From Gilvimarinus sp. 2_MG-2023 (lineage in GTDB: Bacteria > Pseudomonadota > Gammaproteobacteria > Pseudomonadales > Cellvibrionaceae): a stretch of 64,000 nucleotides of DNA. Both the position numbers and the translations under genes were made by a program. Position 1 is the first letter of the stretch. The number at the start of each line of letters is the position of its first letter. Location of the stretch: the NCBI RefSeq assembly GCF_030547685.1, contig NZ_JAUOQM010000020.1:36399-100398 (forward strand), in the 5' to 3' direction. The notes below the pieces were generated by a model. It made no database searches. It saw nothing but the letters and a program-made list of their open reading frames with translations, and was not told the DNA's origin. This document shows, in pieces, positions 1 through 64,000 of this stretch.

Positions 1-1
1 G

Positions 2-106
2 GCCGCCTTTTGCCTGCAAAACACCAGCGCCCAAAATGCTATTTACCCGCTGGTTAATGGTGAGCAAACGCTAAGTGATGCGTTTTTATCCGAGCCTGAC
101 AATTAA
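2..106 (+). CDS. C-terminal end of an unidentified protein (partial at window edge)
   Basis: The plus frame starting at base 2 stays open for 34 codons and ends with TAA at 104-106; the protein ends in SEPDN. The frame starting at base 1 stops near base 57, so this is the better reading. Its stop overlaps by 3 bases the stop of the convergent cardiolipin synthase gene. The fragment is too short to name, and it could still be chance coding. Confidence 0.4.
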   Translation, partial: AAFCLQNTSAQNAIYPLVNGEQTLSDAFLSEPDN

Positions 107-1581
107 ATTAACGGGCTTACCAAGTGAACGATATTTTCAATAAACCGGGACAGTGCGCTGCGCTGTCGCCACTGCTCAATGTGCACCTCGCTAGAGTCCT
201 GCCGGTAGGCCGCCAATACCTTCGCCAATTGCTGCACCGTTGGAGCATCGTAAATAATCATAGTCATTTCGAAGTTCAACCACAGCGAACGTAAATCCAA
301 ATTAACCGTACCAAAAAATGCAAGACTGTCATCAACCACGACCGCCTTTGTGTGCAACAAACCCTTGCCATAGGTAGCAATGGCTACGCCCGCCTCCAGC
401 AGCGAAGAGAAGTAAGAGTGGCTGGCGTGTCGCACTAAAAATGAATCGACCTTTTCGGGCACAATCACACTCACCCGCACTCCACGCCGAGCGGCAATCT
501 TTAGCGCATGCTCCAGTGCCTCGCCGGGCACAAAATACGGCGTCACAATATCGACCGACACCTTGGCTCCGTAAATCGCCTGCAGCAAGGCATTTAAAAT
601 ACTTTCTTTTGCCACATCGGGGCCGGACGGTGCCACCTGTAACAGGGCCGAGCCCGCAGCGGCCGGAGCCGACGGCAAGGCGTCGGGCAAGGTGGTGCCA
701 CACTCCACTTGCCAGTACCACCGGAAAACAGCATCAAATTGCACCACCGCGGGCCCTTCAACCCGGGCCATCACATCAATCCATTGGCCGACTCCGGCAT
801 CCGCCTTAAAAAACTCAGGGTCCACTAAATTAAAACTTCCCATGTAGGCCACGCGCTGATCGACAATGACCGATTTGCGATGATTACGCAGGTCATAACG
901 CGCCAATTGCCAGGGAATAACACCAATAGGACAGGCCTTCTCAATACTTACCCCTATACGGGTAAGACGGCGGTAGGGCTTAGAGCCAAAAAAAGCCGAA
1001 CTGCCAACGGCATCCAGCATAATGCGAACCACAACATTGCGCTCTACCGCGCGCTCAAGGGCATCAACTACCTTGTTAGTCGCCCCACCGGGCTGCCAAA
1101 TATAAAATTCGATATGACAGTATGATTGCGCCTGGTTAATATCTTGTACTAACGCATCGATAATGGCGGGCGCGGTCTCAATAAATTGCACCCTGTTACC
1201 GCCTACAGGGTCGATGCCCGACACAAAAGCCTCTAATCGGGCCAGCGGCTCGGCCGCACTGTGGTAGCGGCGCCAATCAATCGGCGGCAAACTAAGTGGC
1301 ACAGAGTCCAAGTACACAAAGCGCAATCGCGCCTCGCGCTGGGCGCGCTTTACCCCCAAAAACCGCTCGCCAAACAATAGGTAGAGCGCGCCGCCTAAAT
1401 AGGGAAAGACAATGAGCACTAATATCCATGCCAAGGTTACGCCCACCGGCAAACGGCGCATAATCACGCGCACCGCCATACCAATAACCAGTAAAAAATA
1501 ACCCCAAATAAAAAGCTGCTGAATAAAAGCGACTAAACCGTTCACCACACCTCCAACACGCCCCTCACCAACGATTAACAA
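103..1581 (-). CDS. cls: Cardiolipin synthase (phospholipase D family)
   Basis: Membrane enzyme that condenses two phosphatidylglycerols into cardiolipin and glycerol. The protein (up to 492 residues; E. coli ClsA is 486) has two N-terminal hydrophobic segments (about residues 15-38 and 48-70) followed by two PLD domains. Each carries an HxKxxxxD signature: HRKSVIVD in the first and HTKAVVVD in the second, each followed by a G(S/T)xNLD/V stretch. The longest reading begins at a TTG (1579-1581). A GTG codon at about residue 13-14 aligns better with the ClsA N-terminus, so the exact start is open. It converges on the partial gene at the window edge. Confidence 0.93.
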   Translation of the reverse strand: MLIVGEGRVGGVVNGLVAFIQQLFIWGYFLLVIGMAVRVIMRRLPVGVTLAWILVLIVFPYLGGALYLLFGERFLGVKRAQREARLRFVYLDSVPLSLPPIDWRRYHSAAEPLARLEAFVSGIDPVGGNRVQFIETAPAIIDALVQDINQAQSYCHIEFYIWQPGGATNKVVDALERAVERNVVVRIMLDAVGSSAFFGSKPYRRLTRIGVSIEKACPIGVIPWQLARYDLRNHRKSVIVDQRVAYMGSFNLVDPEFFKADAGVGQWIDVMARVEGPAVVQFDAVFRWYWQVECGTTLPDALPSAPAAAGSALLQVAPSGPDVAKESILNALLQAIYGAKVSVDIVTPYFVPGEALEHALKIAARRGVRVSVIVPEKVDSFLVRHASHSYFSSLLEAGVAIATYGKGLLHTKAVVVDDSLAFFGTVNLDLRSLWLNFEMTMIIYDAPTVQQLAKVLAAYRQDSSEVHIEQWRQRSALSRFIENIVHLVSPLI

Positions 1582-1612
1582 CCGTCAGCATATCAGAGAC
1601 ACGAGCCAGTGT

Positions 1613-1984
1613 TTAAAATGCCTTCGGAGCAAACCCGGTAACGACTTTAACACCCATTTTCTTACCGACAGCGGTTAAAGGGTGTACAACCACTAAACCT
1701 TTAACCGATTTTTTTAACTTGCCCATATCAGCCTGCTCTTGCTTGGTAAGGGGGCGATTAAAAGGCATATTTTTGATATCGAGAGCGGTTTGATCGGCCT
1801 GGCGAGTTTTAATTTCATTATTGGCAGCCAGCTCACTTTCGAGTTTGCGTATATCGTTTTGCAATTGCTTGGCCATTATCTCGTCACCTCGCGCTTTCGC
1901 TGCAGCGAGCTTACGGCGAGACTTATCGAGTGTATTATTGAGGTTCTGGATGGACTGCTGAAGTTTCAAAATGGACACCTGCAC
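1613..1984 (-). CDS. yibL: YibL-family ribosome-associated protein
   Basis: Small basic protein of 123 residues. The C-terminal half contains MPFxRxxTKxEQADMGKLKKSV followed by GLVVVHP and a TGF-x-KAF ending, which matches the E. coli YibL family as I know it. The N-terminal half is a predicted coiled coil (leucine- and lysine-rich, about residues 1-60). YibL co-fractionates with ribosomes in E. coli; its molecular role is not settled. The start is a GTG at 1982-1984, with a second GTG two codons later as an alternative. It lies between cls (same strand) and a divergent esterase gene. Confidence 0.85.
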   Translation of the reverse strand: MQVSILKLQQSIQNLNNTLDKSRRKLAAAKARGDEIMAKQLQNDIRKLESELAANNEIKTRQADQTALDIKNMPFNRPLTKQEQADMGKLKKSVKGLVVVHPLTAVGKKMGVKVVTGFAPKAF

Positions 1985-2117
1985 AAATTGTGATTATAGC
2001 ATGTCTGGCATATCCGGCCGAGGTGGGTGCATTATCTTTGCCCCCGGCCTGTCATCCACGGAACCCGACTCTACGTATCAGTATCGGTAAACTCATTGAT
2101 CAACCAAGGCCGCCACT

Positions 2118-3002
2118 GTGAAACGTATTTCACCCTTCACCACTGTATTTAGTCTACTTGCCGGAGCATTAAGCCTTAGCGCGTGTACAGGCACATCGAT
2201 ACTCAATGCCTTAAATCGAGCCGACCAATACCGAACTTACACTGATTTAAGCTATGGTCCAGAGTCGCGCCATACACTGGACATCTACCAACCACTCAAC
2301 ACTCAGCGCAGTGGCTGCATCGTGCTCTTTGTGTATGGCGGAGGATGGACGTCGGGAAGCAAAGAACAGTATGGTTTTGTCGGAGCCCAACTCGCAAAAC
2401 GTGGCCATACCGTTATTATTCCGGATTACCGCCTTTTTCCTGAGGTCACTCATCCCGATTTTATCCACGATATTGCCCTAGCTACCGCTAGCGACATAGT
2501 TGCTCAACACAGGCAAGATCGCCCGTTGGTTATCATGGGTCACTCGGCCGGAGCCATGATAGCGGGGTTAATTAGCTATGATAACCGCTACCTAAAAGCT
2601 CAGGGCCTAGACACAACCATCATTAATGGTTATATCAGCCTCGCCGGGCCCCACGATTATTTTCTACCGAGCGAGAAGCCACACTGGCGCGATATATTCG
2701 GTGACACGCCCAAACAACAGCGCACGGCACTTACCGCTGAACATATAACCTCTGACAGCCCAAGCACACTGATACTTCATGGGGAAGATGATTACACTGT
2801 CGTCCCCAAATCGGCCAGTTCATTGGAGCGTAAACTTACCGCTGCAAACGTTGAAGTCTCCAAGAAACTATATCAAGGCGTCGGCCATGTACGAATTGTG
2901 GCAGCCATGGGCTGGCCCCTGCACTTTCTAGCGCCAACGCTAAACGATGTTGAACACAAACTAAATCAACACTGCGCAGAACGCGCCAACCAAAGCACCT
3001 AG
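2118..3002 (+). CDS. Alpha/beta-hydrolase lipoprotein (carboxylesterase-like)
   Basis: A 294-residue protein with a lipoprotein signal peptide: a hydrophobic stretch then the lipobox LSAC with Cys at about residue 23. The remainder is an alpha/beta-hydrolase of the BD-FAE/kynurenine-formamidase type. The nucleophile elbow is GHSAG, a candidate acid lies in HGEDDYTV, and the catalytic His is in the GVGHVR stretch. The oxyanion motif reads YGGGW where the family usually has HGGGW. The substrate cannot be inferred; an ester or acyl group at the cell envelope is likely. Start is GTG at 2118. Confidence 0.8.
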   Translation: MKRISPFTTVFSLLAGALSLSACTGTSILNALNRADQYRTYTDLSYGPESRHTLDIYQPLNTQRSGCIVLFVYGGGWTSGSKEQYGFVGAQLAKRGHTVIIPDYRLFPEVTHPDFIHDIALATASDIVAQHRQDRPLVIMGHSAGAMIAGLISYDNRYLKAQGLDTTIINGYISLAGPHDYFLPSEKPHWRDIFGDTPKQQRTALTAEHITSDSPSTLILHGEDDYTVVPKSASSLERKLTAANVEVSKKLYQGVGHVRIVAAMGWPLHFLAPTLNDVEHKLNQHCAERANQST

Positions 3003-3070
3003 CCGACAACGGGAGACTTACCTATCATGAGATGCTTACCTATATCACGAGAGGACAAAACCTCAGCGCA

Positions 3071-3838
3071 TTAAGCCTTTTGCAACTCACACACCATTAA
3101 CACATCGGCAATAGTGCTGGTATCAACCAACCCCTCGGATAAACTCAATGGTTTTTGAAAAAAAAGCCCCAGCGGCATAAAAACACCGTTGTACCAGCGC
3201 AGGGCTCTTTTAGGATTTTTTTGTAATTGATCCATACCCCAGTTGACCAACACAGAAGATTTGGGTTTCATGCCAAACCCGGCGCTGTGTAACACCTGTA
3301 GGTTGTTCTGCGTCAGTAAGTCCGAAAGCTCTTCACTCTCATAACGCCGATAATGCCCGACCACCTCATCGAATGCGGTCCAGTACGACGAGTGCAAAGG
3401 TACAGACATCAATAATTTTGCGCCAGGCTTGGCGACACGACACAGCTCGGCCAAGGCGACATCACCGGCCTCGACATGCTCGATAATATCCAGCGCACAG
3501 ATCAAATCAAAAGTATTATCGGCATAAGGTAATTGCGTAATATCCCCCGCCTTACTCACGCCCCCCTTAGCAGCGAGCTGCTGCAAAGCCGGCTCACTGA
3601 TATCGACAAAATGCGTCCCCTCTATTGGCAAACGCGGACGCATACCAGCGCCCACCTCTAGCCGCTCAGGCGCATTGCGAGAATATTCGCTAAAATGCCG
3701 CCAGGTATTAAAGCGGCTAGGCTCAATAAGACGAACCTTGGACCACAGGCCATCGTAAAATTTCTGATTGGTTTGGCGTAACCCGGACTGCTCAGCGCCT
3801 GACGACATATTCTTACCTGAATGCATGAGTGTTAACAC
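3071..3838 (-). CDS. Class I SAM-dependent methyltransferase
   Basis: A 255-residue protein with a Methyltransf_11-type core: motif I LEVGAG (about residues 60-66), an acidic end of strand 2 (FVDIS), GDITQLPYADNTFD, then the post-motif ALDIIEHV and PGAKLLMSVP. The C-terminal 80 residues are variable. The substrate is unknown. The longest reading starts at GTG (3836-3838); ATG codons at 3826 and 3808 are plausible alternatives. It is convergent with the upstream lipoprotein esterase gene and has no obvious operon partner. Confidence 0.85.
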   Translation of the reverse strand: MLTLMHSGKNMSSGAEQSGLRQTNQKFYDGLWSKVRLIEPSRFNTWRHFSEYSRNAPERLEVGAGMRPRLPIEGTHFVDISEPALQQLAAKGGVSKAGDITQLPYADNTFDLICALDIIEHVEAGDVALAELCRVAKPGAKLLMSVPLHSSYWTAFDEVVGHYRRYESEELSDLLTQNNLQVLHSAGFGMKPKSSVLVNWGMDQLQKNPKRALRWYNGVFMPLGLFFQKPLSLSEGLVDTSTIADVLMVCELQKA

Positions 3839-3964
3839 AGGGCTCGGCTGAAATGCACTAAGACCTTAATTTATAACTATCCCATTGGTCACTGCATAAT
3901 GCAAACCGACCCATGAGCTGCCTTACCTCAGAGAAAATAACCTGCACCGCCGCTTGCCCCTTGA

Positions 3965-4312
3965 TCACTCACTTTCTTGAGTGGGAGCATCAGAGAAGTA
4001 ATCCTGCATCCAACCAAACAGCGTATCAACACACACTTCGGTTAAAACCTTGCGCTGAAATTCTTCGCTGGCCTCTTCGTCCAGACCGGCAAACTGATAG
4101 AGCAACATCCCCGGCTCTTTGTCATGCAGTATCAACATAATACGGCGACGGGTGCGCAAGCAGTCGATTGTCATAACGTCTGCGGGAAAGCCCACATCAC
4201 GGAGCCCTCGGCGTACCGCCACCACAGGGTTGATATGCTGATAAGCTTGCTGAATTTTAGTGTGGGCCTCAGTGGCCTGATCGGACAGCGCTTTTAGAGG
4301 GTCTTCAGACAT
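3965..4312 (-). CDS. Conserved hypothetical protein, about 115 residues
   Basis: I do not recognise this family. The start at ATG 4312 is chosen because AGGAG lies 6 bases upstream; a longer reading from 4360 adds 16 residues and overlaps the remnant upstream. The product (MSEDPLKAL onwards) is soluble, mixed alpha/beta, has no signal peptide, and has an acidic C-terminus ending TQESE. It follows a decayed gene remnant on the same strand and may once have been in its transcription unit. Confidence 0.6.
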   Translation of the reverse strand: MSEDPLKALSDQATEAHTKIQQAYQHINPVVAVRRGLRDVGFPADVMTIDCLRTRRRIMLILHDKEPGMLLYQFAGLDEEASEEFQRKVLTEVCVDTLFGWMQDYFSDAPTQESE

Positions 4313-4359
4313 CGGCGACTCCTGGATAATTGTGCGCAATAGCTTACCAGAGCCAGCCA

Positions 4360-4570
4360 TTAATGGGTAAGGTAGAACACGGTATCGGCGGGGTTTCTGC
4401 CCTCAAAGACCTGTAAGCTCAGCCAAGTATTGCCAGACACCAGACTGGACCAAAGCATCCACAGATACCGATGCCGCCGGATCAAAGCAACAGAAGTAAT
4501 CATCATCCGAAAAAAAGGTTGCCACACGCCGCGCACAAGGCTGTGTGACATAGTGCGGGTGATCGACACT
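4360..4570 (-). pseudogene. 3' remnant of an unidentified gene, frameshifted by a 7-bp duplication
   Basis: On the minus strand the frame entering from the mobile-element copy at 4568 reads SVDHPHYVTQ and on through VDALVQSG. It then loses frame and would stop at 4403. The next frame continues sensibly (NTWLSLQVFEG and on to FYLTH) to a stop at 4360. The break coincides with a direct repeat CCAGACA/CCAGA at 4433-4444. Removing one 7-base copy rejoins the frames exactly at QSG-NTW. The 5' part is missing beyond the element copy. The function is unknown. Confidence 0.5.
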
Positions 4571-4762
4571 GCAGGCGGCCTTACCCAAAAAATCGGCTAA
4601 GCTCATACCTCCATCAAATGCCTTTATGCTTTTATTGGGTAGGGTTACCTGTGCCGGAAAGTACCCCAGGTAACTCGCCGCAAACCAATAAGCCAAAAAC
4701 TGTCTCGAAAGCCCCAAACTAAGAGGCGCCACCTTTAATTTGTGGATGTCCTTTATTTTCTT
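4568..4762 (+). mobile_element. Partial copy (right end only) of the Y1-transposase element
   Basis: About 195 bp closely matching the 3' part of the intact element at 5257-6543: the last transposase codons (TTACCCAAAAA then CGGCTAA), the 3' untranslated region, and the right terminus AATTTGTGGATGTCC followed by TTTATTTTCTT. No left terminus is visible, so this is a truncated copy. On the minus strand it forms the first 45 or so codons of an artefactual open frame joined to the remnant at 4360-4570. Confidence 0.75.
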
Positions 4763-4848
4763 TCAGTTTGAGGATGTCTTAGTTTTGATCCGGAACATCG
4801 TTGGATGTGTATGTATTTAGCGTCAAAAGGCCCAAATACTTTCACTTC

Positions 4849-5115
4849 TTAAAATGCCGGCATATATGAAGACCCTATAGTTATGTCTTTGCCATCCTCG
4901 GTAAACACACTTACAGTGGATCCAGCCCAACCATGAATAGAAACAGATTGATCATTCATAGCAATCTCGAACACCCCTTCCCCTCCCTCGCCTTTGACAA
5001 TTAACGATTTCTTCTTTCTCAGCTGATATTTGTCACCCCATGGCTCAATAAATACCTCCATTATATCGGAAGTAGAATTCCTAATTACGATTTCGCCACT
5101 ATAACCATTATTCAT
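4849..5115 (-). CDS. Small protein, probable immunity protein of a truncated toxin
   Basis: An 88-residue protein (MNNGYSGEIVIRN onwards) predicted to be all-beta, with an EPWGDKY motif that I have seen in other small proteins of unknown function. It has no signal peptide or membrane segment. Its ATG lies 4 bases after the stop codon of a truncated toxin C-terminus (5120-5256), the classic spacing of a polymorphic-toxin tip and its immunity gene. Immunity function is inferred from this position alone. Confidence 0.5.
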   Translation of the reverse strand: MNNGYSGEIVIRNSTSDIMEVFIEPWGDKYQLRKKKSLIVKGEGGEGVFEIAMNDQSVSIHGWAGSTVSVFTEDGKDITIGSSYMPAF

Positions 5116-5119
5116 TCTA

Positions 5120-5256
5120 TCAATCCCACATCTTTATTATCTTATCCATCAGCTGTGCCCTAGTTGCCGGGACCGGGCCCGAGGTTGGTGATACATCATC
5201 CAACACTTGCTGATACTTTTTATAGAAATTTCTAATTTTCTTCGTGACAAAATTCA
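5120..5256 (-). pseudogene. Decapitated toxin C-terminus (45 codons)
   Basis: From the left end of the mobile element (5257) an open minus frame runs to TGA at 5120-5122, encoding NFVTKKIRNFYKKYQQ onwards and ending DKIIKMWD. The composition (basic, helical, then a short C-terminal tail) is that of a real protein end, not noise. The following gene starts 4 bases downstream. I interpret it as the last residues of an Rhs-type or other polymorphic toxin whose upstream part was separated by insertion of the element. The toxin class cannot be told. Confidence 0.5.
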
Positions 5257-6543
5257 GGACACCCACAAATTTGACAATGCCGCACACGTGAACCAAAGTA
5301 AATTTAGACAGTAAACATTACCCTATGCTCAAGGAGGAGCCATGACTCAACCCCGCAACCGATTAATTTCTCTCGACGACACTCCGTTCTATCACTGCGT
5401 ATCCCGCTGCGTGAGGCGGGCATTCTTATGTGGCTCAGGTAAAGACTATAACTTTGAACACCGCCGCGGCTGGATTGCCTATCGACTAAAAGAGTTATCA
5501 GCCGTTTTTGCTATTGATGTAGCCGCCTACGCAGTTATGTCGAATCATTATCATGTTGTCTTGCGCGTCAACCGAGACTTGAGTGATTCACTTAGCAAAA
5601 ATGAAGTGATAGAGCGCTGGAGCCAGCTGTTTAAGGGTCCGCTACTGGTGCAAAGGTTTCAAGGCGGTCAGACACTCTCCCCCGAAGAGTTCAAAATGCT
5701 AGACGACATAGTCGCAACGTGGCAACAACGACTATCAAACATCAGCTGGTTTATGCGCTACCTCAATGAGCCTATTGCGCGCTGGGCCAACCAGGAGGAT
5801 AACTGTACCGGGCGATTCTTTGAGGGACGATTTAAAAGCCAAGCTCTTTTGGATGAGCGGGCTCTACTCGGCTGTATGGCTTATGTGGACTTAAACCCTA
5901 TTAGGGCCGCAATTGCTGATACACCTGAGAACTCCGACTTCACAAGTATTCAGGAACGACTGGGTATTAAACCAGAGCAACCAATTGAGCCCGCCGCCGA
6001 AACACAACCCAAAGAGCCCCTGCCACTGGCGGAACTTATGCCTTTTTCGGGTGGTGAACACCAACACAACCAGCCGAACCACTTACCTTTCGATTTTAGT
6101 GACTATCTAGAGCTGGTAGATTGGAGTGGTCGAGCCATTAGAGACGATAAACGTGGCGCAATCGACAAGACCTTACCCAACATACTCGAGCGATTAGGCT
6201 TGCCTTCAAGAGATTGGCTGGACATTTTCTGCAATATCGAAAGTCACTTTGGCCGAGCTATCGGACCCGTCGCTAAAGTCAGCGAACTCTGCGAATCGGT
6301 CAATGCACGATGGATGCACGGCATTCAAAACTGCCGACGACTTTACCCAAAAACCGGCTAACCTCACACCTCCTATAAATGCCTGTATGCTCTTGGTGGG
6401 TAGAGGCGCCTATGCCCGACAATAGCTATTAGACCAGAAAATTCTCCGAGCAATTCACCGCAAACCACTTAAGCCAAAAACTGTCACGAAAGCCCCAAAC
6501 TAAGAGGCGCCACCTTTAATTTGTGGATGTCCTTTATTTTCTT
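5257..6543 (+). mobile_element. Intact Y1-transposase (RAYT/IS200-like) element with imperfect terminal inverted repeats
   Basis: The left end GGACACCCACAAATTTGACA (5257-5276) is matched in inverted orientation by AATTTGTGGATGTCC (6518-6532). All three copies in the window also share the next bases TTTATTTTCTT, so the right boundary is near 6543. The element is about 1.29 kb and carries one transposase gene. The left end recurs at 7519 and the right end at 4762 and 7722, which defines the borders by comparison. No target duplication is obvious, as expected for Y1 enzymes. Confidence 0.8.
5342..6361 (+). CDS. Y1 (REP-associated tyrosine / IS200-like) transposase
   Basis: Single-strand DNA transposase of 339 residues. 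The HUH metal-binding motif is visible as NHYHVVLRV (about residues 69-77), and the catalytic-helix region as AYVDLNPIRA preceded by GRFFEGRFKSQ, typical of the RAYT/DUF1568-like branch. The C-terminal 120 residues are an additional domain of unknown role. A strong Shine-Dalgarno AAGGAGGAG sits just before the ATG. The frame is intact, so the enzyme may be active. It is the only gene of the element bounded at 5257 and 6543. Confidence 0.88.
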   Translation: MTQPRNRLISLDDTPFYHCVSRCVRRAFLCGSGKDYNFEHRRGWIAYRLKELSAVFAIDVAAYAVMSNHYHVVLRVNRDLSDSLSKNEVIERWSQLFKGPLLVQRFQGGQTLSPEEFKMLDDIVATWQQRLSNISWFMRYLNEPIARWANQEDNCTGRFFEGRFKSQALLDERALLGCMAYVDLNPIRAAIADTPENSDFTSIQERLGIKPEQPIEPAAETQPKEPLPLAELMPFSGGEHQHNQPNHLPFDFSDYLELVDWSGRAIRDDKRGAIDKTLPNILERLGLPSRDWLDIFCNIESHFGRAIGPVAKVSELCESVNARWMHGIQNCRRLYPKTG

Positions 6544-6911
6544 ATTTGCCGGAAGTATTCTACACACCTGCCAATCAGAGGCGACAAATAAACCAAGAAA
6601 AGGCCAGGAATAATAATTACATAATATGGACCATGAGGAACATCTACTACTCCAACAACATATAAATAAATACCTCTGAAAACTACAACTAAGGATAGAA
6701 GAAATGACAGAACACCTATAATCAATGAATTTTTAATATTCGCAGAATAAAGTAGACCATGTGCAGCCAGAAGCACCAGCATGCACCATACCAGCAACTC
6801 GCGATCATCCATTGTTCTGCCACCACTCCACCATAGCCCCAAAAGGCTGACCACATAGAATTGAATCAGAAGCATCTTGCCAATAAAAAAACTAATTTTC
6901 TTCGCAATCAT
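6534..6911 (-). CDS. Polytopic membrane protein, probable immunity protein for the adjacent Rhs toxin tip
   Basis: From ATG at 6911 the product is 125 residues with about four hydrophobic segments (IGKMLLIQFYVVSLLGLWW; LLVWCMLVLLAAHGLL; a central pair; VIIIPGLFLVYLSPL). The start overlaps the 3' end of the Rhs/PLA2 gene by 20 bases, as is common for toxin-immunity pairs. A membrane-embedded partner would suit a toxin that attacks phospholipid. Its stop codon (6534-6536) lies inside the right end of the mobile element, so the original C-terminus may have been altered. Confidence 0.55.
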   Translation of the reverse strand: MIAKKISFFIGKMLLIQFYVVSLLGLWWSGGRTMDDRELLVWCMLVLLAAHGLLYSANIKNSLIIGVLSFLLSLVVVFRGIYLYVVGVVDVPHGPYYVIIIPGLFLVYLSPLIGRCVEYFRQIRK

Positions 6912-7545
6912 CGCAATCCTCTTGAGCCTTGCTATATGCTTGACTCGCAGTCTCAGAAATTGCAACCGCCCAAAAGTAAATTGCACTTCCTCCTGTTAAT
7001 GCCCACAACTGAAGATCACACGACAACTTTGATTTTCCACATGTAGAATAGCATTCATCATGTTTTCTACAAGCATAACTATAAGGCCCATCAGGAATAT
7101 GCGAAGCTGCTCTTGGGTCACCGGCCGGACCACAGACAGTACCAAACAGCCCGTATCCAGTATTTGCACTCGCTGGCCTCCAAGCATGATCACAACTTTC
7201 AACATTTAAACCATATGAATCGGTAAATTTCAGAGGGTTTTGATATCCATACCCAAACGTATTAATCCCCCCTCGCAACCCAATCGGATCACTCTGCACA
7301 TACCGACCAAGCCCCGGGTCATAATCCCGAAAGTAGTTATAGTGCAACCCGGCCTCCCCATCATAATACTGCCCCGGAAACCGAAACGGTTGCTCTACAA
7401 TACTCACGGTTTCGGTCAGCTCACCAAAGGGCGTGTAATCGGCCTGCCATACCACAGTGCCAGAGGCATTGGTTAGTGCCTTGGGTGTGCCTAGATGATC
7501 ATTGTGGTGAAATATCCAGGACACCCACAAATTTGACAACCTCAC
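6892..7545 (-). pseudogene. Rhs core C-terminal fragment with a phospholipase A2-like toxin tip
   Basis: Residues 14-114 are the conserved end of an Rhs/YD-repeat protein: NDHLGTP, DYTPFGE, NYFRDYDPGLGRYVQSDPIGL, then the NPLKFTDSYGLN junction. The remaining 103 residues form the variable tip. The tip contains CRKHDECY (H162, D163), which matches the phospholipase A2 active-site signature CxxHDxCY, followed by CGKSKLSCDLQL resembling the second Cys-Asp helix. A secreted lipid-degrading toxin is therefore predicted. The N-terminal part of the Rhs protein is missing: a 204-bp element ends at 7519 just before NDHLGTP, and the first 9 codons read from it. Confidence 0.75.
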
Positions 7546-7722
7546 ATCTCCTTCAAATGCCTTTATGCTCTTGGTGGGCAGGAACTCCTATACCCGGAAA
7601 TAACTATTAGGCCGGAAAGCACCCCAGGTAACTCACCGCAAACCACTTAAGCCAAAAACTGTCACGAAAGCCCCAAACTAAGAGGCGCCACCTTTAATTT
7701 GTGGATGTCCTTTATTTTCTTT
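7519..7722 (+). mobile_element. MITE-like internal-deletion derivative of the Y1 element
   Basis: About 204 bp. The left 20 bases GGACACCCACAAATTTGACA are identical to the left end of the intact element. They are joined directly to sequence corresponding to the element's 3' untranslated region just after the transposase stop (CCTCACATCTCC against CCTCACACCTCC). The right end carries the same AATTTGTGGATGTCC plus TTTATTTTCTT. The whole transposase gene is thus absent. Mobilisation would need the transposase in trans. It interrupts the Rhs gene. Confidence 0.75.
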
Positions 7723-7748
7723 CTCTCTAAAAGAATTGTTTGAAGAAT

Positions 7749-7785
7749 AAAAAAACCGATATCACATCATTGATATCGGATTTTT
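7749..7785 (-). terminator. Rho-independent terminator of the CBM2 protein gene
   Basis: CCGATATCA (7756-7764) pairs perfectly with TGATATCGG (7771-7779) around a 6-base loop. On the minus strand the stem is followed by seven T; on the plus strand by five T, so it can work both ways. It lies 70 bases after the stop of the gene ending at 7853. Confidence 0.85.
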
Positions 7786-7852
7786 CAGTCTTTCGGCCGA
7801 CTGCAATACTTAAATTAACAGCATTGAAATTTTTTAAGGCTTTATGCTGATT

Positions 7853-9184
7853 TCATCGAGAAGCACAAAAGCCGATAGAAGAGTCAGTCTGTCCAGGTTG
7901 TAGCGTGTTATTCCAGGAAAGGCCCGACAGAGTGAGTGCAGATCCACTTTGATTATAAATGCCATTCCACAAGTTATTGATAGTACCTTCAACTTCAAGA
8001 TCAACTGCCCACAATTCAGCGCTGCTACCACTATTTGTTATGAGAATGTTTGCACAGTAGCCGCTACCCCAATCATTGTTGATGGTATATATCGCGGTCA
8101 CGTCGTCAATATTTGAAGATGAGGAGTCTGCCTCTTTTACAGATAGTTGTAATACAGGATTTGAATGCAGTTGTGTATTGGCAGCATATTCATCGCTGGA
8201 ATAACGCAAGCACAGGTAGTTTTGGTTGAAATCTTCAAGCTCGATACTCGTTTCATCTAATTGAATTTCATGAGTCCCGAGGCCAAGGGAAGTTGGATTG
8301 TAATTGCCCAAATATATGCCGTGATCTGCTGCGGCTTCACTGTCCAGGAAGTGTTGAAAATTCAGCAAATCAATTTCCACATTACTGGTATTGTTAGAAA
8401 ACCCCGCCACATACAAACTAATAGAGGCATCTACGACCTCGGTAAGCTGAGTGTCTACATAATGACAAGCAATAGAAACTTCTTTTAAAGCATTGAATGT
8501 CCTCACACTGAGGGAGCTGGGATTTTCTGTGATCTCCTCAAAAATTCCATCAACGTCGTTGTCTATCAGTTTTGTGCTTAAAGAAGAGGCAATATTTAAA
8601 TTCTCAGCCTCACTGGGCGGTGCCTCCACTACGGTCATTTCAAGTGAAGGGTTCGCTTGTAGCTGTGTGTTCACGGAACTCGCACTTGCCTCAAAACGTA
8701 AGCATAGATATGAGTTATCATTAAACTGGACTGTATTCAATGTGTCGGAATCTAAGCTAATGCTGTGAGAGCCTAATCCGAGAGCGGTCGGATCGTAGGA
8801 CGCTATAGTTATTGCCGGGGAAACTGTACCTTCTGGAAAAAATGCAGAGCTACTACTAAACGCGTTAATATTTACTGGGTTACTATTGCTCGTATAACCT
8901 GCAATTTGAATAGACAGTGCTGCGCTGTTAACATCGTAACTGTCCCCCTCAAAATAGTAGCAGGCAGTTGAAACTTCCTGAAGTATCGAATCAAATTTTC
9001 TTACACTCAATGAGCTCGGCTGCTCAGAAATGGTTTCGAAATCTCCATTTGAATCACTATCCAAAAACTTCGCACTCCCTTCGGGGTACAACAATACCAA
9101 ATCCTCTCCAGTGGCAAATTGCGCAAGTGTCAGCATCAAAGCTAGTGAGAGTATTAGGGGGTAAACTCTAATGGTTGATATCAT
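7853..9184 (-). CDS. Secreted protein with tandem duplicated domain and C-terminal CBM2-like module
   Basis: A 443-residue protein with an N-terminal signal peptide (hydrophobic core to about residue 26). Two homologous blocks follow, about residues 33-190 and 200-350. Each has a D-x-DxDGxFE start, PSSLSVR, EVS-x-AC, YLCLR and NTQLxxNPxLxxxV. The last 85 residues resemble a family 2 carbohydrate-binding module: YTINNDWGSGYCANI, two spaced aromatic tryptophans, LSWN and LQPGQT. Cellulose or chitin binding is expected from the CBM2 family. I do not recognise the duplicated domain, and no catalytic module is visible. A ribosome site AAGGA lies 8 bases before the ATG. Two cysteines near the CBM ends could form the usual disulfide. 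Confidence 0.8.
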   Translation of the reverse strand: MISTIRVYPLILSLALMLTLAQFATGEDLVLLYPEGSAKFLDSDSNGDFETISEQPSSLSVRKFDSILQEVSTACYYFEGDSYDVNSAALSIQIAGYTSNSNPVNINAFSSSSAFFPEGTVSPAITIASYDPTALGLGSHSISLDSDTLNTVQFNDNSYLCLRFEASASSVNTQLQANPSLEMTVVEAPPSEAENLNIASSLSTKLIDNDVDGIFEEITENPSSLSVRTFNALKEVSIACHYVDTQLTEVVDASISLYVAGFSNNTSNVEIDLLNFQHFLDSEAAADHGIYLGNYNPTSLGLGTHEIQLDETSIELEDFNQNYLCLRYSSDEYAANTQLHSNPVLQLSVKEADSSSSNIDDVTAIYTINNDWGSGYCANILITNSGSSAELWAVDLEVEGTINNLWNGIYNQSGSALTLSGLSWNNTLQPGQTDSSIGFCASR

Positions 9185-9640
9185 TATTAATTCCTTTTTA
9201 ATTTAATATTAAGATTGATCTGTGTTACGTACAAGTTGTGTGCATATGGGGATAGAAAGTACACACCACAATTTGTCCTTTTGCGGAAGCATTATACGCA
9301 AAATACTCTCATTTGTTGGCCGCTCAAATTCAGCTCAATTCCTCATTATCACTGTCGAATCAATATATCGGGCAGGCACAATTTGGCGCGTTCCGTGCCT
9401 GTCCAGAAAATTTATGGGTGTTTTAGGCGGTCAGATGGGGATCTCATTAGGGCGCGAAGACAACACATTTTATGCCGCCTTACAGACGCCGGATATATGT
9501 CTTCGTTACCGCCATCTTGGTTAAATGCCGGTTAATCAGGACGTGAGGTGTTAAGTTACAATCAATTTCTCAAATGATTTTAAGAAAAAGGGATTTATTT
9601 GTTTGACAGTCGTGGAGCGTCCATATATGTCCTATTTTTT
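9185..9640. other. Non-coding stretch upstream of the CBM2 gene
   Basis: No convincing gene. Two overlapping plus frames of about 100 codons exist at 9215-9535 but look non-biological and lack ribosome sites. A possible minus-strand -10 box TATAAT (9291-9296) could serve the CBM2 gene, but no good -35 is visible. The part near 9550-9640 is AT-rich decayed sequence beyond the Rhs remnant. Confidence 0.4.
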
Positions 9641-9790
9641 ATTTCTATTTTTTCCAGAGAAACGAAATGGCTGCTCAACAATACTCACAGTTTCGGTCAG
9701 CTCACCGAAGGGCGTGTAATCGGCTTGCCACACCACGGTGAGAGGCATTGGTCAGCGCCCTGGGTGTGCTTAAGTGATCATTACGGTAGG
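9641..9790 (-). pseudogene. Rhs core remnant, frameshifted
   Basis: Reading the minus strand from 9790 gives YRNDHLSTPRALTNAS. After a shift it continues VVWQADYTPFGELTET and QPFRF, the same block as in the Rhs fragment at 6892-7545 and clearly homologous at the base level. Relative to that copy two bases are missing near 9740 (GGTGAGAGG against AGTGCCAGAGG), which breaks the frame. After QPFRFSG the similarity stops and the frame ends near 9641. Confidence 0.7.
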
Positions 9791-9822
9791 AGAAACAAGG
9801 GGCAGCCCCTAATTATTTGGTA

Positions 9823-10173
9823 TTACTCTGGAGAAACCTCTCCCGCTAAGTCTTCCGTTTTTTGTTTAATACTTTTCTTTCTGAGAAAGAAGATAACAAG
9901 CAATAAAATCCAACCGATAAGAGGCATTACTAAAGGCGAAATAACCACCGCCAAAAGTCCTATTGAAGCCTCCCTTACTGGCCTTGGCGATGTAATTGAA
10001 AAAAAATAAGCCAATGTCCATATCACGAAATACGCCAAATTTGCCCCGATTGCTTTAGTAAGGCTGATATTTGCCACTTCCGGCATTGCTACATAAACTA
10101 AATATCGAGTGACAATAAGATAGGCTACGCCTATGAACATAAGCATATGCACTGTTAACTTTTTAGAATCCAT
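9823..10173 (-). CDS. Small membrane protein of unknown function
   Basis: From ATG 10173, preceded by AAGGAAG at 9 bases, the product is 116 residues with three to four hydrophobic segments (VHMLMFIGVAYLIV; ANLAYFVIWTLAYFF; SIGLLAVVISPLVMPLIGWILLLVIFF). The C-terminal tail is charged and cytoplasmic. A TTG 7 codons upstream is less likely. I do not recognise the family. Lying directly beside an Rhs remnant, it could be an orphan immunity protein, but nothing in the sequence proves it. Confidence 0.55.
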   Translation of the reverse strand: MDSKKLTVHMLMFIGVAYLIVTRYLVYVAMPEVANISLTKAIGANLAYFVIWTLAYFFSITSPRPVREASIGLLAVVISPLVMPLIGWILLLVIFFLRKKSIKQKTEDLAGEVSPE

Positions 10174-10273
10174 TTTAAAGAACTTCCTTAGCAAAAAATC
10201 TAGTTAATCACTGGGTATCAATAAAGTCAAACACCCCTCTGACATTTATTCTTTTCTCTCCCCAAAAAACCAT

Positions 10274-10305
10274 AAAAAAAGGCCACGCAATACGTGACCC
10301 TTTTT
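10274..10305 (-). terminator. Probable terminator of ssb
   Basis: GGCCACG (10281-10287) pairs with CGTGACC (10293-10299) with one mismatch, flanked by A7 and T5, so it would also work on the plus strand. It lies 43 bases beyond the ssb stop. Confidence 0.7.
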
Positions 10306-10347
10306 AATCTTAGAAACATTTTTTACAATTAAGGTCTTAGGTGACCT

Positions 10348-10923
10348 CTAAAAAGGAATCTCATCATCAAACGAGTCAAACCCACCGGCGGGCTGTTGTG
10401 GCGCTTGCTGAGGAGGCTGCTGAGGTGCTTGCTGCGGTGGCTGGCCCTGTGGCTGGTTATAGCCGCCTTGGTTTTGGGGTGCCTGGTTTTGGGGTGCCTG
10501 TTGTGGCGCTTGATTTTGCCCGCCGTAGTTTTGGCCACCGCCTTGGTTGTAGCTGTCTTGATTGTAGCCTGAGTTGTCGCCACCGCGAGAGTCGAGCATT
10601 TGCATTTCACCAGCCACAATCTCGGTGGTGTAGCGATCTTGACCGTCTTGGCCCTGCCACTTGCGAGTGCGCAGTGAGCCTTCGATATACACCTTGGAGC
10701 CTTTGCGCAGATACTCACCGGCAATTTCGGCCAGGCGGTTAAAAAATACTACGCGGTGCCACTCGGTGCGCTCTTGCGGCTGACCGGTGTTTTTGTCTTT
10801 CCAGGACTCGGAGGTCGCGACGCTGATATTGGTGACGGCGCCACCGGAGGGCATAAACTTGGTTTCTGGGTCTTGCCCCAGATTACCGACCAAAATGACC
10901 TTATTAATGCCGCGCGATGCCAT
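10348..10923 (-). CDS. ssb: Single-stranded DNA-binding protein
   Basis: Binds and protects single-stranded DNA and recruits repair and replication proteins. The 191-residue product has the N-terminal OB fold ([47 protein letters not shown]) to about residue 110. A long Gln/Pro/Gly/Asn-rich linker follows, then the acidic tip DDEIPF that docks partner proteins. A ribosome site AGGAGA precedes the ATG. It lies 100 bases downstream of yajR on the same strand, an arrangement with uvrA that I know from other gammaproteobacteria. Confidence 0.97.
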
Positions 10924-11023
10924 ATCGTTCTCCTGAAGTTCTCGTGTCTTTTTCGAATGGTTGGTTCAATATATCGGGTGTTGAGCTTACACTATTGCAG
11001 CCGCTATCACTATAACGCTGGTC

Positions 11024-12382
11024 TCAGAGCCCCAGCAGCCGATTGATTTCGGTGCGATTAACGCCGGCGGAATCCACCTTGAGATAGACCATATCCTCGC
11101 TCGGCACCACCAATATTTCGGCCACCGCTTCGACCCCCGCCAGCTTTTGCTCAATCTCTTCTGCGCTGCGACCGGCCAAGGGAAAGAGCATGCTGGCGAG
11201 ATACCGCGGGGGCGACATCGACCGGGCCACCAACCACCACAGGGCAACCACCAGTGCGCACAGCGCCAACACCCAAAACACGCCCGCCAACTGCAACACC
11301 ACGCCGCCCAATGCACCGCCACAAAAAGCACCGGCAAATTGAGCCGTGGAGTAAATGCCCGTGGCCGTGCCCTTGGAGCCCGCCGGCGCCATTTTGCTCA
11401 CCAGAGACGGCAAAGTCGCCTCCAATAAGTTAAACGCCATAAAAAACCCGAACAAGCCAATGAGCCACCACACCATTGCTTTTGGCGCCAACATGAGCCA
11501 GACCAGCGATAGCCCTATCAACCCAATGGCCAACAAAAACACGGGTTTTATCTGGCGGCGTTTTTCGGCAACAATAATAAATGGCAGCATGGCCAAAAAG
11601 GACAATCCCAGAATAGGTAAATACACCCACCAATGGTGGGCCCGAGCCAAACCCAGAGGGCCATTGAGCACCACCGGCACCACCACAAAGCTGGCCATCA
11701 GGACAAAATGCAGCGCAAATATACCGGCATTTAGGCGCAGTAGTTCTTTGTTTTGCAAGGTATGCCAGAGTAGTTGCGGCACGGCCCCGGATTCGCGGCG
11801 ACGCTTCAAACTGGGAGCAACCGAGGGTACCAAAAACACGACAACAAAGATCCCGACTAGGCCGAGCGCAGCGGTCACCCAAAAAATCAGGCTCAACCCA
11901 CCCAGACCGGCCAGGGCCGGCCCCAAAACCAACGCCAGTGCGAAAGACACCCCAATGCTGGCGCCAATACTGGCCATGGCTTTAGTGCGATTTTCGTCGG
12001 CGGTCAAATCGGTGACCAGAGCCATCACAGCACTGGCGATGGCTCCCCCCCCTTGCAGTAAACGCCCCAGAATTAAGCCCCATACCGAGTCGGCCAGTGC
12101 GGCAATGACTGAGCCTGCGATAAAAATCAGCAAGCCGCCAATAATAACGGGCTTGCGACCAATTTTGTCGGACAAAACACCAAAGGGGATTTGCAGCAAG
12201 GCCTGTGAGGCTCCGTAAGCGCCCAGCGCCAACCCCAACAGGGCGGCACTGGCGCCGGTATAGCTCTCGCCGTACAGGGTGAGCACCGGCAGCACCATAA
12301 ACAGCCCCAGCATGCGAAACGCATACAGCGAGGCCAGCGCCGAGACTGTGCGGCGCTCAAAGGTGGACGGATTGGGGCTCAA
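11024..12382 (-). CDS. yajR: MFS transporter of the YajR type
   Basis: A 452-residue major facilitator transporter with 12 predicted membrane segments. The MFS motif A appears as GVLSDKIGRKP (about residues 68-78). The last 65 or so residues form a soluble ferredoxin-like (YAM) domain ending TEINRLLGL, the distinguishing mark of YajR, and length and motifs along the chain agree with E. coli YajR (454). The transported substrate is not established. Divergent from uvrA and upstream of ssb on the same strand. Confidence 0.88.
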   Translation of the reverse strand: MSPNPSTFERRTVSALASLYAFRMLGLFMVLPVLTLYGESYTGASAALLGLALGAYGASQALLQIPFGVLSDKIGRKPVIIGGLLIFIAGSVIAALADSVWGLILGRLLQGGGAIASAVMALVTDLTADENRTKAMASIGASIGVSFALALVLGPALAGLGGLSLIFWVTAALGLVGIFVVVFLVPSVAPSLKRRRESGAVPQLLWHTLQNKELLRLNAGIFALHFVLMASFVVVPVVLNGPLGLARAHHWWVYLPILGLSFLAMLPFIIVAEKRRQIKPVFLLAIGLIGLSLVWLMLAPKAMVWWLIGLFGFFMAFNLLEATLPSLVSKMAPAGSKGTATGIYSTAQFAGAFCGGALGGVVLQLAGVFWVLALCALVVALWWLVARSMSPPRYLASMLFPLAGRSAEEIEQKLAGVEAVAEILVVPSEDMVYLKVDSAGVNRTEINRLLGL

Positions 12383-12513
12383 AGCTAACCTATCGTGTTA
12401 TGGCAGCGCGATTGGAAGACTCTTGATACGCCGCGAAAGAGCGGAATTCTACCACCACTATCGCGACCAACCAATCACTGAAACTACACAATACAGATGC
12501 AGCGCTCATGCCG

Positions 12514-12519
12514 TATAAT
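12514..12519 (+). promoter_or_regulatory. Candidate -10 box of uvrA
   Basis: A perfect TATAAT at 12514-12519 would place the transcript start near 12526. That excludes upstream in-frame ATG codons and supports the TTG start at 12554. No convincing -35 element or LexA operator (CTGT-N8-ACAG) is visible between 12383 and 12553. Confidence 0.5.
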
Positions 12520-12553
12520 GATGGGTTTTCCGACGTCCCCACAGGTGAGCTTT

Positions 12554-15409
12554 TTGGATACGATTTTTGTACGCGGCGCCCGCACTCATAATTTAAAGAA
12601 TATCGACTTGGATATTCCCCGCGATAAGCTGGTGGTCATTACCGGTTTATCGGGCTCGGGTAAATCGTCTCTGGCGTTTGACACTCTATACGCCGAGGGC
12701 CAGCGCCGCTACGTCGAATCGCTCTCCACCTATGCCCGCCAGTTTTTGTCGATGATGGAAAAACCCGACGTCGACCATGTTGAGGGTTTGAGCCCCGCCA
12801 TTTCCATCGAGCAAAAGTCCACCTCGCACAACCCGCGCTCTACCGTGGGCACCATTACCGAGATATACGATTACCTGCGTTTGCTGTTTGCCCGGGTGGG
12901 CGAGCCGCGCTGCCCCACGCACAAACAGCCGCTGGCCGCGCAAACCATTAGCGAAATGGTGGATACCGTACTGGCTCTGCCCGAAGGCACTAAGCTGATG
13001 CTGATGGCACCGGTGGTGCGCGACCGCAAAGGTGAGCACTTACACACCTTGGAGAGTTTGCAGCGCGATGGCTTTATTCGTGCTCGCATCGACGGCATTC
13101 TGGTTGACCTAGATGATGCCCCAGAGCTGGATAAAAAGAAAAAACACACCATTGAAGTGGTGGTCGACCGCTTTAAAGTGCGCGACGATTTACAAGTGCG
13201 CCTGGCGGAGTCATTCGAAACGGCACTGAATTTATCGGAAGGGCTGGTCAGCATCAGCTATATGGACGGTGAGCAAGACGACCGGCTGTTCAGCGCCAAA
13301 CACGCCTGCCCAGTGTGTGACTACAGCTTGAGCGAGCTGGAACCGCGCTTGTTCTCGTTTAACAATCCCGCCGGCGCCTGCCCCACCTGTGATGGCCTGG
13401 GGATTAAACAATTTTTCGATGAGAGCAAGGTTGTACTCTTTCCCGAGGCGCCCCTGTCGCAAGGAGCCATTCGCGGCTGGGATAAACGCAACATTTATTA
13501 CTTCCATATGCTGACGGCACTGGCCGAGCACTACGGCTTTGATGTCGACACTCCCTGGAACGAATTACAGGCCGAACACCGCAAGGTGATTCTCACCGGT
13601 TCCGGCAGCGAATCCATCAGCTTTAACTACGTCAATGAGCGCGGCGATGTGATTAAGCGCAATCACACCTTTGAAGGGGTGGTGCCTAACCTAGAGCGGC
13701 GCTACCGCGACACCGAATCGGCCAGTGTGCGCGAAGAGCTGGCCAAGTATTTATCCACCCAGCACTGTCCCAGCTGCCATGGCGCTCGCCTTCGCGAATC
13801 CGCACGCAACGTGTTTGTCGATGAAAAGACCTTGCCCGAGCTGGCAGATATGCCGGTGGGTGAAGCTCAAACCTATTTCACTCAACTGACGTTCGAGGGT
13901 GCCAAAGCCGGCATCGCCGATAAAATTCTAAAAGAGTTGCGCGATCGCTTCCAATTTTTGGTAGATGTCGGGCTAAATTACCTCACCCTGAGCCGCAGCG
14001 CCGATACGCTTTCTGGCGGGGAAGCCCAACGCATTCGATTGGCCAGCCAAATTGGTGCGGGCCTTGTGGGCGTGATGTACATTCTCGACGAGCCCTCCAT
14101 CGGCCTGCACCAGCGCGACAACGAACGCCTATTGAAAACCCTGACCCACCTGCGCGACTTAGGCAACACGGTGATTGTGGTTGAGCACGATGAAGACGCC
14201 ATACGCCTGGCTGACCATGTGATTGATATTGGCCCGGGCGCGGGGGTTCACGGCGGCGAAGTCATTGCCGAGGGTACCGTGAACGACATTATGGCCAATC
14301 AGAACTCTCTGACCGGCCAGTACCTATCAGGCGGCAAAGAAATTGCCGTGCCCACAAAGCGCGTCAAAGCCGACGCCAAGCGCACTCTAAGCCTAACCGG
14401 TGCCCGCGGCAACAATCTGCAAAATATCGATTTAACACTGCCCTTGGGGCTGATGACTTGCGTCACCGGTGTGTCCGGCTCGGGCAAGTCCACCTTGATT
14501 AACGCCACGCTTTACCCGGTAGCCGCCACCGAGCTCAACGGCGCCACGACCTTAAAGCCCGCCGATTTCGACACCATAGAGGGCATGGACCAGCTGGACA
14601 AATGCGTCGACATTGACCAGAGCCCCATCGGCCGTACGCCGCGCTCCAACCCCGCCACCTACACGGGTATTTTTACTCCGGTGCGCGAACTGTTTGCCGG
14701 CACTCAAGAGGCCCGATCGCGCGGCTACAAGCCTGGGCGCTTTAGCTTTAATGTCAAAGGCGGCCGCTGCGAGGCCTGCCAGGGTGATGGGGTCACCAAG
14801 GTGGAAATGCACTTTTTACCGGATGTGTACGTCCCCTGCGATGTCTGTAAAGGCAAGCGCTACAACCGCGAAACTCTGGAGATCAAATACAAAGGCAAAA
14901 ATATCCACGAGGTATTGGAGCTCACCATCGAAGAGGGGCGCGAATTTTTCGACGCCATACCGGCGGTGGCCAAAAAGCTACAAACCCTAATGGATGTGGG
15001 CCTGAGTTATATTCGCCTGGGGCAGGCAGCCACCACCCTTTCGGGCGGTGAAGCACAACGGGTGAAGCTGGCCAAAGAGCTGTCCAAACGCGATACCGGC
15101 CAAACCCTGTATATTTTGGACGAACCCACCACCGGCCTACACTTTGCCGATATTCAGCTGCTGCTGGATGTGCTGCACCGCCTGCGCAACGACGGCAACA
15201 CGATTGTGGTGATTGAGCACAACCTGGACGTCATCAAAACCGCGGACTATATCGTCGATCTGGGCCCCGAGGGCGGCAGCGGCGGCGGCCAGATTATCGC
15301 CACCGGCACCCCGGAAGAAGTCGCCAAAAATAAAAAATCCCACACAGGCCACTTTTTGGCACCCATGCTCAAAGCGGCACGGCAAAAAAACCAAGCCAAA
15401 ACACCCTAA
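12554..15409 (+). CDS. uvrA: Excinuclease ABC subunit A
   Basis: Damage-recognition ATPase of nucleotide excision repair. The protein starts [14 protein letters not shown] at TTG 12554, 951 residues, with AGGTGAG 4 bases upstream. A longer reading from 12497 adds 19 residues without family support. It has two ABC ATPase halves with Walker [10 protein letters not shown] and GVSGSGKST, signature LSGGEAQR twice, and two zinc modules (CPVC-CPTC and CEAC-CDVC). Divergent from yajR. An imperfect 13-bp hairpin follows the stop. Confidence 0.97.
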
Positions 15410-15422
15410 GATACACCACCGC

Positions 15423-15462
15423 CACTTGGGCCGGGCATAGAGTAAATATCCCGGCCTAAGTG
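15423..15462 (+). terminator. Hairpin downstream of uvrA
   Basis: CACTTGGGCCGGG (15423-15435) pairs with CCCGGCCTAAGTG (15450-15462) with a single G-T pair. It lacks a T run, so termination is possible but not certain. Confidence 0.45.
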
Positions 15463-15479
15463 CGAACTTTGCCTCTTGC

Positions 15480-15488
15480 TGGTATAAT
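15480..15488 (+). promoter_or_regulatory. Extended -10 promoter candidate for icd
   Basis: TGGTATAAT is a perfect extended -10 (TGn-TATAAT) about 180 bases before the icd ATG. The -35 region is poor, as is usual for extended -10 promoters. It would give a leader of about 170 bases, in which I see no recognised riboswitch. Confidence 0.5.
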
Positions 15489-15553
15489 TCGCGCTCCTCC
15501 AATACAGAGGCTTATTGTCGTATTGATTGGCCATCACAAGTGGCCAATTTTAG

Positions 15554-17893
<2,340 letters not shown>

Positions 17894-17915
17894 ATCGCCT
17901 ACTTACCTTTGCTGA

Positions 17916-17945
17916 AAAACCGGAGCTCTGCTCCGGTTTTTTTTT
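17916..17945 (+). terminator. Terminator of icd
   Basis: AAAACCGGAG (17916-17925) and CTCCGGTTTT (17931-17940) form a perfect 10-bp stem with a 5-base loop, followed by more T to 17945. Confidence 0.92.
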
Positions 17946-18066
17946 GCCCCAAAAATACCGTCGTATACATTCATCGATAAATTCAATCAAACCCGCCTAA
18001 CCAGTCTGTGGGTGGACTCTGTTATTTACGCTAAGCTTGGTCGAAAGACGTAGAAAGGAGTAAATC

Positions 18067-19038
18067 ATGGGCTTATTAGTAGAAGGCCAGTGGCAAGACC
18101 GTTGGTACGACACGCAAAAGAGCGGCGGCAAATTTGTCCGCCAAGAAGCCACTTTTCGTCATTGGATTACTGCCGACGGTAGCGCTGGCCCCAAGGGTGG
18201 AGATGGCTTTAGAGCCGAAAAAGGGCGTTACCACTTATATGTTTCTTACGCCTGCCCCTGGGCACACCGAACGTTAATTTTCCGCGCCCTTAAGGGTTTA
18301 ACCGACTGGATCGGTGTTTCAGTCGTCCACCCACTAATGCAAGACAACGGCTGGACGTTTAACCCCAATGAAAAAGTCGTACCAGACCCTATTCACAACG
18401 CTCAATATCTATACCAAATTTACACCGCCGACACCCCGGACTTTACCGGTCGTGTGACCGTACCTTTACTGTGGGATAAACAACTAAAGCGCATTGTCAG
18501 CAATGAATCAGCGGATATTATTCGCATGTTCAATCAAGCGTTTGACCACCTAGGCGCCGCTCAAGGCGACTATTACCCGCAAGCTTTACACAGCGAGATC
18601 AACAGCGTTAATAACAGGGTTTACCACACCGTCAACAACGGCGTTTATCGGGCAGGCTTTGCCACCACTCAAGAAGCTTATAACGAGGCCGTTAGCGAGC
18701 TGTTTGACAGCCTAGAGTGGCTAGAGGGAATTCTGTCGCGCAACCGCTACTTAACCGGGTATAAGATTACAGAGGCAGACTGGCGGCTTTTTACCACACT
18801 CATCCGGTTCGACGCCGTTTACCACGGCCACTTTAAATGCAATTTAAAACAAATTGCCAACTACCCTAACCTATCAGCTTATATGCGCGAGTTGTACCAA
18901 TGGCCTGGGGTAGCCGACACTGTGCACTTTGACCATATCAAATCACACTATTATCAAAGCCACACAACCATTAATCCCACAGGCATAGTGCCTAAAGGGC
19001 CTATTCTCGATTTAAACGCAGCACACGGGCGCGATTAA
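18067..19038 (+). CDS. yqjG: Glutathionyl-hydroquinone reductase (YqjG/ECM4 type GST)
   Basis: Reduces glutathionyl-hydroquinones using a catalytic cysteine (Xi-class glutathione transferase). The 323-residue protein has the conserved SYACPWAHR with C63 in the thioredoxin-like domain, the VPLLWD and SNESADIIR glutathione-binding stretches, and the GST C-terminal helical domain with YLTGYKITEADWRLF. E. coli YqjG is 328 residues. A ribosome site AAAGGAG precedes the ATG. It is transcribed alone and converges on rplQ. Confidence 0.92.
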   Translation: MGLLVEGQWQDRWYDTQKSGGKFVRQEATFRHWITADGSAGPKGGDGFRAEKGRYHLYVSYACPWAHRTLIFRALKGLTDWIGVSVVHPLMQDNGWTFNPNEKVVPDPIHNAQYLYQIYTADTPDFTGRVTVPLLWDKQLKRIVSNESADIIRMFNQAFDHLGAAQGDYYPQALHSEINSVNNRVYHTVNNGVYRAGFATTQEAYNEAVSELFDSLEWLEGILSRNRYLTGYKITEADWRLFTTLIRFDAVYHGHFKCNLKQIANYPNLSAYMRELYQWPGVADTVHFDHIKSHYYQSHTTINPTGIVPKGPILDLNAAHGRD

Positions 19039-19084
19039 ACCCATCGCGAAAGGCCATTTGAAACAAAAAATCCACACGCACAAA

Positions 19085-19118
19085 AACACAAAAAGCCGGC
19101 AAGCCGGCTTTTTGTGTT
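19085..19118. terminator. Bidirectional terminator between yqjG and rplQ
   Basis: A perfect 16-bp stem (19085-19100 with 19103-19118, core AAAAGCCGGC/GCCGGCTTTT) with a 2-base apparent loop. It lies between two converging stops and ends both the yqjG transcript and the alpha operon. Confidence 0.92.
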
Positions 19119-19137
19119 TGCGATGAGAAAGTCGGTG

Positions 19138-19524
19138 TTACTCGACTTCTGCCGCTTCTTCAACTGCAGGACGATCAACCAACTCGACGTAAGCCATGGT
19201 AGCTTTGTCGCCGGTACGCAGACCGCACTTCATAATACGCAGGTAGCCACCAGGACGTGACTCGTAGCGTGGGCCCAGCTCGGCAAACAACTTACCTACC
19301 GCTTTTGGGTTACGCAGACGAGCAAACGCTAAACGGCGATTGGCTACGCTGTCGCTCTTTGCCAAGGTAATCAGAGGCTCAGCGTAACGACGCAGCTCTT
19401 TTGCCTTAGGCAAAGTGGTTTTAATCAGTTCGTGCTCAACCAGTGACGCTGTCATGTTGCGAAACATGGCTTTGCGATGTGAACTGTTACGATTCAGTTG
19501 ACGGCCACTATGACGATGACGCAT
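19138..19524 (-). CDS. rplQ: 50S ribosomal protein bL17
   Basis: 128 residues; begins [20 protein letters not shown], the invariant L17 start, with [19 protein letters not shown] following. The acidic C-terminal tail (EEAAEVE) is an ordinary extension. Last gene of the alpha operon, 72 bases after rpoA, ended by the bidirectional terminator. Confidence 0.98.
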
Positions 19525-19596
19525 GACGCTAAATCCTTCACTTATGATTGCTTCACAGCAATCTCGTTAACCCGCGCAAACGCGGGACTGAATTAA

Positions 19597-20592
19597 TTAG
19601 TCTTCGTTGCGCAGGCTGGCGGGTGGCCAGTTTTCCAAACGCATACCGAGAGACAAACCGCGCGAGGCAAGTACGTCTTTGATCTCGGTCAGAGACTTTT
19701 TACCCAAGTTCGGAGTTTTTAACAGCTCAACTTCTGTGCGCTGAATCAAATCACCGATGTAGTAGATATTTTCCGCTTTTAGGCAGTTGGCCGAACGAAC
19801 GGTCAGCTCCAGATCATCCACCGGACGCAACAGAACAGGATCAATCGCCTCTTCTTTTTCTTCCGGTTGTGACTGGCTTTCACCTTCGAGGTCAACAAAC
19901 ACCGCCAGCTGCTGCTGGAGGATAGTCGCTGCACGACGGATAGCTTCTTCGGGGTCCAGGGTACCGTTGGTCTCCAGATCCAAAATCAGTTTATCCAGAT
20001 CGGTACGCTGCTCAACACGAGCGCTGTCTACACTGTAGGCAACACGACGCACTGGGCTGTAAGAAGCGTCCAATTGCAGACGACCAATTGCGCGGTTTTC
20101 ATCTTCCTCCTGACGACGGGCGTCAGCAGGCTGATAACCACGACCGCGAGCAACGGTTAAACGCATGCTTACGGTGGTGTCGCCAGTAATGTTGCAGATC
20201 ACGTGCTCGGGGTTTTTAATCTCGATTTCGTGGTCTACTTGGATATCACCGGCAGTGACGACACCCGGACCTTTTTTGGTCAGGGTCAGAACTGCCTGAT
20301 CCTTGCCGTGCATAACAACGGCGACGCCTTTCAGGTTAAGGAGGATTTCAATAACATCCTCACGTACACCTTCAATATCGCTGTACTCATGCAGCACACC
20401 GTCGATTTCGGCTTCCGTAATGGCACAACCGGCCATTGAGGAGAGCAGAATACGACGCAGCGCATTGCCCAGAGTATGTCCGAAACCACGTTCTAGCGGC
20501 TCCAGCACGACCTTGGCGTGGGTCGGGCCGTTTTCGGTTACGTCGATATGACGCGGAGTCAAAAATTCGTTTACTGCAGTCTGCATAGCCAC
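19597..20592 (-). CDS. rpoA: DNA-directed RNA polymerase subunit alpha
   Basis: 331 residues. The N-terminal dimerisation domain ([17 protein letters not shown]) assembles the polymerase core. An acidic linker at about residues 235-255 leads to the C-terminal domain with [12 protein letters not shown], the arginine that contacts UP elements and activators, and [11 protein letters not shown]. Standard alpha-operon position between rpsD and rplQ. Confidence 0.99.
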
Positions 20593-20612
20593 ACCTGTTA
20601 ACGGTTAATCCC

Positions 20613-21233
20613 TTACTTGGAGTAAAGCTCTACGATAAGGTTTTCGTTGATTTCAGCCGGCAAGTCGCTGCGCTCAGGAACGCGCTTAAAAGTGCCTTCC
20701 TTTTTGTCAGCGTTGACTTCAACCCACTCAACATCAGCGCGCTGGCCTGACAGAGTCAGAGCGTTCTGGATGCGAAGTTGGTTTTTAGCCTTCTCGCGGA
20801 TGGTCACAACATCACCTTCTGCTACTTGGAAAGAAGCAATGTTAACGGTTTGGCCATTAACAACAATCGCCTTATGCGATACCAACTGACGAGATTCGGC
20901 GCGTGTAGAACCAAAACCCATGCGGTATACAACATTGTCCAGACGACATTCCAGCAGCTTCAACAAGTTCTCACCGGTAGCGCCTTTACGACGAGCGGCT
21001 TCTTTGTAGTAAGCACGGAATTGCTTCTCGAGCACACCGTAGGTGCGACGTACTTTTTGTTTCTCACGCAGCTGTACACCGTAATCAGACAGGCGTCCAC
21101 GGCGTTGGCCGTGCATACCTGGAGCGGTTTCCAGCTTACATTTTGAGTCCAGCGCGCGGGCACCACTTTTTAGAAAAAGATCAGTACCTTCGCGACGGGC
21201 CAGCTTACATGTTGGTCCAATATAACGTGCCAT
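20613..21233 (-). CDS. rpsD: 30S ribosomal protein uS4
   Basis: 206 residues, same as E. coli. Starts [20 protein letters not shown]; the S4 RNA-binding domain follows ([23 protein letters not shown] is split here as [13 protein letters not shown] then [15 protein letters not shown]). Only two cysteines are in the N-terminal part, so it is the zinc-free form. In E. coli S4 represses its own operon at a leader before rpsM. Confidence 0.98.
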
Positions 21234-21245
21234 TAGTTTGCCCCC

Positions 21246-21638
21246 TTACACTCGACGTTTCTTCGGCGGACGACATCCATTGTGCGGAATAGGCGTCACG
21301 TCAGTGATGTTGGTTATCTTGTAACCAGCGTTGTTCAGAGCACGTACAGCCGACTCACGGCCTGGCCCTGGACCTTTAACCTCAACGTCAAGGTTCTTTA
21401 AGCCGTATTCTTTAGCGGCTTCACCGGCACGCTCTGCAGCAACCTGGGCTGCGAACGGGGTGCTTTTACGCGAACCGCGGAAGCCGGAGCCACCTGCAGT
21501 CGCCCAGCTCAGGGTATTGCCCTGGCGGTCGGAGATCGTAACGATCGTGTTGTTGAAAGAGGCGTGGATGTGTGCAACACCATCAGCAACCTGCTTTCTA
21601 ACTTTTTTCTTTGTAGACTTATTACCTGGCTTGGCCAT
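21246..21638 (-). CDS. rpsK: 30S ribosomal protein uS11
   Basis: 130 residues with the conserved [32 protein letters not shown], and the C-terminal [10 protein letters not shown]. Thirteen bases upstream of rpsD. Confidence 0.98.
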
Positions 21639-21693
21639 AGCAATCTCTTCCTAACTGTTGTTACCGTACTTTTGAATGTAAGCGTTCAGTCAA

Positions 21694-22050
21694 TTATTTT
21701 CTAATTGGCTTACGCGGACCTTTGCGGGTACGAGCGTTAGTCTTAGTACGCTGACCACGGAGCGGCAGACTACGACGGTGGCGCAAACCACGGTAGCATC
21801 CCAAATCCATCAGGCGTTTAATGTTCATAGACACAACACGACGCAGGTCACCCTCTACGGTGAACTTGCCTACTTCGTTACGGATCTGATCAACCTGTTC
21901 TTCAGACAAAGAACCGATTTTCACATCTTCCGCAATGCCAGTCGCAGCGCAAATCTGCTTGGCAGTAGTACGGCCTACCCCGAAAATATAAGTCAGGGAT
22001 ATAACCGCGTGTTTGTGGTCTGGTATGTTGACACCAGCAATACGGGCCAT
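21694..22050 (-). CDS. rpsM: 30S ribosomal protein uS13
   Basis: 118 residues, starting [20 protein letters not shown] and ending KGPRKPIRK, with the conserved [20 protein letters not shown]. First gene of the alpha segment; the 261 bases before it contain three hairpins and probably hold the S4-type control region. Confidence 0.98.
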
Positions 22051-22166
22051 TCAAATTACTCCAGTAACTTTAAAATTGCAGCGTTGACGTGGATTTACCC
22101 CACCCCGTAACGCACATGGTAAAAAGGCGCGCAAGGATAGCGATAAAAACACAAAAAAGCAATAGC

Positions 22167-22278
22167 CTGATGATTTCTCATCAGACGACAGTCAACGCCC
22201 CCAGTGTGCAAGCCAGCTGAAAAGGCTTATTTCAGTACTCAGCTGGCAGAAAAGGTGGCATGAAATGCCACCTTTTCT
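22167..22278 (-). promoter_or_regulatory. Cluster of three hairpins in the rpmJ-rpsM gap (candidate alpha-operon leader control)
   Basis: Three perfect inverted repeats lie in the gap: a 13-bp stem (22248-22260 with 22266-22278, AGAAAAGGTGGCA), a 9-bp stem (22212-22220 with 22239-22247, GCCAGCTGA), and a 7-bp stem (22167-22173 with 22178-22184, CTGATGA). The last is followed on the minus strand by a T-rich run. E. coli regulates this junction through S4 binding to a leader pseudoknot; whether these stems do the same is inference. Confidence 0.6.
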
Positions 22279-22311
22279 GGCCGATGAGCGGCGAGCCGCC
22301 CCTCGTCTTGC

Positions 22312-22428
22312 TTAGCCTTGACGCTGCTTGTGGCGCGGCTCAGTGTTGCAGATAACTCGCAGAACACCGTTGCGACGTACCATTTTACAGTTGCGGCAAA
22401 TCTTTTTAACAGAAGCACGAACTTTCAT
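22312..22428 (-). CDS. rpmJ: 50S ribosomal protein bL36
   Basis: A 38-residue protein: [17 protein letters not shown], then [14 protein letters not shown]. The Cys-x2-Cys, Cys and His zinc ligands are all present, so this is the zinc-binding form. It lies between secY and rpsM, its normal place, and the length is exactly that of the E. coli protein. Confidence 0.97.
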
Positions 22429-22450
22429 GATCCTACCCTTTCAACAGAGG

Positions 22451-23794
22451 TTAGCGAGCGTTTCCGCTGCCATACCCCTTCAAGTTTGACTTCTTCATCA
22501 GTGATTCATACTGATGCGACATCAAGTGAGCCTGTACCTGGGACATAAAGTCCATTACCACCACCACTACGATGAGTAGCGAGGTACCACCTAAGTAGAA
22601 TGGCACATTAAAGGCCACTACCAGGAACTGCGGCATCAGACAAACTACCGACATATAGATAGCGCCAATTACCGTCAAACGGGTCAAAACACTATCGATA
22701 TATTTGGCTGACTGCTCACCGGGACGAATCCCCGGAATATAAGCACCTGATTTTTTCAGGTTATCGGCAACTTCTTTCGGGTTGAACATCAACGCCGTGT
22801 AGAAGAAACAGAAAAAAGCAATCATACCTGTAAACAAAATGATGTTCAGAGGCTGACCGGGGCCAATTGCAAGAGCAAAGTCTTGCAAAAAGTTAGCAAC
22901 CGGACCTTCGCCACCTTCACCGAACCACTGCGCAATAGACGCGGGGAACAATAAAATCGAGCTGGCAAAAATTGCTGGAATCACACCGGCCATATTAATC
23001 TTAAGAGGCAGGTGGCTAGTTTGTGCAGCATAGGCCTGAGCCCCTTGCTGACGCTTCGCGTAATTCACAGTAATTCGACGCTGACCACGCTCAATTCGAA
23101 CAATTGCCCAAATCACGGCCATAGCAACAACGGTGATGATTAACAACATAAGTACGTGTAAATCACCTTGGCGTGCGCTTTCAATCGCAGAACCAATCGC
23201 TGTAGGGAAGCCCGCCACAATACCGGCGAAGATCAGCATGGAGATACCATTACCAATACCGCGCTCAGTGACTTGCTCACCCAGCCACATCATAAATACC
23301 GCACCGGTGACCAGTGACACAACCGCAATAAAGTAAAATGCGATGGTTGGCTCACCACCATAGGCAAAACCGGAGAAGCTAACAGCCATAGCCATTGCCT
23401 GCACGGTTGCCAGTATAACGGTACCGTATCGAGTGTACTGGTTGATCTTACGACGACCAGCATCCCCTTCTTTTTTCAGTTGCTCCAGTGAAGGAGTCAC
23501 CGCGGTCATCAACTGCATGATGATCGACGCTGAAATGTAGGGAAAGATACCCAGAGCGAGAATACTCATCCGCTCCAGAGCACCACCCGAGAACATATTG
23601 AACAATCCGAGGACCGTTCCCTGATTCTGATTAAACAGATCGGCGATTCGTTCGGGGTCTAGTCCCGGTACCGGAATGTGGGTACCGATCCGGTAAACCA
23701 CGATCGCCAAAAACAGAAAACGAAGGCGAGCCCATAGCTCGCCCAGTCCTTTTTTATTCCCTAACGGCAGATTACCGGGAGTTGCCATTGGCAC
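22451..23794 (-). CDS. secY: Protein translocase subunit SecY
   Basis: Channel subunit of the Sec translocon, 447 residues with ten membrane segments. The conserved GTHIPVPG near the N-terminus, the plug-helix region, and [11 protein letters not shown] in a cytosolic loop are visible. It sits between rplO and rpmJ, 3 bases after rplO. Confidence 0.98.
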
Positions 23795-23797
23795 CTC

Positions 23798-24232
23798 TTA
23801 CTCTTCGACTTTACCGCCCGCCGCTTCAATCGCAGCTTTGGCACCTTTAGTCACAGCCAAACCTTTCACTGTAACGGCTTTGGTCACTTCGCCAGAAGCA
23901 AAGATCTTGGCACGCTTGATGTGAGCACCGATAATATCGGCCTGCTTCAAGGTTTCCAGATCAACGGTTTCGCCTTCAACTTTGTTCAACTCGTTGAGAC
24001 GAACCTCAGCAGTCACACGACCGATGCGAGAGCTAAAGCCATATTTTGGCAAGCGCTTCTGCAAAGGCATCTGACCACCCTCGAAACCTGGCTTAACAGT
24101 ACCACCAGAACGAGACTTAAGACCTTTGTGACCACGACCAGCGGTTTTACCTACACCGCTACCGATACCACGGCCAACACGTTTCTTGCTATGAGTGCTG
24201 CCTGGAGCGGGACTTAGCGTATTAAGACGCAT
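23798..24232 (-). CDS. rplO: 50S ribosomal protein uL15
   Basis: 144 residues; the glycine- and arginine-rich N-terminus [20 protein letters not shown] and the [15 protein letters not shown] motif are diagnostic. One base after rpmD. Confidence 0.98.
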
Positions 24233-24233
24233 G

Positions 24234-24419
24234 TTACTCTCCCTCTACCTTAATCAGATAGTGTACTTTATTAATCATGCCACGAGTAGAAGGAGTGTCC
24301 TCTACTTCTACGGTGTGACCGATGCGACGCAGTCCCAAACCGGTAACGCAAGCCTGATGGTTCTTCAGACGGCCTGCGGTACTTCTGAGCTGAGTCACTT
24401 TAATCATTTTCTTAGCCAT
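24234..24419 (-). CDS. rpmD: 50S ribosomal protein uL30
   Basis: 61 residues with [19 protein letters not shown] and [16 protein letters not shown], the normal L30 sequence. Between rpsE and rplO. Confidence 0.97.
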
Positions 24420-24457
24420 GCTTGTATACCGCTTTCCTAAGAATCGGCCAGGGCCGA

Positions 24458-24967
24458 TTAATTCAGAATATCTTCTACGCTCTTACCGCGCTTGGCAGCA
24501 ACAGACTCTGGAGAAGCCATATCTTTCAACGCGTTGTAAGTCGCGCGAACTACGTTTACCGGGTTGGTAGAACCATAGCACTTGGCTAGTACGTTCTGTA
24601 CACCGGCAATTTCCAAGACGGCGCGCATTGCACCACCGGCAATAACACCGGTACCTGGAGACGCAGGTTGCATATACACTTTAGAGGCGCCGTGGCGACC
24701 TTTGGTGGCATATTGCAGTGTATCGCCGTTCAAATCAACGTTGATCATGTTGCGACGGGCGGCTTCCATTGCTTTTTGAATAGCAACAGGCACTTCACGT
24801 GCTTTGCCGCGGCCGAAACCTACTTTGCCATTACCGTCGCCTACAACGGTGAGGGCGGTGAAGGCAAAGATACGACCACCTTTAACAGTTTTGGCAACAC
24901 GATTGACCTGTACCAGTTTTTCCTGGAAGCCTTCGTTATTACCATCATCTTTTTTAGTAAAAGCCAT
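24458..24967 (-). CDS. rpsE: 30S ribosomal protein uS5
   Basis: 169 residues from ATG 24967, which has AAGGGTA upstream and aligns with known S5 starts; a longer reading to 25009 would overlap rplR and is not supported. Contains [19 protein letters not shown] and [12 protein letters not shown] (decoding and fidelity region). Confidence 0.97.
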
Positions 24968-24977
24968 GTCTTTACCC

Positions 24978-25328
24978 TTAGAATTCCAGTCCAGCTTCAC
25001 GCGCGGCATCAGCCAATGCCTTTACGCGACCGTGGTATTTGAAACCACTACGATCAAAGGCCACGTTAGTAATACCGGCGGCTTTGGCACGCTCGGCGAT
25101 TAACTCGCCAACGGCCTTAGCGGCATCTGCATTACCAGTAGCGCCACTGCGCAGTGACTTGTCCAGTGTGGATGCGCTTGCTAAAACACTCGCACCATCC
25201 TGGGCAATAATTTGTGCATAAATATGACGTGGCGTGCGGTGAACGGCCAGACGAGTTTCGCCTAACTGACGGATCTTGGCACGGGCACGGCGTGCACGGC
25301 GAAGACGAGATTGCTTCTTATCGCTCAT
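24978..25328 (-). CDS. rplR: 50S ribosomal protein uL18
   Basis: 116 residues; binds 5S rRNA. Conserved [16 protein letters not shown], and [25 protein letters not shown] is present in pieces at the C-terminus. Ten bases before rpsE. Confidence 0.97.
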
Positions 25329-25338
25329 AACCTAGCCC

Positions 25339-25878
25339 TTACTTCTTCTTAGCTTCTTTACGACGTACTTGTTCGTCAGCAAAGCGTACACCTTTACCTT
25401 TATAAGGCTCTGGTGGACGAAGCGCGCGGATTTCCGCGGCTACCTGACCGAGCAACTGATTATCAGCGCTCTTAAGTACGATATCGGTCTGGCTTGGAGT
25501 TTCCGCTGTTACGCCCTCAGGGAGGGTATAGTCAACAGGGTTAGAGAAACCCAAAGACAGGTTTACAGATTTGCCCGATGCTTTTGCACGATAACCAACA
25601 CCGACTAACTGCAGTTTCTTTTCGAAACCTACAGAAACGCCTTTAACCATGTTGTTTACCAGAGCACGCATTGTGCCTGCTAAAGCGATCGATTCCTGCT
25701 TGGCACCACCATCGCGAGCAGCGAATTGCAGAACGTTTTCTTCCTGCTTTATTTCAACTGCTTCGTGAACGGTCAGAGCCAACGTACCATTGCTGCCTTT
25801 TAAGCTAAGCTCTTGCCCATCAAGGGTGACCTTAACTGCAGCGGGTACTTCAACCGGACTGTTTGCAACTCGTGACAT
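25339..25878 (-). CDS. rplF: 50S ribosomal protein uL6
   Basis: 179 residues (177 in E. coli), with the tandem L6 folds, [14 protein letters not shown], and the C-terminal [13 protein letters not shown] followed by a lysine-rich tail. Between rpsH and rplR. Confidence 0.97.
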
Positions 25879-25889
25879 GATTCTTCCCG

Positions 25890-26282
25890 TTAGAATACTG
25901 TGCAGAGGACTTCACCACCAACGCCAGCGGCGCGGGCAGCACGATCAGTCATTACACCTTGACTAGTCGAAACGATGGCAACACCAAGGCCGTTGCGAAC
26001 ACTCGGCAACTCGGTTTTACCAGCGTAATTGCGCAAACCAGGACGACTCACGCGGTCGAGTTCCGCAATGACAGGTTTGCCTTCAAAATATTTCAGCTCA
26101 ACGATCAGGTCTGGCTTAGCGCCTTCACTGACAGAATAACCGCTGATATAGCCTTCTTCCTGTAGCACTTTGGCCACGTTAATCTTCAGTTTAGAAGATG
26201 GAATAGCTACGTCAGTCTTACCAACTTGCAGCGCATTACGAATGCGGGTCAGCATATCTGCTAACGGATCTTGCATACTCAT
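25890..26282 (-). CDS. rpsH: 30S ribosomal protein uS8
   Basis: 130 residues: [17 protein letters not shown] at the start and [17 protein letters not shown] near the end. In E. coli S8 represses the spc operon by binding the rplX-rplE junction. Confidence 0.97.
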
Positions 26283-26312
26283 CTGAATCTGCTCCTATAT
26301 ATGGGCCAGAGC

Positions 26313-26618
26313 TTACCAGCTCGCCTTGACCAGGCCCGGGACATCGCCGCGCATCGCTGCTTCACGCAGCTTGTGACGGCAAAGACCAAACTTACGATAA
26401 ACGCCGTGCGGACGACCAGTCACGCGACAGCGGTTACGACCACGAGATGGACTTGCATCACGAGGCAGTTGTTGCAGTTTGGTTTGTGCTTCCCATACTT
26501 GTTCTTCAGATGAAGCAGGGCTGGAAATAATCGCCTTTAATTCGGCGCGCTTAGCAGCGAACTTAGCAGCAGCTTTAGTTCGTTTCGCTTCGCGTGCGAT
26601 CATAGATTTTTTAGCCAT
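26313..26618 (-). CDS. rpsN: 30S ribosomal protein uS14 (zinc-free long form)
   Basis: 101 residues; ends with [20 protein letters not shown] and [16 protein letters not shown]. Its length and the lack of CxxC pairs show the long, zinc-independent form. Confidence 0.97.
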
Positions 26619-26628
26619 GTCTCTACCC

Positions 26629-27168
26629 TTAGCCTTTGAACGGGAAGTTGAACGCTTTCAACAAAGCGCGACCTTCTTCGTCATTGCGTGCACTTGTGGT
26701 GATACAAATATCCAAACCACGGATTTTATCGACTTTATCGTATTCGATTTCCGGGAAGATAATTTGCTCAGTCACACCCATCGAGAAGTTACCGCGACCG
26801 TCAAACTGCTTAGGGCTAATACCGCGGAAGTCACGAATACGAGGAATAGAGATCGAGATTAAACGATCCAGAAACTCGTACATGCGATCTTGACGCAGGG
26901 TTACTTTACAACCAATTGGCCAGTTATCACGGATTTTAAAACCTGCGATAGACTTGCGCGCCTTGGTTACAACAACCTTCTGACCGGCGATTTTCTCCAG
27001 GTCAGCTACAGCGTGCTCAAGCACTTTCTTGTCGCCCACAGCTTCACCAACACCCATGTTAATGGTGATCTTGGTGATGCGAGGAACTTCCATTACGTTC
27101 GCCAAACCCAAATCTTCTTTCAGTTTGGGAGCGATTTCTTTGCTATATATTTTTTTCAGCCTAGCCAT
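26629..27168 (-). CDS. rplE: 50S ribosomal protein uL5
   Basis: 179 residues; binds 5S rRNA. Conserved [30 protein letters not shown], and the C-terminal [15 protein letters not shown]. Confidence 0.98.
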
Positions 27169-27173
27169 GTCAC

Positions 27174-27488
27174 TTACGCCCCTACGGCTTCGCCAGTGGA
27201 TTTGAAGACGCGAACTTTCTTTTCGCCTTCAAGCTTGAAGCCCACACGATCAGCTTTTCCAGTAGCGGCATTAAAAATGGCCACATTGGAAACATTAATA
27301 GCGGCTTCTTTCTCAACAATACCACCAGCTACCCCTAACTGCGGGTTAGGCTTCTGGTGTTTTTTGACGAGATTGATACCGGATACGATCAGCTTTTCAT
27401 CTGACAGTACGCGAACAACCTTGCCACGTTTGCCTTTGTCGCGACCGGCGATAACAATCACTTCGTCATCACGTTTAATTTTACGCAT
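27174..27488 (-). CDS. rplX: 50S ribosomal protein uL24
   Basis: 104 residues with a KOW motif ([18 protein letters not shown]) and [16 protein letters not shown]. Five bases before rplE. Confidence 0.97.
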
Positions 27489-27517
27489 TTGTCTGCCCTC
27501 GAGTCTCCGCCAAGTGC

Positions 27518-27886
27518 TTAAAGCACTTCAGGTGCCAGAGAAATGATTTTCATAAATTTCTCGCCACGCAACTCACGAGTTACGGGTCCGAAAATACGCG
27601 TACCAACCGGAGCATCCTGGTTGTTCAGCAGCACCGCAGCGTTGTCGTCGAACTTGATCAATGAACCGTCCTGACGACGCACACCATGCTTGGTGCGCAC
27701 AACAACCGCATTCATAACCTGGCCTTTCTTCACCTTACCGCGAGGAATTGCTTCCTTTACAGTAACTTTGATGATGTCGCCCACGGCTGCGTAACGACGG
27801 TGGGAGCCGCCAAGCACCTTGATGCACTGAACGCGGCGTGCGCCACTGTTATCAGCTACATCTAAGTAGGATTCTGTTTGAATCAT
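27518..27886 (-). CDS. rplN: 50S ribosomal protein uL14
   Basis: 122 residues: [19 protein letters not shown] start, [13 protein letters not shown], and FGPVTRELR near the end. First gene of the spc segment, and exactly the family length. Confidence 0.98.
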
Positions 27887-27924
27887 CGTCCGTCTCCGAA
27901 ACTAATCTATGTCGCACGAAATCG

Positions 27925-28191
27925 TTAGATTTCAGTTGCGCGCTCTTCAATTTTTACTAAAGCCCATGACTTGCTTTTCGATAGCGGACGTGACTCAGCA
28001 ATTGTCACGGTATCGCCCATCTTGGACTCATTGTTTTCGTCATGTGCTTTTAGCTTAGATGACTTACTCACGTACTTGCCGTAAATCGGGTGCTTAACAC
28101 GACGCTCGATCAATACTGAGATGGTTTTATCCATCTTGTCGCTGACAACTTTACCAGTCAGTGTACGAGCCAGTTTTTCAGTCTGAGCCAT
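27925..28191 (-). CDS. rpsQ: 30S ribosomal protein uS17
   Basis: 88 residues, OB fold. [17 protein letters not shown] and [18 protein letters not shown] are diagnostic. Last gene of the S10 segment, 2 bases after rpmC. Confidence 0.97.
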
Positions 28192-28193
28192 CG

Positions 28194-28385
28194 TTAATTA
28201 CCTGCCTTTTGTCTAAGCGCCGTTTTGATGCGAGCAATATCTTTACGAGTTTGCGACAACAAGTGAGTCTGACTCAGCTGGCCAGTTGAAGCCTGCATAC
28301 GCAACTTAAACTGTTCCTTAAGCTGGGAAAGCAACTCGCTGTTCAGCTCTTCAACGGATTTTTCCCGGAGTTCTGAAGCTTTCAT
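28194..28385 (-). CDS. rpmC: 50S ribosomal protein uL29
   Basis: 63 residues from ATG 28385: [18 protein letters not shown] and [17 protein letters not shown] one codon upstream is an alternative. The ATG shares a base with the rplP stop, so translation is probably coupled. Confidence 0.96.
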
Positions 28386-28798
28386 CACATCACCGAACGT
28401 TTAACGAATGTTGTAGAAATTGGCAACTTTGCCGCAGCCAGCGCGAATGCTTCGCGAGCCAGCTCTTCGCTAACACCGTCCATTTCGTACAGGACTTTGC
28501 CAGGGCAAATTTGTGCCACCCAGTATTCGACGTTACCCTTACCTTTACCTTGACGTACTTCCAAAGGCTTTTCGGTAATTGGCTTGTCCGGGAATACTCG
28601 GATCCAAATTTTACCGCCACGTTTAATGTGACGAGTCATAGCACGACGGGCCGCTTCGATCTGACGTGCTGTAATACGACCGCGACCAGTCGCTTTTAAT
28701 CCAAAGTCGCCAAAGCTAACTTTGGAGCCGCGATGGGCCAAACCGCGGTTGCGGCCTTTCTGTTGCTTGCGAAACTTCGTACGCTTCGGTTGCAGCAT
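28385..28798 (-). CDS. rplP: 50S ribosomal protein uL16
   Basis: 137 residues; starts [19 protein letters not shown] and carries the [15 protein letters not shown] and [12 protein letters not shown] stretches near the peptidyl-transferase and tRNA contact. Confidence 0.98.
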
Positions 28799-28810
28799 CT
28801 TGCGTACCCC

Positions 28811-29488
28811 TTACTTAGACTTTGAGCCTTTTTTCTTAGGTGCAGTTTCCGGCTCAACATCACCGATAACTTCGCCTTTGAAAATCCAAACTTTAACGCC
28901 AATAATCCCGTAGGTAGTTGACGCCTCTGCGGTGTTGTAGTCGATGTCTGCACGCAATGTGTGCAAAGGTACTCGACCTTCTCGATACCATTCGGTACGG
29001 GCAATCTCGGCACCACCAAGACGGCCACCAACCTGAATTTTGATACCTTCAGCACCTTGACGCATGGCATTTTGTACCGCGCGCTTCATGGCACGACGGA
29101 ACATCACACGACGTTCTAGCTGCTGGGCAACACCCTGGGCGACCAAAGCCGCATCCAGATCAGGTTTGCGAATCTCTTCAATATTAATGTGAACAGGCAC
29201 GCCCATCTTCTGGCTGATTTCAGCACGCAGACGATCAACATCTTCACCTTTCTTACCAATCACAATACCTGGACGGGCAGTGTGAATGGTGATGCGTGCG
29301 GTGTTAGCCGGACGCTCGATGTCAACACGGCTAACAGATGCGTTTGCCAGTTTGTCTTGGATGTACGAGCGCACTTCCAAGTCGTTGTTGAGCTTGTCTG
29401 CGTATTCATCGCTGCCAGCATACCAAGTAGAGGTATGGCTTTTGACAATACCCAGACGAATACCTGTCGGATGTACTTTCTGACCCAT
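28811..29488 (-). CDS. rpsC: 30S ribosomal protein uS3
   Basis: 225 residues with the KH domain ([20 protein letters not shown]) and the conserved [22 protein letters not shown] lysine-rich tail (KKKGSKSK) closes the protein. Confidence 0.98.
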
Positions 29489-29501
29489 AACGCCTACTCT
29501 C

Positions 29502-29834
29502 TTACTGATCGGCTACTTTTACGGTGATATGACAAGTGCGCTTCAGAATGCGGTCAGCACGACCTTTAGCGCGAGGCATGATGCGTTTCATCGTCATGCC
29601 CTCATCCACAAAAATCGTGGACACTTTCAACTCATCAATATCAGCACCTTCATTGTGCTCTGCGTTTGCAATTGCAGACTCAAGCACTTTTTTCACTATC
29701 GCAGCGCCCTTTTTCGGACTAAAAGCCAGAATATCAAGGGCGTCTTCAACGCTTTTTCCACGAATTTGATCTGCAACCAAACGCGCTTTTTGCGCCGACA
29801 GACGAGCACCGCTTAATTTTGCTGCTACTTCCAT
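29502..29834 (-). CDS. rplV: 50S ribosomal protein uL22
   Basis: 110 residues, with [18 protein letters not shown] at the start and the extended loop [13 protein letters not shown] that lines the exit tunnel. Confidence 0.98.
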
Positions 29835-29860
29835 CGTTAAACCTCGTTAGGCACTAGCGC

Positions 29861-30139
29861 TTAGCGCTTTTTAGCTTTCTTGTCTGCAATATGACCGCGA
29901 TACGTGCGGGTCGCTGCAAACTCGCCCAGTTTGTGCCCAACCATCTCTTCGTTGATCAGGACTGGCACGTGTTGACGTCCGTTATGTACCGCCAGAGTCA
30001 AGCCAACCATCTCCGGAAGAATCATGGAGCGGCGAGACCAGGTTTTGATCGGACGACGATCGTTTGCTTCGATCGCTGCTTCGACCTTCTTAATCAGGTG
30101 AAGATCGATAAAAGGACCTTTCTTCAGTGAACGTGGCAC
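29861..30139 (-). CDS. rpsS: 30S ribosomal protein uS19
   Basis: 92 residues: [19 protein letters not shown] start and [17 protein letters not shown]. Normal length. Confidence 0.98.
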
Positions 30140-30172
30140 TGTTGCTTCCTCTTTTGGTTGTTAGGTCGTCAA

Positions 30173-31000
30173 TTAGCGCTTGTCGCGACGACGAACAATC
30201 ATCTTATCGGTACGCTTGTTCTTGCGTGTCTTATAACCCTTAGTTGGAGTACCCCAAGGTGAAATTGGGTGACGGCCACCAGAGGTACGACCTTCACCAC
30301 CACCATGCGGGTGATCAACCGGGTTCATAGCAACACCGCGAACAGTTGGGCGTACACCGCGCCAGCGCTTGGCACCTGCTTTACCCAGAGAGCGCAAGCT
30401 GTGCTCACTGTTGGATACTTCACCCAGAGTTGCACGACACTCAGACAGAACGCGACGAGTTTCACCGCTGCGCAGACGCAAAGTTGCGTAAGCACCGTCA
30501 CGAGCCACTAAGTTGGCAGATGTACCTGCTGAACGCGCCAGCTGAGCACCTTTACCAGGCTTAAGCTCCACACAGTGAACAACACTACCCAAAGGCAGGT
30601 TGCGCAGTGGCAAGGTGTTGCCCGCTTTAATAGAAGCAGCATCACCAGATTCAATTTTATCGCCAGCTTTCAAACCTTTGGGAGCGATAATATAACGACG
30701 CTCACCATCGGCATAACAAACCAGTGCAATATATGCAGTGCGGTTTGGATCGTATTCGATACGCTCAACAGTCGCTGGAATTCCGTCTTTATTGCGACGG
30801 AAATCGATCAGTCGATAGTGCTGCTTGTGACCACCACCAACGTGACGAGTGGTGATACGACCAGCGTTATTACGACCGCCATTGCGAGATTGCTTCTCCA
30901 ACAAAGGGGCATATGGCGCACCTTTGTGCAGATCCGGATTCACGACGCTTACTACAAAGCGGCGACCGGGCGAGGTTGGTTTACGTTTTACAATAGCCAT
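30173..31000 (-). CDS. rplB: 50S ribosomal protein uL2
   Basis: 275 residues. [20 protein letters not shown] and, near the end, [14 protein letters not shown] with the catalytic-centre histidine are unmistakable. Confidence 0.99.
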
Positions 31001-31013
31001 TGCAACAATCCCC

Positions 31014-31310
31014 TTACTCAGCTACCGCAAAGTCGATGTCTTGACCTTGCTCAAGGCGCACGTAAGCTTTTTTCCAGTCACTGCGCTTGCCGAGACCGTA
31101 GCGTGTACGCTTGGTTTTGCCTTTAACATTCAGGATGCGGACTTGCTCAACTTTTGCATCAAACAAAGCTTGAACAGCAGCCTTCACTTCCAGCTTGGTG
31201 GCATCAGCGGCAACTTTAAATACCACTTGATTACCCATTTCGCCCACGATTGCGGCTTTTTCAGAAACCACTGGGCCTAACAAGACTTTATAAATTCGCT
31301 CTTGATTCAT
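31014..31310 (-). CDS. rplW: 50S ribosomal protein uL23
   Basis: 98 residues; [18 protein letters not shown] and [20 protein letters not shown]. Its ATG overlaps the rplD stop by 4 bases, so the two are translationally coupled. L23 is the docking site for trigger factor and SRP at the exit tunnel. Confidence 0.97.
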
Positions 31311-31921
31311 CCCAGGATCTCCTCGAATTTCTTCATCGCAGACACAGTCACTACAACTTTGTCAAAGCGAATCAGGCTTACCGGATCGATGCCTGCAACG
31401 TCACGCACATCAACTTTATGCAAGTTGCGTGAAGACAGATACAGAGCCTCGCTTACTTCCTCGGTAATCACCAAGGCTTCAGACAAACCGTACTGACCCA
31501 GCTTTTGTACCAGAGCTTTAGTTTTTGGAGCTTCAATATCGAACTCCTCAACCACCACCAGACGCTCCTGACGGTACAACTCAGACAGAATGCAACGCAA
31601 TGCTGCACGGTACATTTTCTTGTTCAGCTTTTGCTCGAAGCTACGTGGCTTAGCAGCGAAAGTAGTACCACCTGCACGCCAAATAGGGCTTCGAATAGTA
31701 CCAGCACGAGCGCGGCCAGTACCTTTTTGGCGCCATGGCTTCTTACCGCCACCAGACACCTCTGAACGTGATTTTTGCGCCTTAGTACCCTGACGACTAC
31801 CCGCCATATAAGCGACGACCGCTTGATGCACTAAGTCTTGATTAAACTCTTTACCGAAGGCCACCTCGGATACTTTCAAGGTACCGTTGGAGCCGCCGGG
31901 AGTAACAATATTTAATTCCAT
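31307..31921 (-). CDS. rplD: 50S ribosomal protein uL4
   Basis: 204 residues with the tunnel-loop sequence [20 protein letters not shown]. In E. coli L4 is the autogenous repressor of the S10 operon through its leader RNA. Confidence 0.98.
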
Positions 31922-31941
31922 GGTCGATTCCCCTCGGACAA

Positions 31942-32586
31942 TTAGGCGTTGTTGCGCGCTTTAACTGCTGGACGCACGATCACGTCACCACCCGGAGCAC
32001 CGGGGATGGCACCTTTGACCAACAGCAGATTACGTTCGGCATCAACGCGAACCACTTCCAGGTTCTGAACGGTTACACGCTCAGCACCCATGTGGCCAGC
32101 CATTTTCTTGCCCTTGAAGACGCGGCCCGGAGTCTGACATTGACCAATAGAACCGGGAGCACGGTGAGACAACGAGTTACCATGGGTAGCATCTTGCATG
32201 CTAAAGTTCCAGCGCTTAACACCGCCCTGAAAACCTTTACCCTTGGATTGGCCGGTGACGTCAACTATCTGACCTGCTTCAAAAGCAGCCACAGTTAGCT
32301 CACTACCAGCATCGAAACTTTCTTGAGAGTTGTTACGCAACTCCCACAAACCACGACCAGCCTCATTGTTAGACTTGGCGAAGTGACCTGCAGCAGATTT
32401 GGTAACACGGGAGGCACGACGAGACCCTACGGTAACTTGCACAGCATCGTAACCGTCGGTTTCTGCATTCTTAACCTGAGTGACGCGATTGGGAGAAACC
32501 TCAATCACAGACACGGGAATGGAAACACCATCATCGGTAAATATACGAGTCATGCCGCTCTTGCGGCCGACAATACCAATCGTCAT
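31942..32586 (-). CDS. rplC: 50S ribosomal protein uL3
   Basis: 214 residues: [20 protein letters not shown] start, [13 protein letters not shown], and [20 protein letters not shown]. The conserved glutamine near the middle (GQCQTPG) is the PrmB methylation site in E. coli. Confidence 0.98.
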
Positions 32587-32695
32587 TTTACTAACCTCTA
32601 TAGTGTACGGGGCTCTTACCCGCTATGGCCGCCCATTTCAGAGCGTTACACAAAGCCGAATAAATTGTTTTATTCGACCATACATTTACAAGTTT

Positions 32696-33031
<336 letters not shown>

Positions 33032-33087
33032 TTAAAGAACAATCCATTTCGGCAAGACCACCGGGGCCCGTGCAAAATGGAGGCGCA

Positions 33088-33116
33088 ATATTAATGACCA
33101 GTTGACTATGTGTCAA
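33088..33116 (-). promoter_or_regulatory. Sigma-70 promoter of the S10 operon
   Basis: On the minus strand TTGACA (33111-33116) is followed after exactly 17 bases by TAATAT (33088-33093). The -35 is perfect and the -10 matches 4 of 6 bases. The predicted leader to rpsJ is about 75 bases, shorter than the E. coli L4-responsive leader. Confidence 0.85.
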
Positions 33117-33811
33117 CCAATATCTGGAAAAAAGTGATAATTTTTTAACCAGTAGCGCAGTAGCTTGTTATAAGCTGCCAGCCACCCTTCGCAGGGCCGG
33201 CCATTCTACAGCCCAGCCTCTTAAAAGCAAGCGATTTTCCGGATGGTACGCAATATTGCGCCCCCCCCCCTTTTTTGCCACACCTTACCCAGAGCACATC
33301 CATAACAAAAGGCCACACCTCAATGATCACTTAACCCGCTAGCAACCCCACACCCACCTCTAGGCGTTTACCTATATATAGAAGCACGAACAGTTGCCAC
33401 CTCATAAACATGACGCACACCAACGCGAGCTGCTGCAAACGCGACCACCAACCAAACCTCAGCGACGCCTCCTATCCTCACCAATCCCTCCAAAAAAACA
33501 ACCAACACAACCAAACACAAACTCCAACCTCTTTATGGTATCGGCGAGTCGCACTATGGCAGCCCCTCGGTGAAATACCTCATAAACACAGCGCCACCTA
33601 TTTCAACCACAACACCAATTTTTATTGGCTCGCCGCCACCCCCTTATCGCTATTTACATACACCCCTTCTTTATTACCACTCTTAGCTGAGTGACGAGGC
33701 ACCGGCCGCTTTCTGTGCTACCGTCATACCGCAAGCACCTGAACTGGTAAGTCCATCACCATATTTGGCCTTACCAAAATAACAGTATTGGCTTGAGCAA
33801 CTCCCCCTCTA
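33117..33811. other. Long non-coding gap between the S10 promoter and the GntR gene
   Basis: No credible gene. A plus frame of 94 codons at 33410-33694 has odd composition (His, Asn, Thr, Pro) and no ribosome site. The segment contains a C10-T6 tract at 33261-33276 next to GCAATATTGC, and a stretch (33330-33690) that is strongly C- and A-biased on the plus strand. It may be decayed former coding sequence. Confidence 0.5.
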
Positions 33812-33856
33812 TTGGTAAGATCCCGAGGACAATCACCGTTTCCGGCCTACTTGCTT

Positions 33857-34630
33857 ATGATCCCAACGCTAAAACCCGAGCACTTTTCCGGCGGGCGCCT
33901 CTATCAACGTGTCGCCCAACAGCTTGCCGCGACTATTGCCCAGGGCGAGTACACGGCCGGCACACGACTACCGGCGGAACGAAAACTAGCCGAACGCTTT
34001 GAGGTCAGTCGACCCACGATTCGCGAAGCCATTATTGCCCTTGAGCTGGCAGGGTTAGTTGAAGTTCGGGGCGGCTCTGGAGTTTATGTGCGCCACAGCG
34101 ACCCACTGGAACTGGGCGGCACTCCGCCCCAGTTAAGTCCCTTTGACATTCTCGAAGCCAGAATTGTGTTTGAAGGTGAAGCCGCGGCACTGGCGGCTAA
34201 AAACATCACCGAACAGGAGCTGGCCGAGGTACGCCAAGCGCTCCACACCATTGTCGACAACCATCAAGAGGCGACTTTTTCAGAAACTGCCGATGCGGAT
34301 TTTCACCGGGTCATCGCACGAGCCACCAAAAATGCGGCTATTGTATCGGTGTGCCGACATCTTTGGTCGTTGCGCGATAGCGCACCGGTATCAACCTCGG
34401 TAGCGCAGCGAGTTTACCAAGCCGGCGGAGAAGCTCGCATTGATGAACACAAAGCCATTCTTATAGCACTAGAACAACGCAACCCTGAGGCTGCCCGCGC
34501 CGCGATGCGCGAACACCTGCGCCGCGTTATTCGGCAATTGCTGGACGCCATCGAAGCCGATGCCGTGGCGGAGGCCCGGCGTGCTATTGCGCTTAATCGC
34601 GAGCGCTTTAACCTTGCCAACGAACATTAA
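33857..34630 (+). CDS. GntR-family regulator, FadR/FCD subgroup (UxuR/ExuR-like)
   Basis: About 257 residues from ATG 33857 (a TTG at 33812 gives a longer form). The N-terminal winged helix has LPAERKLAERFEVSRPTIREAI and LVEVRGGSGVYV. The FCD effector domain has the metal-binding positions DADFHRVIARAT and DEHKAILIALEQRNPEAARAAM. UxuR and ExuR, which sense uronates, are the closest family I can suggest. Nearby uxaC and kdgK and the decayed dehydrogenase directly downstream fit a role in uronate metabolism. Confidence 0.8.
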   Translation: MIPTLKPEHFSGGRLYQRVAQQLAATIAQGEYTAGTRLPAERKLAERFEVSRPTIREAIIALELAGLVEVRGGSGVYVRHSDPLELGGTPPQLSPFDILEARIVFEGEAAALAAKNITEQELAEVRQALHTIVDNHQEATFSETADADFHRVIARATKNAAIVSVCRHLWSLRDSAPVSTSVAQRVYQAGGEARIDEHKAILIALEQRNPEAARAAMREHLRRVIRQLLDAIEADAVAEARRAIALNRERFNLANEH

Positions 34631-34654
34631 TGGAGCCTGACAGCGTCCAGAGGT

Positions 34655-35434
34655 TTGATTATACCTACCGACTTATTTTCACTACAGGGTAAGATCGCCC
34701 TCGTAACCGGAGCAACCCACGGACTGGGAGGAGCCATGGCGATGGGACTGGGGCGAGCAGGCGCCACAGTGGTCGTAAACGGTCATTCATCCAGCGAGAA
34801 GTAGAGGCCGCCGTCGAGCAATACCGCGCGGCAGGAATAACCGCCCATGGTTACCGCTTGGATGTCACCGATGAAACGCAGGTGAATAATGCGGTGGGCG
34901 CCATTGAACGCGAGATCGGGCCGAATGATATTCTAGTCAACAACACCGCTATTAGAAATGGCGCTCGATGACTGGGAATGTGTGATTAAAACCGACCTGG
35001 CCGGAGTCTTCACCATGACCAAACCCGTTGCCGCCAATATGGTGCAACGCGGCGGCGGTAAGATTATTAACATTTGCTCGATGATGAGCGAGCTTGGCCG
35101 CAGCTCTGTTGGTGCTTACGTCGCCGCCAAGGGCGGGCTCAAAATGTTAACTCGCACCATGGCCACTGAATGGGCCAAACACAATGTACAAGTCAACGGC
35201 ATTGGCCCCGGTTATTTTGCCACAGCCCAAACCGAGGCCATTCGGGTCGACGGCCACCCAATGCACGAATTCATCCTCAATCGCACCCCGGCAGGCCGCT
35301 GGGGCGACCCGGATGACTTACAGGGTGCTGCAGTATTTTTGGCCTCGAAAGCATCAAATTTTGTCACCGGGCAAATCGTCTACCTCGACGGCGGCCTTCT
35401 AGCCACTATCGGCCGACCGGCAATCGAAACATAG
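34655..35434 (+). pseudogene. Short-chain dehydrogenase (gluconate 5-dehydrogenase/KduD-like), two frameshifts
   Basis: The first frame (from TTG 34655) gives LQGKIALVTGATHGLGGAM, the NAD(P)-binding TGxxxGxG, then stops at TAG 34802-34804. A second frame carries EVEAAVEQYRAAGIT, RLDVTDETQV and ILVNNTAI, and stops near 34970. The third frame (from 34958) has MALDDWECVIKTDLAG, the active-site YVAAK with the upstream serine (ICSMMSE), and FVTGQIVYLDGG. All SDR motifs exist but in three frames, with a likely small deletion at the second break. Enzyme lost unless these are sequencing errors. Confidence 0.8.
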
Positions 35435-35483
35435 AAGACAGAATATCCTTAAGCCGTAATGACCGTGGCTCTAGATCACTAAC

Positions 35484-36335
35484 CTAAAGCAACGGCAGCA
35501 ATCGGCTGGGATTTTCCAGCGCAATGACGGAGCAGTTGGCAAGTGTTTCTTGACTGATGGCATCGCGCCCAGTTTCGCCGATGCTGCCATCGGCATGCAT
35601 GGCCTCTAAACCAATACGCAGGCGCTCAATCAGCTCGGGGTGGCGGTTCGACACCACCGGGAAGCTCGACAGCGGGTAGTAAATAAAAAGGTCAGGCACG
35701 ACCACCAAGTCACGGGCCAACTTAGGGTGGGCAGCCAATATATCTGGCGTTTCATCCACACTCAGCGGTAGGTAATCGATCTTACCTTGAGCCAGCATTA
35801 TCAGCAGATCACTTAGCTCAGGGGCTCCGATAATGGGCAGGTTATTGGCCTCGTAGACCCAAGTGTCAAACCAAGAACTGCCCTGACCTGCAGTGTAATG
35901 TGACAGGTGGGCTGCGCTCTTCACTTTACGGAACTCCGCCAAACGCTGCTTACTTACTATCAAGTTGCGATACCCTAATTTACCCCCGGCAATGGGCACC
36001 GGAATTAAGGTGATCTCCCCAGGAGGGAAGTCCATTAAAGAAGTGGGGGCAATTTGCATACGCTCGCCCTGGGCGAGCAATTGGCGCCAATGTTTTGAGA
36101 TCGACGTTTCGCTGGAAACAATCAACTTAAAAGGGCCATAATCATCCGCGGTGCGCTGCAAGGCCTGACGAATAATATTTGCTTCGTGATCGGCGCGACC
36201 AGGAGCATTGGCACCGACCCAGAGTACATACTCCTGCACCTGAGCATCATCGGTCGCCATACCGGCACTCGCCAACAGACTTAACATTGCCAGCCCAGCG
36301 ATCGCCACACGTATTAACTTGATTGGATTTATCAT
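35484..36335 (-). CDS. Periplasmic solute-binding-like protein
   Basis: From ATG 36335, preceded by AGGGAT, the product is 283 residues with a signal peptide (core LIRVAIAGLAMLSLLASAG). The rest looks like a type 2 periplasmic binding fold (SBP_bac_3-like): GKLGYRNLIVSKQRLAEFR, a YTAGQGSSWFDT hinge segment, LLIMLAQGKIDYLPLS, and VVPDLFIYYPLSSF. No transporter genes are nearby. It lies 215 bases downstream of a hybrid sensor kinase gene on the same strand, so a sensory role is plausible. Ligand unknown. Confidence 0.65.
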   Translation of the reverse strand: MINPIKLIRVAIAGLAMLSLLASAGMATDDAQVQEYVLWVGANAPGRADHEANIIRQALQRTADDYGPFKLIVSSETSISKHWRQLLAQGERMQIAPTSLMDFPPGEITLIPVPIAGGKLGYRNLIVSKQRLAEFRKVKSAAHLSHYTAGQGSSWFDTWVYEANNLPIIGAPELSDLLIMLAQGKIDYLPLSVDETPDILAAHPKLARDLVVVPDLFIYYPLSSFPVVSNRHPELIERLRIGLEAMHADGSIGETGRDAISQETLANCSVIALENPSRLLPLL

Positions 36336-36550
36336 CGCTATCCCTGCCCCAATACAGACTTTGGCAGAGGCCGCTCCTATCATTCTCGACGCCGCCAAAA
36401 GCAGCCTATTGCGTAATATTAAAAGCAATTGGATCAAAAATCATAATTTTATGCAAAAATAGGTGAGATTGACCCAAGAGGCTGTCATTAAACGCCACTG
36501 CATGCCCCAGGTGGCCGAGATTTAAGAGCCACCATACCCCGAACTGCTCA

Positions 36551-39500
36551 TTAACTGGATTGGGCTAAATAAGTACGCAAGTCGATCAACAGCCGTTGCT
36601 GAATATGGTTGAGTCTTTCGGCCAGTGACGCTAAGGTTTCTTGGGGCAAGCACTCTGCGCCCTGCTCTAACTGACGCGCTACTGCCACTAATGGCTCTGC
36701 ACTTAAATTAGCAGCCACGCCTTTTATAGTATGCGCCTCGCGGCCAATAGAGGCTCGGTCAAGCTCAGTTACTGCAGTCATTAAACGCTCGACATTCTCA
36801 TTCGATGACGCTACATACATCGAGATGATTTTGGTGAGTATTGCCTCGCTGTTCGACAACCTGGCCAAAGCCTCCGATTTATCCCACAAGTTTTGCACAG
36901 GCTCGCCAGCCACCAACTCATCCTGTACCGACCCTGCTGGCAGACCGCTATCATTTACAGGTTGCCATTTAACACGTTCAAGATACTGGTCCAGCTGATA
37001 AATAAGTGCCTCAACATTAATAGGCTTACTCAAGTATTCATTCATACCGGCATCTAAACAGCGCTGACGCTCTCCATCCATCGCGCCGGCAGTTAGCGCG
37101 ACAATTGGAATAGAGGCGACCGTCTCGCCACAATCTCCATCGCGAATAGCGCGCGTCGCATCATAGCCGTTCATAATGGGCATCTGGCAATCCATAAATA
37201 CAAGCGCAACTGCCCGATCTGCACCACTTTGTTTGAGAATTTTCAGTGCATCCTGACCATCTTTAGCGATCGCCACCAGCAGCCCCATCCCTTCCAATAA
37301 ACCGCGCATAACTTCTTGGTTAATGGTGTGATCATCCACAACCAGAACAGTTTCAGGCTGGTAACGAATATCGGGGGTCTTTTCCCCCACCAAGGTTTTG
37401 CCCGAGGTGGAAAACAAACTGTGATGATTACGCCAATGCTGTAATACAGCGCACATATACTCATCAAACAAGGGGCGCGCCAAGCGCTCGGTATAAGCAG
37501 ATAAAAGCGGATCATCCAATGGTTCGGTATTGCCGCACAACAGAAGTAACGGACGGTGATCAGGAGAAAGAGATTGGAAGAAATCCGAAAGCTTCTCTGC
37601 TGTTTCATCCAATGTGACACGATCCAACAACAGGGCCATATCAGAACAGTCTTGCGATGCCTTTTGGCTGAGTGACTCGGTAAACGTTGCCAGTGGTAAT
37701 ACCTCAGCACCGTTAGTTTGCAGCATTACTTTGACCGCCGCCGCCTCTACAGGATCTGACAACCCCAACAGCGCTTTCACCCCTCTAACTTCTTTCAAGG
37801 CCGAAACCTCTGCCTTCCCGACATCAAGCACCACTTGGAACCGGAAAACGCTGCCTTTATTAGGTTCACTGTCTAGCTCTATCGCCCCTCCTAGCAATTG
37901 ACAAAGCCGCCAGCAAATAGACAAACCTAACCCCGTGCCCCCATAATTGCGCGCCCGGGAGGTATCCCCCTGCTCAAATGGATTAAATAGTTTATCTTGC
38001 ACCTCTGGCGAAATGCCCATGCCGGTATCCTGCACGCTGCAGCGGACAAACACCCGCCCCCCTTGCTGCTCACTTGAAACCTCAACCCGAACGTAACCTT
38101 GCTGGGTAAATTTAACGGCATTGCTAATCAAATTATTTAAAATTTGTCGCAATCGGTTGGGGTCTGAATTAACCTGACGCTCGGTGAGATTGGACGTATC
38201 GCAAATCAAAATAAGCGATTTTTCATCACACGCCACAGAGAAGGTAGATAATACCGACTGCAACATGCGGCCCAAGTCAAAATCAATTTTTTCCAACTCT
38301 AACTTATTAGCTTCTATTTTGGAAAAGTCCAAAATGTCGTTCACCAATGTAGTGAGCGACTTGACACTATCTTCGGCCATAGTTAAGTATCGAGTCTGGG
38401 CTTGCGACAAACCATCGCGGCGCAGCAGGTTTAGCATGCCGTAAACACCATTAATAGGCGTGCGAATTTCATGGCTCATATTAGCCAAGAAAATTCCTTT
38501 TGATTCGTTTGAGTGTTTGGCCTGCGCTAGCGCCTCTTCCAATTGATCGGTACGTTGGGCAACCTTTTGCTCGAGCGAGTCATTGCTTTTTTGCAGTAAA
38601 TGACGAGTCTGTATTTGCTCGCTTACATCTCGCGCCACCAAACATAGGGCCACCACGCGACCATTAAGATCGCGCACACCATCCACAGACAGTGCGCCAT
38701 AAAAAATGTCTGCTGTTCCCTTTTTCAGCCTAACCTCATCAAGACTCTCAGCGTGCCCTACTCGAGCCAAAGCCAGCGCCTCGGCACAAAGCTCTTGATC
38801 CGCTTCTGCCACAAAATTTTCAATAAAATTTTGATCTAGTAATTTTTGAGCATCACATAAAAATAAACGCCCGACAGCCGAGTTGCACTCCTGTATTCGC
38901 CCCTCTGTACTCAACAAAAAAATGCTGTCTAATGTGCTGTTCACAATGGCTTTATAATGCACCTGCAAACCGGCGATTTGACGCTGACTCGATAGCGAAC
39001 GTTGATAATAAAAAACAATCGCTATACCAACCATCAATAATATACTGGACGCCCCTACCAGTCGCAAAAACTTAAGCAGTGCGGCCTCTCTGACCGTCGC
39101 ATCAGAGACAGGGTAGACTTGGTAAACGTATTGTGAATCACGGGTTTGATCCCACAAAATTCGCTGCGCAAGATACCAAACTGTATTGCCATTACCATCA
39201 TAAGCTCGCGCAAATTCTCGCCACGTCAATTCCGGTAGATTTTGCTGAAAGTCCTCCTGCCAGCTGGCCACGGCATTGCGCTCAAAGGCGAAAGCTTTAT
39301 TAGGATTAGGGTGAAGCAGGTAATGCCCCTCATGATTCATCAGATAACTATCAGCACCATCGGCGACGGAGTCAATTAAGTCAAAAACATACTGAGCATC
39401 ATAATTAATGATGATTGCACCGAATGCGTTGCCTTGCGTATCGTAAATTGTTTTAACGGTGCGAAATGTCGGAACCTCGGGGTATTGAATTTTGCCAAAC

Positions 39501-40036
39501 TCTCGATTCAACTCCAGCGGCGTCACCCCCACCTCTTCAGAGGACAATGACGAAGCCAGTCTCATATAAGACCGGTCACCTTTTGCCTGCAAGCCTGCTT
39601 TAGCAACTATCACGACTCCGCCCATCCGGTGCTCAGCCCTTACCAGCTCTCTGCCATTGTCGGCAAAACCAATGTACCGCACCTGGGAGACACTGGGTTT
39701 GGCGTGCAAAAAAGCTTCGAAGATTGTGTTAAGCCGGCTTACCCAGGTGTCATACCGAGTACCATCATGAGGGTCAACCCCACCGGCCCCAGCGGCGCGC
39801 ATCATGCCCTGAACTGGCGGCAATGCCGACACAAAATTCACTTCCGAACGTGCATCACTTAATGCTTTTTCAATAACCGCTACTTTTTCATTGACGTCAG
39901 TCTGTCCCTGAGCGAGAAAATGTTTGAGTGTTGACTGGTAAGAGTACTGATAGAGTGCCCCCACAATACCCACGTATACAAGAAAAACAGCAATAACACT
40001 GTAGATAAAGGTTCGATTGTGAGCTGTGGGCTGCAT
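36551..40036 (-). CDS. Hybrid sensor histidine kinase (Cache-PAS-HisKA-HATPase-REC-HPt)
   Basis: A 1161-residue inner-membrane kinase. Membrane segments at about 9-30 and 325-345 flank a dCache-like sensor. A PAS domain follows (about 360-475), a coiled coil, and HisKA with SHEIRTP (H522). The ATPase domain has N box LNNLISNAVKF and GTGLGLS. A degenerate receiver-like stretch lies at about 745-870, then a true receiver with VLVVDD and FMDCQMP (D949), and an HPt domain with AHTIKG (H1102). All phosphorelay residues are present. Its start is 3 bases after the stop of the GGDEF regulator gene, so the two are co-transcribed. Confidence 0.92.
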   Translation of the reverse strand: MQPTAHNRTFIYSVIAVFLVYVGIVGALYQYSYQSTLKHFLAQGQTDVNEKVAVIEKALSDARSEVNFVSALPPVQGMMRAAGAGGVDPHDGTRYDTWVSRLNTIFEAFLHAKPSVSQVRYIGFADNGRELVRAEHRMGGVVIVAKAGLQAKGDRSYMRLASSLSSEEVGVTPLELNREFGKIQYPEVPTFRTVKTIYDTQGNAFGAIIINYDAQYVFDLIDSVADGADSYLMNHEGHYLLHPNPNKAFAFERNAVASWQEDFQQNLPELTWREFARAYDGNGNTVWYLAQRILWDQTRDSQYVYQVYPVSDATVREAALLKFLRLVGASSILLMVGIAIVFYYQRSLSSQRQIAGLQVHYKAIVNSTLDSIFLLSTEGRIQECNSAVGRLFLCDAQKLLDQNFIENFVAEADQELCAEALALARVGHAESLDEVRLKKGTADIFYGALSVDGVRDLNGRVVALCLVARDVSEQIQTRHLLQKSNDSLEQKVAQRTDQLEEALAQAKHSNESKGIFLANMSHEIRTPINGVYGMLNLLRRDGLSQAQTRYLTMAEDSVKSLTTLVNDILDFSKIEANKLELEKIDFDLGRMLQSVLSTFSVACDEKSLILICDTSNLTERQVNSDPNRLRQILNNLISNAVKFTQQGYVRVEVSSEQQGGRVFVRCSVQDTGMGISPEVQDKLFNPFEQGDTSRARNYGGTGLGLSICWRLCQLLGGAIELDSEPNKGSVFRFQVVLDVGKAEVSALKEVRGVKALLGLSDPVEAAAVKVMLQTNGAEVLPLATFTESLSQKASQDCSDMALLLDRVTLDETAEKLSDFFQSLSPDHRPLLLLCGNTEPLDDPLLSAYTERLARPLFDEYMCAVLQHWRNHHSLFSTSGKTLVGEKTPDIRYQPETVLVVDDHTINQEVMRGLLEGMGLLVAIAKDGQDALKILKQSGADRAVALVFMDCQMPIMNGYDATRAIRDGDCGETVASIPIVALTAGAMDGERQRCLDAGMNEYLSKPINVEALIYQLDQYLERVKWQPVNDSGLPAGSVQDELVAGEPVQNLWDKSEALARLSNSEAILTKIISMYVASSNENVERLMTAVTELDRASIGREAHTIKGVAANLSAEPLVAVARQLEQGAECLPQETLASLAERLNHIQQRLLIDLRTYLAQSS

Positions 40037-40039
40037 CCA

Positions 40040-41011
40040 TTAATCCTTGGGGAGACTGGGTGTAGGCGTCGATGTCGTGATTTTATCAAAGTGGCACACT
40101 TTATTACGCCCCTGCTCTTTAGCGCAATAGAGATGTTGATCCGCGACCTGCAATAGTTGCTGGTAAGTGGCTTGACTGGGCATTGTGCTGGTCGTTATAC
40201 CGATACTCACCGTCACCCTCTGCCATGGCGACTTTGGATGCACTATCGGCTCGCGCTCAATACAATCTTGCACTCGGCGCGCCACTTCACTGGCGCCGGT
40301 CAGGTCGGAGTCGGGTAGTATTATCGCAAACTCTTCCCCTCCATACCGGCAAGCTATATCCAGAGGCCGCTGGATGGCCTCATCGAGCGAATGGGCAATG
40401 CTTTTAAGGCAATCATCTCCCGCCAAATGCCCCATACTATCGTTAAAGCGTTTAAAGTAATCCACATCGATCATTAAAACACTGATGTCACTCATATTGC
40501 GCTGAGCTTGTTCCCAGTGGCGCTGCATCTGCTCATCAAAATAGCGTCGGTTATACAAGCCTGTGAGACCGTCAATATAGGCGAGTTTTTGTAAGTATTG
40601 CGACTGAAACCTTAAGGTTAAGTGTACCCGTAATCGATTGAGTAAGGTATCGGGATTAACCGGTTTAAGAATAAAATCAACACCGCCCGCATCCCAACAC
40701 ATCTGCTCATTGGTATGACTCTCCAGGCTGGTTAGAAATAATACAGGAATTGACTGGGTGAGAGGATTGCGCTTTAGAGTCCGACAGACGTCAATGCCTG
40801 TCATATCGCCTAGCACAACGTCCAGCAAGATGGCATCAGGGGCAAACCGTTGCGCCTGATCAAGCGCGTCCTCACCACTACTTGCAATCGACAGAGCATA
40901 TGTGTCTTGCACAATAGACTTTACTACCTCAACATTGATAGCCTCGTCGTCTACCACCAAGACCTTTGCCCCCTGCCCTCCCCACTCTTTATTGTGGATC
41001 ACTGCGACCAC
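40040..41011 (-). CDS. Response regulator with GGDEF domain (diguanylate cyclase)
   Basis: A 323-residue REC-GGDEF protein of the PleD/WspR kind. The receiver has VLVVDDEA and LLDVVLGDM with phospho-acceptor D64. The cyclase active site is YGGEEF, an active variant, and RPLD five residues before it is a c-di-GMP inhibitory I-site. It would make c-di-GMP when phosphorylated by the hybrid kinase encoded immediately downstream. The first gene of a three-gene signalling unit. Confidence 0.93.
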   Translation of the reverse strand: MVAVIHNKEWGGQGAKVLVVDDEAINVEVVKSIVQDTYALSIASSGEDALDQAQRFAPDAILLDVVLGDMTGIDVCRTLKRNPLTQSIPVLFLTSLESHTNEQMCWDAGGVDFILKPVNPDTLLNRLRVHLTLRFQSQYLQKLAYIDGLTGLYNRRYFDEQMQRHWEQAQRNMSDISVLMIDVDYFKRFNDSMGHLAGDDCLKSIAHSLDEAIQRPLDIACRYGGEEFAIILPDSDLTGASEVARRVQDCIEREPIVHPKSPWQRVTVSIGITTSTMPSQATYQQLLQVADQHLYCAKEQGRNKVCHFDKITTSTPTPSLPKD

Positions 41012-41284
41012 CTCTCGGTGCTTTTAGAACATATTAACCATAACTGCGCTCCTTTCAGTTAATGCCTGTATTCAATATAGTTTGTTTTGTTCCAGGCCTC
41101 CAAATTTCAGCCTTTAATTCTCGCACGCGAAGAAACGTAGAATACTGCTGACTTCAGCTTTCGCCAATTACGTCGGTCACGGCGATATAAAGTAACGATG
41201 GGTTGTCAGTCAGAACCGGCGACATGGTGTTTAAAGTGTATTGATGGGAGCGGGAATCGCAGCGAAAAATCAATCACACAATGA

Positions 41285-41304
41285 CGCCCTCACAAAGTGA
41301 GGGC
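41285..41304 (-). terminator. Hairpin downstream of the TonB-family gene
   Basis: GCCCTCAC (41286-41293) and GTGAGGGC (41297-41304) form a perfect 8-bp stem with a 3-base loop just after the stop at 41312. No T run follows closely on the minus strand. The rest of 41012-41311 shows nothing recognisable. Confidence 0.45.
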
Positions 41305-41311
41305 TCAGGCA

Positions 41312-41935
41312 TTAATCGCCCAACTCAAATACGAAACGGTTTTGCACATTGTGCACTTCGATGGTAATCCCATTATTTTCACGGGGTTTGTATTTAAATT
41401 TTTCTGCAGCGGCAATTGCCGAACGATTAAAAATGGTGGTGGGAGAGCCATCTGCACGAACAGCACTCACGACCTGAACGTCTCGTGTTGCACCGCTTCG
41501 GGTCACGATATATGAAACGACCACCTCACCCTCGATCCCGCGACTGGCCGCTGCTCGGGGATAATTTGGAGCCACCTTGATCCGGGGGAGTAAATCGTCA
41601 CCTTGACCGATCTCAATAGGGCCGATGGTACCGACACTGTCAGGTGGGCTGACTGTGTAAGGAGAAAAAACATCGCTCACTACTGGAGCACTGGTTTCAA
41701 AGTCAGTGGGCGGAGCAACGACGGGCTCTTTGGGGCGCACCAGTTCAGGGTATTTGGGCTCGATGGTTTTCACCTCGGGCATAATCACATTGACGATTTT
41801 AGCGGCTTCCGGTTGAGGTTCAAAGACAAGCTCTGTTTTAATTAAGCTGGCCATCATTAACAACAGCGCCATGGTTGCCAACATACCCAAGGGTACGGCT
41901 GTTAAACGAGCGGCTCTTAGTTGTGCTGTACTCAT
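41312..41935 (-). CDS. TonB-family protein
   Basis: A 207-residue envelope protein with one N-terminal membrane anchor (about 13-32), a short proline-rich stretch (EPKYPELVRPKEPVV), and a C-terminal TonB domain: YPRAAASRGIEGEVVVSY, a central VVSAV, and AAAEKFKYKPRENNG. It would couple inner-membrane energy to outer-membrane receptors. No exbB/exbD or receptor gene is adjacent, so its receptor partner is unknown. Confidence 0.85.
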   Translation of the reverse strand: MSTAQLRAARLTAVPLGMLATMALLLMMASLIKTELVFEPQPEAAKIVNVIMPEVKTIEPKYPELVRPKEPVVAPPTDFETSAPVVSDVFSPYTVSPPDSVGTIGPIEIGQGDDLLPRIKVAPNYPRAAASRGIEGEVVVSYIVTRSGATRDVQVVSAVRADGSPTTIFNRSAIAAAEKFKYKPRENNGITIEVHNVQNRFVFELGD

Positions 41936-42194
41936 AATGCTACCCTCTGCAACAAATGTAGGAGAAAGTGACGTTAGTCACCCCTGCTGTAAACATAGAA
42001 GGCGCAAGTCATGGCAGCCAAGACTTATAGTGAATATGAATGCTCGTTACTGGTTATACTTATTCTTAAAAAGTACTGGTTAAAGCTTCCATTTTTTACT
42101 ATGGAATTTTCTCAAATACTCATGGCGGTGTTACCGTCGCCAGTTCACATAACTAGGTTTGAGCGAATCAAGGCTTTACGATTCATTAATTCTG

Positions 42195-43610
42195 CTATTT
42201 GAGCTTATAGGCTTTCTTTACGAGGTTGTAGGTTAAATCCACAACCACATCACGCGCCTCGTCCTCCGGCAAACGATGCTCGGCGACTAATCGTGCTAAA
42301 AAATGGCAATCCATTCGGCGGGCCACATCATGCCGCGCAGGAATCGACAAAAAAGCGCGGGTATCATCATTAAAGCCCACGGTATTATAGAAACCCGCCG
42401 TCTCGGTTACTTGTTCGCGAAACCGGCGCATCCCCTCTGGACTATCGTGAAACCACCAAGGTGGCCCTAGCTTTAAGGCCGGGTAGTGACCCGCCAATGG
42501 AGCCAGCTCACGAGAATAGACAGACTCATCCAACGTAAACACGATCATGGATAAACGCGGGTCATTACCGTATTTATCCAACAAAGGCTTCAAAGCCTTA
42601 ACGTATTCGGCCTGAATAGGTATATCAGCACCCTTATCACGCCCATAATCACGAAAAACCTGCGGGTTATGATTGCGAAATGAACCCGGATGAAGCTGCA
42701 TCACCAGCTCATCATCAAGGCTCATCGCTGCCATCTCGGTGAGCATTTGACCGCGAAACACTTCCGCCTCGTCAGTTGTGTGGTTGCCAGCCAATACTTT
42801 GGCAAAGAGTGCACGACATTGATCAAGGGATAAATCGGACGTCTGGGCAGATGGATGGCCATGGTCGGTAGCGGTTGCACCGAACGTCTTAAAATAATCG
42901 CGCCGTTGGCGCAATGCGGATAAGTATCCCGCCCAACTGCTTGTGTTTTCCCCGGTCAATTCACCTAGTGCCATCACGTTGTCGACAAAGTTTTCATAGT
43001 CCGGGTCCACCACAGGGTCGGGGCGGTAAGTGGTAATAACACCACCGCACCAATCGCTGCCCCGAATAGCTCGGTGATGACGCAAATCATCCAACGGGGA
43101 CTCGGTGGTTGCCAAATATTCAATATTAAAGCGGTCCATCAATGCGCGCGGGCGAAAGGCTTCAGTGTGTAACTGCTCATTAATACGCTCGTAGTAGGTA
43201 TCGGCACTGTTTTCGTTCAATAGCTGGGTTAAGTTAAACACGCTACTGAAGACATAATCCATCCAAAGGCGCGTAGGTGTGCCCCTAAACGCGGCGTAAT
43301 GGCGGGCAAATAACCGCCAAATTTTACGCGGGTCTTGCTCTACAATCTCACCCGCTTTACATGGCAAACCCAGTGCCGCCATGGACACCCCTAAACTGTA
43401 TAAAAGCCGAAACACATAGTGATCAGGCTTGATCAGCAACTCCGTAGGATTGTGAAAATACTCATTGTCAGCAAACCAGGCCGGATCGGTATGACCATGG
43501 GGGCTAATAATGGGAAGACCTTCAACTTCTTGGTACAACCGTCGAGCTATGGCTCGAGTGGACTCATCGGCGGGTAATAGGCGGTCCGGGTGTAAATAGA
43601 GTGTACTCAT
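42195..43610 (-). CDS. uxaC: Uronate isomerase (glucuronate/galacturonate isomerase)
   Basis: Converts D-glucuronate to D-fructuronate and D-galacturonate to D-tagaturonate (EC 5.3.1.12). The 471-residue chain from ATG 43610 has the amidohydrolase-like metal motif PIISPHGHTDP, and QLHPGSFRNHNP, GFNDDTRAFLSIPARHDVARR further on. An ATG six codons upstream is an alternative. Divergent from kdgK, sharing a 250-base control region. Confidence 0.95.
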   Translation of the reverse strand: MSTLYLHPDRLLPADESTRAIARRLYQEVEGLPIISPHGHTDPAWFADNEYFHNPTELLIKPDHYVFRLLYSLGVSMAALGLPCKAGEIVEQDPRKIWRLFARHYAAFRGTPTRLWMDYVFSSVFNLTQLLNENSADTYYERINEQLHTEAFRPRALMDRFNIEYLATTESPLDDLRHHRAIRGSDWCGGVITTYRPDPVVDPDYENFVDNVMALGELTGENTSSWAGYLSALRQRRDYFKTFGATATDHGHPSAQTSDLSLDQCRALFAKVLAGNHTTDEAEVFRGQMLTEMAAMSLDDELVMQLHPGSFRNHNPQVFRDYGRDKGADIPIQAEYVKALKPLLDKYGNDPRLSMIVFTLDESVYSRELAPLAGHYPALKLGPPWWFHDSPEGMRRFREQVTETAGFYNTVGFNDDTRAFLSIPARHDVARRMDCHFLARLVAEHRLPEDEARDVVVDLTYNLVKKAYKLK

Positions 43611-43814
43611 GGTCGGCTGCACCAGCATTATCGGTCAGTTTTGCCGTAGCCTAGCAGCCCAATATGACGGGCAAAGGTCAGAGCCAATAATGCCTTTACA
43701 ATGCGTTTACCAAAGCGATATGGGGTATTAGAGTCAAAGCTTGAGAATCAGAAGCCATAATAAACAACATTTTCGCTCGAATATTAAGCTCATCGTGTAC
43801 AGCAGGCGCGCCCA

Positions 43815-43824
43815 ATTGTACAAT
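43815..43824. promoter_or_regulatory. Candidate operator in the uxaC-kdgK divergent control region
   Basis: ATTGTACAAT is a perfect 10-base palindrome, 40 bases before the kdgK ATG. It resembles the TNGTnnACNA-type sites of GntR/FCD regulators, one of which is encoded at 33857. Another TGTACA lies at 43796. Assignment to that regulator is inference. Confidence 0.35.
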
Positions 43825-43863
43825 CGCCGTTCCATTTATTGATGAGTCCAAGGGTCACACACC

Positions 43864-44811
43864 ATGACGAAGATTGCCTGTATCGGTGAAGTAATGATTG
43901 AACTGGCGGTGGCTCCCCCCGCCCCAGAAGGTACTGAACTGAAAGCGTTATCTTACGCCGGTGACACCTATAACACGGTGGTAACCTTGGCCCGCCTTGG
44001 CACTCAAGCGAGCTACATTACCCGCCTGGGCGATGATAATTACAGTGATGCAGTTATTTCGCGCCTACAAGCCGAACATATTGGCAGTGAGAACATTGTG
44101 CGCCAGCAAGGCAAGGTACCGGGTCTATACATGATTCATAACACGCCGGATGGTGAGCGCGAGTTCTTTTACTGGCGCGATCGTGCCCCCGCTCGTGAGC
44201 TGTTCCACCATGAAGCGGAAGTGTCAGCTCTAGAGGCCAGCCTGGCGGACTGCAACATGGTGTACTTATCCGGCATCACTCTCGCCATTATCGGTGACGA
44301 AGGGCGCAGCAACTTGCTGAGCTTTTTGCGTCGCTATAAAGACAATGGTGGAAAGGTGGCTTTTGACAGCAACTACCGCCCCCGCCTGTGGCAAACCCCA
44401 GAGCAAGCTCAACAAGCGAATCGCGACATACTCGGCTTGACTGACTTGGCGCTACTGACACTGGACGACGAAGAATTACTCTGGGGTACTAACGGCGATG
44501 CCGTCGGTGAACTCCAGCATCGCTACGCCAACTGTGACATTGCGGAGATTGTACTTAAACGCGGCAGTGAGGACGTGGTAATTTTGCAAGGTCAGGAACG
44601 TACCACCGTGCCCGTACCTAAAGTGACTAACATTGTTGATACAACCGCTGCGGGAGACACGTTCAACGCGGGTTATTTGGCCGCTCACCTCGAAGGCAAG
44701 TCCCCCGAACAATGCGCTCAACAGGCCAACCGATGCGCCAGCGTGATTATTCGCCATCGTGGCGGTGTGATTGATAAATCAGTCTTTCTTAATGAAGTGG
44801 CTGAGCGGTAA
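43864..44811 (+). CDS. kdgK: 2-keto-3-deoxygluconate kinase (PfkB family)
   Basis: Phosphorylates 2-keto-3-deoxygluconate to KDPG, the step that feeds uronates into the Entner-Doudoroff aldolase (EC 2.7.1.45). The 315-residue product has IGEVMIELA, the GGD-like AGDTYNTVV substrate motif, FDSNYRPRLW, and the PfkB signature DTTAAGDTFNAGYLA with the catalytic Asp. Divergent from uxaC; converges on the last Tad gene. Confidence 0.92.
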   Translation: MTKIACIGEVMIELAVAPPAPEGTELKALSYAGDTYNTVVTLARLGTQASYITRLGDDNYSDAVISRLQAEHIGSENIVRQQGKVPGLYMIHNTPDGEREFFYWRDRAPARELFHHEAEVSALEASLADCNMVYLSGITLAIIGDEGRSNLLSFLRRYKDNGGKVAFDSNYRPRLWQTPEQAQQANRDILGLTDLALLTLDDEELLWGTNGDAVGELQHRYANCDIAEIVLKRGSEDVVILQGQERTTVPVPKVTNIVDTTAAGDTFNAGYLAAHLEGKSPEQCAQQANRCASVIIRHRGGVIDKSVFLNEVAER

Positions 44812-44826
44812 ATTTTCAGTTTTGCT

Positions 44827-44852
44827 CCCGGGTCCGTATGCAATGGCCCGGG
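44827..44852. terminator. Possible terminator between kdgK and the Tad operon end
   Basis: CCCGGG with CC (44827-44835) and GGCCCGGG (44845-44852) form an 8-bp stem with one bulge in the gap between converging stops. There is no clear T run. Confidence 0.4.
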
Positions 44853-44876
44853 TTATGCTCGTGTGGCTCAGTCTTC

Positions 44877-45737
44877 CTAAGGGCAGGCCATCTTGGTGCC
44901 ATCGCACATAAAGGACTCCAAGCCCTCATCAGTCTCTTCACTGTACGCGGGTGACTGCATGCGCACGATGGCTTCCGCAAACAACACAAAGCCCTCATTG
45001 TTAGCCGCGCGATCGCCACACAGTTGCTCGTAACTAGCCGTCACCCCCGCTGCCGCATTTACTTCGGCGCGGTTCGCATCGGCAAAGCGTGGATCGTTAA
45101 CGGTGTGGTGCTCATGGTAGCTGCCTGGATCTTTGCTGTTATTCAATTCGCTCAAATTACCAATGATTTTATTCACTAACGGCACCATCAGCTTGTAACA
45201 ATACTGCACTCTGATTTTCAGTAGATTAGCATCTTGTATGCTGGCGCCATCCACCTCCCAGGTTGGTCGGTACATCAAATTATCATTGGGTATAGCGACA
45301 TTGTCATCAGTGCTTTCACCAAAGCCGGATAACTCCAGCATCGCACTGGTGGGATTGATGCGTATGATGCGCGTATAAGTATCGACTTCTGACACTGCAT
45401 CACGCCGGGTGCCTGCACTGTCTACACCTGCCTCTATGTCATCGCGCATATTGCCCAAGGAACTGGAGTTAGTAAACAACGGAGCCATGCCCCGAACTAA
45501 GCCGCGGCGCAATGCACTGTAAGTAGCGTGATTGGTAGCCCCTACTCTGGCGGCCTGAAAGGTTGCGTAATTAAGCGTTGTTTTGGCTGAATAAATAAAA
45601 GCTATCTGAATAGCACCAAATATCAGCAGTAAAAGCACGGGAATGATGATGACAAACTCGATCATTGCCTGACCGCGGTTTTTATCTTTATGTACCCGTG
45701 TGAAATTATTCACGCTGAGCATCCACTGGGGCGACAT
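44877..45737 (-). CDS. TadE-like pseudopilin
   Basis: A 286-residue protein with a type IVb prepilin-like N-terminus: basic leader, RG/QAMIEF with Glu at +5, then a hydrophobic helix (VIIIPVLLLLIFGAIQIAF). Like TadE, the remainder is a periplasmic domain with several cysteines. An ATG five codons in (45722) is an alternative start. It is the last gene of the Tad operon and overlaps the TPR gene before it. Confidence 0.82.
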   Translation of the reverse strand: MSPQWMLSVNNFTRVHKDKNRGQAMIEFVIIIPVLLLLIFGAIQIAFIYSAKTTLNYATFQAARVGATNHATYSALRRGLVRGMAPLFTNSSSLGNMRDDIEAGVDSAGTRRDAVSEVDTYTRIIRINPTSAMLELSGFGESTDDNVAIPNDNLMYRPTWEVDGASIQDANLLKIRVQYCYKLMVPLVNKIIGNLSELNNSKDPGSYHEHHTVNDPRFADANRAEVNAAAGVTASYEQLCGDRAANNEGFVLFAEAIVRMQSPAYSEETDEGLESFMCDGTKMACP

Positions 45738-46275
45738 CGGTAGCTTTCACTCTCGGAGGCTCAGTGTCTGACACCTCGGGCTCTACTCCTTGTGGTTGCA
45801 CAGCTTTTGTGTTTCCACCTTGCGATTCAGCGGTGGCTGAACGACCAGAGGGAAATGGCTCTAGTACTGCGTCCACTATTTTTTGTACTCGCTGGGCCTT
45901 AGGATCCGTTTTAGGAACCTGTTCATACATACTAGCCACAGTCTGCGACAGTATTTGCGACTGAACATAAGCCAAGTTAATCCAGGCACTGGCATAGGTC
46001 TCGTCTATGGCCAATGCCGTTTGATAAGCAAGCACGGCGTCGCTATAAGCCCCCATTTGCGCGTGACAGTTACCCAATCGCAGCCAAGAGCGAGTGCTTA
46101 ACGGTAATTGCTCAACTAAGCGCCGGTACTTGGGCAACGCGTGTGAAAATTCACCTTGTTGGTATAAACGCTCGGCAGACTCCTGTAATTCAAAGACCGC
46201 TTTGGCTTTGTCATCACCGACACTTACGCAGCCACACAGCATCGTGAGCACCAGAATCATTAACAATATTCGCAT
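45706..46275 (-). CDS. TPR lipoprotein, TadD-like
   Basis: A 189-residue protein with lipobox LCGC (Cys at about 15) and at least two TPR repeats (RLYQQGEFSHALPKY; LGNCHAQMGAYSDAVLAYQTAL). TadD-type TPR lipoproteins help secretin assembly in Tad pilus systems. Overlaps the DUF192 gene before it (16 bases) and the TadE-like gene after it. Confidence 0.8.
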   Translation of the reverse strand: MRILLMILVLTMLCGCVSVGDDKAKAVFELQESAERLYQQGEFSHALPKYRRLVEQLPLSTRSWLRLGNCHAQMGAYSDAVLAYQTALAIDETYASAWINLAYVQSQILSQTVASMYEQVPKTDPKAQRVQKIVDAVLEPFPSGRSATAESQGGNTKAVQPQGVEPEVSDTEPPRVKATDVAPVDAQRE

Positions 46276-46610
46276 TTATCTCCCACCTGTAACCGCAAAG
46301 CTTGTATTTCGCCGGCAGCAAACTCGACAACACAAGCTGCACCAGGGCACACTCTGAAGCGCCAAGGCTTCAAGCTTGACGCCAACTTGACGACAACGCC
46401 ACCACGATCCAAAAAGACGACATCAATCGCGTACCCCATAAAACACGTATGCACCGATGAGCAGGGCTTAATTTTTAATGCTGTGCCTCTGGCTGGCGCG
46501 GGTCGTCCCAGCAAACCACGCAGACGCAACCAGTAGCTATCAGCTAAACCAACACGGGTATAACCTAGTGCTTCTTCCTGGCGCGACCAGCGCACATTTT
46601 TTTCAATCAA
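46260..46610 (-). CDS. DUF192 family protein
   Basis: A 116-residue protein with the DUF192 core: RLRGLLGRPA, LKIKPCSSVHTCFMGYAIDVVFLD in two pieces, LKPWR and FAAGEIQALRLQVGD. DUF192 proteins recur in Tad loci, but their function is unknown. No signal peptide is apparent. Start overlaps tadC stop by 4 bases. Confidence 0.85.
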   Translation of the reverse strand: MIEKNVRWSRQEEALGYTRVGLADSYWLRLRGLLGRPAPARGTALKIKPCSSVHTCFMGYAIDVVFLDRGGVVVKLASSLKPWRFRVCPGAACVVEFAAGEIQALRLQVGDKCEYC

Positions 46611-47491
46611 AATGTTCCCTGCTCGATATATTTCACCACAATAGGGAATAAAAGAATAATAAACGTCAACGGGAAGATAAAAATAACCAGAGGAATTACC
46701 AGTTTAACCGGCGCTTCCATTGCCATTTTTTCCGCGCGTTGAAAGCGTTCATTTAGTCGGGTTTTGGCCTGAATGAGCAGAGTGTTTTTCATGCTGGAGC
46801 CCATCTTTTCCGCCTGGACTACCGCTCGAACAAATACTGAAATATCTTTCAAATCAACCCGATCCGCCAAACGATTTAGGGCATCTCCCCGAGTTTGGCC
46901 CGAGCTAATATCGCGCAACACAATGCGAAACTCGTTGCGCATAGCACCGCGCGGACCCTTTTCAACCGCTTGCTTCAAGGCACCGGCGAAGTTCAAGCCG
47001 GCATCCACACACATGGTTAAATACTCAAGGTAAACCGGCAGGGAGCGAATCAGTTCGCCATCGCGCTTGCGGCGTGTATCCTTTACCCACGCGATAGGCA
47101 CATAATACCCCCCCGCCGCGAGCAGGATTAGCAAGAGTGGATCAACACTGCCAGAGCTTGCCAATGCCATAAACCCCAACGCTGGCAGCAGCATCGCCAA
47201 AACAACACGAGCCGAAATATACTCTTCGGCTGTCACCATAAAACTGACGCCATTCTTTTGCAGCTGATTATCTACCTTAGTCAGATATGAGCTTGGCAGG
47301 TTGCTGCCTAGCACATAGGTAACCAGTTTAATCAACGGCCAAATAGGCCGCATAAAAGCCGGAGGCTCGTCCATATAGGAGCGCTCTTCATCGGCCAGCA
47401 TATAACTCAAAGAGGCGACCATATATATCGCGGCGATGACGCAACAAGCGACACTTAAGCCTGCCCCCAGCGCGACTAGATTATTCATCAT
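46607..47491 (-). CDS. tadC: Tad pilus inner-membrane protein TadC
   Basis: A 294-residue T2SSF-type membrane platform protein. The cytoplasmic domain has YLEYLTMCVDAGLNFAGALK and RDISSGQTRGDALNRLADR, and two terminal membrane helices follow (PLVIFIFPLTFIILLFPIV). It pairs with TadB upstream to hold the ATPase at the membrane. Confidence 0.88.
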   Translation of the reverse strand: MMNNLVALGAGLSVACCVIAAIYMVASLSYMLADEERSYMDEPPAFMRPIWPLIKLVTYVLGSNLPSSYLTKVDNQLQKNGVSFMVTAEEYISARVVLAMLLPALGFMALASSGSVDPLLLILLAAGGYYVPIAWVKDTRRKRDGELIRSLPVYLEYLTMCVDAGLNFAGALKQAVEKGPRGAMRNEFRIVLRDISSGQTRGDALNRLADRVDLKDISVFVRAVVQAEKMGSSMKNTLLIQAKTRLNERFQRAEKMAMEAPVKLVIPLVIFIFPLTFIILLFPIVVKYIEQGTF

Positions 47492-47497
47492 CTGCCC

Positions 47498-48370
47498 TCA
47501 GCTATCGATACTGGTTATTTTACGAATGAAGGTAAAGCCCATGATCTGCATAAAAACCATCACAGCTAACACCATAAGACCTTCGCGTGTCGTGTATAAC
47601 TTGCGCATAGCCTCGGGTTCAAGAAAGCTAAGCAATACAGCCAAGGCAATCGGCAACATGGCCATAAAAGTGCCCTGTGCGCGCCCCTGCGCGGTTAAAG
47701 AGTCGATTTTGCCTTCCATGGTTTTCTTCCGGCGCAGAGTTTCGGCCATACTTTGGATGGTTTCCACCAAATTACCACCGACCTCGCGGCTGATTCGAAT
47801 GGCAGAACTCGCCATAATAAAGCTCTGCAAGGGCAGACGCTTTTCCAACTCAATAAGGCTGTCTTCTAAGGTTACGCCAAGCTGCATTCGCTTTACCAAC
47901 AGGCCAAACTCCTGATTGGCCGGCGCTGGCGCCTGTTTAACCATGTCGGAAAGCGCCATATTCATGCTGGCACCTGCCTGCAGGCTGCTTGCCAGCATCA
48001 TAAAAATATCGGGCAATTGTTCTTCGAATTTTGCCAAGCGTTTTTTTCGCATTCGAGCCCAAATCCCACCGGGCACAATGAGTAACACCACGAAGACACC
48101 CGCGGTAATAACCCACAGTTGAAACAGCCAATGAACCCCCATAGGGATCAGAACGAGAGCTGCCATATTGATCATAAACAGCTGCGAGGTATCCATAAAA
48201 ATGAACATCTCGGCCAGCTCTTGATTGGCGTTTGAGGTGAACTTCCGGCGGTAGAAACTCATAAAGTCGCCGGCCTCACGCGTGACAGCCATGGCCAAGC
48301 ACATTGCGGTGACAAACACGAGAACAACCACCGCTGCCAAGGTCCCGATATCCGTTAAGCCGCCTATCAT
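47498..48370 (-). CDS. tadB: Tad pilus inner-membrane protein TadB
   Basis: A 290-residue T2SSF-type protein, with LPDIFMMLASSLQAGASM, REVGGNLVETIQSMAETLRRKK, and a C-terminal membrane helix pair. Its start overlaps the tadA stop by 4 bases. Confidence 0.88.
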   Translation of the reverse strand: MIGGLTDIGTLAAVVVLVFVTAMCLAMAVTREAGDFMSFYRRKFTSNANQELAEMFIFMDTSQLFMINMAALVLIPMGVHWLFQLWVITAGVFVVLLIVPGGIWARMRKKRLAKFEEQLPDIFMMLASSLQAGASMNMALSDMVKQAPAPANQEFGLLVKRMQLGVTLEDSLIELEKRLPLQSFIMASSAIRISREVGGNLVETIQSMAETLRRKKTMEGKIDSLTAQGRAQGTFMAMLPIALAVLLSFLEPEAMRKLYTTREGLMVLAVMVFMQIMGFTFIRKITSIDS

Positions 48371-50043
48371 GATTTGAAAATACTCATATCGATTTCCACA
48401 CCCCGACTGCGCAGCTCTTCATAGAAAGTCGGCACCATACCAGTGGCCTCAAAGTGCCCCTCTACGCGCCCATCACTGTCAAACCCCGTTTGCTTGTAAC
48501 GGAAGATATCCGTCAGCTGAATGGTATTACTCTCAATGCCGGTGATCTCTGAAATACAGCTAACCCGGCGCGAGCCATCCCCGAAGCGGGTCTGCTGAAT
48601 CACAATATCCACCGCCGATGCGACCTGTTCGCGAATGGCACTCACGGGCAAATCCATGCCGGCCATCAGCACCATAACCTCAAGACGGCGCAACATATCG
48701 CGCGGTGAGTTGGCGTGTGCGGTGGTCAATGATCCATCGTGACCGGTGTTCATCGCCTGTAACATATCCAAAGCTTCACCACCTCGACACTCACCCACCA
48801 CAATACGATCGGGGCGCATACGCAGGCAGTTTTTAACCAAATCGCGAATAGTTACTTGTCCTTTGCCTTCCATGTTCGCCGGACGCGCTTCCAGTGACAC
48901 CACGTGAGGCTGAACCAAACGCAGCTCGGCTGCATCCTCGACTGTTACCACACGTTCTTCAACCGGAATAAAGTTAGATAAGATATTCAAAAGTGTTGTT
49001 TTACCCGAACCAGTACCCCCTGACACGACAATGTTAGAGCGTTGCTCCACACAGGTGCGCATAAAGGTCACCATGGCCTCATTGGTCGAGCCAAATCGAA
49101 TCAAATCGCGATCGGTAAGCTTTTGATCGGAAAATTTACGAATGGTAATACAAGGGCCGCGCAGTGCAAGTGGTGGGATAATGGCATTCACCCGTGAGCC
49201 GTCGCGCAAACGCGCATCCACCATAGGCGAGCTTTCATCAATACGCCGCCCCAAAGGGGAGACAATTCGTTCGATGGTTGCCATAACAGCTTCGTCACTG
49301 GTAAAAGACACAGGGGATTTAATCAAACGACCAGATTTTTCAATGTAGATGTCATTAAAGGCATTAACCATTACCTCGGTCACGTCTGAGTCATCCAGCA
49401 GTTGTTCGAGCGCACCCAGGCCAACCGTTTCATCGAGCACAATCTTTTTCAAACGCTCACGATCAATGCCCGGTGGTAACTTGTGACCCACAGTTTGCAA
49501 AACGGTGTCGATTAAGCCGCCGAGCTCACTGCGCATTTGCTCGTGATCAAGCGTATCGGTCTGCATGCGCTTAAGGTCCATCTGGCGCACCAGCTCTTTG
49601 TGCACATACTTGGCCCAGACCATATAATCATCGCGCAGTTTGTCACTTTGCTCTACTGCAGTGGCAACTGAGCCTGATTGGCCAGCAGCTTGAGCCTCAT
49701 CGCTGTCGGTTTTTAACTCGGCAACAAGACTTTCGGCTTCCTGGTCCGGGCTGTGGTCGACAATAGCGGCCTTAAAGCCGCCAAACTCGATTTCGTCATT
49801 GCTTGAAAGCGGGCCGTAGCGCTCGATGGTTTCCCCATTGACGCTAACCCCAGCACCGCGGCTGACATCCACCACGAAAACTCCGGCCAGCTCTTTTTCA
49901 AAACGCAAGTGCTTGGGCGCGACCTTCCAGCCACGCACACGCAAAATCACATCTCTTGAGCGACCAATTTCGCAAGAGTCGGCACCGCATCTTACGGCCT
50001 CTTGCCATTTACCATCTTTACTGCTAACGGTTATCTCAAACAC
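48367..50043 (-). CDS. tadA: FHA domain-TadA ATPase fusion
   Basis: The secretion/assembly ATPase of the Tad pilus. The first 95 residues form an FHA domain (CEIGRSRD, GRSxD and PKHL, SVNG), which reads phosphothreonine in other proteins. After an acidic linker comes the CpaF/VirB11-type ATPase: Walker A GGTGSGKT (342-349), [20 protein letters not shown], and [15 protein letters not shown]. The fusion is unlike the classical operon. The gene directly follows the secretin, where TadZ normally stands. Confidence 0.92.
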
Positions 50044-50051
50044 AGGTCACC

Positions 50052-51374
50052 TTAATCTATTAAGCCAGTACGCATATATTCTTCATGCTCTTCGACGTAC
50101 TCATCGACACGGTCTAACACCTTCTGATTGGGACCGCTTTTCAAGTCATCGAGAATGTGTGGCGTTAAGAAAATCACCATCTCTGTTTCACCACCTGTAA
50201 AACTTTTTGACTGAAATAACTTTCCTAAAATAGGAATATCCGCCAGCCATTTCACTTTATTTAGAGTCGCTTGTTCATCCCGTGTAATAAGGCCGGACAA
50301 GACTAAAGTTTCCCCTTCTTTTAATTTAATATCATTGCTTGTCGCGCGTTTTTTAAAAGCTGGTTGACCATCCACAGCCTGTGCCAGGTCGAGTTGACTG
50401 ATCGCAACATCAACGCGAGCGGTGATATTGCCATATAAGTCGATTTTGGGCTGCAAACCCAGCATAACGCCATACTCTTTATATTCAACACTGCTGCCAC
50501 TCAGCGAGCTGGTAATAACAGGCACTTCGCCCCCCACAGTCAGCTCAGCCTCACCACCACTGCGCGCACTTAGCCTAGGCGATGACAAAACCAGTGCCGA
50601 ACCGGTCTGCTCTAGCAAGTCAATCATTGACGTTATTTCTGAGGCGATACCAAATAGCACTCCGCGCGTGCCGGTTTCATACATATAACCGGCTGGTAAG
50701 TCTTCTTCCGACCACTGAGTAATTGCAGCTCCAGCGGCCCGCCAAGTATTGCCATAACGCAGGCTCGGACCAGAGAAGCTTTTTTGCCAATTAATGCCCA
50801 ACTCTTCGGTTTTGCTGCGATCAAACTCGGCAATTTGCACATCAAAGAAAATCATTTTCTGCTCAAACTCGCCGAGAATACGAGCCATCACAATCAGGTC
50901 ACCGTACATACTCTGCACGATCTCAACTTTTTCCATATCGCGTTGATCGATCACACCATCAATGATGGTGTGGCGTCCCGCACTTTTAATCTTTATGCCG
51001 GGAATATCGCCCAATAACTCTTTAACTTCACTCAACTCAAGTCGACTACTGTTGACTTGAACCACAGTGAGCGCCATAGACTCGCGACTGCCGTCGGCAA
51101 ACCACACCTGCATATTGGTTTCACCCACACTGTTTGCCGTTAAGACTATCTCACCACTTTTTAGCAGTGTTGAGTCCACCAGCGAAGTCGTACCGACAGA
51201 CATTCGCACTATATTGGAGGCCTCTATAACACGCGACTCTCCGACAGACAGCGTAAGTGACTCCGGCAGAACATTGGCCTGCGCATTAAGCGCCAACAAC
51301 AGTGCCAAAAAGGTCCCCACCCAAACTCGAATATTCATAACTGTATAATCCATTGTTTTCATTGTTAGACTCAT
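50052..51374 (-). CDS. rcpA: Tad secretin RcpA/CpaC
   Basis: A 440-residue outer-membrane secretin. The longest reading starts MSLTMKTMDY; a signal peptide follows (VGTFLALLLALNAQA), then a BON-like/pilus N-domain (SLTLSVGESRVI; VQVNSSRLELSEVKELLGDIPGI) and the secretin domain with VLSSPRLSARSGGEAEL and TVGGEVPVIT. It forms the pore for the pilus. The ATG at the third Met may be the true start. Confidence 0.9.
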   Translation of the reverse strand: MSLTMKTMDYTVMNIRVWVGTFLALLLALNAQANVLPESLTLSVGESRVIEASNIVRMSVGTTSLVDSTLLKSGEIVLTANSVGETNMQVWFADGSRESMALTVVQVNSSRLELSEVKELLGDIPGIKIKSAGRHTIIDGVIDQRDMEKVEIVQSMYGDLIVMARILGEFEQKMIFFDVQIAEFDRSKTEELGINWQKSFSGPSLRYGNTWRAAGAAITQWSEEDLPAGYMYETGTRGVLFGIASEITSMIDLLEQTGSALVLSSPRLSARSGGEAELTVGGEVPVITSSLSGSSVEYKEYGVMLGLQPKIDLYGNITARVDVAISQLDLAQAVDGQPAFKKRATSNDIKLKEGETLVLSGLITRDEQATLNKVKWLADIPILGKLFQSKSFTGGETEMVIFLTPHILDDLKSGPNQKVLDRVDEYVEEHEEYMRTGLID

Positions 51375-51379
51375 CGCTC

Positions 51380-53749
51380 TTACTGCAAGCGAACACGACG
51401 TACAGTAACGATACCCTCTTCGCCCGTGCCGCCCGGTATAAATTCGATGTAGTCCACATCGCGAGTCACTTTTGCCGCATTGTCGGCACGCATTTGGCTG
51501 GCAACATCACGCCGGCTTTCGGTCGTCACTGTGACACCAGAAGCAATTATATTGCCATCGGCATCAATAACCTGACCGTCAACCACCTGGCCCACAACGT
51601 TGCCCTCGGCATCCACCACCTGTCCATCGACAATGCGACCAATAATGTTGCCATCTGCGTCGCGTACAACTTGGGTTTGCTCATCCAGCTCTTGACCATC
51701 GGCTCCTAACACTGCCGTTTCGACAGTGCCAAGTATTTGCCCGTCCATACCAATCGCCGTCCCATCTGCGTTAACACGCCCGACAATATTGCCATCCGCA
51801 TCTACCACGGCTTTTTCCACTGTACCCAATATCTCGCCATCGGTTCCGGTAACTGAACCATCAGCATTTACCTTTCCAATCACATTGCCTTCTGTATCCA
51901 CGACCTGGCCGTTAACAACACGACCGATAATATTGCCGTCCGCATCGCGCACAACTTCTTCAACTTTACCAATGATATTTCCGCTGGCATCGCGCACTAC
52001 TTCGGCCACTTCGCCCATGACATTGCCCTGGCTATCAACCATGACTTTCTCTGCGCTGCCCAGTACGGCGCCATCCAAACCAACAGCTTTACCATTTTCA
52101 TCGACTAGTCCAATCACATTGCCGTCGGCGTCCAGTACGGCTTTTTCAACCTTACCGAGTATTTTTCCATCGGTGCCGGTAACCGAGCCGTCGGCATTAA
52201 CTTTGCCGATCACTTTGCCGTTTTCATCGACGAGCTGGCCGTTGACTACCCGTCCAATGACATTGCCATCAGCATCTCGCACCACCTCTTGCACATCCCC
52301 AATTACGCGACCACTGGAATCCCTCACAACTTCTTTCACTTTACCGACAACATTGCCGTTTCTATCCACAACAGCTTCTTCCACTGTACCGAGAGCTTCC
52401 CCGTTCAAACCAATCGCATTGCCACTATCGTCTACGCGGCCAATCACGCGGCCAGTTTTATCGACAATTTTTCCATCGACCACACGGCCAATCACGTTGC
52501 CATCTTTATCTCGCACGACCTGAGTCACTTCAGAGCGGCCCTGCGGCACGGTGGAGTTGCGCAAATCAACAACATTGCCCTTGGCATCGAGAGCAACGTT
52601 TTTCTGGACAGTGCCGATCTCTTCACCATTCAGGCCAATCGCGCGACCACTTTCATCCACACGCCCAATGACGTTACCGTCGCGATCCAGAATTTGGCCA
52701 TCTACAACTTTCCCAATAACATTGCCGTTGGCATCCCGCACAACATCTGCCCGCTCGCGCACACGCAGCATGGGGTCGTCTTCACTCACATTTTCGACAA
52801 TGCTACCCAAGGATTTACCATCAAACCCAACAGCCTTACCATCCACTACCTTGCCGATAATATTGCCATTGGCATCGACAACATTGTCACCAATGATCCG
52901 CCCTATAGGGTTGCCGTTTTCATCTAAAACTACATCGACCACAGGTTCGGGCTCAGGATCAAGCAGTACGTCAGCGCGAATATAGTCGTATTCCGCCATA
53001 CTGGTATCCTTGGGGTGACGCAATACGGCGAACACACTGCCTGTTTTTTCGGCCAACTGTACACGCGCCACCTGACGCGGCGTTAAACTAAGGGTAATAA
53101 TGGTGAATTCCATATTGAATCCATCCACCGAGTTTTGTTGGCGCGAGCGCTCATAACGGCGCCCAGTGTAATCCTCGCGGCCCGCCGACAAAACAATGAC
53201 ACTCTCCAGTACCGGCATGACCACCTGATTCACATCTTGTACACCACCACTAAAGCCCAGATCCTCTAAATCGAACTCGCCCATCAAATCAATGGTGTCA
53301 CCCGGTCTTAACAGGCCGTCAAAGGAGTCAATTTTGTTGACCTTAACGCTGAATGCACGACGCCCCAGATCCAAATTCTCAGAGAATGTTTCTGCCTTGG
53401 TGCCGGTAATGGCGTCCATGGTCATAATGCGTCCCGCTTTCATGGGCGAGGCAATGGTCCGATTCAAGATTTTTTTATATTCGGATGCGGGAACAAAGTT
53501 CGAGGGAAGGAACTTGGTAGGAACCATGAGCTTACCAATAGCATCCACGGTAATACTGTCGCCCTTATTGAGATTGCGCTTGGGAACGACCACAGCAATA
53601 GTTCTTACCTGTTCAGGTTGGTTAGCCTTACGATACCGCTCTTCAACTGATTTTAAGTAATACACGGTCAAAAAGGCAGCCACTACACCGCAGACCACGG
53701 CAATCATAAAGAGGCGAGAGCCAGACATTTGTTTCATTGTTTTCCCCAA
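51380..53749 (-). CDS. RcpC/CpaB pilus assembly protein with a giant tandem-repeat insertion
   Basis: The N-terminal 270 residues are normal for RcpC/CpaB: membrane anchor (8-28), SAF domain (VPKRNLNKGDSITVDAI, about 50-110) and RcpC domain (LRPGDTIDLMGEF; SLTPRQVARVQLAEKTG). From about residue 275 to 745 the protein consists of about 28 units of the form VVxDxDGNVIGRVVDG or GxDGxxLGTV, then a short C-terminus (TRDVDYIEFIPGG). Family members are about 250-350 residues, so this one is more than twice as long. The repeats are acidic and glycine-rich and could bind Ca2+ or form a beta-solenoid. Between the pilin-like gene and the secretin. Confidence 0.88.
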   Translation of the reverse strand: MGKTMKQMSGSRLFMIAVVCGVVAAFLTVYYLKSVEERYRKANQPEQVRTIAVVVPKRNLNKGDSITVDAIGKLMVPTKFLPSNFVPASEYKKILNRTIASPMKAGRIMTMDAITGTKAETFSENLDLGRRAFSVKVNKIDSFDGLLRPGDTIDLMGEFDLEDLGFSGGVQDVNQVVMPVLESVIVLSAGREDYTGRRYERSRQQNSVDGFNMEFTIITLSLTPRQVARVQLAEKTGSVFAVLRHPKDTSMAEYDYIRADVLLDPEPEPVVDVVLDENGNPIGRIIGDNVVDANGNIIGKVVDGKAVGFDGKSLGSIVENVSEDDPMLRVRERADVVRDANGNVIGKVVDGQILDRDGNVIGRVDESGRAIGLNGEEIGTVQKNVALDAKGNVVDLRNSTVPQGRSEVTQVVRDKDGNVIGRVVDGKIVDKTGRVIGRVDDSGNAIGLNGEALGTVEEAVVDRNGNVVGKVKEVVRDSSGRVIGDVQEVVRDADGNVIGRVVNGQLVDENGKVIGKVNADGSVTGTDGKILGKVEKAVLDADGNVIGLVDENGKAVGLDGAVLGSAEKVMVDSQGNVMGEVAEVVRDASGNIIGKVEEVVRDADGNIIGRVVNGQVVDTEGNVIGKVNADGSVTGTDGEILGTVEKAVVDADGNIVGRVNADGTAIGMDGQILGTVETAVLGADGQELDEQTQVVRDADGNIIGRIVDGQVVDAEGNVVGQVVDGQVIDADGNIIASGVTVTTESRRDVASQMRADNAAKVTRDVDYIEFIPGGTGEEGIVTVRRVRLQ
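51530..52930 (-). repeat. About 1.4 kb of coding tandem repeats in the RcpC gene
   Basis: About 28 degenerate units of 14-20 codons (DxDGNVIGRV alternating with LDGxxLGTV) grouped in higher-order blocks of about 60 codons. Two blocks (near 51780-51920 and 52130-52270) are nearly identical in protein sequence, with INGQVVD, VIGKVNADGSVTGTDG shared. This points to recent duplication and possible length variation. Confidence 0.85.
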
Positions 53750-53816
53750 GTTACTTGTGCGCCGGTTTAAATGTCTCCGTTATGAGCGGATTCGGCTGTT
53801 AGTTCCCAAAGATTTC

Positions 53817-54863
53817 TTATGGTTCGCTGATTACCCGGTTAGACGGGCAGTCATTAGGAGAGGAAGGCTCTCCATTAATGTACACCTGCTCGGTATAATG
53901 TTCATTGTCGAGCGAGCCGATCCAAGTAGATTCATCTTGGTTGGGCTCAAATAAAAGCTCCATCTGAGCTGCGTAAAACTCATCGTCACTCAGGTCTTCA
54001 TCAATACCGCTATCCCAGCCAGCGGCCATTACTGCGCAAAAAGAAGCACCCCCCAAATCGAAGTAAACCACTTCGCCATCGGGCTCCATTACGCCAGTAT
54101 CAATTGAGGTATCCGGTGTAGTGGAAAAAGCATAATAGTGTCCGTCTATAATCCGACCGTCATCGCTCCCCCCATCACGATCCACCATCTTGTATGCCGC
54201 TTCGGTGCAATACCCATCTACATCCATTTCGTTAAATTGCAGCGAGTCGTAAAATTTTCCGTCTGCCTTACTCTCGTACCCAAAACCATACACTTGAGGT
54301 GGGTCGCCACAATCGGTTATCGCTTCGCGCTGCAAAACATTGCCATCCGCATCTACCACCACATCTTGTAGGTAGGCATCGGTGGTGCTGCCGTCAGCGG
54401 CTTCGTAAGTGCCCGTATCGTCGTCATAGGTACCGACTACCTCACCATTATTGGTAACCAAACCGGTGGATGGGTCGAGCTCACCGTGGTTGTTAAAGCC
54501 ACCGTTGGAAGAGACAATCGTGGTTTGCGAGATTGCTGCGGTTGGCTCACCCCCATTATCGCCGCCACCAGTACTGCCTCCACCGCTGTCATCGCCACCG
54601 CCATCGTCATCTCCACCGCCACCACCTTCAGAGACTTCGTAATCAGTGGCATATTCATGAACCGCAGCGATAGAGGCAGAATAACCATCGTAATTATCGT
54701 GCATTACCGTCAGCAAGTACTCAATACAATCCTCGTACTGATCGGGACAGGCACCGCGATTAGCCACCAATAGTCCCCCAACCAGCGCGGCCATCACCAC
54801 GGTGTATTCAGCCATAGATTGACCCAGTTGACGCCATAATTTGGATCGTTTGGGACTGGTCAT
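53817..54863 (-). CDS. Pilin-like protein with Gly/Asp-rich linker and large C-terminal domain
   Basis: From ATG 54863 (an ATG at 54884 is an alternative) the product is 348 residues. The N-terminus is a type IVb prepilin (LG/QSMAEY then a hydrophobic helix). Next are about 55 residues of pilin-sized ectodomain, a low-complexity glycine, aspartate and serine stretch (EGGGGGDDDGGGDDSGGG), and a 215-residue domain with several cysteines. That domain contains VVVDADGNVLQ, the same motif as the RcpC repeats. It may be a tip or adhesin-like minor pilin. Not recognised as a named family. Confidence 0.7.
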   Translation of the reverse strand: MTSPKRSKLWRQLGQSMAEYTVVMAALVGGLLVANRGACPDQYEDCIEYLLTVMHDNYDGYSASIAAVHEYATDYEVSEGGGGGDDDGGGDDSGGGSTGGGDNGGEPTAAISQTTIVSSNGGFNNHGELDPSTGLVTNNGEVVGTYDDDTGTYEAADGSTTDAYLQDVVVDADGNVLQREAITDCGDPPQVYGFGYESKADGKFYDSLQFNEMDVDGYCTEAAYKMVDRDGGSDDGRIIDGHYYAFSTTPDTSIDTGVMEPDGEVVYFDLGGASFCAVMAAGWDSGIDEDLSDDEFYAAQMELLFEPNQDESTWIGSLDNEHYTEQVYINGEPSSPNDCPSNRVISEP

Positions 54864-54864
54864 A

Positions 54865-55533
54865 TCAGTTGATTTCAACCTCATTGACTAGAATTTGCGT
54901 GGCATCACCCGCGGGCATAATGACAATATTATTCTCGTCCGTACCTTTGCGAAATACTAATACCACCCCACCTCGTTCCGCGAAATGCTGGTCCAAACCC
55001 CAACCATCAACGGTCATCTCCGTTTGGTAAAAGCTCGCCACCTCAGACACAGTTTGCTCGCTGCTAATCACCGTTACCCGCCCCTCTTTCGGACCGTCAT
55101 TGGTGAGCAAATCAGACACCACAACACCGTCTGAGGGCTTCACCACCCCCTGGCCCAAAGGGGCATTAGACTCACCACTAGGGACCACGCTGATCAACAG
55201 ACGGCCAAAGGCATTCCCTCCAGCTTCGCCATATTGCACCGTGAAGAAACACTCATCTGCTAAGGTGCCTATCTGTTGCCAAGGGCCAAAGCGACTTTCA
55301 GAAAAGGCATCTTCCCAACGTCGACGATAAAAACCTGCCACTTCTTCTCCCGAAACATTGGCACTAAATGAGCGCACCGTCATAGGCCGAGAGTTGTATT
55401 GGGCATCATTCAGTAGACCGCTCACTTTCATTTCTGACATAGTTGGAAAGTCGGTGAAGTCACAACTTGCCCAACCCAGTGGGGATACTGTAATAAGCCA
55501 ACAAACGCAGAGACGCTTAGTGATTTCAATCAT
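54865..55533 (-). CDS. Exported protein of unknown function in the Tad operon
   Basis: About 222 residues from ATG 55533 (longer form from 55557). A signal peptide (core LCVCWLITVSPLGWA) is followed by two related halves: SGEEVAGFYRRRWEDAF and TVSEVASFYQTEMTVDGW, each followed by a beta-rich stretch ending in FxTVQYG or VFRKG. I do not recognise the family. Its place between pseudopilin genes suggests a periplasmic assembly or minor structural role. Confidence 0.65.
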   Translation of the reverse strand: MIEITKRLCVCWLITVSPLGWASCDFTDFPTMSEMKVSGLLNDAQYNSRPMTVRSFSANVSGEEVAGFYRRRWEDAFSESRFGPWQQIGTLADECFFTVQYGEAGGNAFGRLLISVVPSGESNAPLGQGVVKPSDGVVVSDLLTNDGPKEGRVTVISSEQTVSEVASFYQTEMTVDGWGLDQHFAERGGVVLVFRKGTDENNIVIMPAGDATQILVNEVEIN

Positions 55534-56524
55534 TGTAGTAGCAGTGTCCGTCGTCACAGGTTACGTCTTCAGCGGGCATTGGCTCGACCCCCATTTCACC
55601 AAAATCCAAACGATAGATGGCGCTTTGCGAAGGGCCCGCCTCCAGAATACTGGCCGCCGTTTTAAGTACATCAAACAGAGCGTTATCAAACACGGTAGAG
55701 GGAACGAAATTATCGACCCGGTCGGCATAGTAGCCTACACTTTGAGCATTCCAGCCATCAGCCAAAATAGCTGAGTTGGAAACAAACCGGCCATCCCACT
55801 GCTGAAAAATAGCATCTTCAATACCACCGCCCCAATCACCATCATTGAGGTCCCACTCACCATTACCGCCGCCTTTAGCATTGCCGGTATTAAGAGAAGT
55901 GCGCACACTGGGTTTATAGTAACCGTTTAAATTATAGTCGAGCTGTAACAAATCAGGGTTGTCGCCGCCGATAGCGTTTAGCATAAATTCAATCGGTGTT
56001 GTGATGGCGCCCAATCCTGTTTCCAAATAATCGAGCACATCATAAGCGACACTGGGTGTATCTCTCTCGTTTAGATCGAGCACTTCCACTTGCCCCAACA
56101 TTTCCTGCCGGGACTGATGGTAGGTCCAAACAGGACTCTCAGACCCAGCCGTACCGGGGCCGGTTACATCGCTAGAGCTGATCGGCACTATTTCGGCCCG
56201 CCCCTGACCGTAAAAAAAACGTGAGGCAACCGAGTTCTCCAGCTCCGTGTCGCTGCGTAAAGCAACGCTTTCAAACTCGTCTGAGCTGATGACGAAGTCT
56301 TCCGTGTTAGTGGTAGACGTTGCGTTCCAGGCGTTCATATCCTTCAGCCAGACGGTTCGCTCCCAGGCAGCATAGCGAGAGGCCTGTTGGTTTTTCATTT
56401 TAATATCAATGATTTTGCCGAAGGTGGGCACAATGACAAACAGCACCATAAAAATAAACGCCACGCTGACCACGAACTCTGTCATGGCCTGTCCGTGCTG
56501 GCGCGTCGAGGCCGGAGCAATCAT
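55526..56524 (-). CDS. TadE/TadF-like pseudopilin
   Basis: A 332-residue protein with a short prepilin leader, HG/QAMTEF (Glu at +5) and a hydrophobic helix (VVSVAFIFMVLFVIVPTF), then a large exported domain. Begins with an ATGA overlap with the TadG-like gene upstream and ends overlapping the next gene. Probably a minor pseudopilin of the Tad apparatus. Confidence 0.75.
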   Translation of the reverse strand: MIAPASTRQHGQAMTEFVVSVAFIFMVLFVIVPTFGKIIDIKMKNQQASRYAAWERTVWLKDMNAWNATSTTNTEDFVISSDEFESVALRSDTELENSVASRFFYGQGRAEIVPISSSDVTGPGTAGSESPVWTYHQSRQEMLGQVEVLDLNERDTPSVAYDVLDYLETGLGAITTPIEFMLNAIGGDNPDLLQLDYNLNGYYKPSVRTSLNTGNAKGGGNGEWDLNDGDWGGGIEDAIFQQWDGRFVSNSAILADGWNAQSVGYYADRVDNFVPSTVFDNALFDVLKTAASILEAGPSQSAIYRLDFGEMGVEPMPAEDVTCDDGHCYYND

Positions 56525-58656
56525 GGCATAAACTCCTCTAACTCCTCGACGATTTCATCAACAGCGATGTCTTTTACTTGAGTGGCACCATCGCGAATTG
56601 GCCCTTCAATCAAGCTGCCCCACGGCGGGTCAATTTGTTCCACCAAGTAATCCACACCGGTATCTACCAGACGATCACCGATGGCACGTAAGAGCCAATC
56701 CACCATGCCGATGGCGGTATCACTGATCCCCTCAAACATATCTTCAAAATCTATTTCACCGGTAGCCAATAAAATAGCAATAGCACTGGGCTCGCGCAGG
56801 CGCGCATCCCAAAACGGACTGAATAAGCTCGCGGGCTCAGCACTGCCATCACTTAAGCTTTGCATGGGGTTGGCAAAATAGGTCTCGGCGGAGCTGACGG
56901 TCATCATCGGCCGATCATCATTCCAAATGACTTGTTGGTAGTTGGCGGCAAAATCGTTGCCTTCGGCACGAGATCGGGTCTGTACATCAAAGTTTGTGTA
57001 CTGAATCGCTCCGCTATCCCAATCGGCATCATTTGAGTCGATATTTAAATTATCGTTATCACTGGTCTGTACATCGTCGAGGCTTTTTGCCAGAGCGGTT
57101 GTAAATTCATAACTCACCCCAGACTCCTGAAAACTCCCCCCTAAACTAAAGAAGGAGGGAGGACCGGCGTAGCTGTCTGTAACATCTAACGAGGTACGTG
57201 CACCGTACATACCCGGCAGCAATGTCGGCGAGGCCTGCCCCCAAGCCAAAGTTTGCATATGGAAGCCATCTAAGGCGCCATTGTTATCCGAGTCATCCGG
57301 ATCGCCGCCGAATTTACCCGTGTCATTATTAAAAGGCAGCCCCCAGTCGGTTAAAATCTTTTTCGCATGGGAGTTTTGCGCAACGACCTGATGGGTTGCC
57401 CCCGCCAGAGGAAAACCTATCGGCAACACGAAATTAAAGTCGAGTAACACCCAAGAGTTACAGCCCACGATAGGCAGGCATAATTCAATCTCAACATACA
57501 AGCCGATATCAAACTCTAAACCAAAGGAGAGTACATCGATAGCCGACCAGTTGATTTTGGCAATATCCTCATCGGTCTCAATGGCGGAGTTAGACATATA
57601 AACCGAGCCGCCATCGTTTTTAAAACCGCCGCCGACGGAAAAGTCTAAATCAATGGTTAAGGTCACAATCCCGAGCGGCAGAGTGATTTCTGGAATAATA
57701 TCGGGGATAGTCGCCCACAGCTGCCAGTGGCGATCTTCCGTAAAGCTGGCCCGGTTGCGATTCACAATCGCCATATAGCGCTGGTAGGCCTCCACCGCAT
57801 TGGCTTCGGCCTGATCACCGGTATTGACGTTGGAGTTGGCCCCGCCACTGCTATTCTTACTTTTTTTCTTGGACAACCCCGGACTGTTGTCATTGATCAT
57901 ATTTTCCAGCTCTCCGACCTGATCGCCGAGAAAATCTCGGGTCAGATCGGTCGCATCAGCTGACCAGTCTTGATCAGCCGTTGCATCCCCCACCAAGTCG
58001 GCTAAATTGGTGGGGCTAAAATTTTCCCCAAAATACGTTAACAACGCATTCTGCGTAAAAAAATACCACCCGATAACAGGTATATACATCTCAGGGTTAT
58101 CGGGGTCATCCTCGTGGTCTTCCACCACCCCCATGCCCACTTCCACCTGAGCCGCCAAGGTGGCTAAAGCAAACATTTTTTGAAACACGCCAAGCGTGCT
58201 ATTAAAGTAGGAGACCACCGTGGGCCAGACCTCTACCATCGGCTTAGCTGCCGCTGAAACAGTTTCCCCCATTATCCGATACGGCGTGGTCACCGCATTT
58301 AAAACATCGGCAAAAGTGGTAGGAGAAGGTGGAGCAACGGGAAACCGGTAAAGCGGGTAACTGGTAAATGAGCCTACTTGTTTGTAGTGTTTGGCCCAAG
58401 AGAGTAAGGACACCATCTGACCGATGGAGACTTCGTTAGCCACCATGGCACGGTTAGTATAGGCGGCAAAGTTTTGATTGCGGGCCGCAAGCTTGGCCTG
58501 CGAATATACGGTTGCGTCAGCTGCATTTTCCAGCTGAATACGATTGGTCACCAGCTGACCCTGGTTGTACAGGATTAGCAGCGCCATAACAACGACAGCA
58601 AGAAAGAGCAGGCCAAAAATAAAGGCCTGCCCTTTATCCGATCTGATGGAGTTCAT
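56521..58656 (-). CDS. TadG-like protein
   Basis: A 711-residue protein with one N-terminal membrane helix (FIFGLLFLAVVVMALLILY) after a short cytoplasmic KGQAF, then the sequence NAADATVYSQAKLAARNQNF and AYTNRAMVANEVSIGQM, typical of TadG-type Flp pilus proteins. The remaining 600 residues are exported, with low-complexity stretches (KKKSKNSSGG) and Asp-rich segments. No Glu at +5, so it is probably not processed as a pilin. First large gene after the pilin. Confidence 0.72.
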   Translation of the reverse strand: MNSIRSDKGQAFIFGLLFLAVVVMALLILYNQGQLVTNRIQLENAADATVYSQAKLAARNQNFAAYTNRAMVANEVSIGQMVSLLSWAKHYKQVGSFTSYPLYRFPVAPPSPTTFADVLNAVTTPYRIMGETVSAAAKPMVEVWPTVVSYFNSTLGVFQKMFALATLAAQVEVGMGVVEDHEDDPDNPEMYIPVIGWYFFTQNALLTYFGENFSPTNLADLVGDATADQDWSADATDLTRDFLGDQVGELENMINDNSPGLSKKKSKNSSGGANSNVNTGDQAEANAVEAYQRYMAIVNRNRASFTEDRHWQLWATIPDIIPEITLPLGIVTLTIDLDFSVGGGFKNDGGSVYMSNSAIETDEDIAKINWSAIDVLSFGLEFDIGLYVEIELCLPIVGCNSWVLLDFNFVLPIGFPLAGATHQVVAQNSHAKKILTDWGLPFNNDTGKFGGDPDDSDNNGALDGFHMQTLAWGQASPTLLPGMYGARTSLDVTDSYAGPPSFFSLGGSFQESGVSYEFTTALAKSLDDVQTSDNDNLNIDSNDADWDSGAIQYTNFDVQTRSRAEGNDFAANYQQVIWNDDRPMMTVSSAETYFANPMQSLSDGSAEPASLFSPFWDARLREPSAIAILLATGEIDFEDMFEGISDTAIGMVDWLLRAIGDRLVDTGVDYLVEQIDPPWGSLIEGPIRDGATQVKDIAVDEIVEELEEFMP

Positions 58657-58690
58657 CTATGAACAATCTAGCCCCGACGGGACTAAAATA

Positions 58691-58945
58691 TCAGGTATCG
58701 TCTTGCTGGAAGTCATCCAGGCCGTAGTCGGCATCCTGCTCAGCCGCTGCCGCGTCACCACGGCCGGTAGTGTCATTGGTACTGTCACTACCACCCAACT
58801 CTTGAGCCATATTCCCCACCTGGCCACGAACAGTGTCACCAAACAGGTTGTAAACTGTAATGGCTGCAATAGCGATCAGCGCCACGATAATGATGTACTC
58901 GGTCATGCCCTGGCCGAGCTGCTTTATTTTTTGTTGCATTTTCAT
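58691..58945 (-). CDS. flp: Flp-type major pilin
   Basis: An 84-residue type IVb prepilin. The leader MKMQQKIKQLG is followed by QGMTEY (Glu at +5) and a hydrophobic helix IIIVALIAIAAITVYNLF. The mature tail is acidic (DYGLDDFQQDDT). It is longer than most Flp pilins (50-70). First gene of the Tad operon, preceded by an AT-rich 190-base control region; ribosome site GGAG 8 bases ahead of the ATG. Confidence 0.88.
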   Translation of the reverse strand: MKMQQKIKQLGQGMTEYIIIVALIAIAAITVYNLFGDTVRGQVGNMAQELGGSDSTNDTTGRGDAAAAEQDADYGLDDFQQDDT

Positions 58946-59087
58946 AGTTTTTCTCCGAATTAAGTGCCTGAACGCCCACCCCCTAGCTATGCAAGCGCTC
59001 GCTACTGTGAGTTCACCCCCACTTAGCTATATTAGACTAACAGAATTAATGTGACAGAATTGGCAAATAAATCAGAGCAATTGCAAC

Positions 59088-59110
59088 AAATGTAATAAAT
59101 TATTACATTT
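59088..59110. promoter_or_regulatory. AT-rich palindrome upstream of the Tad operon
   Basis: A 23-base sequence with a perfect 10-base inverted repeat AAATGTAATA / TATTACATTT around AAT. It lies between the response-regulator gene (stop at 59136) and the pilin gene (start 58945). It may be an operator for that regulator or a weak terminator; no T run follows. A further -10-like TAATAT is closer to the pilin gene. Confidence 0.4.
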
Positions 59111-59135
59111 TTAAATCAAAGGTCGATGATTCTTT

Positions 59136-59861
59136 TTATATCTCCTGAGCATTTAAGATATAACCCTTACCGTATTGGGCGCTAATTAGATTCCCCCCAT
59201 CGGGTACAATTTTTTTAAGTTTACTGCGAAGTCGGCCAATAAGCACATCAAGCGTACGATCAAATGGCATCCAGTCAATTTTACCCAACGCACGCATTAA
59301 GTCATCGCGCTTAACCGAAGCCCCCGCACGGTCACACAAAGCTCGCATGACTACTGTCTCGTTGTGACTTAGGGAGAGTACGGTCTGGCCGCTCAAGCGC
59401 TGGGTTGCACTGTCAAAGCACCAGCCGGAAAATTGATATTGTCGCCGATTCGCCTGCGGGTTATCGACGCTTAATTGTTTGATTTGGTCCACGCGACGCA
59501 GCAATGCTTTGGCTCCGGCGATCATTTCGCGCATCGGCAACGGCTTGGAATAGTAAGCATCGGCCCCGGCCTCCAACCCCACGATCCGCTCGATAGGGTC
59601 GTCAATGGCGGTGGTGAATATGACGCCTGCCGGGAATTTTGCCCGTATTTCCCGGCACAGACTCAAGCCATCCCCTCCAGGCAGGCGAATATCCAAAAAG
59701 ATTAAATCGTAATCTTGCTGCGCCACCTGTGTTAATACGGACTCCACCCCCGGCAATGCGTCCACCTGCCAACCCTGTTCCTGCAGGTATCCCATTAAAA
59801 GGCTGCGTGCGGTTAATTCGTCCTCAACCACTAGCACCTTGGGGATCTTGTTACTGATCAT
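59136..59861 (-). CDS. Response regulator, OmpR/PhoB type
   Basis: A 241-residue transcriptional regulator. Receiver domain with VLVVEDE, acceptor D57 in IFLDIRLPGG and the conserved Lys in YYSKPLP. The C-terminal winged helix has LSLSHNETVVMRALCDR, VKRDDLM and DVLIGRLRSKL. Its start overlaps the end of the kinase gene by 11 bases. Adjacent to the Tad operon, so control of pilus genes is likely (inference). Confidence 0.92.
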   Translation of the reverse strand: MISNKIPKVLVVEDELTARSLLMGYLQEQGWQVDALPGVESVLTQVAQQDYDLIFLDIRLPGGDGLSLCREIRAKFPAGVIFTTAIDDPIERIVGLEAGADAYYSKPLPMREMIAGAKALLRRVDQIKQLSVDNPQANRRQYQFSGWCFDSATQRLSGQTVLSLSHNETVVMRALCDRAGASVKRDDLMRALGKIDWMPFDRTLDVLIGRLRSKLKKIVPDGGNLISAQYGKGYILNAQEI

Positions 59862-62685
59862 GTCGGCTCTCCAGCCCCATTCGCATTTGCTCGTAGGATG
59901 TAGTAATTAGATTATCGAGATTCGTTAAGACGCTAAAAGCGCGCGTAGGCTCTGACTCGACATGATGAGCAATATTTGCAACACTGATCATACCGACCGA
60001 CTTGGCCGCACTTTTTATTTTGTGGGCAACATCGCGAATGTCCGTGAACCTGCCTTGCCCCAATGCCACCTCTAGAGCATTACTATACTCGCGCAGTGAC
60101 AACCGAGCATCTTCGAGTAAAGTTTCAGCGCGGTGGCGGCCCAGATCATTAACAATGCCTTGCCAGAGTCGTCGATCCACCAGTAAATTACCGGCCTCCT
60201 GCCCTAAATCATTATGCAAAAAGAAGGTGTCCGTCGCCTCCCTTCCCTTTTCGGCCCGAGATAACACCATTTGCAAATGGAATTTGTCTACCGGTTTCTC
60301 CATCACATAATCAAAATTCGCCTTGCGATATTGCGCTATATCACTTTCGCTAGTGTTTGCAGTCAGTGCTACATAAATCGTCTGCCTACCTTCATTTATT
60401 GACCGAGAGCGCTCAACCAACTCCAAGCCACTCATATCCGGCAAGCGAATATCAAACAGGCACAATTGAAAATGCTCTTGCTGCAGCCAACTTAAGGCTT
60501 CAACTGGATGTGAAGTGGCACGCACCTTATGCCCCTCCGACCTCAACAGCTGCGCCACAATCGCTCGATTGACTCGGTCATCCTCTACCACTAACACATT
60601 GAGTGCCTGCTCGGTGCGATACACAGCCCGGGTAGGCGCCTCAAGGTCACGACAATTCTCAACACGCTCAAGCGGCAATACCACCGTAAAACGTGTACCC
60701 TCTCGAGGAACACTCTGCAATCGAATACTGCCCTTCAAATCGAGCACTAATTTTCGAGTAATAGCCAACCCCAATCCAACACCTGGATTTTCTGGCTCTG
60801 GGTTCAGCTGTACGTATTCTGCAAAAACCTGTTCCTGCTCTGCAGGCTCAATCCCAATCCCCGTATCACTGACGTCAATTTGTAGCTGAACAACCTGCTT
60901 TTGTGCATGAGAAACTTTCACGCTCACAATCACACCACCTTGGGCTGTGAATTTGATGGCATTACTCAGTAAATTACTGACAATTTGACGAATTCGCAGA
61001 GGGTGACTATTAACCCACAGGGGTGTGTCCAGGTCTGTTTTTATTTCGAGCGCCAGACCTTTTTCCTGGGCCACCGTTCGCATAATGTCGATTGTTGAGT
61101 ACAGCAGTTCAAGCACATCAAACCGTATTCTTTTGCTCGCTTGCATATGCCCTGAGCCACTGGCACTGAGTGACTCACGCACCACCGCTAAAAGAGATTC
61201 GCCAGCATCAATGGCATGGCGAATAAGGGTCGGTTGATTTGCTCCCTCCCGGCCAACAAGTCGCATAGTGCCAATAAGACCGGAAAGAGGGGTGCGTATT
61301 TCATGGCTAAGTTCAGCCATAAACTCACTGCGCTTTTGCGCCAACTCTAAAGCGTGTCGACGCGCTTGATCCAGCTCTTCCAGTCGGCGCTGCAATTCAA
61401 AGGTTCTGGCATCGACCGCATCTTGCAACAATGCTTTTTGTTTAGACTCAATGGACAGGAGCTGGTTAAGCCTCTGCCCCAAAAAAATAATGCTGGTCAA
61501 CGCCACGAAAATATACACCCAGGGCGTCAGCTGAACTGCAGTAACCTGGCGATAATAAAGTACCTCATTGACGAATAGAAGTGCAATTACCCCACCCAAA
61601 AAGCTGACAAGCCCACTCCAAGGTCGACGGCGCCAAACGATTAAGATCAAGCAGCCAATAAAGTACAAAATATAAAGAACGCAGATAGCCTCAAACGGGT
61701 CTCGCAGCAACGTAAACCAGCGCGCGCTTGTTACAGAAGCAAATAATGATGCCCCCACCCCCAACCACCAAAAACCTCGTATAAATCTGTAATTGATATC
61801 GCGGGGAAAAAGCGCCTGAATAAACAATATATAGGCCGGAATACACAGAAACATTCCATAGTATTCGGCGCGCAAAAGCCACAATGTCGAAAATTCAGGA
61901 AAGATATAATAAATTAATTTCTCGGTGCCAAAAATACGCACTGAGTACCAAAACAACCCTGCACCCAAGTAAAGATATTCGCGTCCAGCATGGGCATGAC
62001 TCCACATAACAAGTAAATAAATCGCCAAGGTGAGAGTCGATGACATCAGAAAAATGCCTCGCAGTACTCGCCATTTTTCGGCGCTAACTAAGGCATCCCA
62101 ATCATCGATAACGATAGGGTGATGCATGCCCCCATCGACATGATGAAAACTCGATATTTGCACCACTACTTGTAAATGGCGGCCAATATTTGGCCTCAAT
62201 TTAACCTGTTTGATTTCATCGCGCGGCACTTCACTCGCTGCACTTTCTCCTGGCTGCCCTGCGGCCAAGACCAGTTCGCCATTAATCCATACTTGGGCAG
62301 CTCGATATAACGTTGGTAACCTAAGACCTAAATTTTGAGGGGCTTGAGCAAAATGTATATCGACAGCATAGGTAGCGTACCCCTGGCCAGGTAAAGGCTC
62401 TGTACCGTGATTGGAGTCATGCCAGCGGGCAGGTAACCATGCGAGTTGGTAGTCATCGTGAAGTTGGGCGGGGGTTAATAGTTCTTGCCAGTAGAAACGC
62501 CACTCCCCTCTTAGCACTATGCGAGAAGCCTGGTCCGCGCCCACCTCCAGCTGCCCATTACGCACTTCAGCCACTACTGGCAATTGGGTCGCCCGCTGCT
62601 GCAATACCGTGTAGGCAATCAATGTTAGCAATACAATGAAAGCCAACACCGTCGGGGAAAAAAACCTATTAATCAGCTCGCGCAT
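59851..62685 (-). CDS. Hybrid sensor kinase with 7TMR-DISM sensor and HPt domain
   Basis: A 944-residue membrane kinase. An N-terminal helix is followed by a periplasmic DISM domain (beta-sandwich of a glycoside-hydrolase-like fold, about 45-200), then seven membrane helices (about 205-405), a coiled coil, HisKA with SHEIRTP (H461), ATPase domain (NLLSNAIKF; GVGLGLAITR), a receiver with LNVLVVEDD and LFDIRLPD (D745), and a C-terminal HPt with VAHKIKSA (H888). It sits in one unit with the OmpR-type regulator. DISM domains often sense small ligands or carbohydrates. Confidence 0.92.
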   Translation of the reverse strand: MRELINRFFSPTVLAFIVLLTLIAYTVLQQRATQLPVVAEVRNGQLEVGADQASRIVLRGEWRFYWQELLTPAQLHDDYQLAWLPARWHDSNHGTEPLPGQGYATYAVDIHFAQAPQNLGLRLPTLYRAAQVWINGELVLAAGQPGESAASEVPRDEIKQVKLRPNIGRHLQVVVQISSFHHVDGGMHHPIVIDDWDALVSAEKWRVLRGIFLMSSTLTLAIYLLVMWSHAHAGREYLYLGAGLFWYSVRIFGTEKLIYYIFPEFSTLWLLRAEYYGMFLCIPAYILFIQALFPRDINYRFIRGFWWLGVGASLFASVTSARWFTLLRDPFEAICVLYILYFIGCLILIVWRRRPWSGLVSFLGGVIALLFVNEVLYYRQVTAVQLTPWVYIFVALTSIIFLGQRLNQLLSIESKQKALLQDAVDARTFELQRRLEELDQARRHALELAQKRSEFMAELSHEIRTPLSGLIGTMRLVGREGANQPTLIRHAIDAGESLLAVVRESLSASGSGHMQASKRIRFDVLELLYSTIDIMRTVAQEKGLALEIKTDLDTPLWVNSHPLRIRQIVSNLLSNAIKFTAQGGVIVSVKVSHAQKQVVQLQIDVSDTGIGIEPAEQEQVFAEYVQLNPEPENPGVGLGLAITRKLVLDLKGSIRLQSVPREGTRFTVVLPLERVENCRDLEAPTRAVYRTEQALNVLVVEDDRVNRAIVAQLLRSEGHKVRATSHPVEALSWLQQEHFQLCLFDIRLPDMSGLELVERSRSINEGRQTIYVALTANTSESDIAQYRKANFDYVMEKPVDKFHLQMVLSRAEKGREATDTFFLHNDLGQEAGNLLVDRRLWQGIVNDLGRHRAETLLEDARLSLREYSNALEVALGQGRFTDIRDVAHKIKSAAKSVGMISVANIAHHVESEPTRAFSVLTNLDNLITTSYEQMRMGLESRHDQ

Positions 62686-62762
62686 GTATCTTTATTGCCG
62701 GATGGTTTTATAGCGAAAGCTTACCCCGCTCTCGAAGCAACTGCGATCTGCGCCTGAGCGCT

Positions 62763-63815
62763 CTACTGTTTGTCCGCCGCTCGGGTAGACCCTCGAACAA
62801 CGATAGAGTGCGGCAAAATATCGCGCTTATTCAGCTCAATACCCAGCATTTGATCCGCCTTAATAGCCTCAATCAATAGATTGACCGAATCTACAGACAT
62901 ATCATCAATAGGCTGCCTCACCGTTGTTAAGGGTGGCCAGACCGAGCGGGCAATGGATGTATCGTCGAAGCCAGCAACGGCAATATCCTCGGGCACGCGC
63001 AAACCGCGCTTGTGTACCGAGGCGAGTACCGCACTGGCCATATCATCATTACTGGCAAAAATAGCGGTTACCTTGCGCCCGGAATCTAATATCTCCTCGC
63101 AGGCCTGCATACCACCACTAAAGTTAAAATCCCCTTCAGCGACGACCGCATCGGCCAGAGGGATGTCGTGTGCCGCCAAGGCATCGCTAAAGCCGCGAAA
63201 GCGATTAGCCGCAACCCCTTGATGGCTATCACCTTTAATAAAGCCGATATGTCTGTGGCCTTCATCGATCAGGTGCTCCGTCATATCGAAGGTAGCCTGG
63301 TAGTCGTCGATTGAGACATAAGCCGAGCGATCTAACTCTAAGCCAGGCCCCACTCGCACATAACGCATACCCGCAGCCTCCAGACCATCAAGTAATGGTA
63401 AGTACTCACTTAGTGGCGGCGGTACAATAACACCATCGAGCATATAGCGATTGGAAAGCTCTTCAATAATACTCTCGACATTTTCTTCGCCAAAGGAGCA
63501 AGGCTCTAGGACTAAGTGATAACCCAACTCGTTACAGCGTTTTAATACGCCAATCAGATATTGGCTGATATAGCTGCCCAAAGAGTTATCGTAGAAAAAA
63601 CCCAAAAGATAGGATTGCGAGCCAGACAAGCTGCGGGCCGAAACATTAAGCCGGTAATTGAGTGTTTTAACTGCCTCCATAACCCGCTCTTGGGTCTGCT
63701 CAGAGACTTTATCGTTATTTAAGACACGTGACACTGTCATTATGGATACGCCTGCCATGGCGGCGACGTCTTTCATTGTGACTTTTTTGTGCTTGGTGGT
63801 CTGCTCTTTACTCAT
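62763..63815 (-). CDS. LacI/GalR-family transcriptional regulator
   Basis: A 350-residue repressor with helix-turn-helix VTMKDVAAMAGVSIMTVSRVL and hinge NVSARSLSGSQS, followed by a periplasmic-binding-like effector domain (IFASNDDMASAVLA; VAGFDDTSIARSVWPPLTTV). Such regulators sense sugars or their derivatives. The nearest sugar genes (uxaC, kdgK) are 20 kb away, so the target is unknown. It lies 77 bases upstream of the hybrid kinase on the same strand. Confidence 0.93.
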   Translation of the reverse strand: MSKEQTTKHKKVTMKDVAAMAGVSIMTVSRVLNNDKVSEQTQERVMEAVKTLNYRLNVSARSLSGSQSYLLGFFYDNSLGSYISQYLIGVLKRCNELGYHLVLEPCSFGEENVESIIEELSNRYMLDGVIVPPPLSEYLPLLDGLEAAGMRYVRVGPGLELDRSAYVSIDDYQATFDMTEHLIDEGHRHIGFIKGDSHQGVAANRFRGFSDALAAHDIPLADAVVAEGDFNFSGGMQACEEILDSGRKVTAIFASNDDMASAVLASVHKRGLRVPEDIAVAGFDDTSIARSVWPPLTTVRQPIDDMSVDSVNLLIEAIKADQMLGIELNKRDILPHSIVVRGSTRAADKQ

Positions 63816-63933
63816 TCAGTCTGACTTCCAGCGGTGAATAGGCGTGCTCTGATGGCACTTGTTCTGACATTATTGGCCTTGTATTGATAACACAATTACC
63901 CGAAAAACGCTATTCTCCCACCAAAGAGTAAAA

Positions 63934-63959
63934 AAAAGGCCGCTTGAAAGCGGCCTTTT
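63934..63959 (-). terminator. Terminator of the gene at the window end
   Basis: AAAAGGCCGCT (63934-63944) and AGCGGCCTTTT (63949-63959) form a perfect 11-bp stem, followed on the minus strand by T8. It ends the transcript entering from beyond 64000. Confidence 0.9.
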
Positions 63960-63981
63960 GACATCAACTTATCCGAAGGGA

Positions 63982-64000
63982 TTAGTCGATGATTTTGGCA
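63982..64000 (-). CDS. C-terminal tip of a gene ending AKIID, possibly EF-Tu
   Basis: Only five codons are visible, reading AKIID and TAA. EF-Tu of many gammaproteobacteria ends in VVAKIIE or similar, and a strong terminator follows. This is suggestive only; any protein with such an end would look the same. Confidence 0.35.

Follow-up and report, generated by a model that had tools for sequence, protein, structure and literature searches.

It was not until 2025 that a structure of the Tad alignment complex appeared (PMC12307814), and species reportedly differ in how the inner-membrane parts are connected to those of the outer membrane (PMC13170226). RcpC of Pseudomonas aeruginosa consists of a membrane helix, the domains D1 and D2, a linker (L3) and a C-terminal hairpin, and assembles into a dodecamer with a ~5-nm pore; the hairpin is required for binding the N-domain of the RcpA secretin, and the L3 helix packs on the neighbouring D2 (PMC12307814). 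Among open-licence articles in PMC, we found no description of a repeat-extended RcpC/CpaB. Beta-flowers, the second family relevant here, have been described as shallow barrels of 8, 10 or 12 strands, some of them lipoproteins (Durairaj et al. 2023, PMC10584680). The words ‘pilus’ and ‘CpaB’ are absent from the main text of that paper, and we came across no tested function for beta-flowers.

The window analysed here, a stretch of 64,000 nucleotides from the 3.76-Mb genome of Gilvimarinus sp. 2_MG-2023, carries on its minus strand (as do all features given below) an rcpC/cpaB coding sequence of 785 aa at 51380..53737, whose closest named homologues, among the database matches listed, belong to Gilvimarinus. 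The listed open reading frame, 51380–53749, opens with a TTG at 53749; the ATG at 53737 is the likely start, because GGGGA lies directly upstream of it and because it yields the 785-aa length of the database copy (P0002). Residues are numbered from the TTG-started frame (P0001). A helix modelled by AlphaFold2 at residues 10–42 (53624..53722) is the predicted inner-membrane anchor, by homology to RcpC (PMC12307814). It is followed by a SAF domain, equivalent to D1 (residues 52–112; 53414..53596; Pfam PF08666, 28.3 bits against a cut-off of 21), and by an RcpC domain, equivalent to D2 (residues 121–244; 53018..53389; PF16976, 58.1 bits against 28.8; Foldseek match to RcpC 9gzr), and the CpaB model TIGR03177 scores 114.1 bits against a cut-off of 71. 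The protein ends in the hairpin motif YIEFIPGG...GIVTVRRVRL (residues 766–789; 51383..51454), a predicted secretin-binding element whose strands were modelled at low confidence; a similar motif, covering the last ~24 residues, occurs at or near the C-terminus of most RcpCs examined, long and short. P. aeruginosa RcpC (9gzr; Evans et al. 2025, PMC12307814), the best PDB match of the full-length model, shares the SAF/D1 domain, the RcpC/D2 domain and the C-terminal hairpin with the window protein; unlike it, the P. aeruginosa protein has 303 aa, a short L3 linker and no repeats. With both domains, the CpaB equivalog and the hairpin motif present and an rcpA secretin gene adjoining, the window gene is, on sequence criteria, a Tad-pilus RcpC/CpaB in which a repeat array takes the place of the short linker.

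The array spans residues ~270–745 (51515..52942) and comprises 28 units, counted by their hairpin-tip motifs, which run from residue 279 to residue 732 at a spacing of 15–17 residues except for two wider gaps (26 and 31 residues). This agrees with the first-pass annotation, which had recognized an RcpC/CpaB with about 28 short repeats in this frame and proposed a Pfam search of the repeat region. That search returned three families over their cut-offs: Bflower_2 (PF21785; E 8e-36, 122.7 bits against 38), Bflower (PF21784; E 3.8e-26, 92.2 bits against 25) and DUF3659 (PF12396; E 3.1e-24, 85.1 bits against 24.8, in 11 stretches). Since these E-values are so strong, the family resemblance is not a product of chance, and the 28 tips carry the [DNEQ]xxG signature of the beta-flowers. 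The window array thus shares both Pfam match and tip motif with published beta-flowers and differs from them in forming a long tandem array inside a protein of a pilus machine.

AlphaFold2 modelled residues 466–690 as an all-beta structure (pLDDT 91.5, pTM 0.71), whereas the full-length model reached a pLDDT of 72.8 and a pTM of 0.40 and placed a helix at residues 746–760, between the array and the C-terminal hairpin. Searches with the array model using Foldseek and VIA-align returned no convincing structural counterpart; the shells formed by Rhs/YD repeats gave weak Foldseek matches (E 2.8e-6, TM 0.10–0.13), and YD_repeat_2x matched the window protein at 26.2 bits against a low cut-off of 15.8.

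The repeats had been described as blocks of about 60 residues, some nearly identical through recent expansion, and neither description fits the data. Self-identity exceeded 25% at a single lag, 110 residues, among lags of 5–259, which marks the higher period. The best pair of 30-residue segments is identical at 27 of 30 positions (90%) in protein and 74% identical in DNA, with the same codon used for 11 of the 27 shared residues, and Tandem Repeats Finder reported no array within the rcpC/cpaB DNA. Given this codon divergence and the lack of a DNA-level array, the expansion is, to judge from the sequence, old and not recent. An assembly artefact is likewise unlikely because close relatives have similar lengths: of the seven relatives that stand closest among the database matches listed (P0003–P0009), six are 776–786 aa long at 78–85% identity and one has 832 aa. 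The orthologue in G066 is colinear with the window array, at a constant offset, over almost its entire length, that in G036 shows one shift of ~47 residues, and that in G075 differs more. The lengths of relatives step by 46–47 residues (739, 785, 832 aa), which suggests that arrays gain or lose about three units at once.

Taken as the stretch that separates D2 from the start of the hairpin, the linkers of 54 RcpCs fall into two classes, 22–79 aa (38 proteins) and 126–567 aa (16 proteins, all with arrays), with the hairpin motif kept; the underlying table omits L041 (a duplicate) and L031 and L101 (ends unclear), includes L089 as a frame without hairpin, and has the hairpin start placed by hand in ten non-array rows. 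These measurements put the array at a single insertion point, which follows the D2 ring domain and precedes the predicted secretin-binding hairpin. In a D1–D2 tree with 55 rows, all 16 array RcpCs share one side of a weakly supported branch (81/52; 84% of bootstrap trees), and none of 500 shuffles was as clustered. Arrays occur in nine family-level groups of this tree, and differing repeat types are found at the same insertion place.

How common such proteins are depends on the sample. A search with the window RcpC yielded 326 homologues, and each of the 120 listed, which include that of the window itself, has an RcpC domain together with beta-flower domains; the search scored the 7994 candidates sharing most words and is biased toward repeats, because the query contains them. 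In a family sample, 14 of 81 genomes encode RcpC: five with beta-flower repeats, two with another DG-rich repeat type (DGTVxTxDG..) and seven without array. The last seven include two genomes of the same genus as the window, with RcpCs of 324 aa. In a class sample, RcpC was found in 45 of 321 genomes and an array in 10 of these 45, own genome included, the frames of G147, G313 and G371 (130, 257 and 269 aa) being too short for an array unless cut. Within the class sample, PF21785 was matched in the RcpC of the own genome only; when ten further array proteins of the family and class samples were scanned, five reached the DUF3659 cut-off. In a phylum sample, 166 of 398 genomes encode RcpC, with arrays in at least three among the best-scoring rows listed (own, G755 and G770), and frames from outside the class reach at most 393 aa among the matches listed. 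The statement in the first-pass annotation that known RcpC proteins lack such repeats therefore does not stand, arrays being present in 7 of 14 family-sample and 10 of 45 class-sample RcpC genomes, own included. Nor do most RcpC homologues carry the repeats, since array-bearing RcpCs are outnumbered in both the class and the phylum sample. On these comparisons, the window RcpC is a member of a minority subfamily of RcpCs whose origin is not recent.

The surrounding locus is that of a Tad pilus. The rcpA secretin gene (50052..51374; Pfam Secretin and T2SS-T3SS_pil_N) is adjoined by a tadA/cpaF motor ATPase gene (48367..50043; Pfam T2SSE and FHA) encoding an N-terminal FHA domain. Such FHA–TadA fusions accompany all 16 array RcpCs of the tree, as well as G755 and G770, and also some RcpCs without arrays (11 of 34 non-array loci with TadA seen, where absences may be misses because FHA was called by phmmer with the N-terminus of the window TadA). 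Two further frames that recur in related loci, 47498..48370 and 46607..47491, we take from gene order to be tadB and tadC, respectively. They are followed by genes for a DUF192 protein (46260..46610; PF02643), a tadD-like TPR protein (45706..46275; Pfam TPR) and a tadE-like protein (44877..45737; PF07811). The DUF192 protein, encoded between tadC and the TPR gene, is seen again in related Tad loci. On the other side of rcpC, beyond the minor-pilin-like gene described below, lie genes for a conserved hypothetical protein of 230 aa (54865..55557), a pilin-like protein with the motif GQAMTEF (55526..56524), a tadG-like protein of 711 aa (56521..58656; PF13400) and a small pilin, GQGMTEYIIIVALIAIAAI..., of 73 aa when mature (58691..58939), which is likely the major pilin. 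The 230-aa protein, which had no Pfam match at E<=0.1, recurs in related loci of this Tad subtype and is conserved in array and non-array loci alike.

Next to rcpC, at 53817..54884, an open reading frame encodes a 355-aa minor-pilin-like protein with the class III motif GQSMAEY, close to the prepilin-peptidase consensus G/A-X4-F/E (PMC12607857), and a C-terminal extension of ~300 residues. We compared this gene between the window and relatives in L019–L028, L105–L117 and L189–L207, assigning it by position in L197, L198 and L206, where the motif is degenerate; the 15 non-array loci are those related loci with upstream DNA fetched, out of 39 non-array rows. Of the 18 array loci, 17 have a minor pilin beside rcpC that is at least 100 aa long when mature, and none of the 15 non-array loci does (Fisher p 1.5e-8, ignoring common descent). 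The part after the motif glycine measures 106–404 aa in those 17 array loci as against 41–79 aa in all 15 non-array loci; the exception, L106, combines the shortest array (126-aa linker) with a minor pilin of 65 aa. Array and minor-pilin lengths are correlated over the 33 loci (Spearman rho 0.79) and, only moderately, within the 18 array loci (0.58), again with common descent ignored. The pairing of array with extended pilin may go back to one or two events of joint inheritance, and the p-values therefore overstate independence. Array loci likewise have longer TadG-like frames, measured from stop to stop (15 against 15, p 1.9e-4), with two non-array exceptions (L197 and L200).

A profile built from array units was run against 1840 frames from these loci. 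The top matches were the five array RcpCs from which it had partly been built, and the next were the minor pilins of L195 (E 1.7e-6), L196 (0.0081) and L028 (0.048); the window's own minor pilin gave no match. These results are no more than suggestive of a few hairpins, similar to those of the RcpC array, in the minor-pilin extensions of these three loci.

Domain order, repeat family, fixed insertion place, retention of the hairpin motif and co-occurrence with an extended minor-pilin-like gene are established at the level of sequence. The explanation we favour, to which we give an even chance, is that a ~500-residue stretch of 28 beta-flower-type hairpins replaces the RcpC linker and likely builds an enlarged periplasmic cage round the pilus path, which makes room for, and would hold, the enlarged minor pilin. 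By analogy with P. aeruginosa RcpC, twelve subunits would form a ring and their C-terminal hairpins would bind the secretin. Twelve arrays would then enclose the space that separates ring and secretin, whether they span it or loop out at its side, and within the enlarged cage they might touch the extended minor pilin ahead of its passage through the secretin. The helix at residues 746–760 may equal the L3 helix that packs on the next D2, in which case the array would loop out rather than bridge. A minority subfamily in which a linker of ~20–80 residues has given way, always at the same position, to as many as ~570 residues of repeats offers a natural test of the linker's role, and the association with an enlarged minor pilin leads to a concrete prediction, namely that array and pilin extension work together.

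Alternatively, the arrays could be a ligand-binding decoration that binds peptidoglycan, lipid or Ca2+ and so anchors the machine in the wall or senses the wall. The acidic character of the array (83 acidic against 46 basic residues in 475) would suit such a role, as would the suggestion by Evans et al. that RcpC is the likeliest recruiter of wall enzymes (PMC12307814). We consider it unlikely, given that the same 475 residues contain one aromatic residue and no cysteine. Choline- and sugar-binding repeats differ from the array in aromatic and cysteine content. The ten Pfam families listed at E<=10 include no Ca2+- or wall-binding family, RTX, EF-hand and thrombospondin type 3 among those absent, which leaves the Ca2+-binding solenoid of the first-pass annotation without support.

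The same annotation had alternatively suggested that the array may be a rigid spacer between inner membrane and secretin. The position, as far as sequence defines it, agrees with this, because the array follows the ring domain and precedes the predicted secretin-binding hairpin; a role as spacer or scaffold could result from such a position. In its plain form, in which the array lengthens the distance from ring to secretin across a thicker periplasm, this reading is weakened by genome G755, whose two Tad loci (L179/L195 and L208) differ in this respect: the first encodes an array RcpC (linker 422), the second an RcpC of 268 aa, and each has matches to secretin, TadA, TadB and TadC. A single periplasm there serves long and short linkers, and a wide periplasm is therefore not the reason for the array in that genome. 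The 324-aa RcpCs of the two congeneric genomes also speak against a plain spacer, which we regard as quite improbable. It is just as doubtful that the repeats, having grown in one subfamily by neutral or weakly selected linker growth, are only flexible filler: the differing repeat types at one place and the 46–47-residue length steps would fit, but arrays recur in nine family-level groups, many repeat positions are invariant across 43 homologues, above all at both array ends, and the DNA holds no fresh tandem repeats.

The cage reading can be extended to a wider one, which we put forward tentatively and think has a modest chance of being correct, well short of even. Beta-flower arrays would be an exchangeable periplasmic module of trans-envelope machines; twelve RcpC arrays would form a variable cage that has co-evolved, and shares hairpins, with the C-terminal domain of the neighbouring minor pilin and that receives or templates this pilin before the secretin, and DotG of type IVB secretion would use the same module at a matching place. 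This would give beta-flowers a defined molecular setting, common to an unrelated secretion machine.

The comparison with DotG comes from five genomes of the class sample in which PF21785 matches several times and RcpC not at all; four of these genomes were fetched (L209–L212). The repeat proteins of L209, L210 and L211 match DotG/IcmE at E values of about 1e-100, below the curated cut-off of the model, carry a TrbI/VirB10 domain at the C-terminus and score 87–137 bits with PF21785. Neighbouring genes in L209 score above the cut-off with the models for DotI and DotH and below it with the model for DotF. Like the RcpC array, the flower-type repeats of these three proteins lie within the chain, here between an N-terminal hydrophobic segment and the VirB10-like domain, whereas machine and flanking domains are unrelated to those of RcpC. 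DotG/IcmE of Legionella pneumophila contains 30-bp repeats (PMC2639597), elsewhere termed penta-peptide repeats, which tomography is said to place in the stalk (PMC7511231). The repeat protein of L212, to judge by eye from its sequence, looks like those of L209–L211.
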